Origin: Chlorobiota bacterium
GTDB taxonomy: Bacteria > Bacteroidota > Ignavibacteria > Kapaibacteriales > UBA961
Length of the DNA: 56,696 nucleotides
Direction: 5' to 3'
Assembly (NCBI GenBank): GCA_014191195.1
Contig: BJGZ01000014.1
Coordinates: forward strand, 1 to 56,696
Program-made: the position numbers and the translations under genes
Part shown: piece by piece, positions 1 to 56,696 of the stretch
How positions within the stretch are numbered: the stretch's first letter is position 1
How the letters are laid out: the number at the start of each line of letters is the position of its first letter
Notes under the pieces: generated by a model
Database searches by the model: none
Told to the model about the DNA's origin: nothing
The model's input: only the letters and a program-made list of their open reading frames with translations

Positions 1-186
1 CCGGGCGGTTACTGTGGTAATGCTGGGAATTTCGACTTTATGACTGTTTTCGGTAATTGGTGGAGTTCTTCAGAGAATGATACTTATTATGCTTGGTTTC
101 GCTATCTGGGCAGTAATAGTACGAGAGTAAGCAGGAACTACTTTTACAAGCATGGTGGCTTGTCTGTTCGTTGCCTGAGGGATTAG
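1..186 (+). CDS. FISUMP-domain protein, C-terminal fragment (5' end outside window)
   Basis: Frame 1 is open from the first base to the TAG at 184-186 and reads as the last 61 residues of a Fibrobacter succinogenes major paralogous (FISUMP) domain. The typical pieces are a WWSSSE motif, a YAWFRYL segment and the terminal signature LSVRCLRD, which matches LSVRCIRD in the next gene. The start lies left of the window. These are usually secreted or surface proteins of unknown function in FCB-group bacteria. The fragment looks richer in G+C than the following FISUMP gene (by eye), so the copies are diverged or have different histories. It is followed by a spacer that recurs after the next copy. 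Confidence 0.8.
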   Translation, partial: PGGYCGNAGNFDFMTVFGNWWSSSENDTYYAWFRYLGSNSTRVSRNYFYKHGGLSVRCLRD

Positions 187-381
187 CCCCTTTGCCCCTT
201 TGGGGTTTGGGGCGAAGCCCCAACGAATTCTAATAATAATTGTCGTAGGAAAAAGAATGAAACATTTTAGCTTACATTATTGCATGTTTTGTAATATTAT
301 TTAATGCACAAATTGTGAATGCACAAGGTGATGTAAAGATAGGAACACAAGTATGGACATCTAAGAATTTGGATGTGAGTA
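187..381 (+). repeat. Direct repeat unit A: FISUMP spacer plus signal-peptide region
   Basis: This block of about 195 bp recurs at 894-1087. The first 70 bases (spacer between stop codon and ATG) match the other copy at about 83% by hand alignment. The 116 bases at 266-381 match 972-1087 with only two mismatches. The offset is 707 before the ATG region and 706 after it, so copy A carries one extra base near 260-266. The repeat carries the spacer hairpin, the ribosome-binding region, the signal peptide and the first residues of the mature protein. Confidence 0.85.
207..223 (+). other. Intergenic stem-loop in FISUMP spacer
   Basis: TTGGGGC-GAA-GCCCCAA is a perfect 7-bp stem with a GAA triloop. 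The equivalent in the second spacer (914-930) keeps a GGGC-GAA-GCCC core with one mismatch below it. It lies 20 bases after a stop codon but has no T-run, so it may be a weak terminator, an RNA-stability hairpin or part of a repeat element. Confidence 0.5.
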
Positions 382-893
382 CTTTTAGGAATGGTGATCC
401 AATACCAGAAGTTAAGAATGCAGAAGAATGGAGAAAGTCTGGATATGCTAGACAACCAGCATTTTGTTATTATGATTTTGAAAGTCAAAATGGTAGGGTT
501 TATGGTAAACTTTACAATTGGTATGCGGTAAATGATCCTAGGGGATTAGCCCCTGAGGGTTATCATGTACCAAGTGGTAAAGATTGGGAAAATTTAATTA
601 GCTTTTTAGGGGGAGGTGCAACCGCAGGTTCAAAGATGAAAAATAAATCTGGTTGGAATAAAGATGGAAGTACTTCTGGAAATGGAAGTAATGTTTGTGG
701 ATTAAGTATACTCCCAAGCGGATATATTTTAGATGGTAATTTTGGTAATATTGGAGGAGGTGTTTATATGTGGGGTTCTTCAAAACATTATGATGGTTAT
801 GCTCACAGTTTTAGTTTGCTTAATAATGGATATTTAGATGTTTCAAGCAGTCCAATGAATTATGGGCTTTCAGTTCGTTGCATAAGGGATTAG
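315..893 (+). CDS. FISUMP-domain protein, signal peptide out of frame
   Basis: This is a complete FISUMP domain. It opens with TQVWTSKNLDV, continues through GKLYNWYAV and GYHVPSGKDWENL, and ends with LSVRCIRD. Surface or secreted paralogs of unknown function are typical. The usable in-frame start is a GTG at 315, inside what should be the signal peptide cleavage region. The natural ATG at 257-259 is one base out of frame: 257 reads MKHFSLHYCMFCNII then stops, while the real signal sequence (YIIACFVILFNAQIVNAQ) is readable in the domain frame right after a TGA at 258-260. The third copy at 964 shows the intact arrangement. As written, the product would be made without an export signal, so this is either a pseudogene, an off state, or an assembly error of one base. 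Confidence 0.7.
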   Translation: MNAQGDVKIGTQVWTSKNLDVSTFRNGDPIPEVKNAEEWRKSGYARQPAFCYYDFESQNGRVYGKLYNWYAVNDPRGLAPEGYHVPSGKDWENLISFLGGGATAGSKMKNKSGWNKDGSTSGNGSNVCGLSILPSGYILDGNFGNIGGGVYMWGSSKHYDGYAHSFSLLNNGYLDVSSSPMNYGLSVRCIRD

Positions 894-1087
894 ACACTTT
901 ACCCCTTTGGGATTTAGGGCGAAGCCCCAACAAGTTCTAATAATGATTTTTATAGGAATAAGAATGAAAAATTTAGCTTACATTATTGCATGTTTTGTAA
1001 TATTATTTAATGCACAAATTGTGAATGCACAAGGTGATGTAAAGTTAGAAACACAAGTATGGACATCTAAGAATTTGGATGTGAGTA
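894..1087 (+). repeat. Direct repeat unit B: FISUMP spacer plus signal-peptide region
   Basis: This is the second copy of the 187-381 repeat. It has a 70-base spacer with a degenerate GGGC-GAA-GCCC hairpin (914-930), an ATG at 964, and the signal-peptide coding region 972-1087, nearly identical to 266-381. Similarity ends abruptly after base 1087, where the truncated third FISUMP copy diverges. Confidence 0.85.
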
Positions 1088-1167
1088 ATACTTCATGTTT
1101 GGCCTCTTCAACTTACTCTGTTCTTGTGGTAAACCAAGAAAATAAGCTAAACATTTACATTTATTAA
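964..1167 (+). pseudogene. Truncated FISUMP paralog (signal peptide and first residues only)
   Basis: The ATG at 964 starts an intact export signal (MKNLAYIIACFVILFNA...), followed by GDVKLETQVWTSKNLDV, the beginning of a FISUMP domain. After VWTSKNLDVS the homology stops at base 1088 and the frame runs about 26 unrelated residues to a stop at 1165-1167. The rest of the domain is missing, so this is probably a remnant left by recombination or deletion between tandem copies. A short secreted peptide cannot be excluded. The next gene begins 13 bases downstream. Confidence 0.7.
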
Positions 1168-1180
1168 AAACGGAGTAACT

Positions 1181-1812
1181 ATGAAAAGAATTATTGCAAT
1201 TTGTGCTGCCATATTTATGACTGTAAGCATGTTTGCACAAGCACCACAAAACATGAGTTCACTAGCGGTATTTAGCAATAGTAGCAATGCACCTGAAGTG
1301 TCAACAACTGTTAGTCCAGCTGATGATACTGGCGCAACAGACCAATTCATGAATTATCTTATGAGATCCAATTGGATAGTCACAGAATATACCCCATCAT
1401 TTGCTAAATCAATGTACGGTGCTAAGTGTAAATTTACTAAAAATGGTTTTAGCTATGTTCCTAGATACAATGGTGTTTATCTTGATGAAGTAAAGTATAA
1501 ATTTGATATCATCAGCATAGAAGAAAATACCCCGGAAGGGTCTAAATACTCTGGTGCTTTTAATTTTTATAATCTACAACAGAAAAATGATACACAAAAA
1601 CATGCATTTCTGTATCTAAAAGAAGATGTAGTACTGTGGAAGTATGGGTTTAATGGATATACAATAAATCTTGTATTAACAAGGATGCAATAACATTGAC
1701 TTTTAGTAAAAGTTTTGAGTATAGTCAAATCGGGGAACAATATAATGAAAAAGAAAAAGGAACTTTTGCATCTCTAGTGTTCATCAAGAAAGCAGTTAAT
1801 CCTAAAAAATAA
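1181..1812 (+). pseudogene. Exported protein of unknown family, apparent frameshift near 1655-1690
   Basis: The ATG at 1181 follows a GGAG ribosome-binding site (about 1171-1175). The product begins with a Sec signal (MKRIIAICAAIFMTVSMFAQ). The first frame stops at 1691-1693 after 170 residues. The -1 frame is open from 1654 to a TAA at 1810-1812 and reads like a natural continuation (KDAITLTFSKSFEY ... GTFASLVFIKKAVNPKK). Joined, the protein would be about 210 residues, rich in beta-type sequence. I do not recognise the family; a lipocalin-like fold is only a guess. No slippery heptamer is visible, so a mutation or a one-base sequence error is more likely than programmed frameshifting. If the first frame is real, the CDS is 1181-1693. 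Confidence 0.6.
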
Positions 1813-2245
1813 AAGGAAGCCGTTTGTCTATCTTTTCGTATTCAGACAAATTTAAGGTTTGATGTATTTTTTTAACGCTTCAATGTAGAGCGTAATTATT
1901 AGGTTTTTCACAATACAAGTTCTAATCTTTTTCCAAATATATTTTTACTGAAGTTACTGCAATATTTGTATCATATTTGTACCATGTAGATAAGAGAATG
2001 CTATAAGTACATGAATAATAGATACTTATACATAATTCTTTTATTCATGTGAGGGGTGCCAGCAGGGCGGGGTGAGAGAAAAAACTTGCCACCCATCTAA
2101 ACTATAGGGAATAAATGAAATATATTATGTTCAATTCTGGATAAGCTCTTAGATATATGATATCTCATGGATTAATCGTGTTTTTTCAGTACTTTGCAGA
2201 TACAAAAATGAGTTAATACTTGAAATATATACATAAGCACATATT
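1813..2245. other. Gene-free stretch (433 bp)
   Basis: No convincing ORF lies on either strand. The stretch is very AT-rich and holds a short direct repeat (ATATTTGTA at about 1962 and an ATATTTGTA at about 1973), a GC-rich island at 2053-2094 described separately, and the leader of ricT. No tRNA-like cloverleaf is seen. Confidence 0.6.
2053..2112 (+). promoter_or_regulatory. Candidate structured RNA leader, weakly TPP-riboswitch-like
   Basis: This GC-rich island sits in an AT-rich intergenic region. It contains GGGGTGCC (2053-2060), GGGGTGAGAG (2069-2078), an ACCC (2091-2094) and TAGGGAA (2105-2111). These recall the order of conserved blocks in thiamine pyrophosphate riboswitches, but the GAACCTGATC segment and the P4/P5 arm are missing. 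A GGGTG/CACCC helix (2070-2074 with 2090-2094) can form. The downstream gene (ricT) is not a thiamine gene. It is a degenerate or unrelated structured RNA at best. Confidence 0.2.
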
Positions 2246-3355
2246 ATGACAGATCATATAGATAGCGATCAAAACCAAGAAACTGAATTTCCAGTTGGTT
2301 CGATTGTCCCACTTTCTAGAATACAAATACCCCAAAAAGATACCATTGGCAATGCTGCCGATACTTCAATTGCTCCTTCATTAATGAAAAGGAAGTCACA
2401 TTGCACTGCATGTGGAGATTCAGGTTCAGGATGTTCGTCTTGTAAAAGTGGTTGCGAAACCGACGAAAAATCTGATATTACTCCAGAAATGCATTCACAA
2501 ATAGCTGATGATTGGATAGCTGAAATTAGTTTTAAAGCTAGAAGAAAAGTTTTGTTTTTAAAGAAAAAAGGACAAAGAATTGCTTTAAGCGATTTAGTGT
2601 TAGTAGAGTCTGAACATGGCACTGATGCAGGTATTGTGTCTGCAGTGGGTAAAATAGTAAATCTAAAAGAAAAAGAACCTCCAGTGTTTTCTATCATAAG
2701 GGCTGCATCTAAAGAAGAATACCAAAAACATCAAGATAATAGAGCCCAAGAAAAAGAGATTATTCAAGATGTGAAACTGAAAGCAAAACAAAGTAATCTT
2801 GAAATGAAAGTGGTTGATGCTGAATGGCAATTTGATAAAACTCGTTTGTCCATTTATTTTACAGCACCACAAAGAGTAGATTTTAGGGAATTAGTTAAAG
2901 AACTCGCAAGATGTTATCATGCTAGAATAGAACTAAGGCAAATTCCTGCCAGAGAAGAAGCCAAAAGAATTGGTGGTATTGGCCCATGTGGTTTAGAACT
3001 TTGTTGTTCTACATTCCTCAATGAATTTAGTCAAATAAATCTAGAACATGCTAAAGCCCAACAATTGCCTCCAAATATCAGTAAATTGAGTGGAATGTGC
3101 GGTAGATTAAAGTGTTGCTTACTGTATGAAATTGACAATTATATTTCTGCACTCAAAAACTATCCTCCTTTAGATTCTTATTTACTCCTTCCAGAAGGTA
3201 GGGCTAGAATGATAAAAGTTGATATTTTCTCAGATACTGTTACTGCAATTAGCGAAAATTCAGGAGCTTACTTATCAATAAGCTTGGAAACAATTAATGA
3301 ATTACGAAGAGATGGTAAAGTAGAGTTTGCTCAAGAACAACATAGTCTCTCTTAA
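2246..3355 (+). CDS. ricT: RicT/YaaT-family PSP1 domain protein
   Basis: This 369-residue cytoplasmic protein has the PSP1 domain. In Bacillus, RicT is part of the RicAFT complex, which binds iron-sulfur clusters and supports RNase Y-dependent mRNA maturation; in other phyla the role is unproven. The core is at about 90-340, with the hallmark cysteines GIGPCGLELCCS and SGMCGRLKCCLLYE and the segment RVDFRELVKELA. The N-terminus adds a cysteine-rich segment (Cys 53, 56, 63, 66, 70: CxxC-x6-CxxC-x3-C) that could bind metal; related FCB proteins have similar N-termini. The ATG at 2246 precedes the whole extension. The gene is followed 11 bases later by a small DUF2007 gene. Confidence 0.85.
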   Translation: MTDHIDSDQNQETEFPVGSIVPLSRIQIPQKDTIGNAADTSIAPSLMKRKSHCTACGDSGSGCSSCKSGCETDEKSDITPEMHSQIADDWIAEISFKARRKVLFLKKKGQRIALSDLVLVESEHGTDAGIVSAVGKIVNLKEKEPPVFSIIRAASKEEYQKHQDNRAQEKEIIQDVKLKAKQSNLEMKVVDAEWQFDKTRLSIYFTAPQRVDFRELVKELARCYHARIELRQIPAREEAKRIGGIGPCGLELCCSTFLNEFSQINLEHAKAQQLPPNISKLSGMCGRLKCCLLYEIDNYISALKNYPPLDSYLLLPEGRARMIKVDIFSDTVTAISENSGAYLSISLETINELRRDGKVEFAQEQHSLS

Positions 3356-3366
3356 TTATAAATACA

Positions 3367-3615
3367 ATGCCAGATACACACCTAGTATTACTCAAACGGT
3401 ATGCAATAGCATTTGAAGCCGAAATTGCGAAAGGATTATTGGCTGACTTTAATATCGACTGCTATCTTTTTGATATGAATACAATTGTCAATACATCGTA
3501 TTCAGGTGCCCTAGGGGGTATACGATTGATGGTATCAGAGGAATACTTGCAAGAAGCTCTTTCTATTCTTGATACACATGAAACTTCATTTGAGGGTGAA
3601 GTAGAATCCTTATAA
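3367..3615 (+). CDS. DUF2007 small protein
   Basis: This 82-residue soluble protein matches the DUF2007 pattern: an N-terminal strand (LVLLKRYA), a helix that reads as a sliding modifier (FEAEIAKGLLADFNIDCYL), a central acidic/aromatic stretch, and a C-terminal strand-helix (GGIRLMVSEEYLQEALSIL). The family is annotated as a putative signal-transducing protein with a ferredoxin-like fold, but no activity is established. It lies 11 bases after ricT, so it is probably co-transcribed. It ends only 4 bases from the end of the convergent methyltransferase gene, with no clear terminator between them. Confidence 0.75.
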   Translation: MPDTHLVLLKRYAIAFEAEIAKGLLADFNIDCYLFDMNTIVNTSYSGALGGIRLMVSEEYLQEALSILDTHETSFEGEVESL

Positions 3616-3619
3616 GAAT

Positions 3620-4426
3620 CTATTTTTTTGCATATATCATCAGATTAAATCCAATGTGATTAGCCGTGAATTGCTGATGAATATTATTCAAAAATCTAGA
3701 CATATTACGCTTATAATGATCGAAAACAGCAAATTCAATTGAAGAAAATTGAGAAAACATTGTTTTACATTCAGATTTTGAATATGCCTTTCCCAATGGA
3801 TTATTAGGCCCATCATATATTCGAATCCAATCATCATACCCTCTTAAAGTACTTTCTAAAATTCCTGTCAAAAAATGATAAGGAACTCCCGCATATACAT
3901 GTAGCGAATTCTTATGATATAACATGATTATTGCTGCACCACCTGGCTTTAATACTCTATACACTTCTTGAATAGATTTTGGAGTATCAGGGGTATGATG
4001 TAATACTCCAAAAGAATACACGATATCAAAAGTATTATCTGGAAATGGTAAATTTTCAGCGTCTCCAACTACAAAATCACCTTCTAAACCCCTGATTTCA
4101 AAATGTTTTTTGGCTAAAGCTATAGATTCTGGAGTTAAATCCAAGCATGTTACATGTGCGCCAGAACGAGCGAATTGGACAGAATCTGTTCCTAGGCCAC
4201 TACCAATCTCAAGTAATTTTTTACCACTACATTGTGAAAATTTACAAGCCTGCAACATAAAAGGATTATGTAGATATCTATATCGTTCCACTTCATCGTA
4301 AAATACAGAACTGCCTCTTTCTAAATTTGTGAATTGGGTGCCACAGGGGTCTGCATTCCAATAAAGTTTCACTTCACTTTTTAGATGTTCTGCTTCTTTA
4401 ATTGAAGATTGTATTTCTGTAGACAT
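3620..4426 (-). CDS. Class I SAM-dependent methyltransferase
   Basis: This 268-residue protein has a Methyltransf_11-type Rossmann domain in its middle. Motif I is LLEIGSGLGTDSVQFA, an acidic residue (CLDLTPESI) binds SAM ribose, motif II is VGDAENLPFPDNTFD, and a helix reads SFGVLHHTPD before the VLKPGGAAII strand. The N-terminal 70 residues (YWNADPCGTQF) and the C-terminal tail should shape the substrate site. The substrate cannot be told from sequence; small molecules or lipids are usual for this subfamily. It is the last gene of a minus-strand group, after trxB (25 bases between stop and start). Confidence 0.8.
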   Translation of the reverse strand: MSTEIQSSIKEAEHLKSEVKLYWNADPCGTQFTNLERGSSVFYDEVERYRYLHNPFMLQACKFSQCSGKKLLEIGSGLGTDSVQFARSGAHVTCLDLTPESIALAKKHFEIRGLEGDFVVGDAENLPFPDNTFDIVYSFGVLHHTPDTPKSIQEVYRVLKPGGAAIIMLYHKNSLHVYAGVPYHFLTGILESTLRGYDDWIRIYDGPNNPLGKAYSKSECKTMFSQFSSIEFAVFDHYKRNMSRFLNNIHQQFTANHIGFNLMIYAKK

Positions 4427-4451
4427 TATTATGCTGCGATAAATATTAGTG

Positions 4452-5399
4452 TTAATGTTGTAATTCTAACCAACGTTCGGCATCAATAGCAGCCATGCAT
4501 CCACTTCCAGCGGCAGTAATTGCTTGGCGATATACGCTATCTTGTGCATCACCGCATGCAAAAACTCCATCAATATTTGTATAGCTGGTTTTTCCAATTG
4601 TTTGAATATATCCAGTTTCATCCATTATTAATACGTCTTTAAATAAATCTGTATTTGGTTTATGCCCAATGGCTACAAAAACTCCATCGGCAGGGACGAC
4701 AGATGTTTCATTATTTTTGGTATTCAAAATTCTTAATGAATGTAATTTTTTGGCACCAGATTCTAATATTTCTCCCAAATATTCATCAATTGTAGTATTA
4801 AGCACGAATTCAATTTTCTCATTCTTTTTTGCTCTTTCAAGCATAATTTTAGAAGCTCTGAATTCTTCACGACGATGAATAATTGTTACTTTAGAAGCAA
4901 ATCTGGTTAGATAATTAGCTTCTTCCATTGCTGTGTCACCACCACCTACAACATATACATGCTGATTTTTAAAGAAAAAACCGTCGCATGTGGCACAAGC
5001 TGATACGCCATAACCCATATATTCTTGTTCACCTTTTGCACCAAGTAATTTAGCTGCTGCACCGGTTGATATAATAACACTATCAGCAGTAAATTCCTTG
5101 TTTCTGTCAGTTTTTAGAGTAAAAGGTCTTTTTGATAGATCTACAGAGACAACAGATTCATATATTGAAGTAGCACCGAATCTGTGGGCCTGTTTACGAA
5201 AAACATCCATCATTTCAGGACCCATAATGCCATGCTCAAAACCGGGATAATTTTCTACTTCGGTTGTTATAGTTAATTGTCCACCTGGCTGATGTCCTTC
5301 AAAAACAACAACATTTAAACGAGCTCTTGATGCATATAAAGCGGCTGTAAAACCAGCAGGTCCACTACCGATTATGCATATTTGATGATGTTCTGCCAT
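4452..5399 (-). CDS. trxB: Thioredoxin-disulfide reductase
   Basis: This FAD/NADPH flavoprotein reduces thioredoxin in the cytoplasm. It shows an N-terminal FAD site (GSGPAGFTAALYASRA), the redox-active CATC pair (about residues 135-138), an NADPH site (GGGDTAMEEA) followed by HRREEFRA, and the C-terminal FAD motif FACGDAQD. I start it at the ATG at 5399 (MAEHHQICIIGSG), because the longer frame to 5456 would add 19 residues overlapping the sixA-like gene and family members begin close to the FAD motif. Length 315 is normal. It sits 13 bases after the sixA-like gene. Confidence 0.92.
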   Translation of the reverse strand: MAEHHQICIIGSGPAGFTAALYASRARLNVVVFEGHQPGGQLTITTEVENYPGFEHGIMGPEMMDVFRKQAHRFGATSIYESVVSVDLSKRPFTLKTDRNKEFTADSVIISTGAAAKLLGAKGEQEYMGYGVSACATCDGFFFKNQHVYVVGGGDTAMEEANYLTRFASKVTIIHRREEFRASKIMLERAKKNEKIEFVLNTTIDEYLGEILESGAKKLHSLRILNTKNNETSVVPADGVFVAIGHKPNTDLFKDVLIMDETGYIQTIGKTSYTNIDGVFACGDAQDSVYRQAITAAGSGCMAAIDAERWLELQH

Positions 5400-5412
5400 A
5401 TAAAATCCTATG

Positions 5413-5922
5413 TTATATATTATGTGTATAAAGTTTGGGATATTCAATACTGACAAGTTGACCAGTATGTTGTTGAATATCTTTCCATGATTTTGCTAAT
5501 GGAAAATGGATATGAATCATGCAACAAGTAGGCATAGATTCTAATTCTAATTGAGAGCACAGTATATGGGCTACATTAGAAATTGATGGATTATGAGCTA
5601 TAAGAATAATATCATGAAGCGAATCATCAAATTCTTGAATGATTTCAACATATTGTGATTCTGAAGCTCCATATAAAAATCTATGTTGAATAAGAGAATT
5701 CTTATCCATAGATAAAGCTTGCGCAAAAAATTGTGCAGTTGTTAATGCACGAACCGCCGAGCTAGAAATAATACAATCTATATGTAGCCCTTTATTAGCT
5801 AACCTAGACGACATAAACTCGGCATCTCTAAAGCCTCTAGCATTTAATGGTCTTTCAAAATCTGTCAGATTTTCATTATTCCAATCTGATTTTGCATGCC
5901 TGATTAGTAATATATTCTTCAT
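5413..5922 (-). CDS. SixA-like histidine phosphatase
   Basis: This 169-residue protein is in the histidine phosphatase superfamily. It begins LLIRHAKSDW (the RHG-like box with catalytic His), continues with LTDFERPLNARG, then SSSAVRALTTAQ, and carries the second catalytic His in ILIAHNPSIS. E. coli SixA removes phosphate from phosphohistidine in ArcB or PtsN partners; the target here is unknown. The start is an ATGA overlap with the upstream DUF1684 gene, which suggests translational coupling. Confidence 0.82.
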   Translation of the reverse strand: MKNILLIRHAKSDWNNENLTDFERPLNARGFRDAEFMSSRLANKGLHIDCIISSSAVRALTTAQFFAQALSMDKNSLIQHRFLYGASESQYVEIIQEFDDSLHDIILIAHNPSISNVAHILCSQLELESMPTCCMIHIHFPLAKSWKDIQQHTGQLVSIEYPKLYTHNI

Positions 5923-6551
5923 TTAGATGGCGGATTTTTTTCACCAGCTTTTATAAAAACTGGTAATATATTTTCTGATGGAATTAATGGACAAGAATAC
6001 TCGGCATTATAAGCACAATAGGGATTATATGCTCTATTAAAGTCAATTATGCACATTTGTTGCTCATCAGGTTCGGAAATTTCAAGATAACGTCCGGCTT
6101 GATACGTAGTAAAACCAGATGTCTTATCCTTAAAAGGGACAAATAACTGATCTTGCTTATTTTCCAGCTCTTTATAAGCTATTAATACTAAAGATTTCGA
6201 TTCAGCAATTTGAAAATTAAGTTTGCCATATCGAATCATTTTTCTAAAATCACCTGCTTTTGATGTAGGTAAAGCAATAGTGTCTGTTGTTTCAAAAGGT
6301 GTAAAATCGGCAAAAACAAAATATTCATCTGAGATAGCGTAATACTGTAATCCAATAAAATCTGATCTGCGATCGATAGCAAGGGGAGAATTATCTGAAT
6401 TCTTGAATAGATTGTCTTTTTCCTCTCTGCTTTTTGAAATATCTTTTGCATCAAATTCCTGAACTGCATTTCCATCATCATCACTGCATGAAGAAAAAGT
6501 AAGCACAAGTGCAAAAGAACATAAAGCAAGAAATAAGAAAAATCTATTCAT
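5919..6551 (-). CDS. DUF1684 family lipoprotein
   Basis: This protein of about 210 residues has a lipoprotein signal: a hydrophobic N-terminus and lipobox FSSC near residue 22, followed by DDD. The mature part has the family features FKNSDNSPL, a DKTSGFTTYQAGRYLE strand, DFNRAYNPYCAYN and YSCPLIPSENILPV. DUF1684 proteins occur across bacteria with no assigned function. I start it at the ATG at 6551, whose A is shared with the dcd stop (TAATG), rather than the in-frame site six codons upstream. It ends in an ATGA overlap with the sixA-like gene. Confidence 0.85.
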   Translation of the reverse strand: MNRFFLFLALCSFALVLTFSSCSDDDGNAVQEFDAKDISKSREEKDNLFKNSDNSPLAIDRRSDFIGLQYYAISDEYFVFADFTPFETTDTIALPTSKAGDFRKMIRYGKLNFQIAESKSLVLIAYKELENKQDQLFVPFKDKTSGFTTYQAGRYLEISEPDEQQMCIIDFNRAYNPYCAYNAEYSCPLIPSENILPVFIKAGEKNPPSK

Positions 6552-7087
6552 TATTTGAAATTTCTCCACATCATAGATTCAACTGGAAGTGCGGTTCTAT
6601 TATTGTATTTTGCAGATTCCTTTTTATTATATGGAGTTTCAATTTCACCTTTGACATCAAAGTAAATTAATTGTCCAATTGGCATGCCTGCATACACTCT
6701 GACTGGTTGTTTTACCGAAATTTCTAATGTCCAATAATTACAAAAACCAATATCACCTTTTCCGGCAGTTGCATGAATATCAATTCCTAATCTTCCTATA
6801 CTAGACTTTCCTTCTAAAAAAGGAACATGATCTAAAGTTTCTGTATATTCTTCGGTTACACCGAGATAAAAAACAGAAGGTAATAAAACAAAACCATCTT
6901 CTGGAATTTCGAAATAGGAGATAAGATTATGTGCTTTAGCATCTAATTCATATTGTTGATATGTAGCAAGTGTTTTGCCTAAATGTACATCATAACTATT
7001 AGAACCAAGACTTTCTATACGAAATGGTTCAATTACAATTCTTGCAGTTGTTATATTTGCAAGGATTTCTTTATCTGTTAATATCAT
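6551..7087 (-). CDS. dcd: dCTP deaminase
   Basis: This 178-residue dUTPase-fold enzyme deaminates dCTP to dUTP for thymidylate synthesis. It shows the N-terminal IEPFRIESLGSNSYDVHLG segment, the EGKSSIGRLGIDIHATAG nucleotide-binding motif, and the catalytic-region strand GFCNYWTLEI with its conserved glutamate, then IGQLIYF and KYNNR. Length is close to the usual 180-195. The bifunctional dCTP deaminase/dUTPase type cannot be excluded. It is the first gene of a minus-strand operon (dcd, DUF1684, sixA-like, trxB, methyltransferase), divergent from the ureohydrolase gene across 105 bp that should hold both promoters. Confidence 0.9.
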   Translation of the reverse strand: MILTDKEILANITTARIVIEPFRIESLGSNSYDVHLGKTLATYQQYELDAKAHNLISYFEIPEDGFVLLPSVFYLGVTEEYTETLDHVPFLEGKSSIGRLGIDIHATAGKGDIGFCNYWTLEISVKQPVRVYAGMPIGQLIYFDVKGEIETPYNKKESAKYNNRTALPVESMMWRNFK

Positions 7088-7192
7088 ATATAGTTATTCC
7101 CGATGAGAAAAGTGTCTGGCAAAAATACAAAAAAATGACGCTTTAATAATCTAAAAACATTCTCAATTTCAATTATTTTAGACTAAAAAAAT

Positions 7193-8152
7193 ATGATTGA
7201 ACATCTTATTAAAAAAGTAGATATACTTTCTGTTTTTGCTCCATGTAAAGACCTATTGGATAAAAGATTTGGTGATATTCTTAAGCAGTATTCAGACAAC
7301 ACTGAAATTTCAAAGAATACCATTGCGATTTTAGGTGTTCCTCAAGATCTTGGTGTTATTCGAAATGGAGGGCGTCCGGGTGCAGCTTTAGGCCCTGAAG
7401 CAATCAGAAAAGCTTTATATAAACTTACTGTTCACGGCTTATCAAAGCAATTAGATCACATAGATATTATTGATATCGGAGATATTGATTGCGAAGGAGA
7501 AACTCTTGAATCTATACGAGAAAAACACTATGCTGTTGCAAGAGAGATATTAGAATCTGGAGCTAAGTTGATAGTAATTGGGGGTGGGCACGATTGTGCT
7601 TATCCAGATGCAAAAGCACTGAATTCTGTATCAGAATCGATAAGTGTTATCAATGTAGATCCACATCTAGATATTCGTGATTTAATTGAAGGAAAGGCTC
7701 ATTCTGGAAGTCCATTTAGAGAAATTCAAACAGCATTATCTCCTGCATTTTTGCATGAATTTGGCATACAGGAATTTTCTGTTTCTACTCATCATGTAGA
7801 ATATGCACAACAATGTTCAATAGGAATATCTTGGTATTCTGATTTACGATATAGAAATTCAATTAATCAAGATTTTTTGGAAATCATGCTATTAGGAAAA
7901 AGAAGTTCTAACAATGTATTTGTTTCATTCGATACTGATTCAATTTCTTCTGCATATGCCCCAGGAGTAAGTGCACCAGGGGCAATTGGTTTTACATCAG
8001 ATGAAATTATTGGAATGAGTTATTTAGCAGCATCCAATAATGCTACGGTAATAGACTTTGTTGAAATGAATCCACAATATGATCAAGATGGAAGAACAGC
8101 AAAGATTATCGCATTGTGTATTGCAATGGCAATTAAGGGTTGGTTAGAATAA
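7193..8152 (+). CDS. Ureohydrolase (arginase/agmatinase/formimidoylglutamase family)
   Basis: This 319-residue Mn-dependent hydrolase has the metal ligands in order: GGGHDCAYP, NVDPHLDIRD (DxHxD) and VSFDTDSI (DxD). The opening segment reads GVPQDLGVIRNGGRPGAALGPEAIR, and SAPGAIGFT follows the last metal motif. The family hydrolyses guanidino or formimino groups. Comparison by memory favours the formimidoylglutamase (HutG)-like branch of Bacteroidota, but no other hut genes are nearby, so the substrate is open. It overlaps the convergent membrane protein gene by 9 bases at the 3' end. Confidence 0.85.
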   Translation: MIEHLIKKVDILSVFAPCKDLLDKRFGDILKQYSDNTEISKNTIAILGVPQDLGVIRNGGRPGAALGPEAIRKALYKLTVHGLSKQLDHIDIIDIGDIDCEGETLESIREKHYAVAREILESGAKLIVIGGGHDCAYPDAKALNSVSESISVINVDPHLDIRDLIEGKAHSGSPFREIQTALSPAFLHEFGIQEFSVSTHHVEYAQQCSIGISWYSDLRYRNSINQDFLEIMLLGKRSSNNVFVSFDTDSISSAYAPGVSAPGAIGFTSDEIIGMSYLAASNNATVIDFVEMNPQYDQDGRTAKIIALCIAMAIKGWLE

Positions 8153-8572
8153 AGAAAGCCAATAATCCATGCCTTTTAATCTAATAACGCCCATAATGAT
8201 ACATAAAACAGATAATATCATGACAATAAGTGTATTGCGGAGTCTTTTAGAGTGTTCTGCAGACTTCCACATAGCATGGCTATGAGCAAATACAACAGAA
8301 AGAAGCATAAAAGTGGCATGTTCCATATGAAATCGTAAAGCCTTCATATTCCAAGATAATTCAGAGCCTACAGAAAATAGCAGGTAACATCCAATTAAGA
8401 ATTGAATACTGAGAAATATGGAGTAAATCCTTGTTATTTTTGCAGTTAGCGGATCGAAGTCTTGTTTTTTTAGAAGTCTATCGAACAGAAAACCAATAGA
8501 TACCAAAGCTAAAATCAATAAAGTCCAACGAGAAAAACCATGAATCATTAAAAGTATTTCCACCGCGCGCAC
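8144..8572 (-). CDS. Four-helix membrane protein, cytochrome b-like
   Basis: This 142-residue integral membrane protein has about four transmembrane helices (residues about 5-30, 48-68, 84-103, 113-135). Histidines lie in HGFSRW, FHMEHATFM and AHSHA, placed where heme-binding histidines could sit. Small proteins of this shape in Bacteroidota are often annotated as cytochrome b-like, but heme binding is inferred. Its 3' end overlaps the ureohydrolase gene by 9 bases, and its start faces ybaK across a gap of 94 bp. Confidence 0.65.
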   Translation of the reverse strand: MRAVEILLMIHGFSRWTLLILALVSIGFLFDRLLKKQDFDPLTAKITRIYSIFLSIQFLIGCYLLFSVGSELSWNMKALRFHMEHATFMLLSVVFAHSHAMWKSAEHSKRLRNTLIVMILSVLCIIMGVIRLKGMDYWLSLF

Positions 8573-8666
8573 CTAAGAAAAATTGATTGTGTCTTTATAA
8601 AAAGAATAAAACAAAGATAGATAATATTTCAAGAATTCATTTATCCAAAGTAAGAGAAAAGTTATC

Positions 8667-9137
8667 ATGTCTTCAAAAACCAATTGTTGTAGAATATTAG
8701 ATTCTATTGGAATTAACTATACTCTTATTGAATATGAATGGGATGAACTTAATCTTGATGCAATATCGGTAGCAGATAAAATAGGAATCATACCAGAAAA
8801 AGTATGGAAAACCCTAGTACTTTGTGGAGACATTATACCATATTTTGTGGTGGTAATTCCAGGTGATCAAGAGTTATCACTAAAAAAAACAGCTAAAGCT
8901 ACAGGGAATAAGTCTTGCTGGATGCTACCATTAAAAGATGTATTAGCTGTAACAGGTTATATACGTGGAGGCTGTTCGGCAATAGGTATGAAAAAACATT
9001 TTCCTACATATATAGAAGAAACAATGGCTTTACATGACCTAATAAGTGTTAGCCCAGGGCAAAGAGGCTTGCAAATATTGATAAATCCCCATGATTTTGT
9101 TCAAGCATCAATGGCAACAATTGCTAATCTTATCTGA
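8667..9137 (+). CDS. ybaK: Cys-tRNA(Pro)/Cys-tRNA(Cys) deacylase YbaK
   Basis: This 156-residue cytoplasmic protein has the YbaK/EbsC fold, which removes cysteine mischarged onto tRNA(Pro). Visible motifs are PEKVWKTLVLCG (with the conserved lysine of the active site), DQELSLKKTAKATG and TGYIRGGCSAIGMKK, all in the positions expected for the YbaK subfamily. Length is typical. The start ATG at 8667 is preceded by a purine-rich AAGAGAAAAG. The gene stands alone, with about 207 bp of gene-free AT-rich DNA after it. Confidence 0.9.
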   Translation: MSSKTNCCRILDSIGINYTLIEYEWDELNLDAISVADKIGIIPEKVWKTLVLCGDIIPYFVVVIPGDQELSLKKTAKATGNKSCWMLPLKDVLAVTGYIRGGCSAIGMKKHFPTYIEETMALHDLISVSPGQRGLQILINPHDFVQASMATIANLI

Positions 9138-9344
9138 TAATTCTTTATGATTGTTTGTTATTTGCCTTGAACACAGTAATTTTGCCAATTAAACATTGCC
9201 ATAAGTTTTATTTATTTATTGTTCTCTGCTGCCTATGCTTTTTTGATTCTTTTTTAATGATACTAAAAACATTCACAGATATAGTTTTTAGATATTTCTG
9301 AACACATAAGAATCAATGAATTGAGAGTACATTCGAGGACAAAT

Positions 9345-10202
9345 ATGATAAATGACTGGCAAAAAAATCAAGAAAAGCAAGACTCAGATAAACAATCATT
9401 GCTTACATCACATGGAATTCTTCCTAAACATATAGCAATTATTATGGATGGAAATGGCCGTTGGGCCATTGAAAGAAATCTTCCACGTGCAGCAGGGCAT
9501 CAGCAAGGAATAGAAAGTGTTAGAGATATTGTTAAAGCAAGTTCTCAACTTGGAATAGGATATTTAACAGTATATGCCTTTTCAATGGAAAATTGGAAAA
9601 GACCACATATGGAAATTTCTATTCTGATGTCATTACTAAAACAATACCTCATCAATGAAATCGATGAACTTGATGCTAATAATGTTCGATTATGTGCAAT
9701 CGGAAAACTGAATGCATTGCCCAAACCCGTTCAAAAAATATTATCTAAGGCAATCGAAAGAACTGCAAAAAATACTGGTTTAACTCTTACTTTGGCTCTA
9801 AGTTATTCAGGAAGATGGGACATTATCAGGGCAGTACAAATGATAGCATTAGATGCTAGAAGAGGAAATTTATCTCCAGAAGATATCAATGAAGAACTTT
9901 TTTCTACATATTTACTTACATCTCATATGCCCGAACCTGATCTATTAATCAGAACCAGTGGAGAAATGAGATTGAGTAATTATTTACTGTGGGAATCAGC
10001 ATATTCAGAAATCTATATCACCAATCTATTATGGCCAGATTTTAGACGTACTGATTTATATGATGCTTTAGAAAACTATATGAATAGAGAAAGAAGATAT
10101 GGCATGACAAGCCAGCAAATGAATATTGAGAATACAAAAGCTTCGCAATCTCAAGATTCATATCTACAGAGAATATTATCAACTTTTTCTCCAAAATCGT
10201 AA
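9345..10202 (+). CDS. uppS: Isoprenyl (undecaprenyl diphosphate) synthase
   Basis: This cis-prenyltransferase of about 285 residues makes undecaprenyl diphosphate, the lipid carrier for peptidoglycan and O-antigen. It carries IAIIMDGNGRWA (catalytic Asp), GHQQGIESVRDIV, VYAFSMENWKRP, ALSYSGRWDI and the C-terminal EPDLLIRTSGEMRLSNYLLW. I start it at the ATG at 9345, because a GAGGA ribosome-binding site lies 5 bases upstream (9335-9339); the frame itself extends back to a TTG at 9321. A C-terminal tail of about 30 polar residues follows the catalytic domain. It begins the uppS-bamA-skp-skp-lpx operon. Confidence 0.93.
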   Translation: MINDWQKNQEKQDSDKQSLLTSHGILPKHIAIIMDGNGRWAIERNLPRAAGHQQGIESVRDIVKASSQLGIGYLTVYAFSMENWKRPHMEISILMSLLKQYLINEIDELDANNVRLCAIGKLNALPKPVQKILSKAIERTAKNTGLTLTLALSYSGRWDIIRAVQMIALDARRGNLSPEDINEELFSTYLLTSHMPEPDLLIRTSGEMRLSNYLLWESAYSEIYITNLLWPDFRRTDLYDALENYMNRERRYGMTSQQMNIENTKASQSQDSYLQRILSTFSPKS

Positions 10203-10206
10203 CCGC

Positions 10207-12591
10207 ATGAATATTAGCACAACATATTGTAATTCCAAAAGCTTGCGGTTTCACTTCTCAGTTTACCTATTTATTATAGGTTTGCTAAGTATTTTTTCAT
10301 TAAAGCTTCACGCACAAGAAAAACCACGTTCTTATATCATAGCTGGAATATCTGTAGAGGGTAATACATATGCAGATGCTCAAACTATCATTTCTATTTC
10401 GGGCTTAAGAATTGGAGAAGAAATTAAAATTCCTGGAGCAATTCAACAAGAAGCAATTAGGAATTTATGGCAAAGAAATCAATTTTCTGATATCTCTTTA
10501 ACATTGGATAAAATTACTGTTAGCGGCGTCTTTTTGTCAATAAAAGTGAAAGAATTTCCTCGTTTTAATAGAATTATCATAGATGGAAATGATAAAGTAA
10601 GTGATAAAGAAATCGAGAAAGGACTAGGAAAAGTGAAAGGAGATATTTTGTCTCCTTATGAAGTTAATTTATCTAAAAAAACAATTTTAAAATTGTATGA
10701 AAAAGAAGGTTTGATGTATGCTCGAATCGAGCCAAGGATTGTATCAACTGATACAGGACTATATTCAAATCTTTATGTAAAAATTGAAGAAGGAACAGAT
10801 TTTCATATTAATAATATTGTGTTTAAGGGCAATCGTACATTAACACAAAAGCAATTAGAAGGTGCTTTTGATGATACTAAAATGAAGCCTTGGTGGAAAT
10901 TCTGGATATCATCAAAATTTGACAAGCTAAAATACGAAGAAGATAAAAAAAAGTTAGTTCAATATTTTAGAACAAAAGGCTTTATAGATGGTGAGATCCT
11001 ATCTGATTCGGTAGCTTATAATATAGATAGCCAAACTGTTGCTATTATCATTAATATCGATGAAGGGAAACAATATATATTAAGAAAAGTGGTATTTGAT
11101 GGTAATACAGTGTATCCATCAGAAATTCTGTTAAGAAGATTGTCAATTCCCTTGGGCGAACCATATGATGCAGAGAGATTCGATAAAAATTTGACAGGAA
11201 ATGAAGATCAATCAGATGTAGCGTCTATGTATCTAGATAATGGATATTTAGGGGCAAATCTTGTAAAAGAAGAAAGAAAAGTTGGCGAAGATTCAGTTGA
11301 TATCTTTGTAAGAGTTTTCGAAAGAGAAAGGTATACAATTAGAAGGGTAGAAATTGCTGGCAATACCAAAACTAAAGATAAGATTGTAAGAAGAGAACTC
11401 TATACTCGCCCAGGTGATTATTTTAATCGATCAGCAATAATTAGAAGTGTGCGTGGTTTAGGAGTTCTTAATTATTTTAATCCAGAAGCATTAAAACCAG
11501 ATATAAAACCAGTGGATAATACCAAGGTTGATGTAATCTATAGAGTAGAAGAAAGATCTACCGATACCTTTAATGCATCAATGGGATATGCTGGGTCTTT
11601 TGGCTTAACAGGCTCTGTTGGTATCACACTTAACAATTTTTCTTTTGCTGAACCTTTAAGAGGTGGTGGCGGACAAATCCTAAATGTTAATTTAGAGTTT
11701 GGACAAGCAAGTAGATATCAAACTATTCAATTAGGTTTTACGGAACCTTGGTTGAATAATACTCCTACTACCTTAGGGGTAAATTTGTTCTCTATACGAC
11801 AAAATTTCGTATTCGATCTTAAAAGATATGGCGCATCTGTCAATATGGGGCGTAGGCTACGTTGGCCAGATGATTTTTTTAGAGTAGACGGAATACTAAG
11901 AGCTCAATATAATGATCAAGCTGCATCAAGTGGTGTTTTCAGAGCATTTAGTGGTGGAGAACTAAGCCTAACAACAAGTATTTCAAGAACTAGTATAGAT
12001 AATGCAATATTCCCAACAAATGGCTCGCGTTTTACGTTTACATCGGCATTTGCAGCAGGTGGAATAGGAATTGGTAAGGTAGATTATTGGAAAAATACTT
12101 TTAATATGGAAATCTTTCATCCATTAGCATATGTAGATGGAAATGCAAGGCTTGTTCTGTATATGAGTTCAGAAATGGGCTATGTAGCAGGTATTAAAAG
12201 TGATACCAATATACTTGGTAATGAACTATTCTTTATGGGTGGAAATGGATTAGGCGGATTTGCAGTTACTCCATTGCGTGGCTATATTGATAGATCCATT
12301 GGGCCCAGCTCTGGTGGACATGTGATGACTAGGAATGTGATTGAAACCAGATTTGCTTTATCGTTAAATCCAATGCCAATATATCTTCTTGCATTTGCCG
12401 AAGCAGGAAATGTTTGGGATAAATTGTCTTCAACCGATCCATTCGATTTAAAAAGATCTGCAGGCGTTGGTGTTAGAGTACTCCTCAATCCAATTGGCCT
12501 TTTAGGTTTTGATTATGGCTATGGCTTTGATCCTAGAGGAGTTACCGGAGCCAGATCTGGCTGGCAATTCCATTTTCAATTTGGAAGATAA
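10207..12591 (+). CDS. bamA: Outer membrane protein assembly factor BamA
   Basis: This protein of about 794 residues is the central BAM component, which inserts beta-barrel proteins into the outer membrane. After a Sec signal ending LKLHAQ it shows repeated POTRA domains (for example RFNRIIIDGNDKVSDKEIE, HINNIVFKGNRTLT, YILRKVVFDGNTVYP and YTIRRVEIAGNTKTKDKIV), then an Omp85 barrel from about residue 440 containing LRGGGGQILNVNLEFG and GGNGLGGFAVTPLRGY (the conserved loop 6 region). It ends FHFQFGR, an aromatic-rich terminal strand. The start is the ATG at 10207, only 4 bases after uppS; the open frame upstream lies inside uppS. Confidence 0.95.
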   Translation: MNISTTYCNSKSLRFHFSVYLFIIGLLSIFSLKLHAQEKPRSYIIAGISVEGNTYADAQTIISISGLRIGEEIKIPGAIQQEAIRNLWQRNQFSDISLTLDKITVSGVFLSIKVKEFPRFNRIIIDGNDKVSDKEIEKGLGKVKGDILSPYEVNLSKKTILKLYEKEGLMYARIEPRIVSTDTGLYSNLYVKIEEGTDFHINNIVFKGNRTLTQKQLEGAFDDTKMKPWWKFWISSKFDKLKYEEDKKKLVQYFRTKGFIDGEILSDSVAYNIDSQTVAIIINIDEGKQYILRKVVFDGNTVYPSEILLRRLSIPLGEPYDAERFDKNLTGNEDQSDVASMYLDNGYLGANLVKEERKVGEDSVDIFVRVFERERYTIRRVEIAGNTKTKDKIVRRELYTRPGDYFNRSAIIRSVRGLGVLNYFNPEALKPDIKPVDNTKVDVIYRVEERSTDTFNASMGYAGSFGLTGSVGITLNNFSFAEPLRGGGGQILNVNLEFGQASRYQTIQLGFTEPWLNNTPTTLGVNLFSIRQNFVFDLKRYGASVNMGRRLRWPDDFFRVDGILRAQYNDQAASSGVFRAFSGGELSLTTSISRTSIDNAIFPTNGSRFTFTSAFAAGGIGIGKVDYWKNTFNMEIFHPLAYVDGNARLVLYMSSEMGYVAGIKSDTNILGNELFFMGGNGLGGFAVTPLRGYIDRSIGPSSGGHVMTRNVIETRFALSLNPMPIYLLAFAEAGNVWDKLSSTDPFDLKRSAGVGVRVLLNPIGLLGFDYGYGFDPRGVTGARSGWQFHFQFGR

Positions 12592-12638
12592 TATCAATTT
12601 ATTTTATTCTTAAACTCTACTATTTTAAGGTAGTCTCA

Positions 12639-13175
12639 ATGAAAAAAGTTTTAATTATTTCTGCATTTGCTTTTGGCTGTTTTATAATGAATACAAAAGT
12701 ATGTGCACAAGGTGCAGCACAAAAAATTGGATTTGTAGACACAGAAGTGATACTTAAGCAATTGCCAGAAGCTCAAGACGCAGATAAACGTCTAAAAGAA
12801 ATCGCAGCAAAATTTCAGGATACTATTGTTCGTATCCAAAAAGATTTCTCTGATAAACTGGAACAATACAGAAAACAAGAGTCTTTAATGACACCTGATG
12901 CTAAGAAAAAAGAAGAAGAGTCATTAAAGCAATTACAACAAACTGTAATGCAATATCAAGAAGAAAAATTTGGAAATACAGGCGAAATTCGTCGTTTACA
13001 AGAAAGCTTTTTAAATCCTATACGAGATCGTATTCTACTAACGATTAAAGAAGTAGCTAAAGACGAAAAATTCAACTTTATTTTAGATAAAGTGAATCCA
13101 GCTTTATTATTTGCAGATGATAAATTCGATTTAACATTTAAAGTACTTGATAAAATACGTCGTACTTCTAAATAA
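12639..13175 (+). CDS. Periplasmic OmpH/Skp-family chaperone
   Basis: This 178-residue exported protein has a Sec signal ending VCAQ and the OmpH core: KIGFVDTEVILKQLPEAQ, a charged coiled-coil arm of about 60 residues, and a C-terminal strand-helix NFILDKVNPALLFADDKFDLT. Skp-type chaperones hold unfolded outer membrane proteins in the periplasm for BamA, which fits its place directly after bamA. It is the first of two tandem paralogs. An AAGG lies about 10 bases before the ATG. Confidence 0.88.
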   Translation: MKKVLIISAFAFGCFIMNTKVCAQGAAQKIGFVDTEVILKQLPEAQDADKRLKEIAAKFQDTIVRIQKDFSDKLEQYRKQESLMTPDAKKKEEESLKQLQQTVMQYQEEKFGNTGEIRRLQESFLNPIRDRILLTIKEVAKDEKFNFILDKVNPALLFADDKFDLTFKVLDKIRRTSK

Positions 13176-13205
13176 ATCGACTGCTATACATTTTCCGGAA
13201 AGCAT

Positions 13206-13970
13206 ATGAATTTCTCGAAATCGTTCATATTATTATTAACAGTTTTTTGTGCATTATATACTACTAATGCTCAGAAAATAGGATATGTTGCTTCTCAAAC
13301 CATAAGAGACAAATTTCCAGAGGCTCAACAAGCTGAACAACGCTTGCAAACAATGGTAGATAATTGGAAACGAGAATTAGAAGATCAACAAAAAGTAATA
13401 AATGAATTAGATCTGGAGATTAAGAAAAATCGTCTCATTTGGACCGATCAAGAAAAAAGCGAAAAAGAAAAAATTCTTGAAAGGAAAAAGAAAGAAAGAG
13501 AAGAATATGCAACCAAAAAATTAGGTCCTAATGGAGAATATGATGCTGCAGTAGCACTTGTTTTTAGAGGCGTAGAAGAAAAAATTTATGCTGCTATTCA
13601 AGATGCTTCTTTTGATGATGGCTATGATATTGTGTGGGATAAATCTTCACAACCTTTGGCTTTTATTAATCCTAAATATGATCTAACTCTTAAAGTGTTG
13701 AAAAAATTAGGTATAGATGTAGACGATTTAGAGAAAAAACAAAAAGAAGCTATTGATAAAGATCCCAGAAACAAAGTTGTTACTCCTCCAGCATCTACAC
13801 CTGGAGTTAAACGTACAAGATCTAGAACTCCTATAGTTGTTCCAGATGAAAAACCAGAAGAGAAAAAAACTTCTGATCCAAATGGAACAAATACTTTGCC
13901 AAAGCAGCCAATTCAGCAAAGTATTGTACCAGAATTACCACAAACTGAGCAAACTGAAAAGCCGGTATAA
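13206..13970 (+). CDS. Second OmpH/Skp-family chaperone with proline-rich tail
   Basis: This 254-residue paralog of the preceding gene has a Sec signal ending TTNAQ, KIGYVASQTIRDKFPEAQQAEQ, a strongly charged coiled coil, and DIVWDKSSQPLAFINPKYDLT. It differs by about 75 extra C-terminal residues, low in hydrophobics and rich in Pro, Lys, Thr and Glu (from about residue 180), likely disordered. The second copy may serve different clients or link to another partner; this is inference. Its stop codon lies inside a perfect hairpin at 13957-13982. Confidence 0.85.
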   Translation: MNFSKSFILLLTVFCALYTTNAQKIGYVASQTIRDKFPEAQQAEQRLQTMVDNWKRELEDQQKVINELDLEIKKNRLIWTDQEKSEKEKILERKKKEREEYATKKLGPNGEYDAAVALVFRGVEEKIYAAIQDASFDDGYDIVWDKSSQPLAFINPKYDLTLKVLKKLGIDVDDLEKKQKEAIDKDPRNKVVTPPASTPGVKRTRSRTPIVVPDEKPEEKKTSDPNGTNTLPKQPIQQSIVPELPQTEQTEKPV

Positions 13971-13982
13971 TATCCGGCTTTT
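13957..13982 (+). terminator. Hairpin across the stop of the second skp-like gene
   Basis: AAAAGCCGG-TATAATAT-CCGGCTTTT is a perfect 9-bp stem with an 8-base loop that contains the TAA stop. Only four Ts end the stem, followed by As, so it is a weak terminator or attenuator between the chaperone genes and lpxD (start at 13988). Confidence 0.55.
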
Positions 13983-13987
13983 AAAAA

Positions 13988-15064
13988 ATGGTGATTTTTT
14001 TGAAATTTCTTAATACATCATACACAATTCATACAATAGCTTCTTTAGTTGATGGAGAAGCTGTAGGTAATACTGATTTATCTATTTGTAAACCAGGTAG
14101 AATAGAACATGTAGAGCCACATGATATTACATTTATCGTCAATAAATCCTATGAGCATTTTCTTGCCGAATGTAATCATGTATGTGTATTAGTACCCAAA
14201 AACTTTACAAAACAACCCACAGAGTCGCAAGCATTTATTTATGTGGATAATCCACATGCTGCATTTGCTAAAGTTATTGATTTGTACTATTTAGAAGATA
14301 GTTATGAATATGGAATTCATCCATCTGCAATCATAGCATCTACAGCGATTATTCATCCAGAAAGTACAATCCAAGCAGGTGTTGTAATAGAGAATAATTG
14401 CACAGTTTCTAAAGGAGCTGTAATTGGATATAATTGTGTTCTACAAAGTAATACTTCTATTGGTGTACATACAATTCTTTTCCCTTCTGTAGTTTGTTAT
14501 TCAGATACAGTGATTGGAGATAATTGCAGGATACATTCTGGAGCAGTTATCGGATCTGATGGATTTGGATATGTAGAACAAAAAGATGGATCTTTCATTA
14601 AAATTACACATGCAGGTAATGTGCATATAAAAAACGATGTTGAAATTGGTGCAAATACTACTATTGATAGAGCAGTTTTAGGTAGTACATTAATTGAAAA
14701 TGGTGTAAAGTTGGATAATTTAATTCAAATTGGACATAATGTGTCGATTGGTGAACATTCAGCATTAGCAGGTCAAAGTGCTATTGCAGGAAGTGCTCAT
14801 ATAGGCCCAAGAAATCGTTTTGGAGGACAAGTAGGCATGATAGGCCATATTTCTACTACTGATAAAGTAATTGTGTATGGTCAGTCTGGAATTGGAAAAA
14901 CTATCGATAAACCTGGCGTCTATTTCGGAAGTCCTACCCAAGATAGAATGTCTGAAATAAGGCGTTTAACTGCTTCACAGCAATTGCCAGACTTAATAAA
15001 AACTATACATGTCCTTCAGCAAAAAATTGAAATATTAGAACAAAAAATGATAGAACTTTCTTGA
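13988..15064 (+). CDS. lpxD: UDP-3-O-acylglucosamine N-acyltransferase
   Basis: This 358-residue enzyme adds the N-linked acyl chain in the third step of lipid A synthesis. It has an N-terminal substrate domain (about 1-105) and a left-handed beta-helix of hexapeptide repeats (about 110-310). Family motifs are GSDGFGYV, HAGNVHIKNDVEIGANTTIDRAV and LIQIGHNVSIGEHSALAGQ with the catalytic His. The ATG at 13988 is only 5 bases past the preceding hairpin; a TTG at 14000 gives a start closer to the family norm. It is followed by lpxC-fabZ and lpxA, so three early lipid A steps are encoded together. Confidence 0.93.
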   Translation: MVIFLKFLNTSYTIHTIASLVDGEAVGNTDLSICKPGRIEHVEPHDITFIVNKSYEHFLAECNHVCVLVPKNFTKQPTESQAFIYVDNPHAAFAKVIDLYYLEDSYEYGIHPSAIIASTAIIHPESTIQAGVVIENNCTVSKGAVIGYNCVLQSNTSIGVHTILFPSVVCYSDTVIGDNCRIHSGAVIGSDGFGYVEQKDGSFIKITHAGNVHIKNDVEIGANTTIDRAVLGSTLIENGVKLDNLIQIGHNVSIGEHSALAGQSAIAGSAHIGPRNRFGGQVGMIGHISTTDKVIVYGQSGIGKTIDKPGVYFGSPTQDRMSEIRRLTASQQLPDLIKTIHVLQQKIEILEQKMIELS

Positions 15065-15110
15065 AAGTTACTTTAGTGTGAAAGTATCAAATCATTATAC
15101 ATAAAACAAT

Positions 15111-16520
15111 ATGCTAGTTAATCAAAGAACAATTCAAAAACCTGTATCATTTTCGGGTATTGGACTTCATACAGGAAATCCCTCTACAATTACATTCTAC
15201 CCAGCTCCAGAACATTCTGGATTTACATTTATTAGAACTGATTTAGAGAATTCTCCTGAAATCCCAGCTTTAGTAGATTATGTAACAGATATCTCTCGTG
15301 GCACTACATTAACCTATAATGGTGCAAGTGTTCATACTGTAGAACATGTTTTAGCTGCATTAGTTGGTTTAGAGATTGACAATTGTAGAATTGAGTTAAC
15401 CGCCAATGAACCTCCAGTTGGTGATGGAAGTGCATTGCCTTATACTGAAATATTACATCATGCAGGCTTTGTAGAGCAAAAAGCAGCCAAGGATTATCTG
15501 ATTATAGATCAAACAATCCGTTATGTTAATGAACAAAAGGGTTCTGAAATAGTTGCTTTACCTAATGATGAGTTTAGAATAACCGTTATGATAGATTATC
15601 AGAATTCTGCACTTGGTAGTCAGCATTCTGGTCTTTTTGATGTACAAAAAGAGTTTTTAAAAGAATTTGCCCCAGCACGAACATTCTGTTTTTTAACAGA
15701 AGTTGAAATGCTACATAATCAAGGGCTTATTAGAGGTGGTTCTTTAGATAATGCTGTTGTGATAGTTGATAAAGACATGAATAATGATGAGTTGAAACAA
15801 CTTTTACATACTTGTGGGATTGAACAAAATGCTGTTTTAGGCCATAATGGCATATTGAATAATACAATGCTACGATTTAAAAATGAGCCTGCTCGGCATA
15901 AACTATTAGATATGCTAGGCGATTTGGCTTTAATCGGTGTTCCAATAAAAGGACAAATTCTTGCTGCCCGCCCAGGCCATGCCTCAAATATTGAATTTGC
16001 AAAAAAAATTAGAGCTCTTCATCTACAAAAGAAATTACAAAAAAAGAATTTGGTGAGAAAAACAGATGCTATAGTGTTGGATATCAATCAAATCATAAAG
16101 GTAATGCCTCATAGATATCCATTTCTTTTAGTAGATAGAATAACATATATAGATAAAGAAGAAAATCGAATAGTTGGTTATAAAAATGTTACTATAAATG
16201 AACCTTTCTTTATTGGTCATTTCCCGGATAGACCTATAATGCCAGGCGTATTAATCATAGAAGCAATGGCACAAGTAGGTGGTTTATTATTACTTAATAC
16301 TAGTACTTTTGAAAAAGATAAATTGGTGCTATTTATGGGCATTAATAATGCTAAGTTTAGAAAGCCAGTTATTCCTGGAGACCAATTAGTACTTGATGTT
16401 AAAATGATAAGCAAGCGGTTTAATACTTTTGCATTACAGGCGAAAGCATATGTTAATGAAGTGTTAGTAGCAGAATCTGAATTATCAGCAGCTATTGTTG
16501 ATAGAACAATATCCGAATAA
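15111..16520 (+). CDS. lpxC/fabZ: Bifunctional LpxC deacetylase / FabZ dehydratase fusion
   Basis: This is a 469-residue fusion. Residues about 1-310 are LpxC, the zinc-dependent UDP-3-O-acyl-GlcNAc deacetylase that commits to lipid A. It shows SFSGIGLHTG, HTVEHVLAAL with zinc histidines, EPPVGDGSALPY, ARTFCFLTEVE, and HKLLDMLGDLAL with the remaining ligands. Residues about 320-469 are FabZ, the 3-hydroxyacyl-ACP dehydratase of fatty acid elongation: MPHRYPFLLVDR, GHFPDRPIMPGVLIIEAMAQ. This fusion is well known in Bacteroidota and relatives. Joining them may set the balance of 3-hydroxyacyl-ACP between membrane lipid and lipid A. Confidence 0.95.
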   Translation: MLVNQRTIQKPVSFSGIGLHTGNPSTITFYPAPEHSGFTFIRTDLENSPEIPALVDYVTDISRGTTLTYNGASVHTVEHVLAALVGLEIDNCRIELTANEPPVGDGSALPYTEILHHAGFVEQKAAKDYLIIDQTIRYVNEQKGSEIVALPNDEFRITVMIDYQNSALGSQHSGLFDVQKEFLKEFAPARTFCFLTEVEMLHNQGLIRGGSLDNAVVIVDKDMNNDELKQLLHTCGIEQNAVLGHNGILNNTMLRFKNEPARHKLLDMLGDLALIGVPIKGQILAARPGHASNIEFAKKIRALHLQKKLQKKNLVRKTDAIVLDINQIIKVMPHRYPFLLVDRITYIDKEENRIVGYKNVTINEPFFIGHFPDRPIMPGVLIIEAMAQVGGLLLLNTSTFEKDKLVLFMGINNAKFRKPVIPGDQLVLDVKMISKRFNTFALQAKAYVNEVLVAESELSAAIVDRTISE

Positions 16521-16534
16521 TAATAAATACTTTT

Positions 16535-17314
16535 ATGTCAGTAAATATCCATCCATTAGCAAGTGTTTCACCGAATGCAATAATTGGTGAAAATGTAATC
16601 ATAGGTCCATTTTCAGTAATAGAAAACGATGTTGTTATTGGTGATAATACATATATACATCCACATGCAGTATTATTAGATGGATCCAGAATTGGCAATG
16701 ATTGCAACATATTTTCCGGAGCAGTCATAGGAGCTAAACCCCAAGATTTAAAGTTCAAAGGTGAAACAACCTATGCAATCATAGGGGATAGAACTGTTAT
16801 CAGAGAATGCGCAACGATAAATAGAGGTACCGAAGTAACAGGAAGAGCACAGATAGGAACAGATTGTTTGATTATGGCATATTGTCATGTTGCACATGAT
16901 TGCACTATCGGAAATCATGTTGTGATGTCCAATGTTTCACAATTGGCAGGACATGTTACAATAGGAGACTGGGTGATCCTTGGTGGTTTGGCTAAAATTA
17001 TTCAGTTCTGTACTGTCGGAGATCATGCTATGATTGGTGCTGACTGTAAGATTGCAAAAGATATTCTACCATATGCTTTAGTTGGCCGTTACCCCGGAAA
17101 GATTGAAGGTGTGAATAAAATTGGTTTAAGGCGTAGAGGATTCTCTGATGAGATGGTAGATGACATTTCTTCTTTCTATTCATCAGTATTTTTTAGTGGT
17201 TTTAATACTACAGATGGTATCGATGCATATACCAAAAACAATGAACATATTATTCCTGAAGTTCAAATGTGTGTAGATTTTATCAAACGGTCTAAAAAAG
17301 GAATTGTACGTTAA
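16535..17314 (+). CDS. lpxA: UDP-N-acetylglucosamine acyltransferase
   Basis: This 259-residue enzyme performs the first step of lipid A synthesis, O-acylation of UDP-GlcNAc. It has a left-handed beta-helix (NIHPLASVSPNAIIGENVII and similar turns to about residue 185) and the catalytic region MAYCHVAHDCTIGNH. The KFKGETTYAIIGDRTVIREC and GRYPGKIEGVNKIGLRRRGF segments are typical. The helical C-terminus completes the normal length. It begins 14 bases after lpxC-fabZ. Confidence 0.95.
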   Translation: MSVNIHPLASVSPNAIIGENVIIGPFSVIENDVVIGDNTYIHPHAVLLDGSRIGNDCNIFSGAVIGAKPQDLKFKGETTYAIIGDRTVIRECATINRGTEVTGRAQIGTDCLIMAYCHVAHDCTIGNHVVMSNVSQLAGHVTIGDWVILGGLAKIIQFCTVGDHAMIGADCKIAKDILPYALVGRYPGKIEGVNKIGLRRRGFSDEMVDDISSFYSSVFFSGFNTTDGIDAYTKNNEHIIPEVQMCVDFIKRSKKGIVR

Positions 17315-17327
17315 TTCGTGCATAACC

Positions 17328-17717
17328 ATGAATATAGCTATTCAAAAAATTCTTTTTTCTTTGCCAGTACTTGGTGCAGCTTTATCTATTTATTATGTTT
17401 CATCTTTACCGCAAATACCTTATTTACATTCTACATTTGCATTGTATGACAAAGTTTTGCACATCATTGCATACTTTATCTTTGGAATATCCTTATTACT
17501 TGCCTTTATTCCCTATAAAAAAACATCACTGAAAAAAAAACTCATTATAAGTATCATTATTGGCGTTTTTTATGGCGCTACAGATGAATATCACCAATAT
17601 TTTGTAATTGGTAGATCATCAGAGATTGCAGACTTAATAGCAGATATTATTGGTATAAGCCTTTCTTCTATTTTTATGATAGTATATCATAAATTTCAGA
17701 ATAGAAATATAGAGTGA
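17328..17717 (+). CDS. VanZ-like membrane protein
   Basis: This protein of about 129 residues has four predicted transmembrane helices. The VanZ-family core is DKVLHIIAYFIFG, GVFYGATDEYHQYFV and GRSSEIADLIADIIG, where charged residues sit at membrane edges. VanZ proteins are linked to teicoplanin resistance in enterococci, but most members have no known role. I start it at the ATG at 17328; the frame extends to a TTG at 17304 that overlaps lpxA. It closes the lipid A operon and converges on the sod gene with a 4-base gap. Confidence 0.82.
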   Translation: MNIAIQKILFSLPVLGAALSIYYVSSLPQIPYLHSTFALYDKVLHIIAYFIFGISLLLAFIPYKKTSLKKKLIISIIIGVFYGATDEYHQYFVIGRSSEIADLIADIIGISLSSIFMIVYHKFQNRNIE

Positions 17718-17721
17718 ATAA

Positions 17722-18429
17722 TTATTTTCTATACAGTGTATACATTTCTTCAACAAAACTCCAATTCACAATATTCCACCAAGCTTGTATGTAATCCGCC
17801 CTTTTATTTTGATAAGTAAGATAATATGCATGTTCCCAAACATCAATATTGAGTAAAGGGATTGTATCCCAAGCAGACAATTTATGTTGATTTTCTGCTT
17901 GTAAAATTATCAGACGATTATCGCTTTTTCTTAAATGAAGAATTGCCCATCCACTTCCTTCTACAGAAGCAGCAGCAGATGAAAATTGCTTTTTAAAAGA
18001 GTCAAATGATCCAAAATCTTCTTTGATTTTTTCTGATAAAAGTCCTTTTGGTTCTCCGCCACCACCTTGGGATGGTGAAGCCATAGATTTCCAAAATAAA
18101 GAGTGTAAAGCATGCCCACCTCCATGAAATGCAGATTGTTTACTCCAATATTGAATGAAACTGAAATCTTGTAAAGATCGAACTTTGGCTAGTTCTGCTT
18201 CTGCTTTATTTAAACCATCCACATAAGCCTTATGATGTTTAGAATGATGCAATTCCATGGTTTTAGCATCAATATATGGCTCTAAAGCATTATATGCATA
18301 TGGTAGCGCTGGGAGTTCATGTTTAGTAAGCATCCCTGAAGAATCTTCTGAAGATGCAAATATTTTTGTACCAGCTAGTGCTGAAAAAGAAGCAAAAGCA
18401 CCAATAAAGTTTCTACGATTAGATTTCAT
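17722..18429 (-). CDS. sod: Superoxide dismutase (Fe/Mn), probably Tat-exported
   Basis: This 235-residue protein turns superoxide into peroxide and oxygen. Metal ligands are visible in MELHHSKHHKAYV (first His), HGGGHALHSLFW (second His) and NIDVWEHAYYLTY (Asp and His). The first 25 residues (SNRRNFIGAFASFSALAG) look like a twin-arginine signal, unusual for the cytoplasmic form, so the enzyme is likely periplasmic or surface-associated. The metal (Fe, Mn or cambialistic) cannot be decided from sequence alone. It is convergent with the VanZ-like gene. Confidence 0.9.
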   Translation of the reverse strand: MKSNRRNFIGAFASFSALAGTKIFASSEDSSGMLTKHELPALPYAYNALEPYIDAKTMELHHSKHHKAYVDGLNKAEAELAKVRSLQDFSFIQYWSKQSAFHGGGHALHSLFWKSMASPSQGGGGEPKGLLSEKIKEDFGSFDSFKKQFSSAAASVEGSGWAILHLRKSDNRLIILQAENQHKLSAWDTIPLLNIDVWEHAYYLTYQNKRADYIQAWWNIVNWSFVEEMYTLYRK

Positions 18430-18456
18430 TTGATATCAAAGATATGTGATTAAATA

Positions 18457-18825
18457 TTAAGTAATTAAATCCTGCTCTTGAGGATTCCATAAATGTTTTT
18501 GTAAATCTACAGATTCACCTATAAATTGAATATGCTCAGACATTAGCAATTCTTTCATTTGTTCTGGATAAGCAAAATGAAGTTTTCCAGTTAAATCGCC
18601 ATTACGATTTACAACTCGATGGCATGGAATATCTATACGATCAATCACACAATTTAAAGCCCAGCCAACCATTCTAGAAGAGGATTTTGCACCTAAAAAT
18701 TCTGCAATAATTCCATAGGTACAAACCTTTCCAGGGGGGATCAAGCGAACAAGATCATATACTCTAGCATAAAAATCTTGAGTATTTTTCGGTTGATCAT
18801 TTGGTAAACTTCTAAAATTTTTCAT
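18457..18825 (-). CDS. MGMT-family DNA-binding protein with retained cysteine
   Basis: This 122-residue protein is the C-terminal DNA-binding domain of O6-alkylguanine-DNA alkyltransferases without the N-terminal half. It has FYARVYDLVRLIPPGKVCTYG, then SSRMVGWALN with the arginine finger, IPCHRVVNRNGDLTG, and a short tail. The PCHRV cysteine is kept, whereas alkyltransferase-like (ATL) proteins have PWHRV, so it might repair or only recognise alkylated guanine. It is likely transcribed separately from sod, 27 bases upstream of it. Confidence 0.82.
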   Translation of the reverse strand: MKNFRSLPNDQPKNTQDFYARVYDLVRLIPPGKVCTYGIIAEFLGAKSSSRMVGWALNCVIDRIDIPCHRVVNRNGDLTGKLHFAYPEQMKELLMSEHIQFIGESVDLQKHLWNPQEQDLIT

Positions 18826-18914
18826 TAATGTGGATAATTTTATATGCGTAAACGAAAAAATTTAACTAATTTTCATCAACCTTCAACATACTTGTTACAC
18901 ACTCAGTTGAATTG

Positions 18915-19448
18915 ATGTCCAATAATTACTTTGCAAATGCCGATTATACCGATAGTAAGCACTTCATTTCTATTAACTTAGAAGAATCAGGAACAGTTCA
19001 TATCTCAGAAAATGAATTTTCTATTTCGATAATAAGTGAATATCCGTGCATACTTAAGCTACATGATAATAAAATTGGAATTGATACAATTGTTTATGCA
19101 AAAGTTCAAGGAAATACAGTTGAGCTTTCTTTAAATGGATATACTTATCCGGCATATATTCTGAATGATATTCAATATCATTATCAGAAATTACTTCAAT
19201 CTAGTAATGTAACATCTAAATCTGTCAACAAATTACTAGCACCGATGCCAGGATTATTAAAAGAAGTTCTTTGTACCGAAGGAAAAAGAGTCCGAAAAGG
19301 AGAAACACTTTTTGTATTAGAAGCTATGAAGATGGAGAATTCAATTAAATCTCCTGTTCATGGCATTGTTTCTAAAGTTAGTACTCAGATTGGAAAGGCT
19401 ATTGAAAAAGGCTCTGTATTATGTATCATACAGACATTAGATAATTGA
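18915..19448 (+). CDS. Biotin carboxyl carrier-type protein
   Basis: This protein of about 177 residues has an N-terminal beta-rich region of unknown family (about 1-100) and a C-terminal biotinyl domain from LLAPMPGLLKEVL to the end, with the biotin acceptor EAMKMEN. It matches the carrier subunit of acyl-CoA carboxylases (acetyl- or propionyl-CoA type) in Bacteroidota. No carboxylase or biotin carboxylase gene is next to it, so partners are elsewhere. I use the ATG at 18915; the TTG just before it at 18912 is less likely. Confidence 0.88.
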   Translation: MSNNYFANADYTDSKHFISINLEESGTVHISENEFSISIISEYPCILKLHDNKIGIDTIVYAKVQGNTVELSLNGYTYPAYILNDIQYHYQKLLQSSNVTSKSVNKLLAPMPGLLKEVLCTEGKRVRKGETLFVLEAMKMENSIKSPVHGIVSKVSTQIGKAIEKGSVLCIIQTLDN

Positions 19449-19494
19449 TAAAAACTTTACTGATTTTTTTCGTTTTTCACAACAAGGTTACCCT

Positions 19495-22245
19495 ATGAAA
19501 AGACGCATTGTTACTCTTTTCGGTATTGCCGTTATTTGTGGTTTAATAACCATGCCTGTTTTGGCAAACAAAGCAGAATACAAAATTCGACATGCAATGA
19601 AAATTGCAGCTGAAAGAGCACCAGAAGTCCCATTGTTTTTGTATGCAGCTACAATCAATCCGGATGAAGATGCTTCCCAGGCTTTGAAATCGAAAAATAT
19701 CAAGATTGTTAATCTTGGTCCTGTTATTAACTCTGGTGCAGATGAATATGCTCCAACGGTTACTGCAGATGGTAAAACATTATTTTTTGTTTCGAACAGA
19801 AAGGGAAGTAAAGTAAGTAAAGAGGTAGATTATCGTGGCCCGGCATCAGATGATTTTTGGGCAGCGTCTAAAGAGGAACGTTTAGATATGTTCCCAGCTG
19901 GTTCTGTATTAAATATTGAACCAGAACCAAAAGAAAGTAAAAACACTGTTAATACCATTTTTAATGAAGGTGCAGCCTCCATTTCATCTGATGGTCAGCG
20001 TTTGATTTTTACAGCATGTGATCGCCAAGATGGATTTGGTTCTTGTGATTTGTATGAAACTACCATTGACGGGGTAAAATGGGGTAAGCCATCTAATCTA
20101 GGAAAAAATGTAAATTCAAGCTTTTGGGATTCACAACCATCTTTATCTCCAGATGGAAATAGAGTGTATTATTCCTCAAATCGTATAGGACCAAATAATA
20201 CTGAAAATGACATAAGCAATGAGAATTATGATATTTGGTATTCAGATTTTGACGAAGACAAAGGCGAGTGGTCTTTGGCAAAAAATTTGGGAAGTATTGT
20301 TAATACAGGCAAACAAGAATTAGGACCATTTATTGCTAAAGATGGTGTTACACTTTATTTTGCTTCTACTGGCCATATACCAAATCTTGGAGAAAAAGAT
20401 TTCTATTATACCACGCTTACAGATCCCGAAAAAAATATTTGGACAAAGCCTCAACCAATTCCATATCCTGGAATTAATTCAAAAGATGATGAAGAATTTA
20501 TTTCCTTCCCAGCTTCTGGTGATGTTATTTATTTCTCTTCAAATAGAAACTATGATAATGCCCAAGGTGAACAAGATATCTTTATGGCATTTGTTCCGCC
20601 ATTATCAAGAGCAGTTATTGTACGTGTTTTTGTAAATGATGAATGTACAAATGAATCAGTTCCTGCTACTGTAACTATCGAGAATTTAACTACTGGTTCA
20701 AAGAAAACAGATTCGGTTACCATCAGTAAAAAAGAATTTCAATATGTGGTTATGAATTCTGATTATGGTAAAGGTAAAGATGCTGGAAAAACTATTAAGT
20801 ATAGAATTACAGCTGAAAACTCTAATTATGGTAAAAAAGTAGAAGAAATTATTGTTACAAAGCCTGAAACTACCTATGATAATGATAAAGCAAAAGAGTC
20901 TCAAGAAGAACCACCTGTTAGAATATTATTGGGTAGGCGCCCTGTTCTTTCAGCAGAAATGGAATATTCTGATTTTATCAAACGTGCCTCTAAAAAGAAG
21001 CCTGAATTAGCTTCTTGGAAGGGATTAGTATTAGAAGAAGTTGCTACAATCGATTTGTTTCCATTATTACCATATGTTTTCTTTGATTCTACTTCTTCAA
21101 GTATTCCTAGCCGTTACAGACTATTTTCATCTTTTGACCAGACATCAGGTTTTTCTGATGAAAAAGTACAAGGTGATAAGAATGCCAAAACACCAGAAAA
21201 ATATTATGATATCTTGAATATTTATGGATATCGTCTTACTAAACATCCTAATGTAAAAGTAAAAGTTACTGGATGTAATGATGATGTTTCGGCTGGTGAA
21301 AAAGGCGATATGGCATTATCAGAAAAACGTGCTCAGGTAATATTTAATTACTTGAAAAATGTTTGGCATATATCCGAAGATCGTCTAACACTAGAAAAAA
21401 GAGGATTACCTGATGATAAAGTAGCATCTAAAACAAGTGATAAAGACCCTCAAAGTAAATTATATTCTAATGTCGAAAATCGTCGTACAGAATTATCCTT
21501 TACTGGTGATGCAGAAGACGTTTGGAATGTAATGAAGCCGTTGATAGATAGAGATCCTACTATATTTCCTTCTCCATTGTCTATGAATTTTATCATGAAT
21601 AATGGTATCGATGAGGCACTTATTGCTTCTCGCCGCATTCAAATTATGCGTAGTGATAAAGAATGGGCTACATTAAATCAAGTAGGTAAAAATGAAGCAT
21701 CGTATACATGGAATTGGAAAGATAAAACAGGTGCCGAATTAAAAGAAAGTGTTACAGAAGAAACTCCTTTTACAGCTAAACTTATCGTAAAAAGTATCAA
21801 TGGAACTGAATGTATTTCAGACCCAATTACTATAAAAGTAATGATAGTTATAAATAAGCCAGGTGTAAAAGTTGAAAAAGCTGGTGCTAAAACACGTGAA
21901 ACATATAAACTTGTTCTATTCCCATTCAATAGATATGATGCAGGCCCATTCAATGAAAGAATTCTTAAAGAATTCGTGTATACTCGAACAACACCTAAAT
22001 CTGATATAGCTATAGAAGGCCATACTGATGTTATAGGAATGTTCGAATCGAATGGTAAATTGTCTGGCAATCGTGCCAAAACAGTTGAAACAGGAATTCG
22101 TGGTGCAACAAAGAATCAATTCCAATCACTTGAATCAAAAGGTGTTGGAGAAGAACAAGAATTCTTTATTAATCAATTGCCCGAAGGACGTTTGTACAAT
22201 AGAACTGTTCAGATTAGTATCCAAACACCAATCGAAGAAGATTAG
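19495..22245 (+). CDS. PD40-repeat protein with two OmpA-like domains
   Basis: This 916-residue exported envelope protein has a Sec signal ending VLA. Residues about 75-360 hold five PD40 (WD40-like) blades: ADEYAPTVTADGKTLFFVS, ASISSDGQRLIFT, DSQPSLSPDGNRVYYSSN, GPFIAKDGVTLYFAS and EEFISFPASGDVIYFSSN. A spacer domain follows, then a first OmpA-like domain (about 525-680, LFPLLPYVFFDS...MALSEKRAQVIFNYL) and a second at the C-terminus (about 800-916, AIEGHTDVIGMFESNGKLSGNRAK). The second keeps the peptidoglycan-binding GHTD; the first is degenerate. It probably ties the outer membrane or a surface machine to the cell wall. A relative lies at 46139. An AAGG ribosome-binding site precedes the ATG and a strong terminator follows. 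Confidence 0.85.
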   Translation: MKRRIVTLFGIAVICGLITMPVLANKAEYKIRHAMKIAAERAPEVPLFLYAATINPDEDASQALKSKNIKIVNLGPVINSGADEYAPTVTADGKTLFFVSNRKGSKVSKEVDYRGPASDDFWAASKEERLDMFPAGSVLNIEPEPKESKNTVNTIFNEGAASISSDGQRLIFTACDRQDGFGSCDLYETTIDGVKWGKPSNLGKNVNSSFWDSQPSLSPDGNRVYYSSNRIGPNNTENDISNENYDIWYSDFDEDKGEWSLAKNLGSIVNTGKQELGPFIAKDGVTLYFASTGHIPNLGEKDFYYTTLTDPEKNIWTKPQPIPYPGINSKDDEEFISFPASGDVIYFSSNRNYDNAQGEQDIFMAFVPPLSRAVIVRVFVNDECTNESVPATVTIENLTTGSKKTDSVTISKKEFQYVVMNSDYGKGKDAGKTIKYRITAENSNYGKKVEEIIVTKPETTYDNDKAKESQEEPPVRILLGRRPVLSAEMEYSDFIKRASKKKPELASWKGLVLEEVATIDLFPLLPYVFFDSTSSSIPSRYRLFSSFDQTSGFSDEKVQGDKNAKTPEKYYDILNIYGYRLTKHPNVKVKVTGCNDDVSAGEKGDMALSEKRAQVIFNYLKNVWHISEDRLTLEKRGLPDDKVASKTSDKDPQSKLYSNVENRRTELSFTGDAEDVWNVMKPLIDRDPTIFPSPLSMNFIMNNGIDEALIASRRIQIMRSDKEWATLNQVGKNEASYTWNWKDKTGAELKESVTEETPFTAKLIVKSINGTECISDPITIKVMIVINKPGVKVEKAGAKTRETYKLVLFPFNRYDAGPFNERILKEFVYTRTTPKSDIAIEGHTDVIGMFESNGKLSGNRAKTVETGIRGATKNQFQSLESKGVGEEQEFFINQLPEGRLYNRTVQISIQTPIEED

Positions 22246-22269
22246 TGTAGTTTCTGCTTATTAATGAAA

Positions 22270-22301
22270 GGCTGTGTATAAGTTATGCACAGCCTTTTTT
22301 T
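22270..22301 (+). terminator. Rho-independent terminator after the PD40-OmpA gene
   Basis: The stem is GGCTGTGTATA-AGT-TATGCACAGCC (11 bp with one G-U pair), directly followed by seven Ts. It ends the PD40-OmpA transcript about 25 bases past the stop. Confidence 0.85.
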
Positions 22302-22371
22302 ATTCTTAATATATATAGAGGCTGTTCCCTTATATTTGTGCTTAATTAAGACATTTACAAGTAGAAAAACA

Positions 22372-23745
22372 ATGGCATTTATACGATCAATTTCTGGATT
22401 AAGAGCAACATTAGGTACAGGACTTCAGCCTGAAATTATTAGTAGATATGCTGCTGCTTTTGCACAATATTGTCCCGAAGGACCAATAGTTATTGGAAGA
22501 GATGGCCGTCCCTCTGGATTATGGATGGAACATATTCTTATTGGAACTTTACAAGCTTGTGGCAGAGATATATTGTTATTAGGTATTGCACCAACACCAA
22601 CTATTCAATTACAAACAGAACATTCTGAAGCTGCAGGTGGAATATCAATTACAGCTTCACATAATCCTCAAGAGTGGAATGGATTGAAATTTCTAGGTTC
22701 TGATGGAGTTTTTTTAGACGAACAACAGAATAGAGAATTCTGGCACATAGTGGATAATTTTCCTCATGATTCATCAGAAAATATCATTCCTGGTACGATA
22801 TATACTGTAGATAATGCGGTAGAATATCATTGCAATGCTGTCATTTCATCCATCGAATCAATTACAAAACAATCTTGTTCCTTGGGTAAACAATATACAG
22901 TAGTTGTGGATGCCGTGAATGCTTCGGGAAGCAAATTTATACCTAGATTATTAGAATTATTAGGATGTGAAGTAATTCCATTGTTTTGTGATAATTCAGG
23001 TATGTTCCCACACATTCCAGAACCGATTCCACAGAATTTATATCAATTGTCGCAAGCTGTCCTAACCCATAAAGCAGACTTTGGAATAGCCATAGATCCA
23101 GATGCAGATAGATTGGTTCTTATTGATGAACATGGCATTGCCATTGGCGAAGAAAAAACAATTGCTTTATCTGTTAAGTCATTATTATCCATGATAGACA
23201 CCAATGAAGTTCAAAGTGTTGTCGTTAATTTATCAACTTCAAGAATTACAGATATTATTTCAGAAGAATATAAAGCCAAAATATTTAGAAGTCCAGTTGG
23301 GGAAATTAATGTTGTAAAAGCAATGAAACAACATAATGCAATTATAGGTGGGGAAGGTAGTGGTGGCGTTATCTTACCAAGTTGTCATTATGGAAGAGAT
23401 TCTTTGGTTGGAATTGCATTGATTATTGCTTTGCTAAGATGTGAACATTCAACATTGAGCAAGATATCTGATAGTTTGCCAAAAAGATATATAGCTAAAG
23501 GTAAATCAAATTGGGACAGAGATCCACAATTACTTTATAAAAGAATTGCTGATACTTTGGGTGAACATCCACATCAGATTAGATATGACGATGGGATATG
23601 GATGGACTTTGGATTGAGTTGGATACATGTGCGAATATCTAATACTGAACCCATTGTCAGATTTATAGCAGAAAGTGATTCAGAAAAAAATGCAGAAGAC
23701 TATCGTACATTAATTGAATCTATTGTAATGGACTCAAATACTTGA
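22372..23745 (+). CDS. Phosphohexomutase, GlmM-like
   Basis: This alpha-D-phosphohexomutase of about 457 residues opens with FIRSISGLRATLGTG. It has the serine loop ITASHNPQEWNGLKF, the metal loop AIDPDADRLVLIDE, the sugar-binding loop GGEGSGGVI and the phosphate-binding loop VRISNTEPIVRFIAES. Bacteroidota proteins with this opening are annotated as phosphoglucosamine mutase, which makes GlcN-1-P for UDP-GlcNAc. A phosphomannomutase/phosphoglucomutase role is also possible. I use the ATG at 22372, which yields the canonical N-terminus; the longer frame from 22285 overlaps the terminator. It appears to be monocistronic. Confidence 0.85.
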   Translation: MAFIRSISGLRATLGTGLQPEIISRYAAAFAQYCPEGPIVIGRDGRPSGLWMEHILIGTLQACGRDILLLGIAPTPTIQLQTEHSEAAGGISITASHNPQEWNGLKFLGSDGVFLDEQQNREFWHIVDNFPHDSSENIIPGTIYTVDNAVEYHCNAVISSIESITKQSCSLGKQYTVVVDAVNASGSKFIPRLLELLGCEVIPLFCDNSGMFPHIPEPIPQNLYQLSQAVLTHKADFGIAIDPDADRLVLIDEHGIAIGEEKTIALSVKSLLSMIDTNEVQSVVVNLSTSRITDIISEEYKAKIFRSPVGEINVVKAMKQHNAIIGGEGSGGVILPSCHYGRDSLVGIALIIALLRCEHSTLSKISDSLPKRYIAKGKSNWDRDPQLLYKRIADTLGEHPHQIRYDDGIWMDFGLSWIHVRISNTEPIVRFIAESDSEKNAEDYRTLIESIVMDSNT

Positions 23746-23805
23746 TACATTCGAACGTTATGCATATTAAATGTATGTTCTATCTATGCCTATCACAAAT
23801 GTAAT

Positions 23806-24477
23806 ATGAAATTCATCAGATATATGCTTTTAGCATTCTTATTAGTGATATGTTTAGTACCAATTAAAGCACAACAACAAAACAGTTTGCTTAAAATCGG
23901 AAGAGTAAAATATTCAGGCGGTGGGGATTGGTATAATGATCAATCTTCTGAAGTGAATCTTTTAGCATATATTAGAAAACATACAACAATTCAAGTAGAA
24001 CCTAAATATGAATATGTAGATATTTCATCTGATAATATATTTCAGTATCCTATACTTTTCATGACAGGCCATGGTACTGTTAGTTTTTCAGATAATGAAG
24101 TAGCTAGATTAAAAGCATATTTAGAGCATGGAGGTTTCCTATATATTGACGATGATTATGGCATGGACGCTTCTATTCGTAAAGAAATGAAAAAGGTGTT
24201 TCCATCACAAAATTTTATCGATTTACCCTTTAATCATCCTCTTTATTCATCACATTTTGTTTTTCCAAATGGTATGCCAAAAATACATGAACATGATGCA
24301 AAAATACCTCAGGGACTTGGCCTTTTCCATAATGGTAAGCTCTGTGTGTTCTATACAGTAGAAACCAATCCAAGTGATGGCTGGGCAGATCCAGAAATTC
24401 ATCATGATACAAATGAAAAACGTGAAATTTCCTTGAAAATTGGTACAAACATTATTGTTTACGCTTTAACTAGATAA
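23806..24477 (+). CDS. DUF4159 domain exported protein
   Basis: This 223-residue protein has a Sec signal ending PIKAQ and a DUF4159 domain: LLKIGRVKYSGGGDWYND, then YPILFMTGHGTVSFSDNEV, LEHGGFLYIDDDYG, a helix with MKKVFP, FNHPLYSSHF, and a histidine-rich stretch near HHDTNEKREISLKIGTN. The fold is class I glutamine-amidotransferase-like; function is unknown. DUF4159 genes are typically found with DUF4175 and MoxR/Bat aerotolerance genes; here DUF4175 follows after 6 bases but moxR and bat genes are absent. It is the first gene of a nine-gene run. Confidence 0.85.
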   Translation: MKFIRYMLLAFLLVICLVPIKAQQQNSLLKIGRVKYSGGGDWYNDQSSEVNLLAYIRKHTTIQVEPKYEYVDISSDNIFQYPILFMTGHGTVSFSDNEVARLKAYLEHGGFLYIDDDYGMDASIRKEMKKVFPSQNFIDLPFNHPLYSSHFVFPNGMPKIHEHDAKIPQGLGLFHNGKLCVFYTVETNPSDGWADPEIHHDTNEKREISLKIGTNIIVYALTR

Positions 24478-24483
24478 TTTTAT

Positions 24484-27400
24484 ATGAATACAAATCCTAT
24501 AGAAAAAGGATATGAGGATATTATTAAAAGGCTTGAAGAAGTTCAACATTCAGAGCTGATTAATAATACTATTTCTGGATTACTTATTGGTATTTCATAT
24601 ATATCTATTATTGTTCTCTTTTTTTCTGCATTAGAAGCTATAGCTCAAGGTAATATTCAAACAAGAACAACATTATTTTATACATCGGTAATATTGTCTA
24701 TTGTAGCCCTTGGTTCTCATGTATTCCCATCTATCATGTTATTAATCGGCATTGCAAAAAAAGATACATTATATCAATTAGCTAAAAGAGTTGGAGATGT
24801 GTACAGCGATATTCGAGACATTTTGCTGAATGCAATGCAATTATTAGAATTTAATAAGCAAGGAACATCTAAAGAACTTGTATATGCTGCATTTTCATAT
24901 GCATCATCATTAACAAAAGGGAAAGATTTTTCTGTAATACTTAATCATGAAAAGAAAAAAAGGGCATTTCTTTTTTTTATACTATCAATAGTTATATCAT
25001 CAATAAGTATTGTTGGGGTTCAATCTCTTCAATCTTCATTGTATAGGCTTTGGAATCATGATACATCATTTGTTCCACCTGCACCATTCTATTTAACGAT
25101 ATCTCCCCTTAATAAAGAACAATTAAGAGGTGAGAAAGCACGTATTTCTATCACTGTACACGGAACTATGCCTGCTTCTGTTTTTCTGATGCTAAAGCAA
25201 GGTAAACAACAAAACTTCGAAAAATTTCAATTACAAGCAGATTCTACTAATGTATATACCTATCAGATAGAATCACTTAAACAAAGTGTAGAGTTTTATG
25301 GAATGTCAGACTGGTTAAATGAACCAGTACAGACAGCCATTGGGAAGATCACCGTGATTGATAGACCTCAGATACGTTCTATCTCAGGAACCGTTCAACC
25401 ACCAGCATATAGTAAACAAGCATCAAAAACAATAAATGAACAAAATGCAGATATCATAAGTCTTATTGGTACTACAGTTCGATTATCTGTAGTTTCAAGC
25501 AAAGAAATAAGCAAAGCATCAATCATTGTATTGTATCCATCATATAATCAAAAAGATACTGTGAATGGCAGTAAAGCCAAAAGATATGATACTGTTAGAA
25601 TAGCATTACAAGGAGAATCAAGGGTTGCAAATGGAGGATTTACAGTTAAAAAAGATGGTGAATATTATATCGAAATTAAAGACAAAGATGGAAGAATAAA
25701 TGAAGATCCACTCCATTATTCAATAACTACCATTCGTGATAATTTTCCCATTATTACATTGATAGAGCCAAATCATGATATTACCGTAAATGAACAAGCA
25801 TTATTACCTATTTCTCTTCAAATTGCAGATGATTATGGATTTTCATCATTAAAACTGTGGTATAGATTAGCTGAATCCAAATATGCTCCAGAGTCCAAAA
25901 GTTTTAGTTCTCTAAGTATTCCTATTCCAAATGGTACTGTAAGCGCAGATATACCTTATGTGTGGGATATAAATCAAGCTGGAATTGCCCCAAGTGATCG
26001 ATATGAATTCTATTGTGAAATTATAGACAATGATATTATTACTGGTCCAAAATCTTCAAGAACATCAATTATCAGTGTTCGATTACCATCATTAGACGAA
26101 GTATTGTCTAATGCAGATTCAGTACAAGATAATGCAGTGAAAGATCTGGAAAAAACAGCTGCTGAAGCAAAAGAAATCTCTAAAGAATTGGATGAATTAC
26201 AAAGAGAAATGCTGAAGCAACAACAAAATATGGATTGGAAAGATGCAAAAAAAGTAGAAAATCTGATGAAAAAGCAAGAAAATCTTCAGAAAAAAATGGA
26301 TCAGATAGATCAAAAATTGCAAGATATCACCGAAAAGTTGCAGGATAACAATGCGATTTCACCAGAAACAATGGAGCAATATAAAGAGCTTCAAAAACTG
26401 ATGCGAGAAGTAAATTCTCCTGAACTGCGGAAAGCAATGGAAGAAATGCAAAAAGCCATGCAACAATTAAGTCCTGAACAAATTCAACAAGCAATGAAAC
26501 AAATGAAATTCAATGAAGAAGAATTTAGGAAGGGAATTGAAAGAACAATGAATATTTTAAAGCGTTTACAAGCAGAACAAAAAACAGATGCTTTGCTTAA
26601 AAGAGCTGAAAAATTAGCAGAACAACAAGAACAATTGGCCAAAAAGACGGAAAACACAAATCCATCTAATCAAGCAGAAAAAAAAGCTAATGAATTAGAA
26701 AACAAAGCATTGCAGCAAGACTTAAAAGATATGGCAAAAGAACTTAAAGATCTTGAACAATTAATGAAAGATCTTGCTCAACAAATGCCCATGAAAGAAC
26801 TGGAAAAAGCAAAAGAGGAATTAGCTGAGCAAGAAACATCTCAAGAAATGCAAGAAGCTTCTGATGAAATGCAAAAAGGGGATATGAAAAAGTCTGCTCA
26901 AAAGCAGAAAAAAGCTGCGCAAAATGTTAAGAAATTTGCCCAACAAATGAAAAAGCTAAAGCAAGAGATGAAAAAAAATATGAATAAAGAAGCCATCAGG
27001 CAAATGCAGAAATCATTGCAAGATGCTTTAAGTATGTCTAAACAAGAAGAAGCCCAAAAACAGAAAACAGAATCATTAGATTTTAATTCTAATCAATTAC
27101 AAAAAGCAGCCCAAGACCAAGCGCAATTGCAAGATCAATTAGCAAATATGGCTGCCCAAATGATGCAATTGGCACAAAAGACAACAAAAGTAAGTCCTGA
27201 AATGGTAAAAGAGATGTCTAATGCTATGCAAGAAATGCAAAAAGCATCTGAACAATTATCTCAAAGAAATCCTTCGAATGCTGCTCAATCTCAAATGGCT
27301 GCTATGAGTTCATTAAATAAAGCATCCATTCAAATGCAAGATGCCTTAAATAAGATGAAAGGTGAAGGTGATGGATCTTGTGATAATCCCGGAGGGCAGG

Positions 27401-27975
27401 GCCAAGCAAAAGCAGGCAGTGGAGGTATGATGCAACAATTGCAGAAAATGGCAGGTATGCAGCAACAGATTAATTCAGGAATGCCACAACCTGGACAAGA
27501 TGGAAGTTTGTCTCCGCAACAACAACAGCAATTAGCTCGATTAGCAGGGCAACAAGGTAAAGCTCAACAAGCTATGGAAGAATTAGCCAAACAACAAACT
27601 GATCCAACTGGTAAAAGAAAATCATTAGGTGATTTAAAGAAAATTGCAGATGAAATGCGAGAGATTGTTGCTGATATGGAAAGTGGAATCATCACTCCAG
27701 AAACTAGAAGAAGACAAGAAAGGATTTTGTCTAGGTTATTAGATGCTTCTAGATCTATGAATGAAAGAGATTATGATAAAGACAGAGAATCCAGAAGTGG
27801 ACAAGATATAACTGTAAAAAGTCCTCCGCAGTTAAATCTTAGCTCTCCAGAAGGAAGAAATAAAGCAATGCAAGATGTGCTTAGATCTTTAGGAAAAGGG
27901 TATACAAAAGACTATGAAATTCTTATCAGACAATATTTTGACCGCTTACAAACTAAACGTACTGTGTTACAATAA
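24484..27975 (+). CDS. DUF4175-type giant membrane-anchored coiled-coil protein
   Basis: This 1163-residue protein has two transmembrane helices near the N-terminus (about residues 31-50 and 62-90) and a third at about 158-180. A periplasmic beta-rich part (to about 530) follows, then a very long coiled coil (about 540-900) and a Gln/Met/Lys-rich low-complexity part to the end. It matches DUF4175-type proteins of Bacteroidota and relatives, whose function is unknown. The region 26100-27600 is rich in CAA and AAA codons. The stop overlaps the start of the next gene as TAATG. Confidence 0.8.
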   Translation: MNTNPIEKGYEDIIKRLEEVQHSELINNTISGLLIGISYISIIVLFFSALEAIAQGNIQTRTTLFYTSVILSIVALGSHVFPSIMLLIGIAKKDTLYQLAKRVGDVYSDIRDILLNAMQLLEFNKQGTSKELVYAAFSYASSLTKGKDFSVILNHEKKKRAFLFFILSIVISSISIVGVQSLQSSLYRLWNHDTSFVPPAPFYLTISPLNKEQLRGEKARISITVHGTMPASVFLMLKQGKQQNFEKFQLQADSTNVYTYQIESLKQSVEFYGMSDWLNEPVQTAIGKITVIDRPQIRSISGTVQPPAYSKQASKTINEQNADIISLIGTTVRLSVVSSKEISKASIIVLYPSYNQKDTVNGSKAKRYDTVRIALQGESRVANGGFTVKKDGEYYIEIKDKDGRINEDPLHYSITTIRDNFPIITLIEPNHDITVNEQALLPISLQIADDYGFSSLKLWYRLAESKYAPESKSFSSLSIPIPNGTVSADIPYVWDINQAGIAPSDRYEFYCEIIDNDIITGPKSSRTSIISVRLPSLDEVLSNADSVQDNAVKDLEKTAAEAKEISKELDELQREMLKQQQNMDWKDAKKVENLMKKQENLQKKMDQIDQKLQDITEKLQDNNAISPETMEQYKELQKLMREVNSPELRKAMEEMQKAMQQLSPEQIQQAMKQMKFNEEEFRKGIERTMNILKRLQAEQKTDALLKRAEKLAEQQEQLAKKTENTNPSNQAEKKANELENKALQQDLKDMAKELKDLEQLMKDLAQQMPMKELEKAKEELAEQETSQEMQEASDEMQKGDMKKSAQKQKKAAQNVKKFAQQMKKLKQEMKKNMNKEAIRQMQKSLQDALSMSKQEEAQKQKTESLDFNSNQLQKAAQDQAQLQDQLANMAAQMMQLAQKTTKVSPEMVKEMSNAMQEMQKASEQLSQRNPSNAAQSQMAAMSSLNKASIQMQDALNKMKGEGDGSCDNPGGQGQAKAGSGGMMQQLQKMAGMQQQINSGMPQPGQDGSLSPQQQQQLARLAGQQGKAQQAMEELAKQQTDPTGKRKSLGDLKKIADEMREIVADMESGIITPETRRRQERILSRLLDASRSMNERDYDKDRESRSGQDITVKSPPQLNLSSPEGRNKAMQDVLRSLGKGYTKDYEILIRQYFDRLQTKRTVLQ

Positions 27976-28493
27976 TGCTATATAAAGTACATTATACTTT
28001 GCTTCTACCTTTATTGGCATGGATCTTTATCCATAGCGCTCAAAATATTAATGCCCAAAACCAAGGAAGAGTTATCTCTTTTTCACAAATTGATTCTTTG
28101 CTTCATAATACTGATGATACATTATATGTAATAAACTTTTGGGCAACATGGTGTAAGCCATGCGTTGAAGAATTACCAATATTTGAAGAAATTAATGCGA
28201 AGTATACAAATCAATCAGTAAAAGTTCTTTTAATTAGTTTGGATTTTATACAAGACAAAGAGAAAATTCTTCTTCCTTTCATAAAAAAGAAAGATATACA
28301 ATCCGAGATAGTATTATTAAAAGCTGAAAATCCAAATGAATGGATAGATAAAGTTGATAGTGAGTGGAGTGGTGCTTTACCAGCTACTTTACTGATTAAT
28401 AATCAAAAAAAAATCCGCAAATTCTTTGAAAAACAATTTAAACATGAAGAATTACAAGATATTATTACACAATTATTAAAGAGTGAATTATGA
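27975..28493 (+). CDS. TlpA-like exported thioredoxin-fold protein
   Basis: This 172-residue protein has a Sec signal ending INAQ and a thioredoxin fold with active site NFWATWCKPCVEELP, followed by the helix/strand ISLDFIQDKEK and a cis-proline-type GALPATLL. TlpA/ResA-like proteins reduce periplasmic disulfides, for example in cytochrome c maturation; the substrate here is unknown. The start shares a base with the preceding stop (TAATG), and its end overlaps the next gene. Confidence 0.85.
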   Translation: MLYKVHYTLLLPLLAWIFIHSAQNINAQNQGRVISFSQIDSLLHNTDDTLYVINFWATWCKPCVEELPIFEEINAKYTNQSVKVLLISLDFIQDKEKILLPFIKKKDIQSEIVLLKAENPNEWIDKVDSEWSGALPATLLINNQKKIRKFFEKQFKHEELQDIITQLLKSEL

Positions 28494-29098
28494 AAAAATT
28501 ATGGTTTTTTTCTCTTCTATTATGTTGCTTAACATGTGCTCACATATATGCTGCTGATGGATTAAAAGTAGGGGATATCGCTGCTGATTTTTCTCTGAAA
28601 AATGTTGATGGATCGATGATTAGCCTAAAAGATTATTCCTCATCAAAAGGTATTATTCTCATTTTTACATGTAATCATTGCCCATTTTCAAAAGCATATG
28701 AAGATCGCATTATTCAAATCAATAAAATGTATGCAGAAAAAGGATGTCCTGTTATTGCTATTAATCCAAATGATGAAGTATCTGTACCAGAAGATTCATA
28801 TGATAATATGAAAATCAGAGCTAAAGAAAAGGGTTTTGTTTTCCCATATATTCAAGATGCCACTCAGCAAATTGCTAAAACATATGGCGCAACAAGAACA
28901 CCACATGTGTATGTGTTAAAGAATAACTCTGGAGTGTTTTCTATTGCATATATAGGTGCAATTGATGATAATCATAGTGATGCAGAGAATGTAAAAGAAA
29001 AATATCTAGTAAATGCAATAGAATCTTTAATGCAAAATAAACCAGCAAGTCCAGATTTTACTAAAGCAATCGGTTGCTCAATTAAATGGAAAAAGTAA
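28490..29098 (+). CDS. Exported redoxin with CxxC (AhpC/TSA-like)
   Basis: This 202-residue protein has a Sec signal ending IYAAD. A redoxin domain follows: VGDIAADFSLKNVDGSMISL, then the active-site region FTCNHCPFSKAYEDR with a CxxC (CNHC), INPNDE, and the cis-proline region GATRTPHVYVL. It is a thioredoxin-like redoxin rather than a classical peroxiredoxin. It overlaps the preceding gene by 4 bases (ATGA) and is followed by argH. Together with the TlpA-like protein it makes a two-gene periplasmic redox unit. Confidence 0.82.
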   Translation: MKKLWFFSLLLCCLTCAHIYAADGLKVGDIAADFSLKNVDGSMISLKDYSSSKGIILIFTCNHCPFSKAYEDRIIQINKMYAEKGCPVIAINPNDEVSVPEDSYDNMKIRAKEKGFVFPYIQDATQQIAKTYGATRTPHVYVLKNNSGVFSIAYIGAIDDNHSDAENVKEKYLVNAIESLMQNKPASPDFTKAIGCSIKWKK

Positions 29099-29127
29099 AT
29101 ATCTCTTCATCTATTGGTATTCAAACT

Positions 29128-30492
29128 ATGAAACTATGGGATAAAGGATATTCTGTTCATAAAGAGATCGAAGCTTTTACCATTGGTAAAGACTTGGAAT
29201 TCGATGTGTTTTTAGCACCATTTGATATACTTGGTTCGATTGCTCATGCAATAATGCTAAAACAAAAAGGACTTCTTACCAGTTCTGAACTCTCATCTAT
29301 TATCACTGTATTACATGAATTATATCATATCGTAGTACAAGAAGAATTTACAATTGACCAATCATGTGAAGATATTCATTCTTGGGTAGAATTAGTTCTT
29401 ACAAAGAAAATTGGTGAAGCAGGTAAAAGAATTCATACAGGAAGATCTAGAAATGATCAATCTTTATTGGATATAAAACTGTTCCTAAGACATCAACTTT
29501 TTCATCTTGCAAGTAGTGTTAAAGAAGCTGTTATGTCTTTATTACAACTTGGAGAACAATACAAGGATATCATTATTCCGGGATATACACATCTGCAAAT
29601 AGCTATGCCATCATCATTTGGTTTATGGTTTGGAGCTTATGCTGAATCATTAACCGATGATTTACTTACTGTTCAATCAGCATATAGATTTGTGAATAGA
29701 AATCCCTTAGGAAGTGCTGCAGGATATGGTTCATCATTCCCCTTAGATAGAACTTTAACGACAGATTTACTTGGTTTTGAAGGACTTAATATAAGTTCTG
29801 TTTATGCTCAAATGACAAGGGGCAAAAGTGAATTAATTGTTTCTAGAGCACTTTCGGGAATTGCCCAAAGTATTAGTAAAATGGCAATGGATATAACTTT
29901 ATATACTAGTCAAAACTTCGGATTTATGTCATTACCACAAGAGTTTACAACAGGCTCGAGTATCATGCCTCATAAAAAAAATCCAGATGTTTTCGAGTTA
30001 ATCAGAGCTAAATGTAATCGTATTAGTACTATTCATGTAGAAATTAGTGGAATTACTACAAATTTACCCTCGGGATATCACAGAGATTATCAGATAACAA
30101 AAGAAATACTGTTTCCTGCTTTTACAGAATTATCAACATGTATGTCATTATTAACAATAGCATTACAGAATAGTTCTTATCATCAAGGTATTACTCAAGA
30201 TAAAAAATATGAACTGATGTACACAGTTGATTCAGTAAATGAATTAGTTCAACAAGGGATTTCTTTTAGAGAAGCCTATATGCTGATTGGGCAAAAAGTT
30301 CAACAAGGAGAGTATCAGAAGCCAAAGCACATGAATACTACTCATATTGGTAGTATTAATAATCCTGGTTTGCAAGAAATTCGATCGTATTGTATAGCAG
30401 AATACAGCAAGTTTAATTTTGAAAAAGCAGAATCAGCAGAAAAACAATTATTAGATAAAAGATTTATACAAACACAGTATCTTGTTGATTAA
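29128..30492 (+). CDS. argH: Argininosuccinate lyase
   Basis: This enzyme of about 454 residues splits argininosuccinate to arginine and fumarate. It carries the fumarase/ASL signature GSSIMPHKKNPD (about residue 285), the motif HTGRSRNDQ, GYTHLQIAMP with the catalytic His, and the fold's conserved helices. I favour the ATG at 29128 (MKLWDKGY), close to the usual family start. The ATG at 29086 would add 14 residues overlapping the redoxin gene by 13 bases. No other arginine gene is in the window, so it is either displaced from its pathway or simply co-transcribed. The MBL-fold gene starts 1 base after its stop. Confidence 0.9.
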   Translation: MKLWDKGYSVHKEIEAFTIGKDLEFDVFLAPFDILGSIAHAIMLKQKGLLTSSELSSIITVLHELYHIVVQEEFTIDQSCEDIHSWVELVLTKKIGEAGKRIHTGRSRNDQSLLDIKLFLRHQLFHLASSVKEAVMSLLQLGEQYKDIIIPGYTHLQIAMPSSFGLWFGAYAESLTDDLLTVQSAYRFVNRNPLGSAAGYGSSFPLDRTLTTDLLGFEGLNISSVYAQMTRGKSELIVSRALSGIAQSISKMAMDITLYTSQNFGFMSLPQEFTTGSSIMPHKKNPDVFELIRAKCNRISTIHVEISGITTNLPSGYHRDYQITKEILFPAFTELSTCMSLLTIALQNSSYHQGITQDKKYELMYTVDSVNELVQQGISFREAYMLIGQKVQQGEYQKPKHMNTTHIGSINNPGLQEIRSYCIAEYSKFNFEKAESAEKQLLDKRFIQTQYLVD

Positions 30493-30493
30493 T

Positions 30494-31342
30494 ATGAAGA
30501 TAGGAAAATTTACTATACAGCATTTTGAAACAGGTGATTTTGCATTAGATGGTGGTGCAATGTTTGGAGTTGTTCCAAAACCTCTGTGGTCTAAGGCATA
30601 TAATTCTGGTGATGAATTAAATCGGATACCTATGACAGCAAGGGGCTTGCTTATTCAATATGAAGATAGAAGAATCATTGTAGATACTGGATGTGGTAGT
30701 AAAATGCCATTAAAACTACAAAATATATATAATGTTGATTATACAAGAGCTTCAATTCAGGCATCTTTGGAACTACATAATCTTAAAGCAGAGGATATTA
30801 CAGATATAATATTTACTCATTTACATTTTGATCATTCTGGCGGTTCTACGTATAGAACAGAAACTGGAGAAATTGTGCCAATGTTTCCGAATGCACAACA
30901 TTATGTACAAAAAGATCATCTGTCATGGGCAAGAAATCCCACAGATAAAGATAGAGCTTCTTTTATGCCTGAAAACTGGGAGCCCATTATACACAATGGA
31001 ATGATGGAGATATTAGATGGTCCTGGCGAATTATTCCCAGGTTTATCGGTACAAACATTACATGGCCATACGCAAGCTTTACAAATGGTTACAGTTACCG
31101 ATGATATTCAAACCTTAATATTTCCTGCAGATTTATTGCCTACAGCAGCACATATACCAGTGCCATATGTTATGGGTTATGATAATTTCCCTTTAATATC
31201 TATGGAAGAAAAACATAGGATTTTAACTAAAGCAGTAGAAGAAAAATGGATAATATGCTTTGAGCATGATGCATTTATCCCAGCAGGTTACATAAAGCAT
31301 ACTGATAAAGGTTTTGCATTAGCAGAAAAAGTGGAGTTATAA
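30494..31342 (+). CDS. MBL-fold metallo-hydrolase
   Basis: This metallo-beta-lactamase-fold hydrolase of about 282 residues has metal ligands in FTHLHFDHSGG (HxHxDH), plus LHGHTQA, IFPADLLP and FEHDAFIP supplying the further ligands. The pattern is close to lactonase/hydroxyacylglutathione hydrolase-like enzymes that act on esters, lactones or thioesters. The substrate is not deducible. I start it at the ATG at 30494, one base after argH; the TTG at 30482 is in frame but would overlap argH. Confidence 0.83.
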   Translation: MKIGKFTIQHFETGDFALDGGAMFGVVPKPLWSKAYNSGDELNRIPMTARGLLIQYEDRRIIVDTGCGSKMPLKLQNIYNVDYTRASIQASLELHNLKAEDITDIIFTHLHFDHSGGSTYRTETGEIVPMFPNAQHYVQKDHLSWARNPTDKDRASFMPENWEPIIHNGMMEILDGPGELFPGLSVQTLHGHTQALQMVTVTDDIQTLIFPADLLPTAAHIPVPYVMGYDNFPLISMEEKHRILTKAVEEKWIICFEHDAFIPAGYIKHTDKGFALAEKVEL

Positions 31343-31343
31343 T

Positions 31344-31763
31344 GTGAATGCATATGATAATGAAGATAATTTTGAGTTTGAACAATCAATTGCAACATAT
31401 CAAAAAGCAGTATTTCACGATAAGCAGTATATTCAATTGTGTCAATCTGGTGATATTTTCCCCCAAAAAGGAAAAAATTTCTATTTTGATGAAGATGTCC
31501 AAATAGCTGTATTCAGAGATAATCATGAATTATTTGCAGTCTCTAATATATGTCCACATCAATATGCAGCTGTAATATGCAATGGATTTTTGGAAGAAAA
31601 AACAGTGACATGTCCACTACATGGATGGATATATTCATTAGAATCTGGCAAAGCACTCGGAAGTAATGCACGATTACTTACATATCATATATTTGAAGAT
31701 GAAGGATTAGTGTGGTTAGAACAACCAAAAAAAACTCGTCCATTGTGGTTGGAAAATTTCTGA
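31344..31763 (+). CDS. Rieske [2Fe-2S] small protein
   Basis: This 139-residue protein has the Rieske cluster motif: CPH in SNICPHQYAAVICNG and CPLHGW in VTCPLHGWIYSLESG (CxH...CxxH). It resembles small NirD-like or dioxygenase-associated ferredoxins and lacks a membrane anchor or signal. It starts at a GTG (31344) preceded by GGAG at about 31333-31336; the MBL gene stop (TAA 31340-31342) lies directly before it. An electron-transfer role is likely but its partner is unknown; QueG is directly downstream. Confidence 0.82.
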   Translation: MNAYDNEDNFEFEQSIATYQKAVFHDKQYIQLCQSGDIFPQKGKNFYFDEDVQIAVFRDNHELFAVSNICPHQYAAVICNGFLEEKTVTCPLHGWIYSLESGKALGSNARLLTYHIFEDEGLVWLEQPKKTRPLWLENF

Positions 31764-31775
31764 TTGGTACATTAT

Positions 31776-32744
31776 ATGTTTTCTGATACATCAATACAGC
31801 AATATTCGGAATTCATTAAAGAAAAAGCTATTTCAATAGGTTTCGATCTAGTTGGCATTGCCAATGTAGAAGAATTCAATCAAGAATTTTCTCATTTTCA
31901 GGAATGGATTAATGCTGGCTATCATGGTTCAATGGGGTATATGGCCACACAGCAAGAGAAAAGAAAAGATATTACACTCATTTTACCAGAGGCAGAATCT
32001 GTTATTGTAGTTGGACTAAATTATTATACAGATGTTAAGCATACAGGTGATTGTACACAAGGGAAAATATCTCGATATGCTTGGGGTACAGATTATCATG
32101 AAATATTACCAGCAATGATGCAATCATTATCTAAAGAGCTTACTGAATTAGTGCCAAATTCGCAGCATAAATTTTATGTAGATACTGGCCCGATATTAGA
32201 AAAACAATGGGCAATTAAAGCAGGACTTGGCTGGCAGGGTAAACATTCAAATATCATTAATCGAGAAATAGGATCTTGGTTTTTTATTGGGGTAATAATT
32301 TCAACAATTCCACTATCAGCAAGCAAACCAATCACAGACTATTGTGGAACATGTACTGCCTGCATAGATGCATGCCCAACACATGCGATCATTGAACCAT
32401 ATAAGGTTGATGCAACAAAATGCATATCATATTGGACAATTGAAACGAAGCCAGATATACAAATTCCTGATGCCATCTCAGAAAATCTACAACAGTGGGT
32501 ATTCGGATGTGATATATGTCAAGAAGTGTGCCCATGGAATACATTCCAAAAAGAAACAAACAAAGAACTGTTTTTCCCAAGAAATAATGAGATATCCTTG
32601 TCACTAGATGCAATCGCATCTATGACACAAGAAGAATTTTCGACTAGATTTAAAAAAAGTCCGATTAAAAGAACGAAACTTGCTGGCTTGAAAAGAAATG
32701 CTGAAGCGCTACTAAGTAATAATACAAAAGACAATCCACTATGA
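31776..32744 (+). CDS. queG: Epoxyqueuosine reductase
   Basis: This cobalamin and iron-sulfur enzyme of about 322 residues performs the last step of queuosine tRNA modification, reducing epoxyqueuosine. It shows the N-terminal FDLVGIANVE segment, then the GMGYMATQ-like loop, LEKQWAIKAGLGWQGKH, and two 4Fe-4S motifs: CGTCTACIDACP with CI, and CDICQEVCPW. I start at the ATG at 31776, as the frame's TTG at 31764 is less likely. It overlaps the pirin gene by 4 bases. Confidence 0.92.
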   Translation: MFSDTSIQQYSEFIKEKAISIGFDLVGIANVEEFNQEFSHFQEWINAGYHGSMGYMATQQEKRKDITLILPEAESVIVVGLNYYTDVKHTGDCTQGKISRYAWGTDYHEILPAMMQSLSKELTELVPNSQHKFYVDTGPILEKQWAIKAGLGWQGKHSNIINREIGSWFFIGVIISTIPLSASKPITDYCGTCTACIDACPTHAIIEPYKVDATKCISYWTIETKPDIQIPDAISENLQQWVFGCDICQEVCPWNTFQKETNKELFFPRNNEISLSLDAIASMTQEEFSTRFKKSPIKRTKLAGLKRNAEALLSNNTKDNPL

Positions 32745-33598
32745 TAAGAACAATACAAAAAATAGAGCAATCCATGATTATTAATGAAGGTGGATTGCAG
32801 ATGAAACAACCTTTGCCAACCAATAGTTTAAAAGAAATTGATCCATTTGTATTATTACATCATCATGGACCAATGCAATGTGAAAAAGGATTCGAATTAC
32901 CTTTTGGGGCGCATCCACATCGGGGATTTGAAACAGTAACTATCATTTATAATGGTGATATCGAACATAAGGATTCATTAGGTACATCAAGTATTATTCG
33001 TACCGGTGGTATTCAGTGGATGACAGCAGGTTCAGGCATCATTCATTCAGAAAATGTATCTGAATCATTTAAAGAGAATGGTGGTGAATTAGAAATTATA
33101 CAATTATGGATTAATTTGCCATCCACCTTAAAAATGACTCCTCCTGTATATCAGGGTATTCAATCGGAACAATTGCCTTTAATATCTTTGAATCAGCATG
33201 CTATAATGACATTGATAAGTGGTACTTATAATTCGGTACAAAGCCCAGTAATTTCTATAACAGATATTTTTTTATCAACAATATCAATACTAGAAAACAC
33301 ACACATTCAGCTTCAAGTACCTGAAACTTTATCTATTCTTTTTTATGTGAAAAAAGGAAATGTTCAGATTCAAAATGAAAATATCATGCAGCATTCACTC
33401 ATACATTTCAATGATAAAGGTAATACAATAATTTTTGATGCTTCAGAAGGTACTGAAATCCTTTTTGGATATGGAAATCCATATCATGAACCAATTGTAG
33501 TTCGAGGCCCATTTGTTATGAATTCTTTCAATGAAATTAATCAAGCAATTGATGATTATCATGCAGGAAATATGGGTAATATAGATCTATCTCTTTAA
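32741..33598 (+). CDS. Pirin-family protein
   Basis: This 285-residue bicupin of the pirin family has the N-terminal cupin with metal-binding histidines in GAHPHRGFETVTIIYNG, DIEHKDSLG and GSGIIHSE. The C-terminal cupin is more diverged. Family members bind Fe and some show quercetinase activity or act as transcriptional co-regulators, so the role here is open. It overlaps queG by 4 bases (ATGA) and ends the nine-gene run. Confidence 0.88.
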   Translation: MIRTIQKIEQSMIINEGGLQMKQPLPTNSLKEIDPFVLLHHHGPMQCEKGFELPFGAHPHRGFETVTIIYNGDIEHKDSLGTSSIIRTGGIQWMTAGSGIIHSENVSESFKENGGELEIIQLWINLPSTLKMTPPVYQGIQSEQLPLISLNQHAIMTLISGTYNSVQSPVISITDIFLSTISILENTHIQLQVPETLSILFYVKKGNVQIQNENIMQHSLIHFNDKGNTIIFDASEGTEILFGYGNPYHEPIVVRGPFVMNSFNEINQAIDDYHAGNMGNIDLSL

Positions 33599-33721
33599 CT
33601 ATTATACATTTTTACATAGAAATAAATTATTTACTTAGTATCTTAAAAAAAACAATGTTTTTAATACTAAAGATATTTGTATTTTTGAAGTGCAGCATAT
33701 ATCCAACCCCACGAAACATCT

Positions 33722-36700
33722 ATGAAACGATTGCTTTTTTCGGCAATGTTTGCATTAGTGCATGTTATTGCAAACAGTCAAATTGCAGACCCACAAATTT
33801 CTTATGGGCCAAAGATTCTATTGCAAACTGATGCTTTGCTTCAAGAAGGAAATCTTATTGAATCAAGGGAACATATAAGAACATATCTAAAAGATTTTAG
33901 TGATGGGATTTACGCAGACGAAGCTAGAATATTACAAGCAATCATTTTGAGGGAGCAAGCTGATTATTCTTATGCAGATAAGTCTTTAGCTGATTTTATA
34001 CAACAAAGAAACAATTCCAAGTTTATACCAATTGCATGGTTCGAGCGTGCAGCAATAGCATTTCATAAAGGAGATTTAGTAATTTCTATAGATTACTTTC
34101 ATCAAGCTTCAAAGAATGCTAATAATCTACTAGAGACAGATAAAAATTATTTTAAAAACATAAGTGGATCTGCAATTTATTGGCAAGGTATAGCGTATGC
34201 GAAATTAGGAAATATAGAACAATCGATAGTTTTTCTTATAGAGTGTCAAAAACTATTTCCTGATCATTCATTAGCTGATGATGCATTATATTTTAGGGCT
34301 CAATTAGCCGAAAGAGAGTTAAAATTGCAGCAATCAGGTGTTTTATATGCTGAGCTTTTAAGTAGATATCAATATAGTAATACAGTTTTAAGTTCTGCAA
34401 TTCGTGCAGCAAATGTAAAAGTAGCATTAAAAGAACCTAATGCAGCAATTGTATTCTTAGATCAAGCTCATAATATTGTACGTCGAATATCCCAAAAAGA
34501 TTCAATTGGATTGATATATGAAAATCAAGTACATTCTGAAGCATCTGATCAAGAAATACAATTTTTGCGTATAGAAGCACTTACATTATCGGGGCAATAC
34601 CAAAGTAGCCATAGTATGGCTAAAGAATTTATGCGCATATTTGCTTCTTCTTCTTTGAAACCCGAAGTATGGATGGCTGCTGGTTATAGTACACTTCAAT
34701 TAAAAGAGTATCAATTATCAGAACAATATTATCAAACAGTCATTGATTCGGTTCAAGATGATCAATCCTTGATTAAGCAAGGTGCAAAGTTATATCATGC
34801 AATAGTACTCAAGGCATTACAAAAAAGGGAAGAAGCAAAAAAAGAATTGTCATTATTAAATGCGCAAATTGGATATCCATATATATCTCAATCTTTATTA
34901 GAATATGGGCAAATCGCTTATGAAGATAAAGAATTAGAAATAGCAAAAAAAGCCTTGCAGAAAGCAGAAAGAGAAACTACCGACAAAACAGTACTTGTTA
35001 AAATTAATCTCTTACTTGGAAGTATATTTTTAGATTTAGAAATGTATGGTAAGGCAGCCAGAGAATATGCATCAGCTGAAAGAAATGCAATAATACTTTC
35101 TGATATTTCATTACCTAATAAAGAAAATATATTAGCAGAAATTAGATTGAAAAATGGAGTATCACTGCATCAAAATGAACAATATCAAGATGCTGCAATT
35201 GAACTTTCTACATTTTTAGGTGAACATAAAAGTGATATACGCAAAGATGAAGCATTGTTTTGGTTGGCTGAGTCGTATTTCAGATTAGATTTATTGAAAA
35301 ATGCCGAAGAATTTTATAATCAATTGATTTCGGATTTTCCAAAGAGCAAAAGAGTTGAAGAAAGTATGTATGCATTAGCTTGGACTTATTTTAGGACAAG
35401 AGATTTCAATAAAAGCAATACGGCTTTTTCTTCATTATTAAAGAAATATCCAGATTCACGATTTGCAGCAGAAAGTTGGGCAAGAAAGGCGGATGGATTT
35501 TATATCCAAAAACAATTTAAAGAAGCTTCTACTGCATATAAAACCGCATATAAGGCCTTACCAAATTCTGAAGAAGGGCAATATTCTGCATATCAATATG
35601 GACAAGCTTTATATAGAATAAATGATTTTGATGGGGCATTGCAAGCATTTAGGACATTTATACGATCTCATTCAAAATCATCTTTGGCTCCTTCTGCATC
35701 ATATTCATTAGGTTGGACACATTTTCAGCAAAAAAAGTATGCTGAAGCAATCGAAGATTTTAAAGATTTGATTAGCTCTTATCCATCTAGTCCATTATGT
35801 GCAAGAGCCCATTATACTATTGGGGATGCATATTATAATATGGAGCAATATGAAAAAGCAATCACTGAATATTCAATTGTTAAAAATTCATATGCTCAAT
35901 CACCATTAGCGGGCGAATCAGTTAAAAGTATTCAGTATTGTTTGGAATTTTTGGGAAGAAATCAAGAAGCAGATCAGATAGTAGATGAATTTGTAAAAGC
36001 ACATCCTGAGTCCGATGCAGCTAAAGATTTACTGATGAATAAAGGATTGAGCTTTTTTAATAGACAAAATTTTCAAAGCGCAATTAGTGAATATGAATCG
36101 TTTCTGAAGTCAAATAATGATAAAGAAAGGAATGCCGAAGCTTTGTTTTATTTAGGAAAAAGTTATGCTAGTTTAGGTGAATCTTCCAAAGCAGAATCTT
36201 CTTATAAAGATGTGTATGCATCATATCCTAAAAGTGAATTTGCACCTTTGGCATTACTTGAAATAGGATTACTCAAGCAAAAATCTCAATTACTAAGGGA
36301 TGCCGACACAGCATTTATCAAGTTAATGGATGAATTTCCGAATAGCAATTCAGCAGCTCAAGCTGGATATGAAAGAGCCCAAATTGCTGTGTCGTTTACT
36401 GATACTCTTAAATCATTACGCTTATTTACAGAAATTGCTGACAAGTTTATAAGCGCTGAATATGGAGATCAGTCAAGATATAAGATAGCTATGTACTATA
36501 GATCAAAAGGAATATTAGATAGTGCAAGAGTACATTTTGGAAAGCTTATTGATAGAATCGAAAATATTTCAATTGCAGCCGAAGCCCAATATAGAATTGG
36601 CGAATCATGGCTGAAACAAAAAGAAATAGGAAATGCAATAGAAGCATTTAATCAAGTAAGACAAAAATTTAGCAATATTGAAGATTGGTTTACATTGTCA

Positions 36701-36847
36701 TTACTCGGATTAGGGGAAAGCTATGAACAAGTAAAAAATATTGAAGCAGCAATCGAAGTCTATCAAACACTATCAACACTGAGGGCAGATGATGATTTTG
36801 GAAAAGCAGCGCAAGCAAAACTTAAGAAATATGGGAGGGCCCGATAA
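33722..36847 (+). CDS. Giant TPR-repeat exported protein
   Basis: This 1041-residue protein has a Sec signal ending VIANSQ, and nearly all of it is tetratricopeptide-type helical repeats. Clear units are IAWFERAAIAFHKGDLVISI, DEALFWLAESYFRLDLLKNA, SMYALAWTYFRTRDFNKSN, ASYSLGWTHFQQKKYAEAIE, HYTIGDAYYNMEQYEKAI and ALFYLGKSYASLGESSKAES. The repeats match Tol-Pal system/YbgF-type TPRs rather than kinase-linked ones. Large TPR proteins next to outer membrane barrels serve as periplasmic scaffolds in other FCB bacteria. It leads a five-gene run and shares one base with the next start (TAATG). Confidence 0.82.
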   Translation: MKRLLFSAMFALVHVIANSQIADPQISYGPKILLQTDALLQEGNLIESREHIRTYLKDFSDGIYADEARILQAIILREQADYSYADKSLADFIQQRNNSKFIPIAWFERAAIAFHKGDLVISIDYFHQASKNANNLLETDKNYFKNISGSAIYWQGIAYAKLGNIEQSIVFLIECQKLFPDHSLADDALYFRAQLAERELKLQQSGVLYAELLSRYQYSNTVLSSAIRAANVKVALKEPNAAIVFLDQAHNIVRRISQKDSIGLIYENQVHSEASDQEIQFLRIEALTLSGQYQSSHSMAKEFMRIFASSSLKPEVWMAAGYSTLQLKEYQLSEQYYQTVIDSVQDDQSLIKQGAKLYHAIVLKALQKREEAKKELSLLNAQIGYPYISQSLLEYGQIAYEDKELEIAKKALQKAERETTDKTVLVKINLLLGSIFLDLEMYGKAAREYASAERNAIILSDISLPNKENILAEIRLKNGVSLHQNEQYQDAAIELSTFLGEHKSDIRKDEALFWLAESYFRLDLLKNAEEFYNQLISDFPKSKRVEESMYALAWTYFRTRDFNKSNTAFSSLLKKYPDSRFAAESWARKADGFYIQKQFKEASTAYKTAYKALPNSEEGQYSAYQYGQALYRINDFDGALQAFRTFIRSHSKSSLAPSASYSLGWTHFQQKKYAEAIEDFKDLISSYPSSPLCARAHYTIGDAYYNMEQYEKAITEYSIVKNSYAQSPLAGESVKSIQYCLEFLGRNQEADQIVDEFVKAHPESDAAKDLLMNKGLSFFNRQNFQSAISEYESFLKSNNDKERNAEALFYLGKSYASLGESSKAESSYKDVYASYPKSEFAPLALLEIGLLKQKSQLLRDADTAFIKLMDEFPNSNSAAQAGYERAQIAVSFTDTLKSLRLFTEIADKFISAEYGDQSRYKIAMYYRSKGILDSARVHFGKLIDRIENISIAAEAQYRIGESWLKQKEIGNAIEAFNQVRQKFSNIEDWFTLSLLGLGESYEQVKNIEAAIEVYQTLSTLRADDDFGKAAQAKLKKYGRAR

Positions 36848-38448
36848 TGAAACTATTCATAGTATGTATGGTATTTCCTATAGTTCTCTGTGCTCAACAA
36901 CAAAGTCAAAACAATACTGTTCAACCGATTGATTTACAGGAATTTGTTATCACCGGCAAAGCTAGTGCAGAAATAAAAGGTGGAATTAAACAAAAGCCCT
37001 TGAAACCACAATCACTTAAACAAACAGAATTAGATTCAATAAATACAAATGAAAAAATACCAGCACCTTTATTGTCAGTGTTAACATTACCAATAAGTAC
37101 ATTCAAAAAAAATATATCGATAACCTCTGTTCAAGCTGAAATCGGCCAATTTTATACTCCAAAAATAATTGGATTATATACATTTGAAGAATTAGGATAT
37201 TCGGTAGATGCATTAGGATATTATGAAGGAAGTAAAGGGCATATTCAAAATGCTGATTATAGTAAAGTAAAGCTAGCAATTAATGCAAGTTATGATGCTC
37301 CTAAAAAGTTCGTTTTCTTTGGAGGCAGCAGAACTGAATCTTCTTTCTCGGTATTCAGAAATGGTTATTCTTTTTTTGGAATGGATTCTTCTGTAGATCG
37401 ATCAATACTAGGCCTAAAGGCACATGCACATACTAAAGGAAATTATCAGGAATATACCTACAGCACTGGTGCGGAGTGGAATATGCTTCGATGCGAAACT
37501 AATATGAAGCAAAGTAATGATTCCAGAATTATGGGATTTCTAGATATTTCAAGACCACTTGGAACTATGAATTATGGGGCTAAAGCATCAGTTGATTTAC
37601 ATTCTTTTCGAGAAAACTCATCATATAATATGATACAATTAGGTGGATATACTAAGTTTACATATATGGACATTCAATCAGATATATCCGTAGATCTTCA
37701 ATCAGCTACAAATTCTCTAGATATTTCATTAGGCGGAGTACTTATTACATATAATGCACAATATCAAATGTCTGAAGATATAACCGTTTTTGGCTTTTTA
37801 CAAAGCGGATTAAGTGCAAATTCTTTTCAAGACATAGTCCAGAATAATCCATATATCATAGATTCATCAGTAATATCATTTAGAAGAGATATCATACATG
37901 TAAAACCATCCTTCATGTATCAACCAACAGCCAAAACAAGCATACACACATCAATTGATTATAGGATCAGTTCAGATATGCCTATTTATATTCCAAATTC
38001 ATTAGAAAGAAATAATTATTCTGGATATGCAATAGAATATGTAGGTGCTCAAGTATTAACTCTTTCCTCTGAGTTATTATGGAAACCCAATGATGCTATG
38101 TCATTTAGTGGACTATGTGCTATTACAAATAGTCAATTATCAGATTTTGAGGGGTCAGTTCCATTATTGCCCTCAATGAAGGCTGGAGTTACTTGGGATA
38201 TGAAGTGGAATAATGATATTCAAAGTATATTTTCTGCAGAGTATATTGGCAAAAGATCAATTGATAAACAGTCGACAATATCCCTACCAGCATATATTAT
38301 GGTAAATGTACAATGCAATTATGCTTTGCCATATAATATGAAAGGATATATTCGATTAGATAATATATTAAATTCAAAAGTATATTTGTGGAATAGTTTT
38401 CAGGAACGTGGTATTTTTATAGCATTAGGCCTAAAATATTCCCTTTAA
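36847..38448 (+). CDS. Outer membrane beta-barrel, TonB-receptor-like without plug
   Basis: This 533-residue exported protein has a signal sequence ending LCAQQ, a short N-terminal segment LQEFVITGKASAEI that resembles the start of a TonB-dependent receptor (TonB box/plug entry), and then alternating amphipathic strands to a C-terminal strand GIFIALGLKYSL. No plug domain (about 130 residues) is visible, so it is shorter than a normal receptor. It may be a passive porin-like or TonB-coupled scaffold barrel. TAATG overlap with the TPR gene argues for joint synthesis. Confidence 0.7.
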   Translation: MKLFIVCMVFPIVLCAQQQSQNNTVQPIDLQEFVITGKASAEIKGGIKQKPLKPQSLKQTELDSINTNEKIPAPLLSVLTLPISTFKKNISITSVQAEIGQFYTPKIIGLYTFEELGYSVDALGYYEGSKGHIQNADYSKVKLAINASYDAPKKFVFFGGSRTESSFSVFRNGYSFFGMDSSVDRSILGLKAHAHTKGNYQEYTYSTGAEWNMLRCETNMKQSNDSRIMGFLDISRPLGTMNYGAKASVDLHSFRENSSYNMIQLGGYTKFTYMDIQSDISVDLQSATNSLDISLGGVLITYNAQYQMSEDITVFGFLQSGLSANSFQDIVQNNPYIIDSSVISFRRDIIHVKPSFMYQPTAKTSIHTSIDYRISSDMPIYIPNSLERNNYSGYAIEYVGAQVLTLSSELLWKPNDAMSFSGLCAITNSQLSDFEGSVPLLPSMKAGVTWDMKWNNDIQSIFSAEYIGKRSIDKQSTISLPAYIMVNVQCNYALPYNMKGYIRLDNILNSKVYLWNSFQERGIFIALGLKYSL

Positions 38449-38467
38449 TTAAACTGAATGGCTGCAT

Positions 38468-39553
38468 ATGAATGATGATATAAACCCAAATACAAATCCC
38501 GATAATTTCGGAGGATTTGATGATTCGGATGGACAAACATTTTCTGGTTCTGGTTCGTCTAAAAATTCATCCCTAGGAAAAAGTTCTATGAATTCTGAAC
38601 AAAATCAAGATAAGCCATTTTCAGGTACAATCAATTCTGAAAAAAAAGGTGGCTTTATATCATATATAAATCCAGAATCAAGTACGATGTCTGCAGATGA
38701 TCAAGCACCAAAGAATTCTGGAAATAATTGGATCAAAGTAATAGCAGCAATTTTATTGATTTCTGGGCTAATCTACTTTTTGATTCCTGATTCACCTAAA
38801 AGTCGGCCTGAAATTGTAATAGATACTACAGTGCAAACTGAAAATAATGAAGGCTCAAATCCTGATGTCGTAGAGATTGATTCTCAAGTTGTTATACTAA
38901 GAAATACAATTATTCAAGATTCTATAACAAGAGTTCAAGATTCTATAACAAGAGCAGAATTATCACAAGGCAAACCTTTAGATAATAATTCTTCCGAATC
39001 AATATCTGATAGTAAACCTGTGATTGAAGAAAAAATTCAAGAAAAACCTCAATCTCCGAAGGTTAAATCTGATAAGGGTAAAAACAATAGAATAGTACAG
39101 AAAGATGTGAAAGTTGTAGGTAAAAAGGAAGATAAAGTTAAAAATAATAGCAAAGCAGATATTATCAAACAAACTTTTTTAGACCCAGCAACACCTTCGA
39201 AAGAGAAAATTACATCTAAGATAAATTCTAAGATTGAAGAAAAATTGAGTCCTAAATCAAAGGAAATCAATAAGTCAAATAAAGACTTAATAGTCAATAA
39301 AGAGACAAAAAAGTCATCAGTTAAAGCTATTTACTCGGTACAAGTGTATGCTACTCCAAGTAAAGATGATGCAAATGAAGCATTGAAGAAGTTAAAATCT
39401 AGAGGTCAATCAAGTGCCTATATAAGTATGTATAAAAATAGAGGTACAAATTGGTATAGAGTTCGTTTTGGTGGTTTTGAAAGCAGAGAATCTGCGCAAT
39501 CTGCTGCAAAAAAAGCAGGTTATAATCAAGCATGGATAGATAGACTTGAATAA
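38468..39553 (+). CDS. SPOR-domain membrane protein
   Basis: This 361-residue protein has a cytoplasmic N-terminal region of about 85 residues (Asn/Gly/Ser-rich), a transmembrane helix (about 91-112, WIKVIAAILLISGLIYFLIP), a long Lys/Ser/Glu-rich linker, and a C-terminal SPOR domain from about 285: IYSVQVYATPSKDDANEALKK ending WYRVRFGGFESRESAQSAAK. SPOR domains bind denuded glycans at division sites, so this is probably an inner-membrane protein reaching into the periplasmic wall. The linker contains a perfect 21-base tandem duplication (38913-38954). Confidence 0.85.
   Translation: MNDDINPNTNPDNFGGFDDSDGQTFSGSGSSKNSSLGKSSMNSEQNQDKPFSGTINSEKKGGFISYINPESSTMSADDQAPKNSGNNWIKVIAAILLISGLIYFLIPDSPKSRPEIVIDTTVQTENNEGSNPDVVEIDSQVVILRNTIIQDSITRVQDSITRAELSQGKPLDNNSSESISDSKPVIEEKIQEKPQSPKVKSDKGKNNRIVQKDVKVVGKKEDKVKNNSKADIIKQTFLDPATPSKEKITSKINSKIEEKLSPKSKEINKSNKDLIVNKETKKSSVKAIYSVQVYATPSKDDANEALKKLKSRGQSSAYISMYKNRGTNWYRVRFGGFESRESAQSAAKKAGYNQAWIDRLE
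38913..38954 (+). repeat. Perfect 21-bp tandem duplication in the SPOR gene
   Basis: Two copies of a 21-base unit (38913-38933 and 38934-38954) encode QDSITR twice, separated by single residues (V, A). It lies in the low-complexity linker and keeps the frame, so copy number could vary without breaking the gene. Confidence 0.85.
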
Positions 39554-39562
39554 AAATTTCCT

Positions 39563-40321
39563 ATGAGTTATCATGCAAGAAATACTGAAAATAATGCACG
39601 TGTAAATTTTGTTTTTATGTGGGACAAATTTACAGTAAGGGGCTTTTTGTATGCATTTATTTGTATGGTGATATTATTGATAATTTTTACATTTACCAAA
39701 GTAGTAATTGATCCAATCAAGATTGAACAAATTTCGCATCCAATAATCCTTCTCAATTTGGGTGAAGGAGATGGTACTGGTAAAAGAAAAGGTAATCTAA
39801 CAGCCGAGGGTATTTCTTCATCAGGTAAAAAGCCATCTAATCCTCTAGAAGATGCTAGTAAAGATAATTCAGCATCTTCTGCAAATGATCCAACAAAAAG
39901 TAATAGCTTGATTGCGAAAGATAAAGTTTCAGAAAGTAATAAAACTGATAAGGATAGTGTATCTGGTGGTGAAAAAACAATAGGGAATGGAGCTGGTGCT
40001 GGGACTGGCCTTGGTGATAAGGGAATAGGAACTGGTGTAGGATTAGGATTAGGAGACATCGAATGGGGCGGTGGAGGTAATCGAACTGTTTTAAGTAAAG
40101 TGTTACCTAAAAGTCCTAATAAGCTTGATAGAAATGTCCAATTAAAAGTAAAGTTTACTGTATTAGCCGATGGCACAGTTGCAAATATGAAGCCAATGCA
40201 AAAAGGTGATCCATTACTTGAACAACAGTCATTAACGGCATTAAAGCGTTGGCGATTTAATAAGATAGCAGATGGTGTAGAAATGTCTGGAATAATAACA
40301 TTTAGTTTTAAAATGGATTGA
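39563..40321 (+). CDS. TonB-family energy transducer-like protein
   Basis: This 252-residue protein has a short cytoplasmic N-terminus, one transmembrane helix (about 28-48, GFLYAFICMVILLIIFTF) and a Ser/Lys/Gly-rich linker instead of the usual Pro-rich one (glycine-rich at about 140-175). The C-terminal TonB-like domain reads VQLKVKFTVLADGTVAN, LLEQQSLTALKRWRFN and GIITFSFKMD. TonB passes inner-membrane energy to outer membrane receptors. No exbB/exbD genes are nearby, so it may use others or serve the neighbouring barrel only. Confidence 0.8.
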   Translation: MSYHARNTENNARVNFVFMWDKFTVRGFLYAFICMVILLIIFTFTKVVIDPIKIEQISHPIILLNLGEGDGTGKRKGNLTAEGISSSGKKPSNPLEDASKDNSASSANDPTKSNSLIAKDKVSESNKTDKDSVSGGEKTIGNGAGAGTGLGDKGIGTGVGLGLGDIEWGGGGNRTVLSKVLPKSPNKLDRNVQLKVKFTVLADGTVANMKPMQKGDPLLEQQSLTALKRWRFNKIADGVEMSGIITFSFKMD

Positions 40322-40329
40322 AAGTATAA

Positions 40330-40515
40330 ATGGAACAGATATCAAGTATATATAATTGGTTTGTATCTTTAGGAGCTTTTCCTTTACTTATCATAGCGAT
40401 TATTATTATTGTCGTACTCTTCAAGTTAGCGCGCACATTCATTAAATTTGCATTCACCATTTGTGCACTCATAATTCTCATACTTGTTATCTTAAAACTA
40501 GTGAATAATCAATAA
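40330..40515 (+). CDS. Small two-helix membrane protein
   Basis: This 61-residue protein begins 8 bases after the TonB-like gene. It has two hydrophobic segments (about 15-32 and 37-56) with a short basic turn (KLARTFIKFAF). No family is recognised. Its placement, in the same direction and close to the preceding stop, suggests co-transcription with the TPR-barrel-SPOR-TonB run. It is too short for homology inference; a true gene is likely but not certain. Confidence 0.6.
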   Translation: MEQISSIYNWFVSLGAFPLLIIAIIIIVVLFKLARTFIKFAFTICALIILILVILKLVNNQ

Positions 40516-40545
40516 TTCACTTACTCTATATAATCGGATTTTACC

Positions 40546-41886
40546 ATGGCTCAAACAATTGGAATAATTGGAACAGGATATGTAGGACTAGTTACCGGAA
40601 CTTGTTTTGCAGAAAGTGGAAATACAGTGATATGTGTTGATGTTAATGTAGATAAAGTTAATAAGCTTAAGCTTGGTATCATGCCAATTTATGAACCTGG
40701 TTTAGAACATTTATTAGAAAGAAATATAAGTAATGGAAGATTGCATTTTACAAATGATCTTGAATATGCAACCAAATCATGTGAGATATTATTTCTTTGT
40801 TTACCAACTCCGCCTGGCGAGGATGGATCTGCAGATTTAAATTATGTTCTGGACGCTGCTAAAGATATATCTGTTTTTATCAAATCAAATAATATTAAAG
40901 AACCTAGAATATTAGTAAATAAAAGCACTGTCCCTGTGGCTACATCTGAAAGAGTTCGGGCGGTATGCCAACAATATGCTCCAGGATTTACTATAGAAAT
41001 TGTTAGTAATCCAGAATTTCTCAGAGAAGGGTTTGCAGTTGAAGATTTTATGAAACCCGATAGAGTTGTAGTGGGAACTAGCAATGCATATGCAGAAAAA
41101 GCAATGAAGGATTTATATGAACCATTTCTAAGAAGTGGTAATCCTATGTATGTGATGGACGAAAAAAGTGCAGAGATTACAAAGTATGCAGCTAATTGTT
41201 TTTTAGCTATGAGAATTTCATTTATGAATGAATTATCTGGTTATTGTGAAGCAATTGGTGCTGATATAGAAAATGTACGAATTGGAATAGGTTCTGATAC
41301 TAGAATTGGCAAAAGATTCTTATTTGCTGGTATTGGTTATGGTGGAAGCTGTTTTCCAAAAGATGTAAAAGCATTACTATATTCTACAGATTTAGTAGGA
41401 ACCCCCTTAGGTATCATACATGCAGTTGAAGCTGCTAATACATTCCAGACAGATAGATTTATTCTTAATATCATCAACCGTTTAGGAAATCTTAAAGGCA
41501 TTAAGATTGCAGTATGGGGTTTAGCTTTTAAGCCTAATACAGATGATGTAAGGGAAGCCCCTGCATATAGGATTATAGATTCATTACTGAAACAAGAAGC
41601 TAATATTCATGTTTATGATCCAGAAGCAATGCCAAATACAAAACATATATACGCGGATACTTTACATTATGGATCTAATTCATATGAAATATTAACAGAC
41701 GCGGCAGTATTAATTATTGCAACAGAATGGAATGAGTTTAGAAAGCCTGACTTTGCTTTAATGAAACATAAAATGGCAATGCCCATAATATTTGATGGAA
41801 GAAATTTATATGAGCCAAATGCTATAGCTGAATTAGGATTTGAATATCATAGTATAGGAAGAAAAATAGTCGGATCTTTACAATAA
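40546..41886 (+). CDS. ugd: UDP-glucose 6-dehydrogenase
   Basis: This 446-residue enzyme oxidises UDP-glucose to UDP-glucuronate for polysaccharide synthesis. It has an N-terminal NAD site (IGIIGTGYVGLVTGTCFAES), LCLPTPPGEDGSADL, LVNKSTVPVATSERV, FLREGFAVEDFMKPDRVVVG, the catalytic-Cys region GIGYGGSCFPKDVKALL, and WGLAFKPNTDDVREAPA. A UDP-N-acetyl-hexosamine dehydrogenase is less likely given the motifs. The next gene encodes a glycosyltransferase, so these two may serve an exopolysaccharide. Confidence 0.93.
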   Translation: MAQTIGIIGTGYVGLVTGTCFAESGNTVICVDVNVDKVNKLKLGIMPIYEPGLEHLLERNISNGRLHFTNDLEYATKSCEILFLCLPTPPGEDGSADLNYVLDAAKDISVFIKSNNIKEPRILVNKSTVPVATSERVRAVCQQYAPGFTIEIVSNPEFLREGFAVEDFMKPDRVVVGTSNAYAEKAMKDLYEPFLRSGNPMYVMDEKSAEITKYAANCFLAMRISFMNELSGYCEAIGADIENVRIGIGSDTRIGKRFLFAGIGYGGSCFPKDVKALLYSTDLVGTPLGIIHAVEAANTFQTDRFILNIINRLGNLKGIKIAVWGLAFKPNTDDVREAPAYRIIDSLLKQEANIHVYDPEAMPNTKHIYADTLHYGSNSYEILTDAAVLIIATEWNEFRKPDFALMKHKMAMPIIFDGRNLYEPNAIAELGFEYHSIGRKIVGSLQ

Positions 41887-41915
41887 GTATTGATTATCTC
41901 ACCTTTAGATAATAT

Positions 41916-43016
41916 ATGTCTATTTTCTTTTTCATCGTTGCAGGACTATTTACTGTAAAAGCTTTACTTTTTATTGTTGCAGCTTCTTTAGAACGTACAA
42001 AAGCAAGAAAAAGACAATCCAATCAATCATTGCTTAAAGTGTCGGTTATCGTTCCAGCTAGAAATGAAGAAGATAATCTTGCAATTTGTTTACATTCACT
42101 ACTACAAAGTACATATTGCAATTATGATATTATTGTCGTAAATGATAGATCATCAGATAAAACAGGGGAAATAGCAAATACTTTTGCTGCTAAGTATCCA
42201 CAAGTTACAGTTATACATGCAATAGAAGAAAGAGAAGGTAATCTTAAAGGCAAACCTGGTGCTTTACATTTAGGTATACTCCATTCTTACAGTGATATAA
42301 TAATGATGACAGATGCCGACTGTACGGTTGCAGACACATGGATAGAATCAATTGCAAAACAATTTAATAATCCCAATGTTGGATTAGTTGCTTCTTATAC
42401 AGTGGTTCAAGGGGAATCATTTTTTCAACATATGCAAGACATGGAATGGCTAATGAATCATACATTAGCTTGTATTGGTGTTTCTTTAGACCAACCATTA
42501 GGATGCTTTGGCAATAATTTATCGATTAGACTTGCTGTTTACCAACAGATCGGTGGCTATCCTGGCATTCCATTTTCAGTAACAGAAGACTTATCATTAC
42601 TACAAACTGTTCATAAATCTGGATGGAAAATAATATATCCATGCGATCAAGAATGTGCAGTTGAAACAAAACCATGCTTAAATTGGTCTGATTTTATTAA
42701 GCAACTTCATCGTTGGATAAAGGGTTCAAATAGATTAGGTTGGAGAAAACATATTTTTGTGTTCTTTGCATTTATGTTCTGGGCTTTTTTAGCATATGCA
42801 TTATATAATCATGCATGGAATGAGCTTATAATGATCTTGACTATTAGAATAATGGGAGACTATATTCTAGTTATACCATCATTGGCCGCACTTAAAAGAA
42901 TGAATAAAATTGCCTATGTATTTCCTGGAATGATCTTTATGATGATGATAGAAGCAATTATTCCATTTTTATTCTTAAAGAAATCAGTTATATGGAAAGG
43001 ACAAAAATTCACCTAA
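41916..43016 (+). CDS. Family 2 membrane glycosyltransferase
   Basis: This 366-residue protein has an N-terminal membrane helix, a GT-A domain (VSVIVPARNEEDNLAICLHS, IIVVNDRSSDKT, MMTDADCTV with the DxD-like motif), the acceptor-site TEDLSLLQ, HRWIKGSNRLGW (RW-type motif), and two or three C-terminal transmembrane helices (to about residue 355). It is close to processive or lipid-linked sugar transferases; the donor and acceptor are unknown. It converges on pyrG with an 8-base gap inside a hairpin. Confidence 0.85.
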   Translation: MSIFFFIVAGLFTVKALLFIVAASLERTKARKRQSNQSLLKVSVIVPARNEEDNLAICLHSLLQSTYCNYDIIVVNDRSSDKTGEIANTFAAKYPQVTVIHAIEEREGNLKGKPGALHLGILHSYSDIIMMTDADCTVADTWIESIAKQFNNPNVGLVASYTVVQGESFFQHMQDMEWLMNHTLACIGVSLDQPLGCFGNNLSIRLAVYQQIGGYPGIPFSVTEDLSLLQTVHKSGWKIIYPCDQECAVETKPCLNWSDFIKQLHRWIKGSNRLGWRKHIFVFFAFMFWAFLAYALYNHAWNELIMILTIRIMGDYILVIPSLAALKRMNKIAYVFPGMIFMMMIEAIIPFLFLKKSVIWKGQKFT

Positions 43017-43040
43017 AAAAGTAATTACTCTTTTAGGTGA
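43009..43040. terminator. Hairpin shared by two convergent gene ends
   Basis: TCACCTAAAA (43009-43018) and TTTTAGGTGA (43031-43040) form a perfect 10-bp stem with a 12-base loop. The stem arms contain the final codons of the glycosyltransferase (stop 43014-43016) and the last codons of pyrG (stop 43025-43027 lies in the loop). It can act on both strands; the T-runs are short. Confidence 0.6.
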
Positions 43041-44653
43041 TCAATATTGATTTTTTTATTTGATAAAGCAGCCTTCACAAAATCTATGAATAGTGGATGT
43101 CCTTTAACTGCTCGTGATTTATATTCAGGATGAAACTGAACACCAACAAACCAAGGATGATTTTTCAATTCTATAATTTCAATCAACGTAGTATCAGGAG
43201 AAACACCACTTAATTTCATACCGTGTTGCTCTAATATAGTGCGATAAGCATTATTGAACTCATATCTGTGACGATGTCTTTCTTCGATAGATTCTGTACC
43301 ATAAGCTGCATATGCTAAAGTACCTTTTCTGATATTACATGGATAAGAACCTAAACGCATTGTTCCTCCCTTATCTGTGATATTTTTTTGCGAAGACATT
43401 AGATTAATTACCAAATTCTTTCCTTTTTTAAATTCTCCAGAATTTGCATCTTTCATATTAGCTACATTACGAGCAAATTCGATTACTGCGCATTGCATAC
43501 CCAAGCAAATACCAAAAAATGGGATAGAATGTTCTCTAGAAAATCTAATTGCTTCAATTTTCCCTTCAATTCCTCTGTTTCCAAAACCGGGTGCAACCAG
43601 AATACCATCCAAACCCTTTAAAGATTGAGCAGCATTGTTTTTTTGTATTGTTTCTGAATCTATCCAAACAATATCAACATTGGTATTATTAATAGCACCA
43701 GCATGAATCAGTGCCTCAAGAATACTTTTATACGAATCTTTAACTTGATTGTATTTACCAACTAAACCAATTGTGACAGAAAATTTAGGATTTTTAATAC
43801 GAGTAACAAATTTATTCCATGTTTCTAGATCAAGTTTTCCAACAGGCATACCAAATTTACGTAGAACAATTTGATCAAGGTTCTTTTTAGCAAGGCTTAT
43901 AGGAACTTCATAGATAGTTTCTGCATCCATAACTTCAATTACTGAATCTTCTTCGACATTACAGAATAAGGCAATTTTTGAAGTAATTTCTTTATTTAAT
44001 GGTAATTCCGTTCTACATAACAAAATATCTGGCCTTATACCCATTTCCATAAGCAATTTAGCCGAATGTTGTGTCGGCTTTGTTTTTAACTCACCTGCAG
44101 ATTTAATATATGGAACATAGGTAAGATGAATATTCAATGTATTCTTGGGCCCTCTCTCTAGGCAAATTTGTCTAACGGTTTCCATGAAAGGTAAAGATTC
44201 TATATCGCCAACAGTGCCCCCAATTTCTATGATAACGATATCATATTGCTTATCGAAAATTGTCATACGACGTTTAATTTCATCAGTTATATGAGGAATC
44301 ACTTGAACTGTTTTTCCTAAATAACTACCTTCTCTTTCTTTTTGAATAACTTCAAAGTACACTTGCCCCGAAGATACACTATTATAACGTGTCCCAGATA
44401 TATCTAAATATCGTTCATAATGGCCTAAATCTAAATCACATTCTGCACCATCATCAGTTACATATACTTCACCATGTTGTTGTGGACTCATTGTTCCTGG
44501 ATCAACATTAATATATGGATCAAATTTCATGATTGTTACTGATAATCCTCTTTGTTTTAACAATAAACCTAAAGAGGCAGAAGCAATTCCTTTTCCTAAA
44601 GAGGAAAGTACACCACCAGAAATGAATATAAACTTAGTTTTTTTAACTGCCAT
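43025..44653 (-). CDS. pyrG: CTP synthase
   Basis: This 542-residue enzyme converts UTP to CTP with glutamine. The N-terminal synthase domain starts [21 protein letters not shown] and includes [14 protein letters not shown] and [15 protein letters not shown]-like motifs. The C-terminal glutamine amidotransferase has the catalytic Cys in [12 protein letters not shown] and the His-x-Glu in [13 protein letters not shown] start at the ATG at 44653 (MAVKKTKF), since the open frame reaches 44794 through the intergenic region and part of icd. It lies downstream of icd and its terminator, so it has its own promoter within 44654-44700. Confidence 0.95.
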
Positions 44654-44700
44654 GATAATTTGCTGTTTTTTTATAAAAATGTATGTTCTGAAATGGTTGC

Positions 44701-44747
44701 TTATAAAAAGAGAAGGAGACCCGAAGCCAATGTGATTTCGCGTCTCC
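44701..44747 (-). terminator. Rho-independent terminator after icd
   Basis: On the minus strand the stem is GGAGACGCGAA-(11-base loop)-TTCGGGTCTCC, 10 of 11 pairs matched, followed by TTCTCTTTTT. It lies 22 bases beyond the icd stop and before pyrG, which separates the two genes transcriptionally. Confidence 0.8.
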
Positions 44748-44768
44748 CTATAATGTTCGCGATATATA

Positions 44769-46037
44769 TTACATATGGCTAATAACGGCATCACCGAATT
44801 CTGAACATTTTACTTCTGTTGCACCTTCCATCAAACGTGCGAAATCATATGTTACAGTTTTAGCAGTAATTGCACCATTCATACCTTTGATAATGAGATC
44901 GGCTGCTTCATTCCATCCTAAATATCTAAACATCATTTCACCAGATAGAATTACAGAGCCCGGATTTACTTTGTCTAAACCAGCATATTTTGGGGCTGTT
45001 CCATGAGTTGCCTCAAAAATAGCATAACCATTATCATAATTAATATTGGCCCCAGGTGCAATTCCAATACCTCCAACTTGAGCTGCTAGAGCATCACTGA
45101 TATAGTCACCATTTAAATTCATTGTAGCAATTACGTCGTATTCTTCTGGCCTTGTTAATATTTGCTGCAAAAAAGCATCTGCTATTGAATCTTTAACAAG
45201 CATCTTATCTCCTGGTTTCCCTCCGCAATCATCCCAACCTACCGCTACATCGCTAAATTCTTCTCGAACTAATTCATAACCCCAATCACGAAATGCACCA
45301 GATGTAAATTTCATGATATTGCCTTTATGAACTAAAGTTACACTGCTTTTACCTTGGCTTAATGCGTATTTAAGCGCCGCTCTTATCAAACGTTTAGAGC
45401 CCGGAGCAGAAACTGGTTTGATGCCTAATCCAACTAAATCAGGAGCTTCTTGAGCAAAGCGAATCTTTTTATAAAATGCAGGAAATTCTGTGTGTAAGAA
45501 ATCGAGCATTTTTTTTGCACCTGTACTACCAGCTTTGAACTCTATACCTGCATAAATATCTTCTGTATTTTCTCTAAAAATAACCATATCTACTTTTTCA
45601 GGATGTTTAACCGGCGAAGGTACTCCTTTAAAATATTTTATGGGCCTTAAGCATACATATAAATCCATCAACTGACGTAATGCAACATTGATAGATGTTA
45701 TGCCACCTCCTACAGGAGTAGTTAAAGGGCCTTTGATGCCTACTATATATTCACGTAAAGCTGTTAATGTATCTTCTGGTAACCACGTATTTTCGCCATA
45801 CACTGTATTCGATTTTTCACCAGCAAATACTTCAAACCATTCTATAGATTTTGTTCCACCATATGCTTTTGCTACAGCTGCATCCAATACTTTTACAGAA
45901 GCTGCCCAAATATCAGGGCCTGTTCCATCTCCTTCTATAAAAGGAATAATAGGATTATTAGGTACAATTAAACTGCCATCGGCACCAACTGTAATATTCT
46001 GACCTTTTGTAGGTGGAATTAATTTTAAATAGCTCAT
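44769..46037 (-). CDS. icd: NADP-type isocitrate dehydrogenase
   Basis: This TCA-cycle enzyme of about 422 residues oxidises isocitrate to 2-oxoglutarate. It shows [16 protein letters not shown], the serine-bearing [26 protein letters not shown], the [20 protein letters not shown] helix, and [24 protein letters not shown]. The NADP assignment rests on overall similarity to the bacterial Icd class. I start at the ATG at 46037, which has GGAT about 8 bases upstream; the TTG at 46049 only adds four residues. Confidence 0.93.
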
Positions 46038-46138
46038 ATGTAGATCCAATCGCGGGTAAAAAATCTTTTCACAAAATTAGAGATTTAACATGAATTTTAC
46101 GCTGTTACTCTCTTTAAAAATCAAAAATATATTATATA

Positions 46139-48277
46139 CTAGTGTATTGGTGTTTCAATTTGAATTTGAACTGTTCTTGAATAACTTCTGCCTTGGGGAG
46201 AATCATTATTATATAAAAGGATATTACTACCCATAGGAATTATATCAGTTCTTGAATCAGGTATATCTAACTTTTTTTGTACTTCTAGACATCTTTTTTT
46301 AGTTAATTCTTGATTATAAAGTTTCTCACCTGTGATATCTGCATACCCTGTTATTATTACCTTTGAATTAGGCGAAATAAATGATTTAATAGTATTAATA
46401 ATCTCTACATTCTTTTTATCTAATTCAGCACTATTATGATCAAAAAGCAATAAGGAAAATTTATCAATTTTCTTGTCATCTTTAAATTCTTCTCTTTTCT
46501 TTTTAATAGTAAGTTGTTGTAATGTAATCTCTTTTTCAATGGTTTGCTCATTTCCATTTGTATCTACAGCATGAAGTTTTACCTTAATCGGTTCCTCGGT
46601 TACAATAGATTTATTTACAGGTATATCCCATAAATAAGGTTGATTCGGGATTTTACCTGTACCTTTATACATTTGAAATACAATACCATTTTGCATGATA
46701 GATACATCCCACGATGCTAATGAATCTGATGAAGTTTCTATGGGATTAATCTCTAATGATGGAGGATTTGCCGATATCTCAATTGTTTTTTTAATGATTG
46801 GTTTTATAAGGGATAATGAATTTGATTCAATTTCTACTCGACTATTTTCAGCTTGTCCTAATGGATTTGTATTGCTAGAGGGCTTCTTAGGTAAATTTCC
46901 AATTACTTTATTAATTCTGGAATTAGGTATTGACCATGTATTATGTAAATACTTTGCTACTTCATTGGCTCTTTTTTCACTGATTCCTTCAATTGTATCT
47001 TTACCTGAAGTATTATTATTTCCTATGATCAATACAGATCCTTTTTCAGCTTGCATTCTAAATCCAATAATATTTAACATGTCTTTGTAAATATTCAATG
47101 TCGATGAGGAAATATTCTTCTCACTAAACGCTTTGGATTCAGCACTATTTAATACATGTTGAGCAGTTGATGATAATTCATATTCACCTTCATTAAAAAA
47201 CACATAAGGCAGTAAAGGAAAAGTTTCTGTTGTTTCAATTTCTTCGATCTGAATAGTTGGGTCTTTTGTACGATTACCTTTTTTGTCTATTCCAGAGGTT
47301 TGCATAGATAATGAAAGTGCCTTTTTAGCTTTGATGATGGGAATTTCTTTGATGTATGATTCCGACATATATATAGTTTGAATGATGGTATTGTCTATTA
47401 CTTTTTCCTTTATTTCTGTAGATTTACGATCAATTCTATGCTGAATATTTGTAATACCTGATATCTGATGAATAATAGTATCTCTTTGATAGATAGTATC
47501 TTTTATGTACAATTTTTCTTTTGTAGGAAGAACACCACTTTTGAATGATAAGCCTAATTGTAGTGTATTCACTTTCCAATCTAAGGTGCTTAAAGAAATA
47601 AATGGTAAATGATAAGAGATATAAGGAGAAATAAACATATGATGAGAAATTGGCAGATCATAACTCAGACCAATATCACCACTTAATAGAATCTGTGAAT
47701 ATTCTGGGATTATTCCATTTGCTTCATTTCTTACTCTTTTTGCATCTAAAAATGTGGCATTTGATGGACTAATGAGTGTTTCTTTTTGTTCGAAATTTGC
47801 ACTCATTACATAATATGCACCAACTGAAGCAGATACGAATAATGAATTACTTATTTGATAAAGTAGGGAAGGCTGAATATGTATTTGTAATAAGTTCGCA
47901 ATAATTGAATGTTCTACAGTAATTGGGGCGCCAATTGTATCAAAAGGAGCATTGGGATTTCTAATAAATTGGAACCCGATATTTTCATTAGATAATAAAG
48001 TGCCACTGGGATTATGAATACCTATTCTAAGGCCTGCATACAATGCATTATTAAGTGGAATTTGCAAAAGACCACCTATTGCATAACCTAAACCAGTTCC
48101 ATTCTCAAATTGTAAGCAACAATTTGGATAACCTTGTAATTCTTTAAAATTAGCATTATGAGTATTCATGTTAATACCAGCATAAGCACCCCAATACCAG
48201 GATGGTTTATCTTGAGCATCAACTCGATAACATTGTATTAAAGCTAAAAGTAAGATTATTATTGTAATATGTTTCAT
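46139..48277 (-). CDS. Beta-barrel/OmpA-like protein with two OmpA-like domains
   Basis: This protein of about 712 residues has a Sec signal ending VDAQ. The N-terminal half (about 25-255) looks like an outer membrane beta-barrel (YWGAYAGINMNT...PYISYHLPFISLS). Two OmpA-like domains follow: a diverged one at about 345-485 (TFPLLPYVFFNEGEYELSS, then SEKRANEVAKYLHNTW) and a clearer one at about 600-712 (SNSKVIITGYADITGEKLYNQELTKKR). The same order, with the shared FPLLPYVFF block and ending TVQIQIETPI, occurs in the protein at 19495. Likely a wall-binding outer membrane anchor. It ends the minus-strand thioesterase-threonine aldolase-DUF4835 group. Confidence 0.75.
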   Translation of the reverse strand: MKHITIIILLLALIQCYRVDAQDKPSWYWGAYAGINMNTHNANFKELQGYPNCCLQFENGTGLGYAIGGLLQIPLNNALYAGLRIGIHNPSGTLLSNENIGFQFIRNPNAPFDTIGAPITVEHSIIANLLQIHIQPSLLYQISNSLFVSASVGAYYVMSANFEQKETLISPSNATFLDAKRVRNEANGIIPEYSQILLSGDIGLSYDLPISHHMFISPYISYHLPFISLSTLDWKVNTLQLGLSFKSGVLPTKEKLYIKDTIYQRDTIIHQISGITNIQHRIDRKSTEIKEKVIDNTIIQTIYMSESYIKEIPIIKAKKALSLSMQTSGIDKKGNRTKDPTIQIEEIETTETFPLLPYVFFNEGEYELSSTAQHVLNSAESKAFSEKNISSSTLNIYKDMLNIIGFRMQAEKGSVLIIGNNNTSGKDTIEGISEKRANEVAKYLHNTWSIPNSRINKVIGNLPKKPSSNTNPLGQAENSRVEIESNSLSLIKPIIKKTIEISANPPSLEINPIETSSDSLASWDVSIMQNGIVFQMYKGTGKIPNQPYLWDIPVNKSIVTEEPIKVKLHAVDTNGNEQTIEKEITLQQLTIKKKREEFKDDKKIDKFSLLLFDHNSAELDKKNVEIINTIKSFISPNSKVIITGYADITGEKLYNQELTKKRCLEVQKKLDIPDSRTDIIPMGSNILLYNNDSPQGRSYSRTVQIQIETPIH

Positions 48278-48297
48278 GTGCAATGAACTATAAGTAT

Positions 48298-48768
48298 TTA
48301 TTGTAAAACAGCATAATCTTCATAATCTACAACTAATCTTCTATAATCATCATGTATTCTTTCGGGTGCATTTGTGATCGGATTAAGATTAACTAGAACA
48401 CCAGTTGCTTGTACAATTAATTTATTTTCTGGATAGGATAGAATGATTTGATCAAAAATGAGAGAAGAATTATGGATTTCTGAAACTCTTGTTAGAATGA
48501 TATATGATTGATCAAACTGAACTGGTGAAACATAAGTAATTTCATTTTTTGCGACAACAAATCGGTCTTTTGTAATGAATGTTTCGGAGTCAATAGATAT
48601 TCCAATAGACCTAAAATATTCAATTCTAGATTCTTCCAGCCAGTATATATATACGGCATTATGAACAATATTTTGCCTATCAACTTCGAAGCTTTTTACT
48701 TTTCCAGTCAAACGATGTTTATATCTAGTACTATCAATTGTATGTTTATGATGTTGTAATTGTTTCAT
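48298..48768 (-). CDS. Acyl-CoA thioesterase (4-hydroxybenzoyl-CoA thioesterase fold)
   Basis: This 156-residue hotdog-fold protein has the YbgC-like active region FEVDRQNIVHNAVYIYWLEESR, with the catalytic Asp in the VD position, and a later strand LIVQATGVLVNL. Such enzymes hydrolyse acyl-CoA or acyl-ACP; the chain specificity is unknown. It lies between threonine aldolase and the OmpA-like gene on the minus strand, 20 bases from the latter. Confidence 0.8.
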   Translation of the reverse strand: MKQLQHHKHTIDSTRYKHRLTGKVKSFEVDRQNIVHNAVYIYWLEESRIEYFRSIGISIDSETFITKDRFVVAKNEITYVSPVQFDQSYIILTRVSEIHNSSLIFDQIILSYPENKLIVQATGVLVNLNPITNAPERIHDDYRRLVVDYEDYAVLQ

Positions 48769-48796
48769 ATTGAAGTAGGCTGTCTATTATAAAGTA

Positions 48797-49846
48797 TTAT
48801 TGAGCTAATACTTGTAAAGCTTCTACAGCAATTTGTGCTGCTTGTATAGTTTGATCTGTAGAAACTTGAAAATGAAATACGGCTCTTACACAATTGGAGC
48901 GTCCCATAGATATAATAAGATGTCTTTTCTTACATTCATCAATAAAATCTAATGGTTTAATTCCTTGTAAACATTCAATAATTACAATATTCGTATCAAC
49001 TTTTTGATTACTATTAGCAATAGTGCATAATCCTGAATTTGCAATCATTTCTGCAAAAAGTCTAGCATTATGATGATCATTGTTTAGTAGTTTTCTATGG
49101 TGTTGTAAAGCATATAAACCTCCAGCTGCTAGGATGCCAGATTGCCTCATACCTCCACCTAATATTTTGCGCCATTTTCTTGCTAATTCTATGTGCTTCT
49201 TATTTCCTAATAATACAGACCCAGCAGGAGATCCTAAACCTTTAGATAAGCACACTGATACAGTATCAAAATTCCGCGCATATTCATGTGGGGAAATACC
49301 AGTTTCTGCACATGCATTCCAAATACGGGCTCCATCGCAATGAAATTTAATCTCTTTTTCTTTTAACATTTCTGAAACAGATTGAAGATATTCAAGTGAT
49401 AATACAGTGCCTCCATGACGATTATGCGTTTGTTCTAAGCACACTAAACTTGTAGTGGGGAAATAATAGTCTGGTGGACGTATTGCTTCGGATATTGATT
49501 CTAAGGGGATTTCACCATATTGTGATGGTACACAATACATTTGAACTCCTGATATGATTGAAGGTGCAGATGTTTCATAATGGAATAAGTGTGATTGACT
49601 TTCTACAATAATCTCATCACCTTTTTTTGTATGAATAGCCAATGCAATTTGATTACTCATAACTCCTGTTGGAACAAATAAGGCAGCTTCTTTTTGGAAT
49701 ATATCTGCAATATATTCTTGCAAATGATTGATCGTTGGATCTTCACCATAAATATCATCGCCTACATCTGCTTGCGCCATGCATATTCGCATTTCTTCGG
49801 TAGGTTTAGTAACAGTATCGCTTCTTAGATCAATAATATTGTGCAT
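48797..49846 (-). CDS. ltaE: Low-specificity L-threonine aldolase
   Basis: This 349-residue PLP enzyme splits threonine to glycine and acetaldehyde. It opens IDLRSDTVTKPTEEMR, has DDIYGEDPTINHLQEY and VPTGVMSNQIAL, the helix HCDGARIWNA, and the PLP lysine in VCLSKGLGSPAGSVLLG. The start ATG at 49846 directly follows the DUF4835 stop (49847). Its grouping with a thioesterase and an envelope protein is not a known pathway. Confidence 0.92.
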   Translation of the reverse strand: MHNIIDLRSDTVTKPTEEMRICMAQADVGDDIYGEDPTINHLQEYIADIFQKEAALFVPTGVMSNQIALAIHTKKGDEIIVESQSHLFHYETSAPSIISGVQMYCVPSQYGEIPLESISEAIRPPDYYFPTTSLVCLEQTHNRHGGTVLSLEYLQSVSEMLKEKEIKFHCDGARIWNACAETGISPHEYARNFDTVSVCLSKGLGSPAGSVLLGNKKHIELARKWRKILGGGMRQSGILAAGGLYALQHHRKLLNNDHHNARLFAEMIANSGLCTIANSNQKVDTNIVIIECLQGIKPLDFIDECKKRHLIISMGRSNCVRAVFHFQVSTDQTIQAAQIAVEALQVLAQ

Positions 49847-50758
49847 TTATCTATCATCCTGAGCTTTTTGATAAATGCTATTATTTGCGGGGTCTAATAT
49901 GCCTAAAATCGTAAATAGATCAGGATCATCATATCCTTTAAAGATATCCGCTATCTCCATGAATTTTGCATTAAAAAAATAATCCAATAAAGTACTTCTC
50001 ATTGTTACTTTTTTTTGTTTAAATGTTTTCATAGAAGTAATAATGTTTGCCATAACTTTTTTCCCAGAAACTTTATCTTTTTCTATGGCTTCTAATCCAT
50101 CAAAATGATAGGAGAATATTAGTTTCCTAAAGTCTTCAAATAGCATGTCAGTTAATTCAGTTACTAATCCTATCTTTGATGGAACAGAGGGGTCGGGAGT
50201 CATTGTATAGCCATTTACATTCACAGCAGCCCCATTACGACAAATCAACTTCGCTTTTTCATAATATGGTGTTCCTTCTAATTCCCCATATGTATCCAAA
50301 AATAAGCCCATTGCAGTAAGCATATAATAATCAATAGGGGAGGATAAACTATTAAATCTATTGTTTTGATATGAGAGTGCTGCACCAGGAGCATACTCAA
50401 AAGACCAATTCTTTTCTATTGATTTCATTAAAACTGATTTGGCTCCATTTTCTAATAGAGTATAGCTTAATACTGTTAAAATAGCTGAATATGTGTTATT
50501 TGAGGCTTTTCCAGTAACAGTAATACCAATATCAACTGGAACTTTAGGCTTTTCCCAATCTTGATCAGCATATTTTTGTGTTGATAAATAATTAATAATA
50601 TCAGATTTCAGATTTTGAATATCTATCCTACTATCAAAAGGTATATTATTTAAATCAACATTGACTTGAAATTGAATTTCTTGTGCATGTAAAGTACTTA
50701 GAAAAGTAAGTGCGCAATACATACATGAAATAACAAGAGTTTGTCTTATTTTAAACAT
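49847..50758 (-). CDS. DUF4835 exported protein
   Basis: This 303-residue protein has a Sec signal ending LHAQE and the DUF4835 features of Bacteroidota: FQVNVDLNNIP, LKSDIINYLSTQKY and WSFEYAPGAALSYQNNRFNSL. A short helix SSPIDYYMLTAMGLFLDTYG follows, then an Asn/Asp-rich C-terminus. The function is unknown, probably periplasmic or outer-membrane associated. Its start faces the next gene with only 18 bases between start codons. Confidence 0.8.
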   Translation of the reverse strand: MFKIRQTLVISCMYCALTFLSTLHAQEIQFQVNVDLNNIPFDSRIDIQNLKSDIINYLSTQKYADQDWEKPKVPVDIGITVTGKASNNTYSAILTVLSYTLLENGAKSVLMKSIEKNWSFEYAPGAALSYQNNRFNSLSSPIDYYMLTAMGLFLDTYGELEGTPYYEKAKLICRNGAAVNVNGYTMTPDPSVPSKIGLVTELTDMLFEDFRKLIFSYHFDGLEAIEKDKVSGKKVMANIITSMKTFKQKKVTMRSTLLDYFFNAKFMEIADIFKGYDDPDLFTILGILDPANNSIYQKAQDDR

Positions 50759-50776
50759 AATAATCAGGGGTTTTAT

Positions 50777-51613
50777 ATGAATGTCAGTATTATACGTACT
50801 GCTAAAATACTATGCATAGTTGCTCATAGCAACTTTTTTATTTTGTTTGATTGCTATAGTCAAATTGGCCATTTTTCTTTATATGAATCTAACCTTTCTA
50901 ATATTTTGAATACTCATCACAAATTCTGGGAAGCACATGATTCACTTAATAATATCCCTTTATATTCTTTAGGATGTACGATTAGCCCTCAATCCTCTGG
51001 CATAACACAATTAACCCCTTATACGATTAATGCTTATGTAATTCCTCATAATGATATCGAAATCGAATCTTCAATAACTTCAATATATTCTCAACTCTAT
51101 AATGAAATAACACCTAGTATAGTATGTAAGTGGCAATCACCAATCGAACAAACTGATATTCTTTTCGGATTAAGTAGTACGTATATGCATATAGGTGATG
51201 AACAGTATTTTATTGATGGACCTTACTTTTTAACAGGAGGTATTACTCATATATCTCCATGGTTAAGCTCTAAATTAATATGTATACAATCTTTACAACC
51301 AGATAATAACATTCTTTATCAACCCTCTATGCCTCAGTATTCTATCGGAATTAATTCTGATATTACTGATAATTTTTACATTGAAACTGACATTTTGATT
51401 CTTCAAGCAATTACGGGTTTAAGAATATGTGCTGTCATGGGATTAACACCAGATATTGTTTTACGAACTACATATTCAGTACCTTTGCAATCATTAGATA
51501 TACGGATTGATTTTTTTCAAGCCCCTTCATTAATAGTAAAAGGATTAATTCGCATCCAAAGTTTGTTTGGAAATTCCTATTCTATTAATATTGAAAGTGC
51601 TGATATATTTTGA
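50777..51613 (+). CDS. Exported outer-membrane-like protein of unknown family
   Basis: This protein of about 278 residues begins at the ATG at 50777 (MNVSIIRTAKIL), preceded by AGGGG 7-11 bases upstream; the longer frame from 50741 overlaps the divergent DUF4835 gene. It has a signal-like N-terminus ending FDCYSQ and strand-rich sequence with alternating hydrophobics (VPHNDIEIESSITSIYSQL, DILFGLSSTYMHIG), suggesting a small beta-barrel. No family is recognised. It is 18 bases upstream of the 7TM-HD gene, so co-transcription is likely. Confidence 0.6.
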   Translation: MNVSIIRTAKILCIVAHSNFFILFDCYSQIGHFSLYESNLSNILNTHHKFWEAHDSLNNIPLYSLGCTISPQSSGITQLTPYTINAYVIPHNDIEIESSITSIYSQLYNEITPSIVCKWQSPIEQTDILFGLSSTYMHIGDEQYFIDGPYFLTGGITHISPWLSSKLICIQSLQPDNNILYQPSMPQYSIGINSDITDNFYIETDILILQAITGLRICAVMGLTPDIVLRTTYSVPLQSLDIRIDFFQAPSLIVKGLIRIQSLFGNSYSINIESADIF

Positions 51614-51631
51614 AAAGAATAACAGATTATT

Positions 51632-53851
51632 ATGGCTAAACAAAAAACCTTATTTGAGCAATTAAAAAATACAGAAGCTCAAGAACAGACTCCTGAAATC
51701 TCTCTTAGAAATTCACATATTGTTAAGTATTCAATATTGTGCATATCTATTATACTTGGTGGTTTATTATTTCCCCATCATCAAAATTTCCAAGATGGAT
51801 CTTCTGATATAAAGAAAGTGTCTGATGGTATTCTTTGGATGAATGAAACAGTAAAAGCTGAATATCCTTTTGCAATAAATAAGCCTTTACAAGAAATTAA
51901 AGCTGATATTCAGTTTATAAAAGAGCATTCGAGTCCGGTATTTGTTGATAATAAAGTAAGTAGACAAAAAGCAGATTCTAATCTTATTCTCCTTGAAGAA
52001 TCCTTGCTAAAATCAAATATCAATCAAGTGATTAAAGCCAGTATATCTGCTGATATATATCAAAAATTCCAAAACATTGACCCTAATACCAAAGAGAAGT
52101 TCCTTCAAGTTCTAGCTTTATATAAATCAGATATACTAGATTCAGTCTATTCAGTTAAATCTTATGTAAATATTCAAATAGACTCCTTATGGCAAAGTAT
52201 AATTATTAAGAAGAATAGCTTACAAGATATTGAATTACAAAGATATGAGTTAATTGATTCCTTATCTGTTAAACGAATGCTGATAAGAGTTCTGAATAAT
52301 CAATTTGATGAACAGACAAGCTTTATTCTGGTAAAAATGTTGATATCAGTTCTACCTGCAAAGTTTATGTATTCTGAATCTCTTACAAATGAATTGTCAA
52401 ATGTAAAAATTGCTGCTGTACCAAAAACCTTAGGAATTGTAAAGGCTGGAGATATAATAATTAATAAGGGTGAACGAATCGATAGAATGGCAATGCTTAA
52501 AATGCAATCTTATACTAGCTATCGATCAATAATCGAAGGAAAAGATTATTCTTGGATTGTCTTTCTTGGTGGTATGGGACATTCTTTTATGATTTTCTCA
52601 ATGTTGATTTTGTATTTGTATTTTATAAGACCAAATATATTTAAAGATAATTATAAAGTATTTGGTTTATGTGGGATTATGTTGCTGGCTTCATTATCAG
52701 GTTGGTTTTCTATTATCATTAATTCGAATTATCCATTAGAATATGCCGTGATAGTACCTGCATTATCTATGCTAATTGCTATTTTATTTGATTCAAGAAC
52801 TGCTTTTTATAGTACGGTTGTGATGTCTTTGTTGATAGCAGGTATTAGAGGAAGCGATTATTCTGTTGGTTTGGCAATGATGATGAGTGGTATGCTAGCT
52901 GCTTATAGTGTAAGAGATATTAAAAGTAGAACACAGATATTTCAATCAATTCTATTTGTTATGCTTGGTTTTGCACTTACAATCATTTCAATTAGTGCAG
53001 AAAGAACTCTTGATATATCAGAAACACTTCTCCAATTGGGTGTAGCTGGAGTTAACTCAGTTTTTTCTCCTTTATTGACTTTTGGTATTTTGTATATAAT
53101 TGAAAGAGTTTTTAATATTACAACAGATTTACGCTTAAAAGAATATGATAATGTAGAACATCCATTATTATTAGAAATGAGTGAGAAATCACCTGGTACA
53201 TATCAGCATACTTTAACCATTGCACGATTATCAGAAAGTGCTGCTATAGCAATAGGTGCTAATGGACTTTTAGCCAAAGTAGGTGCTTATTTTCATGATA
53301 TTGGTAAAATCCCTAAAGCAGAATATTATGTTGAAAATCAAATAAATATCGATAATAAACATGATAAATTATCGCCTAAGAAAAGTGCTTCTATCATTCG
53401 AGATCATGTTCAAGATGGAATTGAATTAGCGATAGAATATAAATTGCCTCAAAGAATTATAGATTTTATTCCCATGCATCATGGCACTATGCTAATCAAG
53501 CACTTTTATGCTAAAGCTATTGAATTCTCTAATATTGGTGAAGGATCTACAATTGTTAAAATGGAAGACTATAGATATATAGGTCCTAAACCTGTAACTA
53601 AAGAGACAGCTATTGTTATGTTAGCAGATGCTGCTGAAGCTATTGCAAGGGCTGCCAATGCAGATAATAGAGAAGATATCGTAGAAATATTAGATTCGAT
53701 TGTTAAAGATAGGTTTTTGGATGGTCAATTTGATGAATGCCCAATTACGATGGCAGAGATACAAGAAGTAAAAGAGTCTTTTGCAAAGAACCTTCTAGGT
53801 ATGCGACATCATAGAGTGATGTATAAAGAGATCCCAATACAAGAAAGTTAA
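51632..53851 (+). CDS. 7TM-HD phosphohydrolase (PgpH/YqfF-like)
   Basis: This 739-residue protein has an N-terminal membrane helix at about 33-50, an extracytoplasmic domain to about 305, seven transmembrane helices at about 310-500, and a cytoplasmic HD domain: EMSEKSPGTYQHTLTIARL with a His, AYFHDIGKIPKAEYYVENQ with the HD pair, MPMHHGTMLIKHFY-type HHG, and MLADAAEAIARAA. PgpH of Listeria and related 7TM-HD proteins hydrolyse c-di-AMP, and this protein is probably similar, though the role in this phylum is inferred. A strong terminator follows. Confidence 0.88.
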   Translation: MAKQKTLFEQLKNTEAQEQTPEISLRNSHIVKYSILCISIILGGLLFPHHQNFQDGSSDIKKVSDGILWMNETVKAEYPFAINKPLQEIKADIQFIKEHSSPVFVDNKVSRQKADSNLILLEESLLKSNINQVIKASISADIYQKFQNIDPNTKEKFLQVLALYKSDILDSVYSVKSYVNIQIDSLWQSIIIKKNSLQDIELQRYELIDSLSVKRMLIRVLNNQFDEQTSFILVKMLISVLPAKFMYSESLTNELSNVKIAAVPKTLGIVKAGDIIINKGERIDRMAMLKMQSYTSYRSIIEGKDYSWIVFLGGMGHSFMIFSMLILYLYFIRPNIFKDNYKVFGLCGIMLLASLSGWFSIIINSNYPLEYAVIVPALSMLIAILFDSRTAFYSTVVMSLLIAGIRGSDYSVGLAMMMSGMLAAYSVRDIKSRTQIFQSILFVMLGFALTIISISAERTLDISETLLQLGVAGVNSVFSPLLTFGILYIIERVFNITTDLRLKEYDNVEHPLLLEMSEKSPGTYQHTLTIARLSESAAIAIGANGLLAKVGAYFHDIGKIPKAEYYVENQINIDNKHDKLSPKKSASIIRDHVQDGIELAIEYKLPQRIIDFIPMHHGTMLIKHFYAKAIEFSNIGEGSTIVKMEDYRYIGPKPVTKETAIVMLADAAEAIARAANADNREDIVEILDSIVKDRFLDGQFDECPITMAEIQEVKESFAKNLLGMRHHRVMYKEIPIQES

Positions 53852-53865
53852 ATAGATATAAAAAG

Positions 53866-53902
53866 AAAAAGGCAGTGAATGTGTGATTCACTGCCTTTTT
53901 TT
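53866..53902. terminator. Bidirectional terminator between convergent genes
   Basis: AAAAAGGCAGTGAAT-GTGTG-ATTCACTGCCTTTTTTT is a perfect 15-bp stem with a 5-base loop. It has T-runs on both strands, and sits between the 7TM-HD gene (plus) and the large secreted protein (minus), 14 bases past the plus-strand stop and 18 from the minus-strand stop. Confidence 0.92.
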
Positions 53903-53920
53903 ATGTACTTACAATAACAA

Positions 53921-56696
53921 TTACTTGGTAATCATTAATTGTTGTTGAGCTTGGAATGGACCTGATTTCATTACACAGATATACATGCCAGATGGTAATG
54001 ACTCTGTAGATAAAGATAATTCATAAGATCCACTTTGGAGTGTTCCATGTAATAAAGTATGTACTTTTTGTCCCATACTATTATATAAATCGATTGTGGT
54101 TTGTCCTGAAATCCCAATGCTATATTCTATAGATGCTTGGTCTACAGCAGGGGATTGGCCAATTTGCTTTAATGCATATCCAATTCCACTTCCACGGATA
54201 AAGCGTCCATTTTGGAAGCAAATCTTATCCAATGTTAATGAAGAACCTGCAGTATTAATAATCAAGCATTTAGATAAAGAAGTAGAAGTTGTTGCTTGAA
54301 CATCGACACTGAATACATTAGTATCACCCAAATAAGCATTGTATTCTAATTCAAATAATTCTACATCGGATCTGCCAGGAATTGAAGTGATACCTTTTCC
54401 GCTTACCACAATATTATTTGGCTTGCTAACTGCATTCCATGTCCAGCCATTAATTTTGCTAATTAACTTATTAGAATATTCTAGATTTTGTGCATTGTAG
54501 CTTAAAATAACTTGTAATGTATCAACATTCGTTGTGCCTATAGCAGAATCAATTTTTGCTTTTACAATTAAATTGACTGCTTTTCCTGGAATAACTTTTT
54601 GATAATCATTAGGGCTTGTATATACCTTCATACCTGAAGTTATAGCCTTGCCAATCAAATTAATTTTTCTTTGACCTAACTTTGCTGTAGCTGCAAAAGT
54701 ACCTGCACTTTGCGGTGTAAACATAATTAAGAAGTTATTAGTTAAGCCAGCACCAATATCTACACTTCCTGATGGTAATAATGTAAATTGATTTTTATCT
54801 GTACCTTCTACAGAAGCATCAATAGTAACTTTATTACTACTTAAGTTAGGATAAGGAATAACTGCTCCAGGAGTTTCACACACTAAAACAGTTCCAAAAT
54901 TAACTGTACTGTCTGCAGAGAAACCTTCCCCACAAATAGTTGCTTGGCTAGAGCCATTTGTTCCATCATGTACAATATTGACAGTTGCGCTTCGATAACC
55001 AACAAATTGAGGTGTAAACCTTACAGACATTATCTGCTTCCCACCAGCTGGAATTGTAAATGGTGCTGCAGGAGATAAATTATCAAATTCTGTAGATCCA
55101 ACAATAGTGATTGATGATACATTCAAAGGCGCATTACCAGTATTATTCAGTATTAATGCATCAGCTTTAGTATTATTGGTACCAACAATTGTAGTTCCAA
55201 CGCAATTAGAATCTGCTTTTAATGTTCCTGTACATCCATCGCCTTGAAGTCTTCCACCAACAGTAATTGTTTGATTATCTGCAGAGGCTTTAACTAATAA
55301 TGAATCCCACAGACCAAGAGTAGCAGTTTTAGGAGAGAATTCAATTGTTAGGTTAGATTCTTGTCCACTAGCAAGCTTGTATGGTAAGCTAGGTAAAGCA
55401 AAAGTAAATGTTCCATCATTCTTTCGTAGAGTGATTGATTCTATTGTTGCTTCGCTACCACCATTATTTTTAATTTTAATTACTTTTTGATCTTTACCAT
55501 TAACAGGTACACAGCCCCAAATTCCATTAGATACTGTTGCCTGTAATGGAGAAATACCATCACCGCTTAATTGAATACGAGGAGCGCCACAATCAGCTGG
55601 AAGACCTAGATCTATAATTGCAGACCTTTTTCCTGTTGCTGTAGGAATAAATTCAACACCAAGTTCTAAACATTGTCCTGGGCGAATTGTAATTGTAGTA
55701 TCACCACTTGAAGGCAATGTTGTGCCATATCCAGGATTAATACTTACAATTTTATAATCTCCAGGATTTGTACCCGCTAACTTTAATTTACCATCAATAA
55801 TAATCCCACTTTTATTACAAAGTGCTGTTTTAATTAACATGGTAGATTTAGATGTTACCAAAGTATTCGAAAACAATGTGTCTGAAGTATATGTATATGT
55901 ACAAGGCTCAACACCAGTTCCGCATATTGTCATTGTTACTACAGGAGAGCAAGATGCATAAAAAGTAACTTTAGCGCAATGCTCGCCTGGTGAAGTTGGA
56001 TCAAATAATACTTCTATAGGAATAGTATCGCAATTAACAGCAGGGAAGAGACGTCCATTAAGCACTGTTTTCAGACTAAACTGAGGATTATCTACACCAA
56101 CACTATCAATAAATGTATCTAGGTTTCCACCATTACAAATACCAGTATTTAATGTTTGTTCTTTAGGTTGTCCAACAGCAGTTGTACCCACATTGAAACG
56201 TAGATTTGGATCTACCGAATACAATTTAGCTTTAGCCAATGGGAAACTTACTTGACTAGCAGATGAACTTGGAGGTAATCCACAGAATTTTGTAATAAAC
56301 CCATCAGATAATCCAGCTGATATTAATAGTTTATTACCTGGATCTTTAACGATTGTTCCATTAAAAGAACCTGTTTCATAAATACATCCATCTTTGTCTG
56401 TTGCTGTGTTTTTTGTATACGGTTTACCAACTACTTTAGATGGTTGTAAATCTAGCCAATTACCTGCTTCATCAAAGATTGCTGTAAATGGTTGCCATAA
56501 AGTAGTTCTATTCTGAATTCTTACTGGAAATCCAGCGATTGTAGTTTCTAAAGTTCCTTTAAACATACCTTGAGCATATACATGCTTATCGGATGGATCA
56601 TATGCAATTTGTTCACCAAATGCTTCTCCTGCAGTATTAGCTCTTGGGCCTAAATCTTGAACCATAACCATATTACCATTTGGTTCTATTCTAGCC
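53921..56696 (-). CDS. Large T9SS-type secreted protein, partial (5' end outside window)
   Basis: The reading frame is open to the right edge of the window, so the N-terminus is missing; about 925 residues are visible. The first 125 resemble SBBP-type repeats (ATDKDGCIYETGSFNG). The middle has several choice-of-anchor D (HYDIN/ASPM-like) domains: TICGTGVEP, IQLSGDGISP, AGGKQIMSVRFTPQ, TICGEGFSADS. Near about 690-800 is a cohesin-like region (VIPGKAVNLIVKAKID). The last 75 residues (YSIGISGQTTIDLYNSMGQK ... SGMYICVMKSG ... QLMITK) are a type 9 secretion system C-terminal sorting domain, so the protein is likely exported to the cell surface. Confidence 0.85.
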   Translation of the reverse strand, partial: ARIEPNGNMVMVQDLGPRANTAGEAFGEQIAYDPSDKHVYAQGMFKGTLETTIAGFPVRIQNRTTLWQPFTAIFDEAGNWLDLQPSKVVGKPYTKNTATDKDGCIYETGSFNGTIVKDPGNKLLISAGLSDGFITKFCGLPPSSSASQVSFPLAKAKLYSVDPNLRFNVGTTAVGQPKEQTLNTGICNGGNLDTFIDSVGVDNPQFSLKTVLNGRLFPAVNCDTIPIEVLFDPTSPGEHCAKVTFYASCSPVVTMTICGTGVEPCTYTYTSDTLFSNTLVTSKSTMLIKTALCNKSGIIIDGKLKLAGTNPGDYKIVSINPGYGTTLPSSGDTTITIRPGQCLELGVEFIPTATGKRSAIIDLGLPADCGAPRIQLSGDGISPLQATVSNGIWGCVPVNGKDQKVIKIKNNGGSEATIESITLRKNDGTFTFALPSLPYKLASGQESNLTIEFSPKTATLGLWDSLLVKASADNQTITVGGRLQGDGCTGTLKADSNCVGTTIVGTNNTKADALILNNTGNAPLNVSSITIVGSTEFDNLSPAAPFTIPAGGKQIMSVRFTPQFVGYRSATVNIVHDGTNGSSQATICGEGFSADSTVNFGTVLVCETPGAVIPYPNLSSNKVTIDASVEGTDKNQFTLLPSGSVDIGAGLTNNFLIMFTPQSAGTFAATAKLGQRKINLIGKAITSGMKVYTSPNDYQKVIPGKAVNLIVKAKIDSAIGTTNVDTLQVILSYNAQNLEYSNKLISKINGWTWNAVSKPNNIVVSGKGITSIPGRSDVELFELEYNAYLGDTNVFSVDVQATTSTSLSKCLIINTAGSSLTLDKICFQNGRFIRGSGIGYALKQIGQSPAVDQASIEYSIGISGQTTIDLYNSMGQKVHTLLHGTLQSGSYELSLSTESLPSGMYICVMKSGPFQAQQQLMITK

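Follow-up and report, generated by a model that had tools for sequence, protein, structure and literature searches.

The known systems closest to the locus reported here include Tol-Pal, made up of TolQ, TolR, TolA, TolB, Pal and CpoB, and the Glt/Agl gliding machine of Myxococcus, in which TPR proteins, TonB-like transducers, barrels and a TolQR-type motor are joined in one machine; to our knowledge the latter includes neither SPOR proteins nor a barrel of receptor type. Septal glycans are the ligands of SPOR domains. The available text of a 2025 paper (PMC12204202) describes Bacteroidetes as having no identifiable tol-pal loci and proposes PorE as the tether. The operon described below is undescribed in the literature that we searched, where we found no account of it, none of CCDC81 with SPOR as this system, and none coming from essentiality data.

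The window (the whole stretch of DNA analysed, 56,696 nucleotides) is an entire contig of a 2.4 Mb genome. We infer its order to be Candidatus Kapabacteria, as its CTP synthase matched, among others, Kapabacteria and Ignavibacteriae MAGs, two of which have ExbB or barrel coordinates identical to those of genomes G011 and G169 of the order. Five consecutive ORFs, all confirmed on the positive strand at the coordinates given here, had been predicted to form an envelope system. The first encodes a periplasmic TPR scaffold of 1041 aa (33722-36847) with a signal peptide that, inspected by eye, lacked a lipobox. The second (36847-38448, 533 aa) encodes the outer membrane barrel and overlaps the TPR stop codon as TAATG, the predicted coupling. 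It is followed by an inner-membrane SPOR protein of 361 aa (38468-39553), formed by a disordered cytosolic N-terminus, one transmembrane (TM) helix, a linker and the SPOR domain (39332-39538; PF05036, E 6.7e-15 in the protein-level Pfam search and 1.6e-15 in the genome scan), and by a TonB/TolA-like force transducer of 252 aa (39563-40321) with one TM helix carrying T-V-R-G-F, a Gly/Ser-rich linker and a TonB C-terminal domain (40118-40312, residues 186-250; PF03544, E 5.1e-6, 27.3 bits over a cut-off of 24.6). The last is a two-helix membrane peptide of 61 aa (40330-40515) that had no significant Pfam match. A scan for sigma-70 promoters and terminators found sites no commoner than in shuffled sequences.

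The barrel matched no Pfam family and had no Plug match. Its AlphaFold2 model (pLDDT 84) presented 22 strands, by our count, over residues 93-532, and an N-terminus disordered to about residue 90. The best PDB match in Foldseek was BtuB (E 4.7e-17), and the PDB matches shown were TonB-dependent receptors. In VIA-align it was superimposed on FhuA with Z 24.6, the model from residue 88 aligning mostly to receptor residues located after the plug, and a Pedobacter homologue gave a similar model (pLDDT 77, Z 21.1). The fold predicted is that of a barrel without plug, as the original prediction had it, and of TonB-receptor type, which that prediction had not stated. Residues 27-73 (36925-37065), largely of low pLDDT, had a mean majority fraction of 0.55, against 0.35-0.45 over most of the barrel. 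Since this segment is as conserved as the C-terminal 33 residues, it appears to be a binding segment, and its sequence suggests a TonB-box-like candidate docking peptide. Within the order, Candidatus Kapabacteria, it reads PLELPExVIxG...ELDSLNxLEK, and class relatives carry a related motif.

A 22-strand receptor barrel linked to TonB and ExbBD might also serve energised transport or export, with the barrel as conduit, the TPR protein as gate, TonB/ExbBD as drive and the SPOR protein merely as wall anchor; the 22 Plug-domain matches in the genome indicate that receptor-type transport is well used in this bacterium. Without a plug, however, no known TonB-gated mechanism applies, the operon is accompanied neither by a substrate-binding partner nor by a variable cargo gene, and the barrel is usually present as one full-length copy per genome, next to its wall-binding SPOR partner. 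We consider transport unlikely, though it is the alternative that survives best; the barrel is, judging from its model, a TonB-receptor barrel without its plug, in a probably non-transport role.

Many Pfam TPR models matched the TPR protein. It scored 279.7 bits with the CpoB/YbgF-like model TIGR02795 (cut-off 90.1) over ten repeats, a score inflated by the repeats, and 120.9 bits with BamD/YfiO (cut-off 81.4), again over many repeats. Membership in the type IX secretion system as PorW/SprE was rejected, the equivalog score being 80.5 bits with a cut-off of 250. The BamD/YfiO score, the pairing of a barrel with a large TPR protein and the broad conservation of both would also fit a wall or outer membrane assembly machine, inserting envelope proteins or lipids or exporting them to the surface, in which TPR and barrel form the assembly module and division has no part. 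This seems to us improbable: the TPR scores grow with repeat number, the structural matches of the barrel are receptors, and both the SPOR domain and an ftsK gene near one operon (see below) point to the septum.

A homologue of the barrel was present in 40 of 41 genomes, its own included. We read the gene order around the barrel in 90 loci, all of them picked by their barrel match: 37 in the order, 23 in the rest of the class and 30 further out. In the order, TPR was found in 34 loci, SPOR in 35, TonB in 31, and ExbB and ExbD in none; in the class, TPR in 23, SPOR in 20, TonB in 19, and ExbB and ExbD in 15 each; further out, TPR in 23, SPOR in 19, TonB in 13, ExbB in 20 and ExbD in 17. Wherever it was found, the TPR gene lay upstream of the barrel (34/37, 23/23 and 23/30 loci), and it was within 8 kb of it in 29 of 32 loci in the rest of the order, 23 of 23 in the class and 23 of 30 further out. 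As a control, the upstream neighbours in the window (MBL, Rieske, QueG and pirin genes) kept such proximity only within the genus. The linkage thus exceeds chance, and the expectation that the TPR-barrel pair is common in Bacteroidota was borne out in the order, in the class and beyond. All six genes, in the arrangement TPR-barrel-SPOR-ExbB-ExbD-TonB, were found in Pedobacter psychroterrae, Albibacterium bauzanense, Cytophagaceae ECT2AJA-110-C and a Melioribacteraceae MAG, and Calditrichaeota J042 carried TPR-barrel-ExbB-ExbD. The set is not always complete, because Bacteroidia-type loci often held TPR and barrel alone and Balneolaceae-type loci had no TPR gene. In three loci of one family (f8: L132, L135 and L141) a protein of about 900 aa with 7-8 hydrophobic segments occupied the place of the TPR gene just upstream of the barrel. 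By gene order, then, the TPR, barrel, SPOR and TonB-like genes are one operon kept across Candidatus Kapabacteria and much of Bacteroidota.

The partial sets could be taken to mean that there is no single machine, only unrelated envelope genes held together by expression or dosage; we find this very unlikely, given that across the phylum this gene set reappears with its order kept and its neighbours exchanged, and that the operon TonB is a lineage of its own. The two-helix peptide, counted in the original prediction as a fifth member, proved to be an accessory of the order: a similar peptide with two TM helices directly followed TonB in 18 of 27 loci there and in 0 of 24 outside. The same limitation holds for the UDP-glucose dehydrogenase (40546-41886, positive strand), which is operon-linked in 22 of 37 loci in the order and in none outside, and is probably not part of the machine. 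We give hardly any credit to an exopolysaccharide secretion module of the TPR plus barrel type (AlgK/AlgE, PelB, PgaA, BcsC), in spite of this dehydrogenase and of a family-2 glycosyltransferase downstream in the window, and rejected membership in AlgK/AlgE-type export, as the predicted strands are 22 of receptor fold and not 16-18, the glycosyltransferase link is limited to the genus save for one distant locus, the dehydrogenase link is restricted as described, and TonB, ExbBD and SPOR would be left unexplained.

From a TonB-like coupler beside a barrel and a wall-binding protein, an energised assembly had been predicted. Relatives whose operon includes ExbB and ExbD support energisation, but in the whole order the motor genes are gone from the operon; judged from gene content, Kapabacteria have lost the dedicated ExbB/ExbD genes. 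The window's genome had one ExbB, on another contig, in an ExbB-ExbD-ExbD-TonB cluster. A tree built from the TonB C-terminal domains, which offer few columns, separated the operon lineage from the housekeeping TonBs at 100/100. The TM histidine was present in 17 of 24 operon TonBs outside the order versus 3 of 27 inside, and among housekeeping TonBs in 8 of 8 outside versus 0 of 18 inside. The motor-docking motif SxxxH occurred in 17 of 24 operon TonBs outside the order and in 4 of 27 inside, and was absent from the TM helix of the window's operon TonB. The order has instead T-x-[RK]-[GAS]-[FLYW] in both lineages (17 of 27 operon and 15 of 18 housekeeping TonBs), which outside was found in 0 of 24 and 0 of 8, respectively. 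We rejected the loss of SxxxH as proof of an uncoupled transducer: the housekeeping TonBs of the order also lack it, and so do some operon TonBs adjoining ExbBD, the sphingobacterial ones included, so that loss of the histidine is no mark of a lost motor. As no other ExbB was found in the window's genome, a powered operon transducer must use the housekeeping motor, and the shared TM motif fits; the two TonBs of this genome probably share one motor.

Some loci outside this pattern deserve mention. Three operons outside the order (L168, L169 and L274) also had no ExbBD; in the first two the N-terminus of the operon TonB reads YGAxEL, like that of housekeeping TonBs, and motor sharing may extend to these cases. 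The ExbB/ExbD-type pair of L161 scored below the TolQ/TolR cut-offs. In L147, an ORF (7099-8046) near the housekeeping ExbBDD-TonB cluster encodes a protein with repeats resembling TPR and, in addition, a second TonB_C domain.

The SPOR proteins of the order share a cytosolic N-terminal end that looks disordered and carries a conserved GGF...D..TF motif. Outside the order, the SPOR proteins of some loci bear HU-type domains at their cytosolic end (PF00216 in L161, HU-CCDC81 in L182); HU-CCDC81-SPOR proteins have reportedly been the subject of earlier work. In L178, ftsK lies three genes upstream of the barrel. The SPOR domain, this ftsK and the distribution relative to Tol-Pal are together suggestive of a role in division or growth.

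We inspected the distribution of TolB across the phylum. TolB_N was matched in 6 of 118 genomes, four of them in one genus (g65) of a family (f26) that we infer to be Chlorobiaceae, and had no match in the window's genome. One locus of this genus, L282, carries tolQ, tolR, a tolA-like gene, tolB, pal and cpoB, with TolQ, TolR, TolB, Pal and YbgF all above the NCBIfam cut-offs; L284 and L285 resemble it in layout, and L283 is cut at the contig end. Of the four genomes, two (G050 and G055) were listed without a barrel match and the other two (G107 and G125) were absent among the matches listed; a Chlorobiales MAG had no barrel match either. Weak barrel matches in this family were rejected as operon members, L196 and L286 because they carry Pfam Plug domains, L286 also adjoining a CobN-type gene, and L287 on its neighbourhood. 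The TolB_N match of G121 was likewise discarded; it sits in a frame of about 1050 aa with a kinase-like start. TolB is thus nearly absent from the sampled phylum, and the operon is missing from the single lineage of the sample in which canonical tol-pal was present, which suggests that the operon may be the phylum's substitute for Tol-Pal. The complementary distribution represents few evolutionary events, because it rests mainly on that lineage, and a TolB_N match in the control genome of Bacteroides ihuae may count against it.

There was no OmpA/Pal gene in the window's operon. Elsewhere in the window, a 916-aa protein with an OmpA-type C-terminus (19495-22245, positive strand), related to PorE/CHU_0125, scored 124.1 and 131.7 bits, both below cut-off (620 for the latter); it is a possible outer-membrane-to-wall tether, and in L177 a protein matching it is found beside the operon. 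A 714-aa protein on the negative strand (46139-48283) also had an OmpA C-terminus, several OmpA-type models matching at two places, and a YbgC/FadM-type thioesterase (48298-48768, negative strand) scored 59.7 bits with the tol-pal-associated thioesterase model (cut-off 141).

The reading that we prefer, and hold to be about evenly poised, is that the operon encodes a Tol-Pal-like trans-envelope system, driven by the proton motive force, that links the outer membrane, probably septal peptidoglycan and the inner membrane, and that replaces Tol-Pal. An ExbB-ExbD motor would drive the TonB-like transducer in the inner membrane; in Kapabacteria, this genome included, the drive would most likely come from the single housekeeping ExbBD motor. 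The C-terminal domain of the transducer would span the periplasm and engage the unstructured, conserved N-terminus of the barrel, which would act as a handle on the outer membrane and not as a transporter. The TPR protein, whose translation is coupled to that of the barrel, would dock on the barrel and relay the pull to the wall or to enzymes of division, in the manner of CpoB in Tol-Pal, and the SPOR protein would direct the assembly to septal glycans, a location where it could take part in outer membrane constriction. In some other lineages the HU domains of the SPOR proteins might reach the nucleoid. A wider proposal, more doubtful and put forward tentatively, is that Bacteroidota in general use the operon in place of Tol-Pal: one such machine, its receptor-derived handle and TPR scaffold tied to septal peptidoglycan and in some lineages, through HU-SPOR, to the nucleoid, would coordinate chromosome, wall and outer membrane at division, with Kapabacteria re-wired to the housekeeping ExbBD. 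With the dedicated motor lost and the TM motif shared with the housekeeping TonB, Kapabacteria also offer a natural experiment on how one motor might serve two transducers. For a phylum described, in the available text of PMC12204202, as having no identifiable tol-pal, the operon is a specific and widely conserved candidate, with testable parts, for outer membrane attachment during division.

Compared with TonB-dependent transporters such as BtuB and FhuA, the barrel shares the 22 strands, a receptor-like C-terminal motif, a TonB-box-like N-terminus and a TonB partner; it differs in the missing plug, and hence in having no known substrate gating, and in its linkage to TPR, SPOR and motor genes. 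For the Glt/Agl machine, membership as GltC was rejected, since the TPR protein scored only 23 bits with that model (cut-off 450). The motor-linked vWA transducers, as far as the available text of PMC12204202 describes them, are likewise TM proteins encoded, with TolQ/TolR-like motor genes, next to a TPR gene, but the operon transducer has TonB_C in place of vWA at its end, and the operon further includes a receptor barrel and a SPOR protein. PorE offers a parallel as a proposed link from outer membrane to wall in a phylum without tol-pal; the operon proteins are different, and that text neither describes the operon nor mentions SPOR. From Tol-Pal itself the operon differs in having the plug-less receptor barrel and the SPOR protein instead of TolB and Pal, a TPR protein roughly four times as long as CpoB and, in Kapabacteria, no motor genes; it resembles it in the ExbB/TolQ- and ExbD/TolR-type motor genes that relatives keep in the same operon, in a transducer made of a TM helix and a TonB/TolA-type C-terminus, in a CpoB/YbgF-like TPR protein, and in a distribution that, in our sample, is complementary to its own.
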